Below are positions 1 through 41,271 of a stretch of 41,271 nt of DNA, piece by piece. This DNA comes from Acetobacteraceae bacterium (GTDB taxonomy: Bacteria > Pseudomonadota > Alphaproteobacteria > Acetobacterales > Acetobacteraceae). The stretch spans positions 1 through 41,271 of the forward strand of contig DAHWFB010000132.1 in NCBI GenBank assembly GCA_027326105.1, in the 5' to 3' direction. Below the pieces are notes generated by a model that did no database searches, had not been told where the DNA came from, and saw only the letters and a program-made list of their open reading frames with translations. A program made the position numbers and the translations under genes. Within the stretch, counting starts at the first letter, position 1, and each line of letters starts with the position of its first letter.

Positions 1-181
1 CCGGCGCAGGGGCCGCGGCCGGGTGCGCGGCGGGCGGCGCGCCCGGCTTGGGCGGGACGAACCAGCCCGGATTCTGCCCCGCCGTCTGCGCCCGCGCGGC
101 GGCCCCGCCGAGGGCGGCTCCCGCAAGGGCGATGAGAAGAAGAGCGGCGAGGCCTCGCCGCGCCGAGAAAATGGATCCCAC
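1..181 (-). CDS. Probable periplasmic chaperone Skp/OmpH family, N-terminal fragment cut by the window edge
   Basis: Manual translation from a GTG overlapping the bamA stop (TAGTG): VGSIFSARRGLAALLLIALAGAALGGAAARAQTAGQNPGWFVPPKPGAPPAAHP..., signal-peptide-like; position directly after bamA matches the usual skp/ompH synteny. Not in the ORF track because it is open at the edge. Confidence 0.55.
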   Translation of the reverse strand, partial: MGSIFSARRGLAALLLIALAGAALGGAAARAQTAGQNPGWFVPPKPGAPPAAHPAAAPAP

Positions 182-2499
182 TAGAACCTCGTGCCAAAGC
201 CGAAACGGAAAACCTGGGTCTTGTCGTATTTGTATTTCACCACCGCGTCCGCGAAGTCGAGATCGAGCAGGCCGAACGGCGTCTTCCAGGAGAAGCCGAT
301 GCCGGCGCCGACGCGCGGGGAGGCATTGTCATAGACCGGGCCGAACTTCGCCGAAACCCCGGTGAGCGAGCCGACATCGACGAAGGCGCGGCCCGAGATG
401 CCGAGGTCGGGCGAGATCGGCAGCGGGAAGCGCAGCGTCGTCGTCTGGGTCCAGATGAAGCGGCCGCCGAGCGAGTCGCCGCTGTTGATGTCGTGCGGGC
501 CGGCGCCGCCGTCGGCGAAGCCGAGCAGATTGGCGCCGCCGAGGAAGAAACGGTCGATGATGCGGTCGTGATAGCCGTTGTAGTCGGTGAGGTAGCCGGC
601 GGACGCGCCGATCGCGATGCCCCAGTCGCTGTTGCCGGTGATGGCGTCGAGCGGAATGTAGTACGTGCCGCTGAGGTTGCCGCGCACGTAATAGGCCGAG
701 CCGCCGAGACCCGCGACGTCGCCGCCGACGCGGACGACGAAGCCGCGATGGGGGTCGATCGCGCTGTCGCGATAGTCGAAGGTGAAGGTGGTGCCGAGCT
801 GGGAGAGGAACGACCAGCCCGCCTCGTCGAGCACGTAGAGGCTGGCGCCGGTGACGATGTTGTACACGTTGCGGTCGACCGCCGAATAGGTCCAGGACTG
901 GCGGACGTGGTTGTTGAAGCTGTAGCCGAGGGTGAAATCCGTGCCGATGCGCTGCTCGTCGTAGGAGGAATTGATCTGGTTGTTGTTGATGGTGTCGAAA
1001 ATGTTGACGCCGGCGAGCAGGTTGCGGCCGAGGAAGTGGGGGTCGGTGATCGAGAGGTTGATCTGGGTCGCGCGCTGGGCGAGCAGCCCGTTGATGGCGA
1101 CGCGCCGGCCGGTGCCGAGGAAATTGTCCTGGCTGATGCCGAGGTTGGTGAGGAAGCCGATATCGGTCGAATAGCCGCCGCCGATGGTGAGCTGCCCGGT
1201 CGGCTTCTCCACCACCTTGGCGTGCACGATCACCTTGTCCGGCGTGGTGCCCGGGCTCGCGGTGATCGCGACCGACTTGAAGTAGTTGAGGTCGTGCAGC
1301 CGCTTGTCGGTGTTGCGGATGGAGCGCGCGATCAGCGGATCGCCCTCGGCGAGGTGGAATTCGCGGCGGATCACCTGGTCTTCGGTGCGGGTGTTGCCGG
1401 TGATCTCGATGCGCTGGATGTAGACGCGCGGTCCCTGGACGATGTTGAAGGTGAGCGCGATGGTGTGGGTCTTGGGGTTGCGGCGGATGTCGGGCTTCAC
1501 CTCGGCGAAGGGGAAGCCCTTCTGCTGCGCGGCATCGGAAATGCGCCGGATGGTCCGCCGGACCGCGTCCCCGTCGTACCAGTCCCCGGCGCCGAGGGCG
1601 AGATCGCCACGGAACTGCCTGGCGGCCAGCTTGGGGATCAGCGAATCGACGGTGACCTTGGCAACCTTCCACCGCGGGCCCTCATGGAGGGTGAAGGTCA
1701 GGAAGAAGGCGCGGCGGGTGGGCGACAGCTCGGCGTTGGCGGAGACGACGCGGAAATCGAGGAAGCCGTGGCGGAGGTAGAAACGGCGCAGCAGCTCCTC
1801 GTCGAACTTCACCCGGTCCGGGCTGTAGGTGTCCGACGAGGTGAGGAAGCGCCACCAGGCCTCCTGGCGGGTATTGATGACGGTGCGCAGCGTGCCCTCG
1901 CCGAAGGCGTGGTTGCCGACGAAGGCGATGCGGCTGACGAAGCTCGCCGGCCCGTCGTGGATGCGGAAGACGACGTTCACCCGGTTCTGCGAGAGCTTGA
2001 TGATCTCGGGGGTGACGGTGGCGTTGAAATGGCCCTTCTGGCCGTAGAGATTGAGGATGCGGCGACGGTCGGCGCGGGCGGTCGCGGCGGTGTAGACGGC
2101 GCGCGGGCGGAGCTGGATCTCGGCCGAGAGCTCCTTGGCGGTCAGCGCGTGGTTGCCCTCGAACGCGACCTGGTTGACGATCGGATTCTCGACCACGCGG
2201 ACCACCAGCACGTCGCCCTGGCGGGAGAAGGCGACGTTGCGGAAGAGACCGGTGGAATAGAGCACCTTGAGGCTGCGGTTGAGCTCGTTGGGATCGAAGG
2301 GCTGGCCGGGGGTGACCAGCAGGTAGGACCGGATGGTGGAGGCCTCGATCCGCTGGTTGCCGACCACGCGGATCGACGAGATGACCCCGCCGGGCGCGAC
2401 CGCCGCCGGCGCCGCCTGCGCGCGCGCGGGCGCGGCGGCCGGGATGGCGGCCGGAAGAAGAGCGATCAGCAGACAAACCCCTAGCCGCGCCGCGCGCAT
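181..2499 (-). CDS. bamA: Outer membrane protein assembly factor BamA
   Basis: Signal peptide (MRAARLGVCLLIALLPAAIPAAAPARAQA), POTRA repeats (ISSIRVVGNQRIEASTIRSYLLVTPGQPFDPNELNRSLKVLYSTGLF) and C-terminal Omp85 barrel ending in ...FRFGFGTRF. Confidence 0.96.
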   Translation of the reverse strand: MRAARLGVCLLIALLPAAIPAAAPARAQAAPAAVAPGGVISSIRVVGNQRIEASTIRSYLLVTPGQPFDPNELNRSLKVLYSTGLFRNVAFSRQGDVLVVRVVENPIVNQVAFEGNHALTAKELSAEIQLRPRAVYTAATARADRRRILNLYGQKGHFNATVTPEIIKLSQNRVNVVFRIHDGPASFVSRIAFVGNHAFGEGTLRTVINTRQEAWWRFLTSSDTYSPDRVKFDEELLRRFYLRHGFLDFRVVSANAELSPTRRAFFLTFTLHEGPRWKVAKVTVDSLIPKLAARQFRGDLALGAGDWYDGDAVRRTIRRISDAAQQKGFPFAEVKPDIRRNPKTHTIALTFNIVQGPRVYIQRIEITGNTRTEDQVIRREFHLAEGDPLIARSIRNTDKRLHDLNYFKSVAITASPGTTPDKVIVHAKVVEKPTGQLTIGGGYSTDIGFLTNLGISQDNFLGTGRRVAINGLLAQRATQINLSITDPHFLGRNLLAGVNIFDTINNNQINSSYDEQRIGTDFTLGYSFNNHVRQSWTYSAVDRNVYNIVTGASLYVLDEAGWSFLSQLGTTFTFDYRDSAIDPHRGFVVRVGGDVAGLGGSAYYVRGNLSGTYYIPLDAITGNSDWGIAIGASAGYLTDYNGYHDRIIDRFFLGGANLLGFADGGAGPHDINSGDSLGGRFIWTQTTTLRFPLPISPDLGISGRAFVDVGSLTGVSAKFGPVYDNASPRVGAGIGFSWKTPFGLLDLDFADAVVKYKYDKTQVFRFGFGTRF

Positions 2500-2634
2500 G
2501 CCTCGCAAGACGATGGTCTCCCTCACTGCGGCGGCGGCGGCCGCGCGCCTCTTCCCCGAATCGGCGGCCACCTTAGCCGCATGCCCCCGCCCGCGCCACC
2601 CGCCGCACCGCCCGCACCGCCCGGCCACCCCGCT

Positions 2635-3729
2635 TCATCCGATCAGGCGCTTGAGGGCGGGGAAGAGATGGCCGAGATCGTTCCAGGTGGCGAAGACGAA
2701 GAGGGCGACGATCAGCGCGAGCCCGGCCCGCAAGCCGTATTCCTGCGCCCGCGCCGACAGCGGCCGGCCGCGCAGCGCCTCGATCGCGAAGAAGACCAGA
2801 TGCCCGCCATCGAGGATCGGGATGGGGAAGAGGTTGATCAGCCCGAGATTGATCGACAGCACGGCGATGAAGGAGACCAGGCTGGACAGACCGAGGGCGG
2901 CGACCTTGCCGGACAGCTCGGCGATGCGCAGCGGCCCGCCGATGCCGCCCGCCCCGCTCTGGCCCGAAACGATGTGCCACAGCCCGACCAGGGTGGCGCG
3001 GGCCACCCGCACCGTCTCCTCCACCCCGGCGAGCAGGGCGGCCGGCGGCGAGAGGCGCACGAGGCCGATGGTCCCCGAGGAAATGCCGAGCAGCCCGACC
3101 CGCCTGCCCGCGGCGATGCGCGAGCCCAGCGTCGCCCGGAGCACGAGCGTATGGGCCGCGCGCCGCACCGTGATGCGCACGGCGGCACCCGGGCGGGCCT
3201 CGATCTGCCGCTGCACGCCCCGGAAGCGATGGACGGCGACCCCGTCGATCGCGGTGATGCGGTCCCCCGGCGCCAGCCCGGCGGCGGCGGCGGCCGAGTG
3301 GGGCACGACCTGGCCCACCACCGCGGCCGGCACCGGCTGGCCGGCCACCGCGAACAGGCCGGCGAAGAGCAGCACCGCGAGCAGGAAATTCGCGATCGGG
3401 CCGGCGGCGACGATCAGCGCCCGCGAGCCCACCCCCTTGCCGTGGAAGGTCCGCCCCTCGACCCAGCGCGCCCGCTCGGCGGGGTCGGCCGCGCCCGGCT
3501 GCTCCATTCCGTGCATCTTGACGTAGCCGCCGAGCGGCAGGACGCAGATCTTCCAGACCGTGCCGGCGCGGTCGGTCCAGGTCAGCAGCGCCCGGCCGAA
3601 GCCGATGGAGAACGCCTCCACCCCCACCCCGCGGGCGCGGGCGGCGAGATAGTGGCCGAGCTCGTGGAAGAACACGAGCACGCCGATGACGACGGCGAAG
3701 GCGGCCAGCGAGCGCAGGAAATCGACCAT
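2635..3729 (-). CDS. rseP: RIP metalloprotease RseP (site-2 protease, M50)
   Basis: MVDFLRSLAAFAVVIGVLVFFHELGHYLAARARGVGVEAFSIGFG (HExxH), PDZ region, C-terminal NLFPIPILDGGHL. Confidence 0.95.
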   Translation of the reverse strand: MVDFLRSLAAFAVVIGVLVFFHELGHYLAARARGVGVEAFSIGFGRALLTWTDRAGTVWKICVLPLGGYVKMHGMEQPGAADPAERARWVEGRTFHGKGVGSRALIVAAGPIANFLLAVLLFAGLFAVAGQPVPAAVVGQVVPHSAAAAAGLAPGDRITAIDGVAVHRFRGVQRQIEARPGAAVRITVRRAAHTLVLRATLGSRIAAGRRVGLLGISSGTIGLVRLSPPAALLAGVEETVRVARATLVGLWHIVSGQSGAGGIGGPLRIAELSGKVAALGLSSLVSFIAVLSINLGLINLFPIPILDGGHLVFFAIEALRGRPLSARAQEYGLRAGLALIVALFVFATWNDLGHLFPALKRLIG

Positions 3730-3798
3730 GGGCGTGTTCTTACCGGCAAAATCCGCGCGAAGGAACCGCCAGCGCGGACACGGCATGCGGGCGCGGCT

Positions 3799-4968
3799 TC
3801 ATGCCGCCCGCGCCGCCGCCCGGCGCGCCACCGCGACCTCGGCCGCGCGGCGCCCCTCGGCATCCAGCGCCAGCACCGCGGCGAGGCTGGCGGCCTCCGG
3901 CGCGCCGAGCGCCGCGAGCACGCTCTCCGCCACCGCGACGATGTCGAGGAAGCCGATGCGGCCGGCGAGGAAGGCCGCGACCGCCACCTCGTTGGCAGCG
4001 TTGAGCAGGGCGGGCGCGCCGCCGCCGGCCGCGAGTGCGGCGCGGGCGAGCCCGAGCGCGGGAAAGCGCGCGGGGTCGGGAGCGGAGAATTCGAGCCCGC
4101 CGACGGCGGCCAGGTCGAGCCGCGGGGACGGCGTTTGCAGCCGCTCCGGCCAGCCCAGCGCGTGCGCGATGGGGATGCGCATGTCGGGGGCGCCGAGCTG
4201 GGCGAGCACGCTGCCGTCGCGGTAGCAGACCATGCCGTGGACGACCGACTGCGGGTGGATCAGCACCTCGATCCGCGCCCCCTCGATGGCGAACAGGCGG
4301 GCGGCCTCGATCACCTCGAGGCCCTTGTTCATCATGGTCGCCGAATCGATGCTGATCTTGGCGCCCATCGACCATACCGGATGGCGCAGCGCCGCCTCCG
4401 GGGTGACCGCGGCCATCTCCCCGAGCGGCAGGGTGCGGAAGGGACCGCCGGAGGCGGTGAGCACGATGCGCTCGACCGCCTCGCGACGGTCGCCGGCGAG
4501 GGCCTGGAAGATCGCGTTGTGCTCGGAATCGACCGGCAGCAGCACGGCGCCGGCGGCGGCCACCGCGGCCAGCATGACCTCGCCCGCCGAGACCAGCGCC
4601 TCCTTGTTGGCGAGTGCGATGGTGCCGCCGCGGCGGATGGCGGCGAGCGTGGGGCCGAGACCGGCGGCGCCGGTGATCGCGGCCATCGTCCAGTCCGCCG
4701 GGCGGGCCGCGGCCTCGACCACCGCCGCCTCGCCCGCCGCCGTCGCGATGCCCGAGCCGGCGAGGGCGGCGCGCAAGGCCTCCGCCTGGGCGGGATCGGC
4801 GATCACCGCGATTTCGGCCGCGAGCGCGCGGGCCTGCTCGGCGAGCAGGGCGGCGTTGGCGCCACCGATCAGGGCGCGGACCCGGAAGCGGGCGCGGTCG
4901 CGCAGCAGGAGATCGACGGTCTGGCGGCCGACGCTGCCGGTGGCGCCGAGCAGGGTGACGGTCTTCAT
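3799..4968 (-). CDS. dxr: 1-deoxy-D-xylulose 5-phosphate reductoisomerase
   Basis: MKTVTLLGATGSVGRQTVDLL...LANKEALVSAG...PVDSEHNAIFQ...LTASGGPFR...HPVWSMGAKISIDSATMMNKGLEVIEA. Confidence 0.97.
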   Translation of the reverse strand: MKTVTLLGATGSVGRQTVDLLLRDRARFRVRALIGGANAALLAEQARALAAEIAVIADPAQAEALRAALAGSGIATAAGEAAVVEAAARPADWTMAAITGAAGLGPTLAAIRRGGTIALANKEALVSAGEVMLAAVAAAGAVLLPVDSEHNAIFQALAGDRREAVERIVLTASGGPFRTLPLGEMAAVTPEAALRHPVWSMGAKISIDSATMMNKGLEVIEAARLFAIEGARIEVLIHPQSVVHGMVCYRDGSVLAQLGAPDMRIPIAHALGWPERLQTPSPRLDLAAVGGLEFSAPDPARFPALGLARAALAAGGGAPALLNAANEVAVAAFLAGRIGFLDIVAVAESVLAALGAPEAASLAAVLALDAEGRRAAEVAVARRAAARAA

Positions 4969-4981
4969 CGCGCCCCCCCGC

Positions 4982-5869
4982 TCATCGCCACAGCGGCACG
5001 GCGGGGCCGGCGATCCAGGCCAGCGCCGCGGCGGCGGGTGCGGCGAGCAGCAGCGCGTCCACGCGGTCGAGCAGGCCGCCGTGGCCGGGGATGATCCGCC
5101 CCGTATCCTTGACCCCGAAGCGGCGCTTGAGCGCGCTTTCCAGCAGGTCCCCGGCCTGGGCGGCGAGGCCGAGCAGGAGTGCCGCGGCGAGCGCGCCCCG
5201 CGCCCCCGCCCACGAGGCGGCGGGGCCGGCCAGTGCTGCCACCGCCTCGCCCGCGAGCACGGCGGCGAGCAGGCCGCCGGCGGCGCCGCTCCAGGTCTTG
5301 GCCGGGGAGAGGCGCGGCGCGAGACGGGGTCCGCCGCAGGCGCGCCCGGCGAAGAAGGCGCCGGTATCGCTGGCCCAGACCACCAGCAGGACGAAGGCGA
5401 GATCGGCGAGGCCCGCGGCCGGGCGGGCGCGCAGCCAGACCAGCGCGAGACCGGCGGCACCGATGTAGGGCACCCCGAGACCGAGCCAGAACGGCCGCGC
5501 CCGGCCGGTGCGTGGCAGCACGAAGGCGAGCGCGAGACCGACGGCGAGCGCGCCGAGCCCCGCGCCGTAGCGGCCGAGCACTCCGGCCAGAGCCGCCGCC
5601 GCCACCAGCACCGGCACCGCGAGGCCGGGCAGGGCGAAGGGGCGAAAGCCGGCGAGGCTCGCCCACTCCACCCCGGAGCCGGCGGCCAGCGCCGCAATCA
5701 GCACCGCCCACGCCGGCCCCCCCGCCCAGGCGCAGAAGAGGGCGGGCGGCACCAGGACGGCGGCGGAGGCGAACCGGCGCGGCAGATCGCCCCAGCCCGC
5801 CCCCCGGCCTGCCTCCGAGCGCGCCCCGAGACGCCAGCGAGCCAGCCGCGCGGGAGGAGGCTCAGCCAA
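4982..5869 (-). CDS. cdsA: Phosphatidate cytidylyltransferase; TTG start proposed, overlap region with uppS stop
   Basis: Hydrophobic multi-TM protein with C-terminal CTP_transf_1 motif (SALKRRFGVKDTGRIIPGHGGLLDRVDALL). Confidence 0.9.
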   Translation of the reverse strand: MAEPPPARLARWRLGARSEAGRGAGWGDLPRRFASAAVLVPPALFCAWAGGPAWAVLIAALAAGSGVEWASLAGFRPFALPGLAVPVLVAAAALAGVLGRYGAGLGALAVGLALAFVLPRTGRARPFWLGLGVPYIGAAGLALVWLRARPAAGLADLAFVLLVVWASDTGAFFAGRACGGPRLAPRLSPAKTWSGAAGGLLAAVLAGEAVAALAGPAASWAGARGALAAALLLGLAAQAGDLLESALKRRFGVKDTGRIIPGHGGLLDRVDALLLAAPAAAALAWIAGPAVPLWR

Positions 5870-6638
5870 GCCGCGCCCCGAAGCGGCGCTCGCGGCCGGC
5901 ATATTCGGCGAGCGCGGCGGCGAGATGCTCGGCGCCGAAATCGGGCCACAGCACGTCGAGGAAGACCAGCTCGGCATAGGCCGCCTGCCAGAGCAGGAAG
6001 TTGGACAGGCGACGCTCGCCGGAGGTGCGGATGAGCAGGTCGGGATCGGGCATGCCGGCGGTGAAGAGATGGCGGGCGAAGCCGGCCTCGTCCAGCGCGG
6101 CGGGGTCGAGCCCGCCGGCCCCGGCCTGGCGCGCGATCGCCCGTGCCGCCGCCACCAGCTCGGCGCGCCCGCCGTAGGACAGCGCCATCACCAGATCGAG
6201 CCTCGTGTTCGCCACGGTGTCGGCCTCGGCGGCGGCGAGGGCGGCGGCGAGCTCGGCGCCGAAGCGCTCGCGCTCGCCGATGACGTGCAGGCGGACGCCG
6301 GCGGAGGCGAGTTCGGCCAGTTCGTGGGCGAGGTAGTGGCGCAGCAGGCCCTTGAGGTCGGCGATCTCCTCCTGCGGGCGGCGCCAGTTCTCCGACGAGA
6401 AGGCGTAGAGGGTGAGCCAGCCGACCCCCGCCGCGATCGCCGCCTCCACCGTCCGGCGCACGGCGGCGACACCGGCGCGATGGCCGGCCAGGCGCGGCAC
6501 GCCGCGCGCGGCCGCCCAGCGGCCGTTGCCGTCCATGATGATGGCGACATGGCGGGGCGGGGCGCGCCCGGGTGCGGCGGGAACGTCCGCGGCGGGGACG
6601 GCGGCGGAAGGGGCGCGGCGGGAGGAGAGCAGGGCCAT
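5862..6638 (-). CDS. uppS: Isoprenyl (undecaprenyl) diphosphate synthase
   Basis: HVAIIMDGNGRWAAARGVPRLAGHRAGV...LTLYAFSSENWRRP...LLIRTSGERRLSNFLLWQAAYAELVF. Confidence 0.96.
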   Translation of the reverse strand: MALLSSRRAPSAAVPAADVPAAPGRAPPRHVAIIMDGNGRWAAARGVPRLAGHRAGVAAVRRTVEAAIAAGVGWLTLYAFSSENWRRPQEEIADLKGLLRHYLAHELAELASAGVRLHVIGERERFGAELAAALAAAEADTVANTRLDLVMALSYGGRAELVAAARAIARQAGAGGLDPAALDEAGFARHLFTAGMPDPDLLIRTSGERRLSNFLLWQAAYAELVFLDVLWPDFGAEHLAAALAEYAGRERRFGARLG

Positions 6639-6639
6639 C

Positions 6640-7206
6640 TCAGACCTGGCGGATTTCCTTGTCCTTGTCGGTGAGCGCCTCGTCGATGCGCTTGATGAAG
6701 CGGTCGGTCAGCTTCTGGATCTCGTCCGCCCAGTCGCGCATCGCGTCCTCGCCGATCTGGTGCTTCTTTTCGAGGTGCTTGACCTGTTCCATCCCGTCCC
6801 GGCGGACGCCGCGCACGGCGACGCGGGCGCCCTCGGCGTAGCGGCCGGCGGCCTTGGCGAGTTCGGCCCGGCGCTCGGCGGTGAGCTGCGGGATGGGGAC
6901 GCGCACGAGCTGCCCGTCGGCCGCCGGGTTGAGACCGAGGCCGCAGTCGCGGATGGCGGTGACGACGGCGTTGACCAGCGCGCGGTCCCAGACCTGGACC
7001 GTGATCATCCGCGGCTCGGGCACCGCGATGGTGCCGACCTGGGGCAGCGGCATCTCCGAGCCATAGGCGGGAACCCGCACCGGCTCGACCAGGCCGGGGC
7101 TCGCGCGGCCGGTGCGCAGGCCCGCGAACTCGCGCTTGAGGGTTTCCATCGCGCCTTCCATGCGCTTCATCAGATCCTGCTTCAACGCATTGAGATCGGC
7201 GGACAT
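6640..7206 (-). CDS. frr: Ribosome recycling factor
   Basis: MEGAMETLKREFAGLRTGRASPGLVEPVRVPAYGSEMPLPQVGTI...; 188 aa; canonical synteny. Confidence 0.97.
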   Translation of the reverse strand: MSADLNALKQDLMKRMEGAMETLKREFAGLRTGRASPGLVEPVRVPAYGSEMPLPQVGTIAVPEPRMITVQVWDRALVNAVVTAIRDCGLGLNPAADGQLVRVPIPQLTAERRAELAKAAGRYAEGARVAVRGVRRDGMEQVKHLEKKHQIGEDAMRDWADEIQKLTDRFIKRIDEALTDKDKEIRQV

Positions 7207-7229
7207 TCCTGCCTCCTTCCGGCGCGCGC

Positions 7230-7952
7230 TCAGCGATCGATGATGCGGGTGAAGCGGCCTTCGCCGCGCATCACCCGCCCGAAGGCGCCCGCACTGTGGA
7301 TGTTGAAGACGACGATCGGCAGACCGTTCTCGCGGGCGAGCGAGATCGCCGCCGCGTCCATCACCGCGAGGTCGCGGGCGAGCACGTCGAGATAGGTGAG
7401 CTCGGCATAGCGCTCGGCGCCTTCCACCTTGCGCGGATCGGCGGAATAGACGCCGTCCACCTGGGTGCCCTTGAACAGCGCGTCGCAGCCCATCTCGGCG
7501 GCGCGCAGGGCGGCCGCGGTGTCGGTGGTGAAGAACGGGTTGCCGGTGCCGCCGGCGAAGATCACCACCCTCCCCTTCTCCATGTGGCGGATGGCGCGGC
7601 GGCGGATGAAGGGTTCGCAGACGCTCGACATCGGGATGGCGGACTGCACCCGCGTGGTCACCCCGGCCTTCTCGAGCGCGCTCTGCATGGCGAGCGCGTT
7701 GATCACGGTCGCCAGCATGCCCATCGAGTCGGCCTGGGCGCGGTCCATGCCGCTGGCCGCGCCGGAGACGCCGCGGAAGATGTTGCCGCCGCCGATGACG
7801 AGGCAGATCTCGGCCCCGGCGGTGGCGACATCGGCGATGTCGGCGGCGATGCGCACGACCATCTCGTTGTCGAGGCCGAACTCGCGCCGGCCCATCAGCG
7901 CCTCGCCGGAGAGCTTGAGCAGGACCCTGCGGTAGGCGTGGGACGCGGACAT
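7230..7952 (-). CDS. pyrH: UMP kinase
   Basis: [22 protein letters not shown]...[14 protein letters not shown]...[17 protein letters not shown]. Confidence 0.97.
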
Positions 7953-7962
7953 CGGCGCCTGC

Positions 7963-8892
7963 TCAGCCGGCCCCGGCCGCTTCCTTCACGCCGGCCGCCG
8001 CGGCGACCTCGGCGGCGAAGTCGCCCTCCTGTTTCTCGATCCCCTCGCCGAGCTGGAAGCGGGCGAAGGCGGAAACCCGGGCGCCGGCCTTGGCGAGCAC
8101 GGCCTTCACCCGGCTTTCGCCGTCGTGCAGCCAGACCTGCTCGAGCAGGACCACCTCCTCGTAGTATTTGCGGATGCGGCCATCGACCATCTTCTCGATC
8201 ACCGCCTCGGGCTTGCCGGAGGTGCGGGCCTGCTCGGCGAGCACCGAACGCTCGCGCTCGAGCGCCGCCGGGTCGACGCCGCCGATGTCCACCGCCTCGG
8301 CGCGGTGGGCGGCGACCTGCATGCCGATCTGGCGGCCGAGCAGTTCGAGCCCCTCGAACTCGTTGGCCGCCTCGACCGCGACGAGCACGCCGATGCGGCC
8401 GAGCCCGGGGCGGAGCGCGTTGTGGACATAGGTGCCGACCACGCCGGAGGCGACGGAAAGCACGCGGGCGCGGCGCAGCGACAGGTGCTCGCCGATGGTG
8501 GCGACGAGATGGGTGAGCTCGTCCGCCACCGTGCGCCCGGTGCCGGGGAAGGGAGCGGCGCGGACGGTGTCCAGATCCTCGCCGGTTTCGAGCGCGATGC
8601 GGGCCACCGTTTCGACGAAATTCTGGAAGGTCTCGTTGCGGGCGACGAAGTCGGTCTCGGCGTTGACCTCGACCATGGCGCCGCGGCCGGGGACGGAGGC
8701 GACGCCGATCAGCCCCTCGGCCGCCACCCGGCCCGCCTTGCGGGCGGCGGCGGCGAGGCCCTTCTTGCGCAGCCAGTCGACCGCGGCTTCCATTTCGCCG
8801 GCGGTCTCGGCGAGCGCGCGCTTGCAGTCCATCATGCCGGCGCCGGTCTTCTCGCGCAGTTCCTTGACCATCGCCGCGGTGATTTCGGCCAT
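7963..8892 (-). CDS. tsf: Elongation factor Ts
   Basis: [46 protein letters not shown]. Confidence 0.97.
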
Positions 8893-8984
8893 CTCTCGCA
8901 CTCCGTTTCGTTGTCGCCGGCCTGTCGGCGCCGGGCTGTCGTCGCCGGGCCTTGTCGCCGGGCTGTCGTCGCCGCCGGTCGCGC

Positions 8985-9761
8985 TCAGGCCGCCGGCTGG
9001 TCGGCCGCGGCCTCAGGCAGGGCGCCGGGGGGCAGCTCCTCGGCGGCGCCGAGATCGGCCCCGGAGGCGGCCAGTTCGGCGCTGATCCCATCGAGCACGG
9101 CGGCGGCGGCGAGATCGCAGTAGAGGGTGATGGCGCGCAGCGCGTCGTCGTTGCCGGGAATGGGATAGGTGACGCCGACCGGATCGGAATTGGAATCGAG
9201 CACCGCGACCACCGGGATGTGGAGCTTGTTCGCCTCCTCGATGGCGAGCTTCTCCTTGTTGGTGTCGATCACGAAGAGCAGATCCGGCAGGCCGCCCATC
9301 TCCTTGATGCCGCCGAGCGCGCGCTCGAGCTTGTCGCGCTCGCGGTTGAGGTGGAGCACCTCCTTCTTGGTCAGCCCCTGGATGTCGCCGCCCAGCATCT
9401 CGTCCATCTGGCGCAGGCGCTTGATGGAGGCGGTGATGGTCTTCCAGTTGGTCAGCGTGCCGCCGAGCCAGCGGTGGTTGACGTAATACTGGCCGCAGCG
9501 GCGGGCGGCGTCGGCGACGTGGTCGGCGGCGGCGCGCTTGGTGCCGACGAACAGCACCCGCCCGCCGGCGGCGGTGACGTCGCGCATGGCGCGCAGGCCG
9601 CGATCGAGCAGCGGCACGGTCTGCTGGAGGTCGATGATGTGGACCTGGTTGCGCACCCCGAACAGGTAGGGCCCCATGCGCGGGTTCCAGCGCCGGGTGT
9701 GGTGGCCGAAATGCACGCCGGCTTCGAGCAACTGGCGCAGGGAGAAATCGGGCATGGCCAT
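8985..9761 (-). CDS. rpsB: 30S ribosomal protein S2
   Basis: [45 protein letters not shown]...[14 protein letters not shown]. Confidence 0.97.
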
Positions 9762-9941
9762 GGGATGGCTCTCCTCGGTGATCCGGTTCTGCCTCCGCGG
9801 GGCTTCGCCTTGCGGCACCGGCTCTCGTGGGAGAGAAGCGCCCCGCGTGTGAATTACCCTCCCCGCGGGCGGGGACGGCGGCCGGCGGTATGGCCGAGAT
9901 CGCGGCTATTGGCAAGGGCGGCGCGGTGCCTATGCTCGCGC

Positions 9942-10727
9942 ATGGCCCGCTCCTGGCAGGATCTCACCACCGCGGAGTTCGCCGCCCTCGACCCGGCGGC
10001 GACGATGGCGCTGCTGCCGGTGGCCGCGATCGAGGGGCACGGGCCGCACCTGCCGGTGGGGACCGACGCGCTCCTCAACGCCGGCGTGCTCGCCCGCGCC
10101 CTGCCGGCGCTGCCCGACGGCGTGCTGGTGCTGCCACCCGCGGTGTTCGGAAAATCCGCCGAACACGAGGGGTTCGCGGGCACCCTCTCGCTTTCCGCGG
10201 CGACGCTGATCGCGCTGTGGAGCGAGCTCGGGGCCGCGGTGCGGCGGGCGGGAGTGCGCAAGCTGCTGTTCCTCAACAGCCACGGCGGGCAGGCCTCGGT
10301 GATCGAGATCGTCACCCGCGAGCTGCGGGTGCGGGAGGGGATGTTCGCGGTCGGCGCCTCGCTGTCCGCGCTCGGGCGCATCGAGGGGCTGTTTCCGCCC
10401 GCGGAGAGCGCGCACGGCATCCACGGCGGCGCCTCGGAAACCGCGCAGATGCTGGCACTCCACCCCGAGCTGGTGCGCCGCGAGCGGATCGCCGACTTCG
10501 CCCCCGCCTCGCTGGCCTGGGAGCGGGAATACGAGTTCCTCCGCCCCGAAGGGCCGGGGGTGCGGTTCGGCTGGAAGAGCGCCGATCTGCACCCCGCGGG
10601 CGCGATCGGAAACGCGGGGCTCGGCGCGGCACCGGCCGGGGAGCGGCTGGTCGGCGCGCGGGCGGCCGGGCTGGCGCGGCTCTGCGCCGAGATCCTGCGC
10701 TTTCCGCTCGCCGCTCTCGCCCCCTGA
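9942..10727 (+). CDS. Creatininase (creatinine amidohydrolase) family protein
   Basis: AAIEGHGPHLPVGTDALLN...PPAVFGKSAEHEGFAGTLSL...LLFLNSHGGQASVIEIV; metal-ligand motifs of the family. Confidence 0.88.
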   Translation: MARSWQDLTTAEFAALDPAATMALLPVAAIEGHGPHLPVGTDALLNAGVLARALPALPDGVLVLPPAVFGKSAEHEGFAGTLSLSAATLIALWSELGAAVRRAGVRKLLFLNSHGGQASVIEIVTRELRVREGMFAVGASLSALGRIEGLFPPAESAHGIHGGASETAQMLALHPELVRRERIADFAPASLAWEREYEFLRPEGPGVRFGWKSADLHPAGAIGNAGLGAAPAGERLVGARAAGLARLCAEILRFPLAALAP

Positions 10728-10750
10728 TCCTGCCGCCCTGATCCTGCCGC
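10723..10750. repeat. 14-bp perfect tandem duplication spanning the creatininase-family stop
   Basis: CCTGATCCTGCCGC x2. Confidence 0.93.
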
Positions 10751-10755
10751 CTCAA

Positions 10756-11568
10756 TCACGGTCGCAGCGCGGCGAGGAGCACGGCGAGCCGCGCGCCGAG
10801 GCCGCGCGGGCGGGCGGGCGCCGCGGGCCGGGCGAGATCGCGGCGGGCGAGGACGGCGGGCAGTGCGGCCGCCCGCCAGGCCCGCGGGAGGGGGGTGGGA
10901 CCGGCGGTTTCGAGCCAACGCCGCCCCTCGGCGGCGAGCGCCGCGCGGACCGGGTCGAGGCGCGGGCTGGCCGGCGCGGCGACGACGGCCTCGGGAGTGA
11001 GCCCGTGGGCGGCGAGCAGATCGGCGGGCAGCAGGCAGCGCCCGGCCCGGGCCTGGGCGGGGACCGAGCGCAGAACCCCCGCCGCCCCGTAGGCCGCGCC
11101 GAGCAGCGCGAGCCGCGCCCGCGCGGCGCCGTCCGCACCGAGCAGCCCGCCGGCGGCGGCGGCGAGCCCGCCCGCGCTGGCCAGCAGATAGGCCCGCCAT
11201 CGGGCCAGTGTCTCGATCGCCGGTTCGGTCTCGATCTCGCGCGCGAGGATCAGCGCCTCCAGCGCGCCGGCGTCGAGCAGGCCGGCGGCCAGCGCCGCGC
11301 GCAGCGGGGTCGCGACCACATGGCGGGGTTCGGCGCCGGCGAGCACCTCCCGCCACCAGGCGAGGCGGATCAGGGCGAGCGTGGGTTCGGCGGCGACCTC
11401 GCGGGCGCGGGCGAGTTCATGGTTGAAGCCGTAGAGGGCGAACAGCGCCCAGCGCCGGTCGGGCGGGGCGAACAGGGCGCAGAGGAAGCGGTCGGGGTCG
11501 CGGGCGCGCAGCCAGGGGCCGAGTTCCTCGCCGGCTTGACGCGCATCCCCCCCCGCCATAGCTACCAT
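10756..11568 (-). CDS. Squalene/phytoene synthase family protein
   Basis: DRFLCALFAPPDRRWALFALYGFNHELARAREVAAEPTLALIRLAWWREVL; trans-isoprenyl synthase-like N-terminus. Confidence 0.8.
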   Translation of the reverse strand: MVAMAGGDARQAGEELGPWLRARDPDRFLCALFAPPDRRWALFALYGFNHELARAREVAAEPTLALIRLAWWREVLAGAEPRHVVATPLRAALAAGLLDAGALEALILAREIETEPAIETLARWRAYLLASAGGLAAAAGGLLGADGAARARLALLGAAYGAAGVLRSVPAQARAGRCLLPADLLAAHGLTPEAVVAAPASPRLDPVRAALAAEGRRWLETAGPTPLPRAWRAAALPAVLARRDLARPAAPARPRGLGARLAVLLAALRP

Positions 11569-11640
11569 GCAGGCGGGCGGGAGCGGCATGCCCCCGACCG
11601 GTCCCATCCACGTCGCCATTCCATCGGGGAGAACGCTGCC

Positions 11641-12243
11641 ATGGCCTTCGAACTGCCTGCCCTGCCCTACGCCACTTCCGCGCTGGCCGCCGCCGGCATG
11701 GGCCAGGAGACCCTCGAGCTCCACCACGGCAAGCACCATCAGGCCTATGTGACCGCGCTCAACGGATTCGTCGAGAAGAACGACGCGCTCAAGGGGCTGT
11801 CGCTCGAGGCGATCATCGCCCACGCCAACGGCAAGGCCGATCTCGCCCCGGTGTTCAACAACGCCGGCCAGCACTGGAACCACATGCTGTTCTGGCCCGG
11901 CATGAGCGCCACCGGCGGCGGCATGCCGGAGCGGCTGGGCCGGAAGATCGCCGAGGATTTCGGCGGCATCGCCCCGTTCAAGGACGCCTTCAAGGCCGCC
12001 GCGGTGGGCCAGTTCGGCTCGGGCTGGGCCTGGCTGGTGCTGGCCCCCGACGGCAAGCTCAAGGTGACCAAGACGCCCAACGGCTCCAACCCGCTGGCCA
12101 CCGGCGAGGGCACCGCCCTGCTCGGCTGCGACGTGTGGGAGCACAGCTACTACCTCGACTTCCGCAACCGCCGGCCGGACTATGTGCAGAACTGGCTCGA
12201 CAAGCTCGCCAACTACGAGTTCGCCCAAAGCCGGATGGGCTGA
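11641..12243 (+). CDS. sodB: Superoxide dismutase (Fe/Mn)
   Basis: MAFELPALPYATSALAAAGMGQETLELHHGKHHQAYVTALNGF...HWNHMLFW...DVWEHSYYLDFRNRRPDYV. Confidence 0.95.
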   Translation: MAFELPALPYATSALAAAGMGQETLELHHGKHHQAYVTALNGFVEKNDALKGLSLEAIIAHANGKADLAPVFNNAGQHWNHMLFWPGMSATGGGMPERLGRKIAEDFGGIAPFKDAFKAAAVGQFGSGWAWLVLAPDGKLKVTKTPNGSNPLATGEGTALLGCDVWEHSYYLDFRNRRPDYVQNWLDKLANYEFAQSRMG

Positions 12244-12282
12244 GCCGGGTCGGCTGAGCCGGGTCAGCTGAGCCGGGCGGTC
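12241..12282 (+). repeat. 14-bp tandem repeat x3 spanning the sodB stop codon
   Basis: TGAGCCGGGTCGGC / TGAGCCGGGTCAGC / TGAGCCGGGCGGTC read directly. Confidence 0.93.
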
Positions 12283-12288
12283 AGCGCC

Positions 12289-12320
12289 CCGCGACCCGCG
12301 AGGGTGGCGGGGCAAAGGCG
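12289..12320 (-). repeat. 32-bp near-identical direct repeat, copy 1 (copy 2 at 13167-13198)
   Basis: CCGCGACCCGCGaGGGTGGCGGGGCaAAGGCG vs CCGCGACCCGCGcGGGTGGCGGGGCgAAGGCG, 30/32. Confidence 0.85.
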
Positions 12321-12333
12321 GCGGAGCCGGCCA

Positions 12334-12369
12334 GCACGACAAGCGCAGCGGGCACGACAAGCGCAGCGG
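12334..12369. repeat. 18-bp perfect tandem duplication
   Basis: GCACGACAAGCGCAGCGG x2 (12334-12351, 12352-12369). Confidence 0.93.
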
Positions 12370-12529
12370 GATCGACGTCGGATTTTTTTACGTTCCGGCG
12401 GGATGCCGTGAGAGAACCGGTTGATTTTCAATCGTCAGCGCGTCGGCACAGGGATTGCTTCCAGGTTGCAAAGGGTTGCGGACGAACAGCGTCGGTCGGA
12501 CGTACCCTGCGATCACGGGGAGCTGTGCG

Positions 12530-13045
12530 ATGAAACTCGGACTTGGCCCACGGATCCGGCGTTCGGCGGGCGCCCTCACCCTGCTCGGCGGCATCGTCGC
12601 CCTTTCTCACACCGCGCGCGCCAACCCGTTGGATTTTCTGTTTTCCTACTCCGGAGGCACTATTGCGGCGAGCGGAGAGTTCTTCACCAATGGCGTGCTG
12701 AATAATGGCGCCTATACCATCACCGGAATTACCGGCACCCGGAACGGGCATGCCATCACCGGCCTGGTGGTCCAGGGCGGATTCGCATTCAATAACAACT
12801 TTCTATATCTGACCGCTCCCTATCTGGATGGCAACGGACTTAGTTTCGATGTCGGCACTTTTGCGGTCAATCTGGCATACGATTTCGGCAATACCTACGC
12901 CGAATACGCCAACTCGGTCGGCTCCTACGTGACCCTCACGGTGATCCCCGTGCCGGAACCGGCATCCGGCAGTCTGCTCGCGGGTGCCCTGCTCGGGCTC
13001 GGCGCAGTCGGCGCCATTCGTCGGCGATCCAGAGCCAGACCGTAA
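12530..13045 (+). CDS. PEP-CTERM sorting domain protein
   Basis: N-terminal signal peptide (...LLGGIVALSHTARA), C-terminus PVPEPASGSLLAGALLGLGAVGAIRRRSRARP = VPEPAS motif + TM + basic tail; upstream GGGGAG. Confidence 0.82.
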   Translation: MKLGLGPRIRRSAGALTLLGGIVALSHTARANPLDFLFSYSGGTIAASGEFFTNGVLNNGAYTITGITGTRNGHAITGLVVQGGFAFNNNFLYLTAPYLDGNGLSFDVGTFAVNLAYDFGNTYAEYANSVGSYVTLTVIPVPEPASGSLLAGALLGLGAVGAIRRRSRARP

Positions 13046-13096
13046 GATTTTCCGACAACACCGTCCTTCACGGCGCGGGCGCGGCGGCAGGAAGTG

Positions 13097-13124
13097 GTGC
13101 CGCCGTCAGGGTGCCGCCGTCAGG
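13097..13124. repeat. 14-bp perfect tandem duplication spanning the retropepsin stop
   Basis: GTGCCGCCGTCAGG x2; the gene's TGA (13120-13122, minus) lies in the second copy. Confidence 0.93.
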
Positions 13125-14121
13125 GTGCGGAGAGCGGACGGGCGGGAACGACGACGGTCGGACCTGCCGCGACCCGCGCGGGTGGCGGGGCGAAGGCGAG
13201 GGTGGTCGCGCCGGGCGCGATCCAGATGCGCGAGCGGGTGAGGGCGTTGAGCCCGACCAGGATGTCGGCGGTGGGCAGGCTGGTATCGAGCACCACCACA
13301 TAGGGGCTGAGCGAGAGCCCCGGACCGAGGGCGAGGCGACGGAAGCGATGCAGCCGGCCGCTGCCGCGAGCGCCGGTCGCGCCCAGACCCATGATCGCCG
13401 GGTCGCGTCCGAGCGCGAGGCCCGCGATGCCGGCGCGGCGCAGCGCCGCCGTCGTGGTGACGCTGATCATCGCCCCGGTGTCGAGCACGCCGTCCAGCCG
13501 GCCACCGTTCAGCGCGACCGCGACATGCAGCAGCGGGTCCGCCGCCGGCAGCCGGGGAACCGCGAGACAGGGGCGGCACCAGGGCGGCAGCGCGTCGGGG
13601 CAGGGGTGGCGGCGGTAGAGCGACAGCCGGAGGCGGGGGATGTCGAGATCGACCCGGAAACGGGAGAGCACATCGAGGCCCAGGAGCCCGTCCGGCACGC
13701 CGTGCCGCCAGCGCGCCGGCGGGCCGAACGCACTCTTCGCAAGACCGAAGAGCAGGCGCCGGCGGCCGAGCGTCACCCCGCCGAGGGAGAGCGCGACCGG
13801 CGCGCTCACCGTCGCGGAGGCGGCGCCGCCCACCCCCTTGAGCGCCGCGGCCATCGCATAGTCCGCATCGAGACCGAGGCGCAGCGCGGCGCGATCGGTG
13901 AGCACCGTGCGCATGGCGCCGGTATCCAGCGCCAGCCGCACCGCGCGCCCGCCGATGCGGGCGGGCACCAGCAGCCGATGCTGGGCGATGGCGAGCGGCA
14001 CCCGCGCCAGCAACTGCGGCCGGCAGGCGCCGCCGGCGCGGACCAGTCGCGCAGCCGGCAGCGTGGCGCAGCCGGCGAGGGCCAGCGCGGCGAGCAGCCC
14101 CCCGAGGCGGCGGACGAGCAA
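13120..14121 (-). CDS. Retropepsin-like aspartic protease lipoprotein with two DTG active-site segments
   Basis: Lipobox LALAGC after signal sequence; LALDTGAMRTVLT and GVLDTGAMISVTT, each followed by a GLLGLDVL / ILVGLNAL-type motif. TTG start inferred. Confidence 0.78.
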   Translation of the reverse strand: MLVRRLGGLLAALALAGCATLPAARLVRAGGACRPQLLARVPLAIAQHRLLVPARIGGRAVRLALDTGAMRTVLTDRAALRLGLDADYAMAAALKGVGGAASATVSAPVALSLGGVTLGRRRLLFGLAKSAFGPPARWRHGVPDGLLGLDVLSRFRVDLDIPRLRLSLYRRHPCPDALPPWCRPCLAVPRLPAADPLLHVAVALNGGRLDGVLDTGAMISVTTTAALRRAGIAGLALGRDPAIMGLGATGARGSGRLHRFRRLALGPGLSLSPYVVVLDTSLPTADILVGLNALTRSRIWIAPGATTLAFAPPPARVAAGPTVVVPARPLSAP

Positions 14122-14177
14122 GCCCCCGGCTCCGCCCGGCCACGCCCCGGCGCGCAGCCCGCACGCCGTGCGCTGGC

Positions 14178-14714
14178 TCAGCGTGGCGTCAGCACCATGA
14201 CCATCTGGCGGTTTTCCATGCGCGGCATCTGCTCGACCTTGGTGCGGGGGTCGAGGTCGGTGCGGATACGCTCGAGCACCTTCATGCCGATTTCCTGGTG
14301 GGCCATTTCACGGCCGCGGAAGCGCAGCGTGACCTTCACCTTGTCGCCCTCGTCGAGGAAGCTGTTCATGGCGCGCAGCTTCACCTGATAGTCGTTCTCG
14401 TCGATGTTGGGGCGGACCTTGACTTCCTTGATTTCGATGACTTTTTGCTTCTTCCGCGCCTCGTTCTTCTTCTTCTGCTGTTCGTATTTGAACTTGCCGA
14501 AGTCGAGGATCTTGACGACGGGCGGATCGGCGTTGGGGCTGATCTCGACCAGGTCGAGGCCCGCGAGATAGGCGCGATTCTGCGCCTCGCGGACGCTCAT
14601 CACACCTTGCATCTCGCCGTTCTCGTCGATCAGACGGATCTGGGGGTTGCGGATCTCCTCGTTCACGCGCGGCCCGTCGCGGGTGGGCGGGGCCGGCAGG
14701 GGCGGTCTGGGTAT
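14178..14714 (-). CDS. infC: Translation initiation factor IF-3 (proposed ATA start; ORF track extends to TTG 14744)
   Basis: [66 protein letters not shown]. Confidence 0.95.
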
Positions 14715-14792
14715 GGGTCTCTCTCCTCTCGAAGTTGCAGCCAACGGTACGGACGGAAGGCGAAGGAACGGCGGTTTGTCAAGCAGCGGGCA

Positions 14793-16715
14793 TCACCGCA
14801 GGTCGGGAGGACGGGCCTCCGCCGCAAGGGCCGCGACCGCGGCATCGACGCCGAGGCTCTCCGGCGCCGCGCTGCCGAGCCGGCGCAGCGCGACCGTGCC
14901 CTCCTCCGCCTCGCGCCGGCCGAGGACGCCGATCACCGGCACATGGGCGAGGCTGTGCTCGCGCACCTTGGCGGTGATCTTCTCGTTCCTGAGATCGAGA
15001 TGGACGGCGAGCCCGGCCTCGCGCAGCGCCGCCGCCACCCGCCGCGCATGGTCGTCCGCGTCCGAGACGATGGTCGCGACCACCACCTGGACCGGGGCGA
15101 GCCAGAGCGGGAAGCGGCCGGCGTAGTGCTCGATGACGATGCCGAGGAAGCGCTCGAAACTGCCCAAAATGGCGCGGTGGAGCATGACCGGGCGGCGGCG
15201 GGCGCCGTCTTCGGCCACATACTCGGCGTCCAGCCGTTCGGGCAGGACGAAATCGACCTGGAGCGTGCCGCACTGCCAGTCCCGCCCGATGGCGTCGCGC
15301 AGCACGAACTCGAGCTTGGGGCCGTAGAAGGCGCCCTCGCCGGGGTTGAGCGTGTATTCCACGCCGGCTTCGGCGCAGGCGGCCTTGAGCGCGCCCTCGG
15401 CACGGTCCCAGACCTCGTCGGCGCCGGCGCGCACCGCCGGACGGTCGGAGAATTTCACCGCGAATTCGGGGAAGCCGAAATCGCGATAGACGGCGGCGAG
15501 CAGCGCCACGAAGCGCACCGTCTCGGCGGCGATGTCGGCCTCGGTACAGAAGATGTGCGCATCGTCCTGGGTGAAGGCGCGCACCCGCATGAGGCCGTGC
15601 AGCGCGCCCGAGGGCTCGTAGCGGTGGCAGGCGCCGAACTCGGCCATGCGCAGCGGCAGTTCGCGGTAGCTGCGCAGACCCTGGCGGAAGATCTGCACGT
15701 GGCAGGGGCAGTTCATCGGCTTGAGCGCCAGCGTGCGGCTTTCGTCGGCGACTTCGGCGACGAACATCGCCTCGCGGAACTTCTCCCAGTGGCCCGACTG
15801 TTCCCACAGCCTGCGATCGACCAGTTGCGGGGTGCGCACCTCGACGTAGCCCGCCGCATCGAGCCGGCGGCGCAGATAGGCCTCGACGGTGCGGTAGAGG
15901 CGCCAGCCGGGCGGGTGCCAGAAGACGCTGCCCACCGCCTCCTCCTGGAGGTGGAAGAGGTCCATCTCGCGCCCGAGGCGGCGATGGTCGCGCCGCTCGG
16001 CTTCGGCGAGCTGGTGGAGATGGGCGTCGAGCTCCTTCTGGTCGCGCCAGGCGGTGCCGTAGATGCGCGAGAGCATGGCGTTGCGGTGATCGCCCCGCCA
16101 ATAGGCGCCGGCGACCTTCATCAGCTTGAAGGCGGTGCCGACATCGCCGGTGCTGCGCATGTGCGGGCCGCGGCAGAGATCGACCCAGCTGCCCTGGCGG
16201 TAGAGGGTGATGGTCTCGCCCGCGGGCAGATCCTCGATGATCTCGGCCTTGTACTTCTCGCCCCGCTCCTGGAAGAACGCGATCGCGGCCTCGCGCTCCC
16301 AGACCTCGCGGATGAAGGGGGCGGAGGCTGCGATGATCTCGCGCATCCTCGCCTCGATCGCCGGGAAATCCTCGGGCGTGAAGGGCTCGGGCTTGGCGAA
16401 GTCGTAGTAGAAACCGTGCTCGATCGCGGGGCCGATGGTGACCTGCGTGCCGGGGTAGAGGCTTTGGACGGCTTCCGCCAGCACGTGGGCGCAGTCGTGG
16501 CGGATGAGCGCCAGCGCGTCGGCGTCGCGGCGGGTGACGAAGAGGACTTCGGCGTCGCGCCCGATCGGGGTGGCGAGATCGACCAGGCGTCCGTCGAGCC
16601 GCATCGCAAGCGCGGCGCGGGCGAGGCCGGGACCGATGCCGGCCGCGACCTCGGCGCCGGTGACCACGCCATCGAAGCGGCGCGTGGAACCATCGGGCAG
16701 GCGGATCTCGGGCAT
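14793..16715 (-). CDS. thrS: Threonyl-tRNA synthetase
   Basis: TGS domain [73 protein letters not shown]. Confidence 0.97.
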
Positions 16716-16755
16716 GCGGGTGTCTCTCTCGGTGCGGCGGAAACGCTCTATGGCG

Positions 16756-17664
16756 TCACGGCAGGGCGGCCGCAACCCTCTCCACCGCGAGCGTGGCGAG
16801 ATCGGGCACGCGCAGGACCGCGACCGCGCGCCCATCCGGCCCGGCCGGGGCGGTGCGGGCGGGATCGCTCTCGGCGGAGAACAGCACCAGCGAGGGGCAG
16901 CCGGTGGCGGCGATCAGGTGCATCGGGCCGGTGTCGTTGCCGACCGCGAGCCGGGCGCGGGCGGCGAGGCCGGCGAGCGCGAAGAGATCGGTCCGCCCGG
17001 TGAGATCCAGCACCTCGGGACAGAGCGCGGCGATTTCGGCGCCGAGGGTGCGTTCGGCGGCGGCGCCGAGGATGACCGGGGTGAGACCGCGCGCGGCCAG
17101 CAGGCGGGCGAGCGCCGCGTAGCGCTGTGCGGGCCAGCGCTTGGCGGGGCGGTGCGGCGCGGCGCCGGGAACCAGGAGCGCGAACGGCTCGGGCAGGCCG
17201 AAAGACGCGACGTCGGCGCCGAGCCAGGCAAGATCGGGGCGGGGAAATTCCCCGATGCCCGCGATTTCCAACTGCTCGCGCTGGCGGGCGATGGTGTGCA
17301 TGTGATCGCGCGCGCGTCCCCGATGGCGGAAGCGCGCAAACCGCGCGGTGCCGGACCAGGGCGGGCAGAGCGCGAGCAGGAAGTAGCGGTCGCTCCGCCC
17401 CGAGGTCTGCAGGTCGTAGACGCGATCGAACCCGCGCAAGGAGCGGGCGAGGCGGAGCAGGCCGGGCAGGTCCCAGAAGGCGGGGCGCGCGTCGGTCCGC
17501 ACCGCGTCGAACCAGGGCGCGCGGCGGGCGAGTTCGGCATAGGGCGCGGTGGTGAGAAGGGTGATGTGGGCAAGCCGGTGGTGGGCGCGGATGGCGGCGA
17601 AGGCGCGGAAGGAGAGCACGAAATCGCCCAGCGCGCTGAGCCGGATGACCAGGATGCGCTCCAT
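16756..17664 (-). CDS. Glycosyltransferase family 9 (heptosyltransferase-like)
   Basis: [29 protein letters not shown]...[24 protein letters not shown]...[22 protein letters not shown]. Confidence 0.9.
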
Positions 17665-18794
17665 CAGAGCAACTCGCGATAGAGCGCCAGGGTCGCCGCC
17701 CGCATCGCCGCCACCGTATAGCGGGCGGCCTGGGTGCGGGCGGCTTCGGCGAGCGTCCGGGCCTGCGCGGGGGCGAGGGCGAGGACGCGGTCGAGGGCAG
17801 CGGCGAGGGCTGCGGGGTCGGCGGGGGGGACGAGGAAGCCGGTTTCACCCTCGAGGATCAGTTCGCGCGCGGCGCCGTGGCGGGTGGCGATCACCGGGCG
17901 GCCCATCGCCTGGGCCTCGATCAGCACCAGGCCGAAGCCTTCGGGCGCGGTCGAGGCGTTGACCACGACCGCCGCCGCGGCGAGCGCGGCGGCCATGTCG
18001 GCGACCGGGCCGGGCAGGCGAACGCGGGCGGCGAGCCCGAGCCGGGCGGCCTGGGCGCGCAGATCGGCGGCGAAAGCGCCTCGCCCGCGGTCGGCGCCGG
18101 CGAGCACGGCGACCGCCTCGGCGCGGGCGAGGCGGGGCAGCGCCTCGATCAGCACGCGCTGGCCCTTCCAGCCGGTCAGCCGCGCGGGCAGCAGGATGAC
18201 GGGGGCGCCGGGCGGGATGTCCCAGGCGGCGCGCAAGGCGCGGGCGCGGGCGGGGTCGAGTGCTGCGGGGTCGAAGCGGGCGGGATCGACCCCGTTGGGG
18301 ATGATACGCACGCGGGCGGGGTCGGTGGCGTGGCGGGCGATGAGATGATCGGCGAGGAAGCGGCTGACGGCGATGACCCGATCGCCCGCGGCAAGCACGG
18401 AATTGTAGCGCCGCTTGCCGGGGAAGCCCTCGCCATAGGGGCTGTGGTAGGTGGTCACGAAGGGGCGGCCGGCGCGCCGGGCGGCGGCGCGGGCGGCCCA
18501 GGCCGGGGCGCGGGAGTGGGCGTGGATCAGATCGACCCCCTCGGCCTCGATCAGGGCGGCGAGGCGGGCGGCATTGGCGGGAAAGGCGAGCGGGTTGCGG
18601 GTGGCGAGCGGCATGGTGACATGGCGGGCGCCGGCGGCCTCGATCGCCGCCACCATGGCGCCGCCGGCGGAGGCGACGAGCGGGCGCCAGCCGGCCTGCG
18701 CGAGGCCGGCAGCGAGATCGGCCACCACCTGCTCGACCCCGCCGGAGTCCAGGGCGGGCAGGACCTGAAGAACGGTGGGGGGACGGGACGGCAT
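17664..18794 (-). CDS. Glycosyltransferase family 4
   Basis: VLQVLPALDSGGVEQVVADLAAGLAQAGW...VIAVSRFLADHL...IIPNGVDPARF...APEGFGLVLIEAQAMGRPVIAT; TGATG overlap with the next gene. Confidence 0.9.
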   Translation of the reverse strand: MPSRPPTVLQVLPALDSGGVEQVVADLAAGLAQAGWRPLVASAGGAMVAAIEAAGARHVTMPLATRNPLAFPANAARLAALIEAEGVDLIHAHSRAPAWAARAAARRAGRPFVTTYHSPYGEGFPGKRRYNSVLAAGDRVIAVSRFLADHLIARHATDPARVRIIPNGVDPARFDPAALDPARARALRAAWDIPPGAPVILLPARLTGWKGQRVLIEALPRLARAEAVAVLAGADRGRGAFAADLRAQAARLGLAARVRLPGPVADMAAALAAAAVVVNASTAPEGFGLVLIEAQAMGRPVIATRHGAARELILEGETGFLVPPADPAALAAALDRVLALAPAQARTLAEAARTQAARYTVAAMRAATLALYRELL

Positions 18795-18816
18795 CGGCCG
18801 GCCTATAGCAGGTTTC

Positions 18817-18862
18817 CCAAGGCCGCCGGCCTTTGGTGGGGGTTCGAGGGGGCACAGCCCCC
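18817..18862. repeat. Two adjacent inverted repeats (REP-like or leader hairpins)
   Basis: CCAAGGCC-GCC-GGCCTTTGG (18817-18836) and perfect GGGGGC-ACA-GCCCCC (18848-18862). Confidence 0.55.
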
Positions 18863-18883
18863 TTGCGCGGGAAGGAGCGGGCG

Positions 18884-19648
18884 ATGACGGAACAGCAGGG
18901 CGTGTGGGACCGCGGCGACGGGGTGCGGCTGGCCTATCGGCGACAGGCGGGAAGCGGGCCGATGGTGGTGTTCCTGGGCGGTTTCGCCGCCGACATGGCG
19001 GGCACCAAGGCGAGCTTTCTCGCCCAATGGTGCGCGGCGCGGGGGCGGGGCTTCCTGCGCTTCGACTATTCCGGCCATGGCGCGAGCGAGGGGCGGTTCG
19101 ACGAGGGGACCATCGGGCGCTGGGCCGAGGATGCGCGCGCCGTGATCGGCGGGCTGACCGAGGGGCCGGTGGTGCTGGTGGGGTCCTCGATGGGCGGCTG
19201 GATCGCGCTGCTGGCGGCGCTGGCCCGCCCGGCGCCGGTGGCCGGGCTGGTGGGGATCGCCGCGGCGCCCGATTTCACCGAGGCGCTGCTCTGGCCCGCG
19301 CTTTCCTTCGAGCAGCGGGCGGCGCTGATGAGCCGCGGCGCGATCGCGATGCCCTCGGACTACGGGCCGCCGATCCCGATCACAAGGGCGCTGATCGAGG
19401 AGGGACGGGCGCATCTGCTGCTCGACCGCCCGATCGGGCTGTCCTGTCCGGTGCGGCTGTTGCAGGGGCAGCGGGACGCCGAGGTGCCGTGGGAGATGGC
19501 GCTGCGGCTGGCCGAGGCGCTCACCGCCGAGGATGTGCGGGTGACGCTGGTGAAGGATGGGGATCACCGCCTGTCACGGCCCGCCGATCTCGCGCTCCTC
19601 GGGCGGGTGCTCGCGTCGCTCCTCGGCGAGGATGGCGGCGAGGCCTGA
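18884..19648 (+). CDS. Alpha/beta hydrolase
   Basis: MVVFLGGFAADMAGTKASFL...FLRFDYSGHGASEG...VVLVGSSMGGWIALLAAL (GxSxG); C-terminal DGDHRLSRP. Confidence 0.88.
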   Translation: MTEQQGVWDRGDGVRLAYRRQAGSGPMVVFLGGFAADMAGTKASFLAQWCAARGRGFLRFDYSGHGASEGRFDEGTIGRWAEDARAVIGGLTEGPVVLVGSSMGGWIALLAALARPAPVAGLVGIAAAPDFTEALLWPALSFEQRAALMSRGAIAMPSDYGPPIPITRALIEEGRAHLLLDRPIGLSCPVRLLQGQRDAEVPWEMALRLAEALTAEDVRVTLVKDGDHRLSRPADLALLGRVLASLLGEDGGEA

Positions 19649-20455
19649 GCGATAGTCCGGGTAGCGCCAGGCAATGCCGAGGCGGGCCTTGGTCGCGGCG
19701 CTGGCGACTTTGCGGTTCTCGGCCCAGAAGCTCTGCGCCATCGGGCTCATGGTGGCCGCGGCCTCGGCGTAGGGGATGAGCGGCGGCGGCTCGCGCCCGA
19801 GCAGGCGCGCGGCGGCGGCGATCACCGCCTCGGCCTGACTAGGCAGATCGTCGGCGAGGTTGAAGACGCGCACGCCGGGCGGGGGCTCCTGCGCCAGAGC
19901 CGCGAGCACGGCGCGGGTGATGTCGTCGCGGTGGATGCGGCCGAATTCGTGGCCGGGCTTGTCGATGCGGCGTGCGGTGCCGGCGCGGATCTGGTCGAAC
20001 GCCGAACGGCCGGGGCCGTAGATGCCGGCGAGGCGGAAGATGTCGACCGCCGTCCGCCCGGCGAAGGCGCGCCATTGGTTCTCGGCGGCGAGGCGCCAGG
20101 CGCTGCGGCCGGGGCTCGGCGCCGGGGCGGTTTCCTCGTCCACCCAGGCGCCCGCGCGGTCGCCATAGACGCCGGTGGTGGAGAGATAGCCGATCCAGCG
20201 GAGGGCGGGTGCGGCGGCGAGGGCGGCGGCGTGAACGGCGATGAGCGGGTCGCCGGCGCCATCGGGCGGCGCGGTGACGAGCAGGTGGGTCGCTTCCGCC
20301 AGAGCCGGGCCGGCGGCGGCGAAGGGAATGAGCGCGAGGGGGGGAATCGGCGGGCGGGGGCCGCGCAGGGTGGCGGTGACCGCGATGCCGCGGGCGGCGG
20401 CGGCGCGCGCGATCGCCTCACCGCAATAGCCGAGACCGGCGATCAGCAGGCTCAT
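19574..20455 (-). CDS. SDR / NAD-dependent epimerase-like protein
   Basis: MSLLIAGLGYCGEAIARAAAARGIAVTATLRG (Rossmann), YLSTTGVYGDRAGAWVDEETAPAP, FRLAGIYGPGRSAFDQIRAG. Confidence 0.82.
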   Translation of the reverse strand: MSLLIAGLGYCGEAIARAAAARGIAVTATLRGPRPPIPPLALIPFAAAGPALAEATHLLVTAPPDGAGDPLIAVHAAALAAAPALRWIGYLSTTGVYGDRAGAWVDEETAPAPSPGRSAWRLAAENQWRAFAGRTAVDIFRLAGIYGPGRSAFDQIRAGTARRIDKPGHEFGRIHRDDITRAVLAALAQEPPPGVRVFNLADDLPSQAEAVIAAAARLLGREPPPLIPYAEAAATMSPMAQSFWAENRKVASAATKARLGIAWRYPDYRSGLAAILAEERREHPPEEREIGGP

Positions 20456-20551
20456 CTCCGTGCTCCGCATTCCCGGTCCTCGCCTTGGCGGCGCAATTCT
20501 GCCATGAAAATCCCCGCTCCGGCAGAGCGGAGCGGCGCGTGGGAGAATGCG

Positions 20552-22555
20552 ATGCACCTGGCTTCCCTGCCTTCGGCACTGCGCGAGGCGCTGGATCGGC
20601 CCGAACTGCGGGCGGTTACCGGCGGGTGGCGGGTGACCGCCGCGCCCGCGCTGGCGGCATCGTTCACGCTGGCCGAAAGCGAGTTGCGGTTGGGACGGGC
20701 GGCACTGGAGCGGCCGGACCGCATGGTCATCGCCCTGCGTCATGGGCTGGAGGCGGCCTGGCTGGGCGCGGCTCTGCCCGGGCGGGAGGCGCTCGCGGCT
20801 CTGGCGGCGGCGCGGGTCGCCGCACTGTTCGCGGCGATGGAGGAAGGCCCCGAATCGGCGCCGGTGGGCTGGTCGGCGGAGCTTGCCGCCGCCCTCCCCC
20901 CCTCCCCTGCCCGGCTCGCGGCGCTGGCCCGCGAACTCGCGCCCGGGGCGGCGCTGGCGGCGGCGGACGGAGCGCTGCTCGCGGCACTGTGGCCGCTGCT
21001 GGGGCCGGCCGAGTGGCTGATGGAACAAGGGGGGGATGGGCGGCTCGCGATCGACCCGCTCACCGGGCTCAACGCCTACGGGTGCAGCCACCGGCCGCGG
21101 CCCTGGGCGGTGACCTTCGCCTCGTCCACCGCCTCCTCCTCCTCCGAGCGCGGGTATGCCGGAGCCGAGGCGGCGCGGCGGCGGCTGGTGCGGCAGGGGC
21201 TGACGGACGGGCCGGAGAAGGCGCTGGCCGCCGAGGCGGCGCGGGTGCGGGCGGAGATCGCGGCGGGCTTCGGGCTGGGCGCGGACGCAGGCGTGATCGT
21301 CGCCGCATCGGGGACCGATTGCGAGCTCTTCGCCCTCGCCCTGGCAGTGGCGGCGGCGGACGGACGCGCCGTGGTCAATCTCCTGGTCGCGCCCGAGGAA
21401 ACCGGCAGCGGCGTGCCGCTCGCCGCCGAGGGACGGCACTTCGCGCCCGAGACCGCCTGGCAGAGCCCGGTGGAAAAAGGCGCGCGCGTCGCTGGCTTTC
21501 CCGCCGCGACCCGGCGGCTCGGGATCGCCCTGCGCGGGGCGGACGGGACGCCGCGCCCGCCCGCCGCCGTCACCGCCGAGATCGCGGCGGAAGTGGCGCA
21601 GGCGGTCGCGGACGGGGCGCGCGTGCTGCTGCACGTGCTGGACGTGTCCAAGACCGGGCTGCTCGCGCCCGACCCCGCCTGGGCAGGGCGGCTGGCCGCG
21701 CGGTTTCCGGGGCTCGTCGATGTCGTCGTCGATGCGTGCCAGGCGCGGCTCAGCGAGGACCGGGTGCGCCAATATGTGGCGGCCGGTTTCGCGGTGCTGG
21801 TGACGGGCTCCAAATTCTTCACCGGCCCGCCCTTCGCGGGGGCGGTGCTGGTGCCGCCGGCCCTGCTGGCGCGGCTGCGCGCACACCCGCTCCCCGCCGG
21901 CCTCGCCGACTATGCCGGCGCCTGGGAGTGGCCGGAGGAGGTCGGCGGGCGCGTGCTGGCGCCGCGCGCCAACGCCGGGCTGCTCCTGCGCTGGAACGCG
22001 GCGCTCGCCGAGATGGCAGCGTTCCGGGCCGTCCCCGCCGCCGAACGGAGGGAGAGTCTCGCCCGTTTCACCGGAGCGGTCGCGGCGGCGATCGCGGCCA
22101 GCCCCGATCTCGAGCCGGTCGCCGTGCCAGCGCCCGATCGCTCCGACGCGGGGTGGGACGGGCTCGCCACCATCCTCTCGTTCGCGGTGCGCGCGCCGGG
22201 CGGCGGGTTGATGGGGGTGGCGGAGGCGCGGGCGGTCTATCGCTGGCTCAACGCCGATCTCGCCGCCGCGATCCCGGCGCCGCTCTCCTACGCCGAGCGG
22301 GAATTGGCCCGGCTCTTCTGCCACATCGGCCAGCCGGTGCCGCTCGCCGGACCCGGGGGCCGGCCGATCGGCGCCTTGCGGATTTCGGCTGGCGCCCGGC
22401 TGGTCTCCGGCGAACCCTCCCACGGGGACATGGACACCGCCCCGAGGCTGGCCCGGGAAATCGCCGACGCGAACCGAGTTTTGGCAAAAATATCTCTGAT
22501 TCTACGGCATTTTAATGCCCTGGAGGCGGCCGACCCGCGGCCTTCCTTCCGGTGA
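20552..22555 (+). CDS. Uncharacterised PLP-dependent (fold-type I, aminotransferase V-like) protein
   Basis: VIVAASGTDCELFALALA, VDVVVDACQARLSEDRVRQYVAAGFAVLVTGSKFFTGPPFAGAVLVPPAL (candidate Schiff-base Lys at 21812-21814). Confidence 0.6.
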   Translation: MHLASLPSALREALDRPELRAVTGGWRVTAAPALAASFTLAESELRLGRAALERPDRMVIALRHGLEAAWLGAALPGREALAALAAARVAALFAAMEEGPESAPVGWSAELAAALPPSPARLAALARELAPGAALAAADGALLAALWPLLGPAEWLMEQGGDGRLAIDPLTGLNAYGCSHRPRPWAVTFASSTASSSSERGYAGAEAARRRLVRQGLTDGPEKALAAEAARVRAEIAAGFGLGADAGVIVAASGTDCELFALALAVAAADGRAVVNLLVAPEETGSGVPLAAEGRHFAPETAWQSPVEKGARVAGFPAATRRLGIALRGADGTPRPPAAVTAEIAAEVAQAVADGARVLLHVLDVSKTGLLAPDPAWAGRLAARFPGLVDVVVDACQARLSEDRVRQYVAAGFAVLVTGSKFFTGPPFAGAVLVPPALLARLRAHPLPAGLADYAGAWEWPEEVGGRVLAPRANAGLLLRWNAALAEMAAFRAVPAAERRESLARFTGAVAAAIAASPDLEPVAVPAPDRSDAGWDGLATILSFAVRAPGGGLMGVAEARAVYRWLNADLAAAIPAPLSYAERELARLFCHIGQPVPLAGPGGRPIGALRISAGARLVSGEPSHGDMDTAPRLAREIADANRVLAKISLILRHFNALEAADPRPSFR

Positions 22556-22561
22556 ACCCGG

Positions 22562-23752
22562 TCACGCCGCGGAGAGCACCGCCGGCGCGAGCGCGGGGAG
22601 GCGGGCGGCGGGGTGGGCGGGGTTGCGGAAGCGCAGTTCCCCCTCCGGCGCCGCGGCGGGATCGGTGGCGGCGAACATCTCGAGCCGCGATGCGCAGCTG
22701 ACCGCGACCACCGGCCGCGCCTCCGGGCGGGTGAGGAAGAGCCGCGCCTCGCCCTCGAGTTCGAGCCGCTCGCGCAGGCGGCACCACTCGCCGCGGTCGG
22801 TGTCTTCGAGCAGCATGGCGAGAATGCCCGGCCGCTCGCCGGTGAGCCGCGCCGGGGCCAGCGCCTCGAGCCGGCGGCGCAGCGCTGCCGCCACCTCGTC
22901 CTCCCGCGCGGCGCGGGCGGCCATGACGAACATGCCGCCGCCGGCGGTGGTGACGGCGAGATGCGCCTCGGGCCCGAACTCGCGCCGCAGCGAGGACAGC
23001 AGACCAAGCTCCTCGGCCTGGGCGCCGGCGAGCAGCAGCGGATCGAGACGCAGGATGGCCGCGGAATCGTGATCGGCCCGGCCGCGGCTGGCGAGCAGCG
23101 CACCGATGCGGCGATGGAGGTCGGCGAGCGGATCCCCCGCCGTGCCGGCTTCGGCGAGGCCACGCGGCAGGGTCATTTTCAGCAGATAGCGGCCAGGGTG
23201 GGCGGCGAGCCAACGTTGCAGGTCGGGGTCGATCCGGTCGGCGAGGCGAAACCAGGCGGCGCGGGGAACGTCCCTGCCCTCTTCGGCGGAGAGCACGTCG
23301 GCCGCGAGTTCCGCCGACACCCCCTCGCGGGTGAGCAGCAGATCGAACGGCGCTCCCGCCGCGAGGCCGGCGTGTTCGACGCAGAAGCCGCGCGCACGAT
23401 GCCGCTCGGCGGTGTGCAGCAGATGGAACAGCGGCATCAGGCTTCCCGACCCGGACAGGCCGGCGGCGAGCCGGGCGTGGAAGCGGTCCCGGCCCGAAGC
23501 CGAAAGCCCGGCGCAGACGCGGAGCGCGGCGGTGGCGAGGCAGGCCACGGTTCGCTCGCCCGCGGTTGGTGCCGCTGGGCGCTCACGGCGGAGCAGATCG
23601 AGGGACAATTCGACGGCGTAGCGTTCGCGGGTGAGGCGGGAGACGTGCCGGCCCGATCCGGCCGCGCGCAACTCGCCCAGCCGGCCTTCCCAGCGCTCCC
23701 TGCCGACGAGGGCAACGAACGCCGAAGCGGCTTGCGCCCATACCTGCGCCAT
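22562..23752 (-). CDS. Uncharacterised conserved-looking protein (396 aa), possible degenerate PD-(D/E)XK-like core
   Basis: Good SD (GGGGGAGAAATG); segment FDLLLTREGVSAELAADVLSAEEGRDVPRAAWFRLADRIDPDLQRWLAAHPGRYLLKMTLP. Confidence 0.6.
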   Translation of the reverse strand: MAQVWAQAASAFVALVGRERWEGRLGELRAAGSGRHVSRLTRERYAVELSLDLLRRERPAAPTAGERTVACLATAALRVCAGLSASGRDRFHARLAAGLSGSGSLMPLFHLLHTAERHRARGFCVEHAGLAAGAPFDLLLTREGVSAELAADVLSAEEGRDVPRAAWFRLADRIDPDLQRWLAAHPGRYLLKMTLPRGLAEAGTAGDPLADLHRRIGALLASRGRADHDSAAILRLDPLLLAGAQAEELGLLSSLRREFGPEAHLAVTTAGGGMFVMAARAAREDEVAAALRRRLEALAPARLTGERPGILAMLLEDTDRGEWCRLRERLELEGEARLFLTRPEARPVVAVSCASRLEMFAATDPAAAPEGELRFRNPAHPAARLPALAPAVLSAA

Positions 23753-23828
23753 TTCTCCCCCGTTGCGCGATCGCTCGTGCTACGCACGGAGCGGACGCCC
23801 GGATCACTCCGACGCCGCCACTGCCGCG

Positions 23829-24461
23829 CTATTCGCCGGCGGCGAGTGCGATGAGCGAATCCCAGAGGGTATGCAGGGCGAAGCCGAGGAAGAGCACGCC
23901 CGAGGCGCGGGTGATGGCGAGGCGAAAGCGCCGGTAGAGGCGCCGGACCGGGGCCGAACCCGCCACCAGCACCAGCGCGAGATCCGCCACCGCGACGCCG
24001 GCGAAGACGGCGGCGAGCAGCCGGGGCAGTTCGTTGAACCCGAGCCCGCCGCGCATGCCGGAAAGCAGCGCGGTGAAGGTCGCGAGCGCGACCGGGTAGC
24101 CTTTCGGGTTGGTCAGGCCGAAGGCGAGCCCGTGGGCGAGCGGGCGGGAGACGGCGAGCCCCGCATCGGCGGCACCGGCGCGGGCGAACAGGGCGCGGGC
24201 GCCGAGGCGGAAGAGATAGGCGCCGCAGAGCAGGCCGAGGAGATCGAAGGCGAGCGGGCCGATACGGTGCACGCCGATGAGGGCGACGAGCGCGAGCGCC
24301 GACCAGGTGAGATCCCCGGCCAGGGTGCCGAGCACGAACCACGCCCCCATTCGCCGCCCGCCGGCGGCGCCGATGCCGAGCAGGGCGAGGAAGGCGGGAC
24401 CGGGGACGAGGATGTAGATCGCGCCGCCGAGGGCGGCGGTGGCGAGGAGACCCGGCGTCAT
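23829..24461 (-). CDS. LysE family translocator
   Basis: [41 protein letters not shown]...[23 protein letters not shown]. Confidence 0.85.
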
Positions 24462-25570
24462 GCGCGATGCGGGCGAGGCAGGACGGGGCGCGCCGGGGCG
24501 TCCGGGTCCTGGGCGCGCTGGCGCAGGAGATGATCGGCGAGCACGAGGGCCATCATCGCCTCGCCCACCGGCACCGCGCGGATGCCGACGCAGGGGTCGT
24601 GGCGGCCCCGGGTGGACACCTCGACCTCGTTGCCGTCACGATCGACCGAGCGGCGCGGGGTGAGGATGGAGGAAGTCGGCTTGACCGCGAAGCGGGCGAC
24701 GATGGGCGCGCCGGTGGAGATGCCGCCGAGGATCCCGCCCGCCTGGTTGGCGAGGAATTCGACCTCGCCCGCCTTCATGCGCATCTCGTCCGCGTTCGCC
24801 TCACCCGAGAGCGCGGCCGCGGCGAAGCCGGCGCCGATCTCCACCCCCTTGACCGCGTTGATACCCATGAAGGCGGAGGCAAGGTCGGCGTCGAGCTTGC
24901 CGTAGATCGGCGCGCCGAGGCCGCAGGGCGCGCCCTCCGCCACCACCTCCACCACCGCGCCGGTGGAGGAACCGGACTTGCGCACTCCCGAGAGGAACGC
25001 CTCCCAATCCGCGACCGCGCCGGGGTCGGGGCAGAAGAAGGGGTTGCGCGCGACCTCCGCCCAGTCCCAGCGCGCGCGCTCGATGCCGAGCCCGCCGAGT
25101 TGCACCAGCGCGCCGCGGATGACCACCGCCGGCCCGAGCAGCTTGCGCGCGATGGCGCCGGCGGCGACCCGCATCGCGGTCTCCCGCGCGGAGGAGCGGC
25201 CACCGCCGCGATAGTCGCGGATGCCGTATTTCAGCTCGTAGGTGAGATCGGCGTGGCCGGGGCGGAAGCGGGTCGCGATGTCGCCGTAGTCCTTCGAGCG
25301 CTGGTCGACGTTCTCGATTTCGAGCGCGATCGGCGTGCCGGTAGTCAGCCCCTCGAACACGCCGGAGAGGATGCGCACCCGGTCGGGCTCCTGGCGCTGC
25401 GTCGTGAAGCGCGACTGGCCGGGGCGGCGGCGGTCGAGATAGGGCTGGATGTCGGCTTCCGAGAGGGGCAGGCGCGGCGGGCAGCCATCGACCACCGCGC
25501 CGATCGCCGGCCCGTGGCTTTCGCCCCAGGTGGTGAGGCGGAACAGCGTGCCGAAGCTGTTGGCGGACAT
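24458..25570 (-). CDS. aroC: Chorismate synthase
   Basis: [36 protein letters not shown]...[21 protein letters not shown]. Confidence 0.97.
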
Positions 25571-26409
25571 CAGTCCGAGACGGCGGCGATGTCGGGTGCG
25601 GCGGGGTTCTTCATGCCGACGATATGGTACCCGCAATCGACGTGATGGATCTCTCCGGTGACGCCGGAGGCGAGATCGGAGAGGAGATAGAGGCCGGCGC
25701 CGCCGACATCCTCGATGGTGACGTTGCGCTCGAGTGGCGCGTTGAGCTGGTTCCAACGCAGGATGTAGCGGAAATCGCCGATGCCGGAGGCGGCCAGCGT
25801 GCGGATCGGGCCGGCGCTGATCGCGTTGACGCGGATGTTGCGGGCGCCGAGGTCGGCGGCGAGGTAGCGCACCGACGCCTCCAGCGCCGCCTTGGCCACT
25901 CCCATGACGTTGTAGTGCGGCGTCACCCGCTCGGCGCCGAGGTAGGAGAGGGTGAGCAGGCTGCCGCCCGCCGCCATCATCGCCGCCGCGCGGCGGGCCA
26001 CCGCGACGAAGGAATAGCAGGAAATATCGAGCGCCTGGAGGAAGGCCTCGCGTGGGGTGTCGAGGTAGCGGCCGCGAAGGAAGGATTTGTCGGCGTAGCC
26101 GATGGCGTGGACCAGGAAGTCGAGCCGTCCCCAGTCGGCGAGCGTCGCGAACGCGGCGTCGATCGCGTCCTCGTCGGTGACGTCGCAGGGCAGCACGCGG
26201 CCGGAACCGAGCGAGGCGGCGAGCGGACGGACACGCTTCTCCAGCGCCTCGCCCTGGTAGGAGAAGGCGAGTTCGGCGCCCTGGGCGGCGCACGCCGCGG
26301 CGATCCCCCAGGCGAGCGAGCGCTCGTTGGCGAGGCCCATGATCAGGCCGCGCTTTCCGGCCATCAAAGTGCCCTTCTGCGGCAGCGCGTCGGGAACGCC
26401 GTGCGGCAT
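25570..26409 (-). CDS. fabI: Enoyl-ACP reductase (NADH); alternative start at 26364 (MAGKRGL)
   Basis: [45 protein letters not shown]...[31 protein letters not shown]. Confidence 0.95.
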
Positions 26410-26561
26410 GGGGGGGGGTTCCTTCCTCGCAGTTCCAGCCCTCGTCGCTTCGGTGGTGGCACAACCCGGCCGATCGGGGCAAGAGGCGCAGGCGCGGGGC
26501 TTGCCAGCGCAGGGTCGGCGGGGGAGGAATGCGCCCGCACAAACCGCCGCCGGAGAGCCCG

Positions 26562-27161
26562 ATGCCCCACGCCTTGCTCGAATCCGCGACCGACCCTTTC
26601 GCCCTGTTCGCCGCCTGGCTCGATGAAGCGGGGCGCTGCGAGCCCAACGACCCCAACGCCATGACGGTCGCAACCGCGAGCCCGGCGGGCAAGCCTTCCG
26701 CGCGCATCCTGCTGCTCAAGGGGTTCGACGCGCGGGGCTTCGTCTTCTACACCAACCTGGCCAGCCGCAAGGGCACGGAACTCGCCGCCAATCCCGCCGC
26801 CGCCCTGCTCTTCCACTGGAAGACGCTGCAACGGCAGGTGCGCATCGAAGGTGGCGTGGCCGCTGTCGATCCCGCCGAGGCGGATGCCTATTTCGCCTCC
26901 CGACCGCGCCTTTCCCGCCTCGGCGCATGGGCGTCCGACCAGTCCCGCCCGCTCGCGCAGCGGGAGACGTTCGAGCAGAGGCTGGCCGAGGCCGAGGCAC
27001 GCTACCCCGGCGAGCAGGTGCCGCGCCCGCCGCACTGGTCGGGCTACCGGCTGGCGCCGGAATGGTTCGAATTCTGGCAGGACCGCGCCTACCGGCTGCA
27101 CGATCGCATCACCTTCGCCCCCGAGGGCGCGGGTTGGCGGCGGGGGCGGCTCTACCCGTGA
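26562..27161 (+). CDS. pdxH: Pyridoxamine 5'-phosphate oxidase
   Basis: [44 protein letters not shown]...[18 protein letters not shown]...DRITF. Confidence 0.96.
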
Positions 27162-28636
27162 GCATTCCCCCCGCCCAGGCGGAGGTCGCGGCGTTTCTCG
27201 CCGCGCGCGCCGGGCGGGCGCCGATCGAGACCCATATCTCGGCGGTGTTCGTGGGGGCCGACACGGTCTGGAAAATGAAGAAGGCGGTTCGGCTGCCCTA
27301 TCTCGACTTCTCGACGCTGGCGGCGCGGGCCCATTTCCTCGGCCGCGAATTCGACCTCAACCGTGCCGCGGCACCCGGCCTCTACCGGGACGTGGCCGCG
27401 ATCGTGCGCGCGGGGGACGGCACGCTCGATTTCGCCCCGCCGGCCGCGGGCGAGACCGTGGAGCGGGTGCTGCGCATGGCACCGGTGCCGGCGGGGGATT
27501 TCCTCGACCAGATCGCGGCCGCCGGCGGGCTGTCCCCCGCGCTGCTCGACGCGCTCGGCGACGCCGTCTTCGCCGATCACGCCCGCCGCCCGCCCTGGCG
27601 GGAGGGCGATCCGGCGGCGGCCTTGGGATCGGTTGCGGCAGGCAATGCGGTCTCGGCCCGCGCGGCGGGGCTCGCCGAGCCCCTCGTCGCCGCCTGGGAG
27701 GTGGGGATCGCAGCCGCCATCACCGCCCGGGAGGGTTGGCTGCGGGCGCGGCAGACGGGGGGGTTCGTGCGCCGCTGCCATGGCGATCTCCATCTCGGCA
27801 ATCTCTGCCTGTTCGGCGGGCGGCCGGTGCCGTTCGACGCGCTGGAGTTCGACGAGAGCCTGGCGCGGATCGATGTCGGCTACGATCTCGCTTTCCTGCT
27901 CATGGATCTCGACACGCGGGGGTTGCGCGCGGCGGCGAACCGGGTGCTCCATCGCTATCTCGCCCGCGGCGGGGACCTCGGGCTGCTGGCCGGGCTCGCG
28001 CCGTTTCTTTCGCTGCGGGCGCTGATCCGCGCCCATATCCGCGCGAGCCTCGGGGCGGCGGCGGAGGCCGCCGGGCTGGCGCAGGCGGCGCTCGCCTACC
28101 TCGAGCCCGCGGCGGCGCGGCTGGTCGCGGTGGGCGGGCTGATGGGCACGGGAAAGTCCACCCTGGCGCGCGCGCTCGCCCCCGAACTCGGCGCGGCGCC
28201 GGGTGCGGTGGTGCTGCGCAGCGACGAGATCCGCAAGCGGCTCTGCGGTGCGCTGCCGGAGGAACATCTGCCGCCCGCGGCCTACCGGGCCGAGATGGGC
28301 GCCCGGGTGAACGCGACGCTGGTCGCATCGGCGCGGGAGGCGCTGGCCGCCGGCCAGGCGGTGGTGCTGGACGCGACCTTCCTCGACCCGGCCCTGCGCG
28401 AAGCTGCCGAGCGGCTGGCACGGGAGGCCGGCGTGCCCTTCACCGGCCTCTGGCTGAGCGCCCCCGCGGCGGTGCTGGAGGCGCGCGTCGCCGCACGCAC
28501 GGGCGACGCGTCGGACGCCGATGTCGGGGTGCTGCGCCGCGCGCTCGCTAGCGCGCCGGCTGCCCCGCCGTGGATGGAGGTTCCGGCGAGCACCGCGGAC
28601 GCCGCGCTGGCGGCGGCGCGGAGGGCCCTCCTCTGA
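27158..28636 (+). CDS. Bifunctional aminoglycoside-phosphotransferase-like / P-loop kinase fusion
   Basis: CHGDLHLGNLCLFGGRPVPFDALEFDESLARIDVGYDLAFLLMDL plus C-terminal GGLMGTGKSTLARALAPEL; GTGA overlap with pdxH stop. Confidence 0.82.
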   Translation: MSIPPAQAEVAAFLAARAGRAPIETHISAVFVGADTVWKMKKAVRLPYLDFSTLAARAHFLGREFDLNRAAAPGLYRDVAAIVRAGDGTLDFAPPAAGETVERVLRMAPVPAGDFLDQIAAAGGLSPALLDALGDAVFADHARRPPWREGDPAAALGSVAAGNAVSARAAGLAEPLVAAWEVGIAAAITAREGWLRARQTGGFVRRCHGDLHLGNLCLFGGRPVPFDALEFDESLARIDVGYDLAFLLMDLDTRGLRAAANRVLHRYLARGGDLGLLAGLAPFLSLRALIRAHIRASLGAAAEAAGLAQAALAYLEPAAARLVAVGGLMGTGKSTLARALAPELGAAPGAVVLRSDEIRKRLCGALPEEHLPPAAYRAEMGARVNATLVASAREALAAGQAVVLDATFLDPALREAAERLAREAGVPFTGLWLSAPAAVLEARVAARTGDASDADVGVLRRALASAPAAPPWMEVPASTADAALAAARRALL

Positions 28637-28704
28637 TCCGGCCGGCCTTGGCGGGCGCACGATCTGGCCTATGCTGGAGCAGAGTCGGACCGGGAGACGA
28701 AGCC

Positions 28705-29571
28705 ATGAGTATCCGCAAGATTCTGCTGCCGCTGACCGGCACCGCCGGCGGTGAGGCGACGCTCGGCACCGCGCTCGTCGCCGCCGCGGCCTGGAACGCC
28801 CATGTCAGCGCCGTGCATGTGCGCGTCGACCCCCGCGACGTCGCCCCGCTCGCCGGCGAAGGGCTGTCGGGAGCGATGGTCGAGGAGATGATGGAGGCGA
28901 CCGAGAAGGAGGGCGACGTGCGGGCGCGCGAGGTGCTGGCGCTGTTCGAGCGGGTCGTCACCGCCCGCAACGTGACCGTGGCCAAGGCCCGCGCCGGAGC
29001 CGAGGCGCCGACCGCGAGCTTCGATACCGTGGTCGGGCGCGAGGAGGAGGTGGTGGCACACCAGGCCCGGCTCGCCGATCTCACCGTGGTCGCCCATCCT
29101 GGGGTCGATGACGATGTCGCCTCGGCCGACGCGCTGCATGCGGTGCTGTTCGATTCGGGGCGGGCCGTGCTGCTTGCACCGGCGACGGCGCCGGAAGCGA
29201 TCGGCACCCGCGTCGCACTCGCCTGGAACGGCACCGCCGAATCGGCCGCCGCCGTCCAGGCGGTCCTGCCCTGGCTGAAGCGCGCATCCGCCGTGCGCAT
29301 CCTGCAGGGCGAGAGTTATCAGCGGCGCGGCCCGGCGGCGGCCGATCTCGCGATCTATCTCGCACTCCATGGCGTCGAGGCGGAGATCGCCAACGTCCAG
29401 GACTCCGACCATTCGGTCGGCGCGGGGCTGCTCGCCGCGGCGGCCGCCTTCGGGGCCGATCTGCTCGCGATGGGCGCCTATTCCCATTCCCGCCTGCGCC
29501 AGTTGATCCTGGGCGGCGTCACCCGACATGTGCTGGAGAACGCGGCCCTTCCGGTCTTGATGAAGCGCTAG
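28705..29571 (+). CDS. Universal stress protein, two Usp-like halves
   Basis: MSIRKILLPLTGTAGGEATLGTALVAAAAWNAHVSAVHV; second half GTRVALAWNGTAESAAAVQAVLPWL...AFGADLLAMGAYSHSRLRQLILGGVTRHVLENAALPVLM. Confidence 0.88.
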   Translation: MSIRKILLPLTGTAGGEATLGTALVAAAAWNAHVSAVHVRVDPRDVAPLAGEGLSGAMVEEMMEATEKEGDVRAREVLALFERVVTARNVTVAKARAGAEAPTASFDTVVGREEEVVAHQARLADLTVVAHPGVDDDVASADALHAVLFDSGRAVLLAPATAPEAIGTRVALAWNGTAESAAAVQAVLPWLKRASAVRILQGESYQRRGPAAADLAIYLALHGVEAEIANVQDSDHSVGAGLLAAAAAFGADLLAMGAYSHSRLRQLILGGVTRHVLENAALPVLMKR

Positions 29572-29595
29572 CGTCAGCAGGCTCACGCACCGCCG

Positions 29596-29640
29596 ATGAC
29601 CGATCTGCCGATGACCGACCTGCCGATGACCGATGCCGCG
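29596..29640 (+). repeat. 15-bp in-frame tandem repeat at the MarR start
   Basis: ATGACCGATCTGCCG / ATGACCGACCTGCCG / ATGACCGATGCCGCG. Confidence 0.9.
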
Positions 29641-30120
29641 ATCACCCTGCGCCTGCGCGCCTATGTCAAGCTGCTCCGCGCGACGCGGGCGATCCAGGCC
29701 GCAGCCGAGCCGCGCATCGCCGCCGCCGGGTTGACCATGACCCAGCTCGGCGTGCTCGAGGCGCTCCACCACAAGGGGCCGCTCACCCAGCGCGCCCTGA
29801 TCCGCAAGGTCTTGACCAGCCCCGGCAACATGACGGCGGTGGTGGACAAGCTCGAGGCCGCCGGCCTCGTCGTCCGCCAGCCCTGCCCGGAGGACCGGCG
29901 CTCGGTCTATGTCGTGCTCACCCGGGAGGGTGCCACGCAGATCGCCGCCCTCTTTCCCCGCCACGCCGAGGATATCGCCCGCGCGATGGCCGGGCTCGAC
30001 GAAGCCGACATCGCCCGGCTCGACGGGTTGCTGCGCACCCTCGGCCGGCACGCCGAGGCCGCCGCCGGAGCCGAGGCCCCCCTTGCGGAGCCCCCCGAGC
30101 CTGCCCATCTGGCGCCGTGA
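29596..30120 (+). CDS. MarR family transcriptional regulator
   Basis: LTMTQLGVLEALHHKGPLTQRALIRKVLTSPGNMTAVVDKLEAAGLVVRQPCPEDRRSVYVVLTREG. Confidence 0.92.
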   Translation: MTDLPMTDLPMTDAAITLRLRAYVKLLRATRAIQAAAEPRIAAAGLTMTQLGVLEALHHKGPLTQRALIRKVLTSPGNMTAVVDKLEAAGLVVRQPCPEDRRSVYVVLTREGATQIAALFPRHAEDIARAMAGLDEADIARLDGLLRTLGRHAEAAAGAEAPLAEPPEPAHLAP

Positions 30121-30122
30121 AC

Positions 30123-30136
30123 GTTCGATAACGAAC
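30123..30136. promoter_or_regulatory. Candidate MarR operator (inverted repeat GTTCG-ATAA-CGAAC) upstream of pirin gene
   Basis: Perfect 5-bp arms directly between the MarR stop and the pirin RBS. Confidence 0.5.
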
Positions 30137-30153
30137 AATATCGGAGGCCAGAG

Positions 30154-30858
30154 ATGATCCGCGTCCAACCTTTCACCAAACTCGGCCACTTCCGCAACGA
30201 GTGGCTGAACGCGCGGCACCACTTCAGCTTCGGCGAATACCGTGACCCCGCGCGAATGGGCTTCGGCGCGCTGCGCGTCTGGAACGATGACGAGATCGCG
30301 CCGGGTACGGGGTTCGACCCGCACCCCCACCGGGAGATGGAGATCATCACCTTCATCCGCGAGGGCGCGATCACCCACCGCGACAGTCTGGGCAACGAAG
30401 GCCGCACCGAGGCCGGAGACGTGCAGGTAATGCATGCCGGCACCGGGATCGTGCACGCGGAATACAACCGCGAGGCGGGGCCGACCCGTCTGTTCCAGAT
30501 CTGGATCCATCCCAACCGGGCACGGGTGGCGCCGGGCTGGGAGACGCGGCACTTCCCGCGCGCCGAGGAGGGCGGGCTGAAGGTGCTCGCGAGCGGGGAT
30601 GCCGCCGACCAGGAAGCGGGTGCCCTGCCGCTCTACGCCGATGGCGCGGTGCTGGCGGGAACGCTCACCGCCGGGGCGAAGGTCCACCATCCGCTGGCCG
30701 CCGGGCGGGGGGCCTATCTGGTCGCTGCCCGCGGGGCGCTGAGCGTGAACGGTATCGCCGTCGGCGAGCGCGACGGGGTCGAGATCACCGGCGAGGCGGC
30801 GGTGGAAATCACCGCTCCGGCGGAGAGCGAGGTGGTTCTGGTGGAGGTGGGCGCGTAA
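30154..30858 (+). CDS. Pirin family protein
   Basis: FDPHPHREMEIITFIREGAITHRDSLGNEGRTEAGDVQVMHAGTGIVHAEYN...LFQIWIHPN. Confidence 0.94.
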   Translation: MIRVQPFTKLGHFRNEWLNARHHFSFGEYRDPARMGFGALRVWNDDEIAPGTGFDPHPHREMEIITFIREGAITHRDSLGNEGRTEAGDVQVMHAGTGIVHAEYNREAGPTRLFQIWIHPNRARVAPGWETRHFPRAEEGGLKVLASGDAADQEAGALPLYADGAVLAGTLTAGAKVHHPLAAGRGAYLVAARGALSVNGIAVGERDGVEITGEAAVEITAPAESEVVLVEVGA

Positions 30859-31480
30859 GCCGGAACAGCAGCGTCTCGCGCTCTTCGCGGTCTTCGAGTT
30901 CACGCGAGGTGGGCACGCGGTAGCGGGCGAAGGGCGCGAGGCCCGCCGTCAGATAGGCGCGGCCGGGGTCGGCGAGCCAGACCTCGGTGCCGCGGTCCAC
31001 CCCGGCCTCCAGCCAGGCGAGCACGCGCCGGCTCATCGCGGCCTCGTAGCAGACATCGCCGGCGAGAATGAGATCGAACGCCGCCGCGGCTTCGAGCACG
31101 TCACCCTCGGCGAGCCCGACCGCGAGACCGTTGGCACGGGCGTTGAGCACGATGGCGGCGCGCGCCAGCGGGTCGATTTCGGCGGCGGTAACCACCGCGC
31201 CCGCGCGGGCGGCCGCGAGTGCCGCAAGACCGCAGCCGGCGGCGAAATCGAGCACGCGGCGGCCCGCGACGGCGGCGGGATGGTCGAGGATGTGGCGAGC
31301 CAGCGCCTGCCCGCCCGGCCAGGCGAAGGCCCAGTAGGGCGGGGCGAGATCCCGCGCTGCGAGCCAGGCCTCGGTCGCCTGCCAGATCGGCGTGATCTCC
31401 GAGGCGAGGTGGAGGGTGAACTCGGGCACCAGCGGTGCGCGCGAGGGTGCGGTGTGGGCGCGGATGAAGGCCTCGCTCAC
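30809..31480 (-). CDS. Class I SAM-dependent methyltransferase (ETF-beta lysine methyltransferase/NNT-like)
   Basis: PPYWAFAWPGGQALARHILDHPAAVAGRRVLDFAAGCGLAALAAARAGA...VTAAEIDPLARAAIVLNARAN; GTGA overlap with ubiA stop. Confidence 0.82.
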   Translation of the reverse strand: MSEAFIRAHTAPSRAPLVPEFTLHLASEITPIWQATEAWLAARDLAPPYWAFAWPGGQALARHILDHPAAVAGRRVLDFAAGCGLAALAAARAGAVVTAAEIDPLARAAIVLNARANGLAVGLAEGDVLEAAAAFDLILAGDVCYEAAMSRRVLAWLEAGVDRGTEVWLADPGRAYLTAGLAPFARYRVPTSRELEDREERETLLFRLTRPPPPEPPRSPPER

Positions 31481-32376
31481 AGCCTGCCGAGCAGGATCGC
31501 TGCGGCGACCGCGAGCCCGACCTCGCGGTTGGCCTTGAAGAGCGCCAGGCACCGGGCGGGGTCGCCGATGTCGAGGCCAAGGATCTGGCGGGTGAGCAGA
31601 CCGGCGGGAAGCAGCAGGGCGAGGAAATAGAGCGCCGAAAGCCCGGCGGCAGCCCCGGCCGCCACCAGCAGCGCGAGCGTGCCCGCATAGCAGGCGGCGA
31701 GGAACGGGCGGGTGCGGGCGCCGAACAGAAGGGCGGTGGATTTAACCCCGACCAGCGCGTCATCCTCGCGGTCCTGATGCGCGTAGATGGTGTCGTAGCC
31801 CAGGATCCACAGAATCGTGGCGGCGTAGAGGGCGGCGGCGGCCCCATCCAGCCTGCCGGCGGCGGCCGCGTAGCCCATCGGCGCCCCCCAACCGAAGGTC
31901 AGGCCGAGCACGATCTGCGGCCACCAGGTGACCCGCTTGGCAAGCGGGTAGAGCGCCACCAGCAGCAGCGAGAAGACGCCGAGTGCCTCGGCGAGACGCC
32001 CGAGCGCGAGCAGGACGGCGAGGCCGACCGCGAGCAGCAGCGCGAGGAAGCCCGCCGCTTCGGCCAGCGAGAGCGCGCCAGAGGCAAGCGGGCGGCCCCT
32101 GGTGCGGGTGACGCGGCGGTCCAGATCGCGGTCCCACATGTCGTTGACGACGCAGCCCGCCGCCCGCATCACCACCGCGCCGAGAGCGAACAGCAGGACC
32201 AGGCGCAGCGTCCGCCCCGGTGCCGCGCGGGCGAGCAGCAGGCTCCAGAGGCCGGGCAGGAACAGGAGCCAGACACCGATCGGCCGGTCGAGCCGGGCGA
32301 GCAGCGCGTAGGGCCGCAGGCGGGCCGGCAGCCGGCCGACCCAACCGTGCGCGGCGATATCGGTGTGCGCGATCAT
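31477..32376 (-). CDS. ubiA: 4-hydroxybenzoate octaprenyltransferase
   Basis: CVVNDMWDRDLDRRVTRTRGRPLASGALS...GYDTIYAHQDREDDALVGVKSTALLFG. Confidence 0.95.
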   Translation of the reverse strand: MIAHTDIAAHGWVGRLPARLRPYALLARLDRPIGVWLLFLPGLWSLLLARAAPGRTLRLVLLFALGAVVMRAAGCVVNDMWDRDLDRRVTRTRGRPLASGALSLAEAAGFLALLLAVGLAVLLALGRLAEALGVFSLLLVALYPLAKRVTWWPQIVLGLTFGWGAPMGYAAAAGRLDGAAAALYAATILWILGYDTIYAHQDREDDALVGVKSTALLFGARTRPFLAACYAGTLALLVAAGAAAGLSALYFLALLLPAGLLTRQILGLDIGDPARCLALFKANREVGLAVAAAILLGRL

Positions 32377-32398
32377 GGGTGCTACTCTCGCCACTGCC

Positions 32399-33115
32399 AT
32401 GCCCGGGTCAACCCGCCTTTTCGTGCCCGCCCCGTTGCGTCCCGGCGCCGAGATCGCGCCGAGCCCGGCGCAGGTGCACCATCTCGGCGCCGTGCTGCGG
32501 CTCAAGCCAGGAGCGCGGATCGCCGTCTTCAACGGCGCGGACGGGGAATGGCAGGCGCGGATCGCGATGCTGGCGCGCGGCGAGGGCCGTCTCGCGGTGG
32601 AGGAACAACGGCGCCCGCAGGAACCCGAGCCCGACCTCTGGCTCGCCTTCGCCCTGCTCAAGCGCGACGCCACCGACCTGGTGGCGGAAAAGGCGACCGA
32701 ACTCGGCGTATCCGCCCTTTTCCCCGTGCTCACCGCACGGACCCAGGCCAGCCAGGTGAACCTCGCGCGGCTCGCCGCCATCGCCCAGGGGGCGGCGGAG
32801 CAGAGCGAGCGGCTGTCGCTGCCCGCGATCCACCCGCCGCGCACCCTCGCCCGCCTGCTCGCCGAATGGCCGCCGGAGCGGCGGCTGGTCGCGGCAGTGG
32901 AGCGGGCCGGCGCGCCGCCGATCGCCGCCGGCACGGGTGGCGCGCCGGCCGGGCTGCTGGTCGGCCCGGAGGGAGGCTTCACGCCGGCGGAGCTTGACGT
33001 GCTGGCCCGGCATCCCTTTGTTACTCTGGCCGGGCTCGGGCCGCGCATCCTGCGTGCGGAGACCGCGGCCATCGTCGGGCTGGCGCTGCTTTCGGCGCTC
33101 GCCTCCACCGCCTGA
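32399..33115 (+). CDS. rsmE: 16S rRNA (uracil1498-N3)-methyltransferase
   Basis: TRLFVPAPLRPGAEIAPSPAQVHHLGAVLRLKPGARIAVFNG...LLVGPEGGFTPAEL...LGPRILRAETAAIVGLALL. Confidence 0.94.
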   Translation: MPGSTRLFVPAPLRPGAEIAPSPAQVHHLGAVLRLKPGARIAVFNGADGEWQARIAMLARGEGRLAVEEQRRPQEPEPDLWLAFALLKRDATDLVAEKATELGVSALFPVLTARTQASQVNLARLAAIAQGAAEQSERLSLPAIHPPRTLARLLAEWPPERRLVAAVERAGAPPIAAGTGGAPAGLLVGPEGGFTPAELDVLARHPFVTLAGLGPRILRAETAAIVGLALLSALASTA

Positions 33116-33133
33116 GAAACGAGACCTGAACGC

Positions 33134-34495
33134 ATGTCGAATCCCGGAGAGGCCGACGCGACCCCGATTGCGAGCGTGCGCGACCTCGCCGCCTATCTGG
33201 AGGCCGGAGCGAAGCCGGCGGGCGCCTTCCGCATCGGCACCGAGCACGAGAAATTCGGCTTTTACCGCAGCGGCCACGCGCCCCCGCCGTACCAGCCGGG
33301 CGGCATCCGCGCCATGCTGGAGGGGCTGGCGGAGCGGGGCTTCGCGCCCATTCTCGACGGCGGGGGGCCGATCGGACTGCGCCGGGAGGGGGAATCGGTT
33401 TCGCTCGAACCGGGCGGACAATTCGAGCTTTCCGGCGCACCACTGGAGACGCTGCACGAGACCGCGGACGAACTCGAGCGCCATTTCGCCGAGGTGCGCG
33501 CGGTGGCCGCGCCGCTCGGCCTCGGCTTCGCGCCGTTGGGCTTTCACCCGCTGGCGCGGCGCGAGGACATGCCCTGGATGCCGAAGGGGCGCTACGCGGT
33601 GATGCGCCGCTACATGCCCCGCGTCGGCGGGCGGGGGCTCGATATGATGCTGCGCACCTGCACCGTGCAGGTGAACCTCGATTTCGCCTCGGAAGCGGAC
33701 ATGGTGCGCAAGTTCCGCCTCTCGCTCGCGCTCCAGCCGCTGGCGACCGCGCTGTTCGCCAATTCCCCCTTCGTCGAGGGCAAGCCCACCGGCCTGATGT
33801 CCAACCGCGCCGCGGTTTGGACCGACACCGATCCCGACCGGACCGGGATTCCGCGTTTCGTCTTCGAGGACGGGTTCGGCTTCGCGCGCTATGTGGAATG
33901 GGCGCTCGATGTCCCGATGTATTTCGTCTATCGGCGCGGCGCCTGGCACGATGTCGCCGGTGCGAGTTTTCGCACGTTCATGGAGCGCGGGCTCGCCGCC
34001 CTGCCCGGCGAGCGGGCGACGGTGGGCGATTTCGCCGACCATCTCACGACCATCTTCACCGACGTGCGGCTCAAGCGCTTCCTCGAAATGCGCGGGGCCG
34101 ACGCCGGCTCGGGGCCGATGATGCTGGCGCAGTCGGCCTTCTGGGTCGGGCTGCTCTACGACGAGGCGGCGCTCGCCGCCGCCGAGGAACTGGTGCTGGG
34201 GATGGGCTGGGAGAGCCTCGCCGCGCTGCGGCTCGCGGTTCCCCGCGCCGGGCTCGCGGCGCCCTGGCGGGCCGGGACCCTGCGCGATCTCGCGCGCCGG
34301 GCGGTCGCGATTGCTGCGGCGGGGCTGCGCGCCCGCGCCCGGCGGAATGCGGCGGGCGCCGACGAGACGGTCTTTCTCGCTCCCCTCGCGGAGATCGCCG
34401 CCGGCGCGCCGACGCAGGCCGAGCGCTGGCTCGATCGCTACCGGGGCCCCTGGGGCGGCAACGCCGCACCCATCTTCGAAGAAGCGGCGATCTGA
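33134..34495 (+). CDS. gshA: Glutamate--cysteine ligase
   Basis: RIGTEHEKFGFYRSGHAPPPYQPGGIRAMLEGLAERGFAPILDGGGPIGLRREGESVSLEPGGQFELSGAPL. Confidence 0.95.
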   Translation: MSNPGEADATPIASVRDLAAYLEAGAKPAGAFRIGTEHEKFGFYRSGHAPPPYQPGGIRAMLEGLAERGFAPILDGGGPIGLRREGESVSLEPGGQFELSGAPLETLHETADELERHFAEVRAVAAPLGLGFAPLGFHPLARREDMPWMPKGRYAVMRRYMPRVGGRGLDMMLRTCTVQVNLDFASEADMVRKFRLSLALQPLATALFANSPFVEGKPTGLMSNRAAVWTDTDPDRTGIPRFVFEDGFGFARYVEWALDVPMYFVYRRGAWHDVAGASFRTFMERGLAALPGERATVGDFADHLTTIFTDVRLKRFLEMRGADAGSGPMMLAQSAFWVGLLYDEAALAAAEELVLGMGWESLAALRLAVPRAGLAAPWRAGTLRDLARRAVAIAAAGLRARARRNAAGADETVFLAPLAEIAAGAPTQAERWLDRYRGPWGGNAAPIFEEAAI

Positions 34496-34505
34496 GGGCC
34501 GGGTG

Positions 34506-35054
34506 ATGGTGCGCATCGACCGGGTGACGACGCGCGGCGGCGACAGCGGCGAGACCTCGCTCGGCGACGGGCGCAGGGTAGGGAAGGATACGGCCCGGAT
34601 CGAGGCCCTGGGTGCGGTCGATGAGGCCAACGCCGCCCTCGGCCTGCTGCGGCGGGCGATCGCCGGCCGCGCCGAGGATGCACTGCTCGCGCGTGTGCAG
34701 AACGATCTCTTCGATCTCGGCGCCGATCTCGCGGTGCCGGGCGAGGCGGGCGCGCGGCTGCGGCTCGATGCCGCCAAGACGGCATCGCTCGAAGCGCAGA
34801 CCGCGGCGCTGAACGCGAGCTTGCCGCCGCTCGCCAGCTTCATCCTGCCGGGCGGGGCCAACGGCGCGGCGGAGGCGCATCTCGCCCGCACGCTGGTGCG
34901 GCGGGCGGAGCGGGCGGTGGTTCACCTCGGCCACGAGGAGGGGCTGAACCCGGAACTGCTGCGCTATCTCAACCGGCTTTCGGACACGCTCTTCGTCCTC
35001 GCCCGCCACCTCGACCGGCCAGAGGGGGAGACGCTCTGGGTGCCGGGCGGGTAG
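34506..35054 (+). CDS. Cob(I)yrinic acid a,c-diamide adenosyltransferase (PduO type)
   Basis: VTTRGGDSGETSLGDGRRVGKDTARIEALGAVDEANAALG...FILPGGANGAAEAHLARTLVRRAERAVV...LNRLSDTLFVLAR. Confidence 0.94.
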   Translation: MVRIDRVTTRGGDSGETSLGDGRRVGKDTARIEALGAVDEANAALGLLRRAIAGRAEDALLARVQNDLFDLGADLAVPGEAGARLRLDAAKTASLEAQTAALNASLPPLASFILPGGANGAAEAHLARTLVRRAERAVVHLGHEEGLNPELLRYLNRLSDTLFVLARHLDRPEGETLWVPGG

Positions 35055-35060
35055 AGACCC

Positions 35061-36176
35061 CTAGGTGGCCGCTGCCGCCCGCTTCTGCTGCTCCTTGGCA
35101 CGATACCAGGCGGGAACGGCGGCGACCGCGGCGAGCCCGGCCAGCCCCACCAGATTGACCACGAGTTGCACGCCGAAGCCGGGAGCGAATTCGACCACCA
35201 GGCGGCCGAGAAACGAGAAGAAGATCCCGAAGCAGAACACCGGCAGCCCGAACTGGCCGATGAGAATGAACAGCCGCGCCGCGGAATGGCGCAGCCAACC
35301 AGCGTGCGCGGGCACCAGGCGGATGGCAAGCCAGACCAGGCAAAGAACGGAGACCAGCCGGAACGGATGCAGCGCGCTCTTGTCGATGCCGAGCAGCACG
35401 TGCAGCAGCGGCTTGGGCACCAGCGGACGCAAATCCGGCCGGTGCCAGGTGAACAGCAGCATCGCGAAGCCGAGCACGAGCAGGACCACCGCGAGCGCAT
35501 CGAGGCGCCGCGGGCGGGTGGGAAATGCCGGCGGGTTGCGCGCCAGCAGTACGCCGAGGACGAACAGGAACTGCCAGGTGAGCGGATTGAAGAACCATAC
35601 GCCGCCGCGCCAAGTGGGCAGATTGAGCCAGAAGATGCGCGCCGCCGCGTAGAGCGCGAGCGAGAGCGCGAGTAGGGCGTGGGGACGGCGCAGCAGCGGC
35701 AAGGCGGCGGCGAAGAACAACAGGATCGCGATATACATCGGCAGCACGTTGAGATAGGCGGGCTGGTAGATCAGCAGCAGCGCATCGAGCAGCGCGCGAT
35801 GGGGCGCCTTCACCAGATGGTCGAAGCCAACCTCGGCGAGGTAGGCGCGTTTGCCGAAATGGCGCGTAGCGAAGCCGACCTCGGCGGCGAAGGCGACGAA
35901 GAGGAAGATATGCGCGACCCAGAGGGTCCAGGTCCGGCGCAGCACGTCCGCCCCGGCGTGCAGCCAGCCGTAGCGCTCGTAGTTGCGCCCGTAGGCGAGG
36001 CCGGCCGCATAGCCCGCGAGCATCACGAAAATCTCGGTCGCGTCCGAAAGCGTGGCGTTGCGGATGGTCAGCACACCGAGGAAATTGCCCGGCACATGGT
36101 CGATGAAGATGAACCAGAGGGCGATGCCGCGGAAGAAATCCACCCGCAGGTCGCGTCCCTCACGAACCAGCTTCAT
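35061..36176 (-). CDS. OpgC domain protein (multi-TM acyltransferase-like)
   Basis: MKLVREGRDLRVDFFRGIALWFIFIDHVPGNFLGVLTIRNATLSDATEIFVMLAGYAAGLAYGR. Confidence 0.88.
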   Translation of the reverse strand: MKLVREGRDLRVDFFRGIALWFIFIDHVPGNFLGVLTIRNATLSDATEIFVMLAGYAAGLAYGRNYERYGWLHAGADVLRRTWTLWVAHIFLFVAFAAEVGFATRHFGKRAYLAEVGFDHLVKAPHRALLDALLLIYQPAYLNVLPMYIAILLFFAAALPLLRRPHALLALSLALYAAARIFWLNLPTWRGGVWFFNPLTWQFLFVLGVLLARNPPAFPTRPRRLDALAVVLLVLGFAMLLFTWHRPDLRPLVPKPLLHVLLGIDKSALHPFRLVSVLCLVWLAIRLVPAHAGWLRHSAARLFILIGQFGLPVFCFGIFFSFLGRLVVEFAPGFGVQLVVNLVGLAGLAAVAAVPAWYRAKEQQKRAAAAT

Positions 36177-36255
36177 CGCCGCCGCTCCTGCCTTCACCGC
36201 TCCGGTCCGGAGGGTGCCGACGGAGGGGCACGCGGTCAATCACGCCGGGCGGGCC

Positions 36256-37065
36256 TCAGGTTCCGGCGACGACCGGATGCAGAAGCTCGCGGGCGATGGC
36301 TTCCACCTCCGCCGCCACCGCGGCGATCGGGTGGCGGAGCAGGAGCGGGCTCTGCCGGCGGATCGCGTCGCGCACATGCTCGTCGCGGCGGATGATCCCG
36401 GCGAGCAGCGGCGTACGGCCGAGAAAGGTGCGGGAGGCGCGCTCGAGGGTGGCAAAGGTGCGTTCGCCGGCAGCGCGGCTGGCAGCCTGGTTCACCACCA
36501 CCCGTGCGTCACCCCCGGGATGGTCGGCGGCGTAGAGCTTGAGCACGGCGTAGGCGTCGGTGAGGCTGGTGGGATCGTCGGTGACGACGACGACGAGGCG
36601 ATGGGCGAAGGTCGCCATCCGGCGCACCGAACGGTCGAGCCCGGCGCCGAGGTCGAGCACGATCGCCTCGTAGCGGCGTGCGGCGATGCGCAAGTCCGAG
36701 AGCAGCGCTTCCAGCGCCTCGGGCGAGAGTGCGGAGAGCGAGCCGGAGCCGGAGCGGCCGGCAAGGATGTCGAACCCGCCGGCGGCATAACAGGTGGTGG
36801 CGGAGGCGAGCGAGATCCGCCCGGCGACGACCGCCGAAAGATCGTGCTCGGGGGTGAGGCCGAGCTGGATATCGACGTTGGCGAGACCAAGATCACCGTC
36901 GAACAGCAGGGTGCGCAGCCCGGCGCGGGCCCAGACATGGGCGAGCGTGATGGCCAACCAGGTCTTGCCGACCCCGCCCTTGCCGGAGGCGATGGCGATG
37001 ATCTCGCCGCCGCGCTCCCGCGGGGAGCGGACGGGGGCGGGTGGCAGGGACGGGCTCGCGGTCAT
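36256..37065 (-). CDS. MinD/FlhG-like P-loop ATPase
   Basis: GGEIIAIASGKGGVGKTWLAITLAHVWARAGLRTLLFDGDLGLANVDIQLGLTPEHDLSAVV; adjacent to flhF-like and flhA. Confidence 0.85.
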   Translation of the reverse strand: MTASPSLPPAPVRSPRERGGEIIAIASGKGGVGKTWLAITLAHVWARAGLRTLLFDGDLGLANVDIQLGLTPEHDLSAVVAGRISLASATTCYAAGGFDILAGRSGSGSLSALSPEALEALLSDLRIAARRYEAIVLDLGAGLDRSVRRMATFAHRLVVVVTDDPTSLTDAYAVLKLYAADHPGGDARVVVNQAASRAAGERTFATLERASRTFLGRTPLLAGIIRRDEHVRDAIRRQSPLLLRHPIAAVAAEVEAIARELLHPVVAGT

Positions 37066-38018
37066 GGTGGGTCCGTTCGCTGGGTGGGTTCAGGGTTGGA
37101 GAAACGGAAGCCGGACAGAGCGCGGGGAGGCTCGAGCAGCCGCGCTGCGAGAAAGGCGGGCGTCAGCGGCACCAGCCCATCCGCCGCGCCCGGACCGACG
37201 CCGGCCTCGGCGAGGGCGAGGTCGGCGGTCGCGGCGGCAGCGAGGATGGAACCGAGGCGGCGGGCGAGATCGAGCCGCGTCGCCACCATTCGCCGCGCCC
37301 CGAGGGCGGCGAAGGCGCTGGCGAGATCGGCAGCCTCCGCCGCGTCGAGCCCGGCCGGCAGCACGAGCACCGGCGTGGCGGCGGCGGTCGCCGCCAACGC
37401 CGCCAGAGTCTCGGCGGCAGCGGGATCGAACGGGTCGATGCCGGGGGTGTCGATCAAGACCGGGGTCGCGGCCGCGCGACGGGCGAGAGTGCCGGTCAGC
37501 GTCAGCGGGTGCGACGCGGTGACCAGGGCGAGCCCGAGCAGCCGGGTGAAGGCGGCAAGCTCCTCGGCCGCGCCGGCGCGCAACCCGTCCGCCGTGATGA
37601 CGAGCGGCGGTCGCTCGGCGAGCACCAGGCGGGTGGCGAGGCGCGCGACGGTAAGCGTCTTGCCCGCCCCTGGCGGTCCGACGAAGAGCAGCGGCGGCGT
37701 GGCGGGTTCGAGCGGCAGGGGTGCGAAGGCGAGCGCCGCCGCGAGCGCCGCGGGCAAGCCCCCTTCGCGCCAGGGCGGCAGCAGGCCGGGTGGAATGGCA
37801 TGGAAGGCGAGCGGGTCGGGCGCCACCGCCGGCGGCTCGGGCGGGTGGAGCGGCGGCAGCGGATCGGTGTCCTCGGCCACGGGATCGAGGGCCGCCGCGA
37901 CCTCCACCCCGCCGGCAACGCGGCGCTGGTTGAGGATCATCGCCTCGGCCCCGAGTTCGGCGCGGATTCGCGCCATCGCCTCGGCCATGTCTGCGGCACG
38001 GTAGAGCTTCAGCCGCAT
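37062..38018 (-). CDS. FlhF-like SRP-type GTPase (divergent)
   Basis: MRLKLYRAADMAEAMARIRAELGAEAMILNQRRV N-terminus; FVGPPGAGKTLTVARLATRLV; LIDTPGIDP; ATGA overlap with the flhG-like gene. Confidence 0.78.
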   Translation of the reverse strand: MRLKLYRAADMAEAMARIRAELGAEAMILNQRRVAGGVEVAAALDPVAEDTDPLPPLHPPEPPAVAPDPLAFHAIPPGLLPPWREGGLPAALAAALAFAPLPLEPATPPLLFVGPPGAGKTLTVARLATRLVLAERPPLVITADGLRAGAAEELAAFTRLLGLALVTASHPLTLTGTLARRAAATPVLIDTPGIDPFDPAAAETLAALAATAAATPVLVLPAGLDAAEAADLASAFAALGARRMVATRLDLARRLGSILAAAATADLALAEAGVGPGAADGLVPLTPAFLAARLLEPPRALSGFRFSNPEPTQRTDPP

Positions 38019-38054
38019 GGGCGGGACGGGCGGGCGAACGGGTGCGCCATCGGC

Positions 38055-40136
38055 TCAGAGGGTCCCGACGGTGCGGATGCGCGCGCGAGGAAAGATCTCG
38101 GCCTGGGCCAGGACGGGTGTGGCGGGGCGGATCCGTTCGACGATGGCGCGGACATGGAAGCGGATGGCGCCGCTGGTCAACAGCACCGGCGCGTCCCCGG
38201 CCGCGACCGCGGCTTCGAACACGCGGCGGAAGGCAGCCATGAACTCGGTGAGCCTGGCCGGCGTCAGCGCCAGTTGGCGGTCGTCGGGCGGGCCGACCAG
38301 CGCCTCGGAGAATGCGGTCTCCCATTCCGGCGAGAGGGTGACGAGGGGAACGTAGCCGCCGGCGCCGGTGTTCTGGTCGCTGATCTGGCGGGCGAGGCGG
38401 GTGCGCACATGGGCCACGATCGCGGGAATGGCCCGCAGGCTTCCGGCGCAGGCCTCCTGCACGCCTTCGAGGATGGTGGGCAGGTCGCGGATGGAAACGC
38501 GCTCGGCAAGCAGCGCCTGCAGCACCCGCTGCACCCCGCCCATGGAGATCTGGGAGGGTACCAGGTCGGCGATCAGCTTCTGCTGCTCCTTGGGCAAATC
38601 CTCGAGCAGCTTCTGGGTCTCGGCGAACGAGAGCAGCTCGGCCATGTTCTCCTTCACCAGTTCGGTGAGATGGGTGGTGAGTACGCTCGCCGGGTCGACC
38701 ACGGTGCAGCCGCGGAACAGCGCTTCTTCCTTCTGGGTGGGCTCGATCCACAATGCCGGAAGGCCGAAGGCGGGCTCCTGGGTGCGCTCACCGGGCAGAT
38801 CGGGAAGGTTGCCGCGAGGGTCCATCGCGAGCAGGCGGGTGGGGCGGATCTCCCCGCGCGCTGCCTCGATCTCCTTGATCCGGATGGCATAGCTGTCAGC
38901 GCCGAGCTGCATGTTGTCCTGGATGCGCACCGGGGGGAGCACGAACCCCATCTCGGCGGCGATGGTTCGGCGCAGCGATTTGACCTGGTCGGTGAGCCGG
39001 GTGGCGCCGCTGGAGGCGAGCGCGAGCAGGCCGAAGCCGAGCTCGATGCGCACCATGTCCATGCGCAATGCCTCGGTGATCGGCGGTTCGGCGGGCAGGC
39101 CGGCGGTGGTGGGCGCCGGTAGCGGATTGGCGTCGGTCGTGGGATGCTTGTGGCGCAGCCAGGCAGCCCCGCCCGACAGCCCGGCGAGGCCGAGGAAGGG
39201 CAGCATCGGCAGGCCGGGCATGAGCGCGAGCACGGTTGCGGCACCCGAGGCGAGCGCGAGCGGCTTGGCACTGCCGCCGAGCTGGGCGACCAGCGCCGCG
39301 TCGGCCGAACCTTCGACGCCGCCCTTGGTCACCACAATGCCGGCGGCGACCGAGACCAGGAGGGCGGGGATCTGGGAGACCAGACCGTCGCCGATGGTCA
39401 GCCGCGTGTAGGTGGTGACCGCCTCGTTGAACGGCATGCCGTGCTGGACGATGCCGATGGCCAGCCCGCCCACGATGTTGATGGCGGTGATGATGAGGCC
39501 GGCGACGGCGTCTCCACGGACGAACTTTCCGGCACCGTCCATGGCGCCGAAGAAGGCGGACTCTTCTTCGAGCTCCTTGCGCCGCCTGCGTGCCACCTTG
39601 TCGTCGATGGCGCCGGAGGAAAGCTCGGCGTCGATTGCCATCTGCTTGCCGGGGATGGCATCGAGGGTGAAGCGCGCGGCGACTTCGGCGATGCGCCCGG
39701 AACCCTTGGTCACCACCATGAAATTCACCACCAGCAGGATGGCGAAGATGATGAAGCCGATTACGACGTCCCCGCCCATCAGGAAGCCGCCGAAGGCGGC
39801 GACGACATGGCCGGCCGCCGTCGGCCCGTCCTGGCCATGCGAAAGCACGAGGCGGGTAGTGGCGATTTCGAGCGCGAGGCGAAGCAGCGTGGTGAGCAGG
39901 AGCAGCGTCGGGAAGCTCGTGAAGTCGAGCGGCTTGCTGAGGAAGAGAGCGACCATCAGCACCAGGATGGAGGCGGTGATGGAAAGCGACAGCCCGACAT
40001 CGATGAAAAAGGGTGGCAGGGGCAGGATGAGGATCGAGAGCAGAAGCACGACACCGAGCGCGAGCCCGACGTCGCTGCCGGGGACGTAGCGTCGCAGCGT
40101 CGAGGCAAAGCCGTCGAGGGTCGCGGCGGCGGCCAT
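38055..40136 (-). CDS. flhA: Flagellar biosynthesis protein FlhA
   Basis: ILPLPPFFIDVGLSLSITASILVLMVALFLSKPLDFTSFPTLLLLTTLLRLALEIATTRLVLSHGQDG...FVVTKGSGRIAEVAARFTLDAIPGKQMAIDAEL-type motifs. Confidence 0.97.
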   Translation of the reverse strand: MAAAATLDGFASTLRRYVPGSDVGLALGVVLLLSILILPLPPFFIDVGLSLSITASILVLMVALFLSKPLDFTSFPTLLLLTTLLRLALEIATTRLVLSHGQDGPTAAGHVVAAFGGFLMGGDVVIGFIIFAILLVVNFMVVTKGSGRIAEVAARFTLDAIPGKQMAIDAELSSGAIDDKVARRRRKELEEESAFFGAMDGAGKFVRGDAVAGLIITAINIVGGLAIGIVQHGMPFNEAVTTYTRLTIGDGLVSQIPALLVSVAAGIVVTKGGVEGSADAALVAQLGGSAKPLALASGAATVLALMPGLPMLPFLGLAGLSGGAAWLRHKHPTTDANPLPAPTTAGLPAEPPITEALRMDMVRIELGFGLLALASSGATRLTDQVKSLRRTIAAEMGFVLPPVRIQDNMQLGADSYAIRIKEIEAARGEIRPTRLLAMDPRGNLPDLPGERTQEPAFGLPALWIEPTQKEEALFRGCTVVDPASVLTTHLTELVKENMAELLSFAETQKLLEDLPKEQQKLIADLVPSQISMGGVQRVLQALLAERVSIRDLPTILEGVQEACAGSLRAIPAIVAHVRTRLARQISDQNTGAGGYVPLVTLSPEWETAFSEALVGPPDDRQLALTPARLTEFMAAFRRVFEAAVAAGDAPVLLTSGAIRFHVRAIVERIRPATPVLAQAEIFPRARIRTVGTL

Positions 40137-40148
40137 ACCGGTCCGTGC

Positions 40149-41165
40149 TCAGGCCGCGACGCCGGCGGTGGGCGGCGGCACCGGCACGCCCTGCGCGGCA
40201 TAGTCACGGAGCTTGTTGCGCAGCGCACGAATGGAAATCCCGAGGATGGTCGCCGCGTGGGTGCGGTTGCCGAGGCAGTGGCCGAGCGTTTCGAGGATGA
40301 GATCGCGCTCCACCTCTTCCATCTTGCGACCGACCAGGCCGGCCACACCCTCCGCCGCACCGTTGCCGGTGGCCGGGTATGCGGCCGCGGCGGGGGCCTG
40401 CGATGCAGCGGGGGCGAGTTCGATCGCGGCTTCGCCGATCTCCGCCCCGTCCGCGAGCAGCACGGCACGATGGATGATGTTCTCGAGCTCGCGCACGTTG
40501 CCGCGCCAGTGGTGGCGGGCGAGGCGGGCGAGCGCGCCCGCCGCGAGCGGGCGATAGGCGAGCCCGTTCAACTCCGCGAAGCGGCGGACGAAGTGCTCGG
40601 CCAGGGCGGGGATGTCCCGCGGCCGCTCGCGCAGCGGGGGCACCCGAAGCGTCACGACGTTGAGGCGGAAATAGAGATCCTCGCGGAATCGTCCGGCGGC
40701 AACCTCGGCGAGAAGGTCGCGGTTGGTGGTGGCAAGGATGCGCACGTTGACCTTCACCGGCACGCTGCCGCCGAGACGGTCGATCTCGCGCTCCTGGAGT
40801 GCACGCAGCAGCTTGGCCTGTAGCCGCACGTCCATCTCGCTCACCTCGTCGAGCAAAAGCGTGCCGCCGTGGGCGGCCTCGAACTTGCCGATACGGCGGG
40901 CGAGCGCGCCGCTAAAGGCGCCCTTCTCGTGGCCGAACAGCTCGGATTCGAGAAGGTTCTCGGGAATCGCGGCACAGTTCAGCGCGACGAACGGGCCGTT
41001 CGCGCGGCGCGAGCGGCGATGGATGTGCTGGGCGAGCACCTCCTTTCCGGTGCCCGACTCTCCGGCGATGAGCACCGAGGCATCCGCGCCCGCGACCTGC
41101 TCGGCACGGCGTACCGCGGCGAGCATGACCGGATCGCGGGCGATGAGGCTGTGGGAGTCCCCCGA
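40149..41165 (-). CDS. Sigma-54-dependent activator (FlbD-like), 5' end truncated at a fold-back junction
   Basis: VLIAGESGTGKEVLAQHIHRRS...FGHEKGAFSGALARRIGKFEAAHGGTLLLDEVSEMD...ILATTNRDL; C-terminal Fis-type HTH. The ORF-track start (GTG 41174) lies beyond the junction. Confidence 0.9.
   Translation of the reverse strand, partial: SGDSHSLIARDPVMLAAVRRAEQVAGADASVLIAGESGTGKEVLAQHIHRRSRRANGPFVALNCAAIPENLLESELFGHEKGAFSGALARRIGKFEAAHGGTLLLDEVSEMDVRLQAKLLRALQEREIDRLGGSVPVKVNVRILATTNRDLLAEVAAGRFREDLYFRLNVVTLRVPPLRERPRDIPALAEHFVRRFAELNGLAYRPLAAGALARLARHHWRGNVRELENIIHRAVLLADGAEIGEAAIELAPAASQAPAAAAYPATGNGAAEGVAGLVGRKMEEVERDLILETLGHCLGNRTHAATILGISIRALRNKLRDYAAQGVPVPPPTAGVAA
40702..40807 (-). repeat. 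Source arm of 106-bp perfect inverted repeat
   Basis: Reverse complement is identical base by base to 41166-41271 (position sum 81973); 40808/41165 is the first mismatch. Confidence 0.95.
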
Positions 41166-41271
41166 TGCGTGCACTCCAGGAGCGCGAGATCGACCGTCTC
41201 GGCGGCAGCGTGCCGGTGAAGGTCAACGTGCGCATCCTTGCCACCACCAACCGCGACCTTCTCGCCGAGGT
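41166..41271 (+). repeat. Inverted copy of 40702-40807 reaching the window end (fold-back)
   Basis: Plus strand reads RALQEREIDRLGGSVPVKVNVRILATTNRDLLAEV, identical to the minus-strand gene, including all third positions. Confidence 0.95.

Follow-up and report, generated by a model that had tools for sequence, protein, structure and literature searches.

The window examined here is the whole of contig C11, a stretch of DNA running from position 1 to 41271. Near its right end, the 3′ portion of flbD, the gene for a sigma-54-dependent flagellar regulator, occupies positions 40149 to 41165 on the minus strand and comprises 338 codons plus the stop codon, without the receiver-like N-terminus. The next gene downstream is flhA (38055 to 40136, minus strand), which we assigned by gene order and by sequence resemblance to relatives, where the same order is found. 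The native FlbD protein in the window starts SGDSHSLIARDP, and its first native codon is TCG at 41165 to 41163.

The contig then closes on an inverted copy of the interior of the same gene. Recomputation confirmed the central observation of the sequence-only reading: the terminal 106 bases, 41166 to 41271, are the reverse complement of 40702 to 40807 at 100% identity, with a 358-nt spacer between the two. The native arm (40702 to 40807, plus strand), which would have been the template for the fold-back, is internal coding sequence of the AAA+ domain and aligns with flbD of relatives. The loop (40808 to 41165, plus strand) is native flbD up to the proposed chimeric junction. An alignment of the 5′ side with FlbD of relatives, as that reading had suggested, reaches the serine codon at 41165 to 41163. 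The inverted arm itself (41166 to 41271, minus strand) ends with the contig, and the native continuation is found on contig C60. The best of the other inverted repeats between 38000 and 41271 span only 16 to 32 nt at 72 to 88% identity, which rules out chance as the source of the 106-nt repeat. The open reading frame beginning with GTG at 41174 has its start within the inverted arm, and the M-H-A that precedes the native protein consists of inverted-arm residues. Since native coding begins only at 41165 to 41163, this start is spurious, as had already been judged from the sequence.

FlbD of relatives was used to locate the part of the gene absent from the window. The N-terminal part of a relative's protein matched one place in the genome, the extreme left end of C60 (3 to 299, minus strand). 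Positions 1 to 299 of the minus strand of C60 encode FlbD residues 1 to 99 plus 2 nt, reading MRVLLIGSLAGELGQAARIAI...GAREFLPL followed by 2 nt of a proline codon. Beyond this piece lie FliN (316 to 597) and FliG (703 to 1695), in the order seen in relatives. The gap between the two FlbD pieces is exactly 14 residues in all six relatives, so that about 40 nt should lie between C11:41165 and the left end of C60 (14 × 3 − 2 = 40). The C60 piece faces the C11 junction in the correct strand and frame. Identity to the six relatives was 64 to 75% for the N-terminal part and 72 to 78% for the C-terminal part, and the relatives have the whole protein, including the receiver-like N-terminus, at lengths of 439 to 460 aa (L100, 446 aa; L018, 460 aa). 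The protein belongs with FlbD both by its alignment to relatives over the full length and by the orthologous arrangement of its gene with fliN and flhA. From these alignments, the chromosome most probably carries a single, ordinary, uninterrupted flbD whose pieces lie on C60 and C11. The 5′ end had been described as lost at 41165; this holds for contig C11 and not for the assembly, where C60 retains the 5′ piece.

Two further observations were made on these gene families. The distance between fliG and fliN on C60 (597 to 703, locus L186) is about 100 bp or less and contains no fliH, while in the relatives L018 and L100 the gene is present at this position. Searches of the draft with a relative's FliH and with the Pfam FliH model, which finds FliH in only 3 of 14 control genomes, gave no match; the gene may truly have been lost, its protein may have diverged, or the assembly may have collapsed here. 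A match to a paralogous sigma-54 regulator on another contig (C8:15161-16180, locus L013) contains one in-frame TAG; the gene may be a pseudogene, the sequence may be in error here, or the match may overrun the gene end.

We scanned the assembly for other repeats of this kind. The draft genome comprises 2,550,463 bases in 132 contigs (82.33% complete, 0.04% contaminated), and the scan covered 1.91 Mb of these 2.55 Mb and 229 of the 264 contig ends for exact inverted repeats of at least 30 bp with arms within 2.5 kb. Three were found, on C11, C49 and C71, and only those on C11 and C49 had a loop. Both looped repeats are flush with a contig end, the 106-bp repeat with its 358-nt spacer at the right end of C11 and a 59-bp repeat with a 351-nt spacer at the left end of C49. 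Within the same 1.91 Mb, the contig interiors held no looped exact inverted repeat of this size and spacing. Under random positions, the probability of two flush cases is on the order of 1e-8 by our own estimate from 229 ends and 1.9 Mb. The near-equal loops of 358 and 351 nt may reflect fragment length or coincidence. The C71 repeat (7162 to 7199, locus L197) is a perfect 38-bp palindrome without a loop and the only interior exact inverted repeat of at least 30 bp (arms within 2.5 kb) in the scanned stretches.

The second terminal fold-back (C49:1-59 and 411-469, locus L175) lies inside dapD. Here, 7 of the 8 nucleotides adjoining the junction match the switch site, consistent with microhomology. 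We looked in the assembly for the 5′ part of dapD, the expected partner of this fold-back, and did not find it; the evidence from a native continuation thus comes from C11. At the C11 junction there is no extra preceding homology (CCCCCGA versus AAGCTGC), and the native bases past 41165 fall within the gap of about 40 nt.

The contig ends also carry a signature of the assembler. Among the 229 of 264 ends compared, ten pairs share an exact 141-nt overlap, which points to a de Bruijn assembly with k = 141. Examples are C8 left with C10 left, C66 left with C85 left, and C63 right with C130 left; such pairs could be treated as graph neighbors and used to guide scaffolding. The default largest k of MEGAHIT is 141, a value beyond the range of SPAdes, and we take the assembler to have been, very probably, MEGAHIT. 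With lengths of 106 and 59, neither arm reaches 141, and a path back into its own contig would therefore go unrecognized at that k. We had considered whether 106 might equal k − 1 for k = 107 and dropped the idea, as the end overlaps show 141. Our literature search found no paper on the same artifact in MEGAHIT assemblies.

Taken together, we believe that 41166 to 41271 is almost certainly a technical artifact, a fold-back sequence at the contig end. The C11 end combines a terminal exact inverted copy, a non-inverted native continuation elsewhere and a further case of the same class at another contig end, with none in the scanned interiors. The sequence-only reading had left a choice between a chimera and a recent inverted duplication; the C60 partner and the C49 case favor the chimera, and the duplication is unsupported. 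In our proposed mechanism, a fold-back (inverted) chimeric DNA molecule would have yielded one or a few of the sequencing reads. In that molecule, the strand with its end at 41165 would have snapped back at 40807, or the polymerase would have switched template there, and copied itself back to 40702. If native coverage failed just past 41165, the assembler would have had no competing native path. The de Bruijn assembler, at k = 141, would then have extended C11 by following the chimeric read until it, or its fragment, ended, with re-entry into the same contig missed due to an arm of 106 nt being shorter than k. In the cell, flbD would continue as an ordinary gene into what is now the left end of C60. 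The chimera may have arisen during end repair, during amplification or in the assembler.

One variant of the artifact reading is that the assembler alone made the join, through its small-k iterations or local extension, with no chimeric molecule involved. The 141-nt overlaps indicate iterative de Bruijn assembly, in which such extension acts at contig ends, and the similar spacers of 358 and 351 could stem from a property of the library or its insert size. However, a join of this type requires shared sequence, the C11 junction has no extra homology ahead of it, and with arms below k, a molecule or read that carries the junction is the simpler source. We consider this variant rather unlikely; it takes up a small share within our confidence in the artifact, which covers the artifact as such.

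A biological origin fares worse. If flbD had truly been truncated in the population by an inverted duplication or inversion of very recent date, this would explain arms that are identical at every site, as in a very young event, and spontaneous inversions at short repeats do occur in bacteria (PMC3411829). However, the event would have to halt exactly where the contig ends, the one comparable case that the scan turned up (C49) likewise lies at a contig terminus, and the relatives' matches listed include no two inverted copies. Above all, the C60 end supplies an uninterrupted native partner in the right frame and at the distance predicted from relatives, and these facing ends across a small gap weigh most heavily against a real rearrangement. 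We regard such an event as very improbable. We give just as little credence to a real flbD fold-back inversion in a minority of the sampled cells, the reads of which were assembled where native coverage failed. A functional inverted repeat (the terminal inverted repeat of a mobile element, a phase-variation switch or an attenuator hairpin) would account for a long exact inverted repeat, but we rejected it as having a negligible chance of being correct, given that each arm lies within the coding sequence of flbD, the last contig base cuts the repeat off, the native continuation on C60 contradicts it and flbD of relatives runs through without one.

The terminal repeat of C11 holds nothing biologically new, and its consequences are for curation only. 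We recommend removing positions 41166 to 41271, leaving the GTG at 41174 unannotated as a start, and describing flbD as a gene divided between C60 and C11 as opposed to a truncated one. Searching draft genomes for exact inverted repeats that are flush with a contig end would be an inexpensive quality control.

The gene itself resembles FlbD of Alphaproteobacteria in the order fliG-fliN-flbD-flhA across C60 and C11 and in its receiver-like N-terminus, sigma-54 AAA+ domain and C-terminal region, all of which align with the relatives' full-length proteins. It differs in that the assembly here divides it between two contigs and omits about 40 nt of the sequence that joins them. For the fold-back, two known types of chimera offer a comparison. 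In multiple displacement amplification (MDA), one study found that about 91% of the single-end chimeras were inverted (ChimeraMiner, PMC6515389), and inverted template-switch chimeras during amplification are also described elsewhere (PMC4060946). The C11 end shares with these the inverted join and the loss of a spacer within a few kilobases, the inverted type being the dominant one in MDA; in contrast, nothing in the present sequence points to amplification of the sample, and there are only two cases in 229 contig ends. Hairpins formed in library end repair are a documented source of fold-back chimeric reads (MicroSEC, PMC8674242). As at the C11 end, a strand is folded on the same region, with the halves in opposite orientation and near the end of the read or fragment. 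However, the MicroSEC chimeras come mostly from formalin-fixed samples and have short hairpin distances (search range, 200 bases), whereas the C11 loop is 358 nt long and the fold-back has become fixed into the end of a contig.
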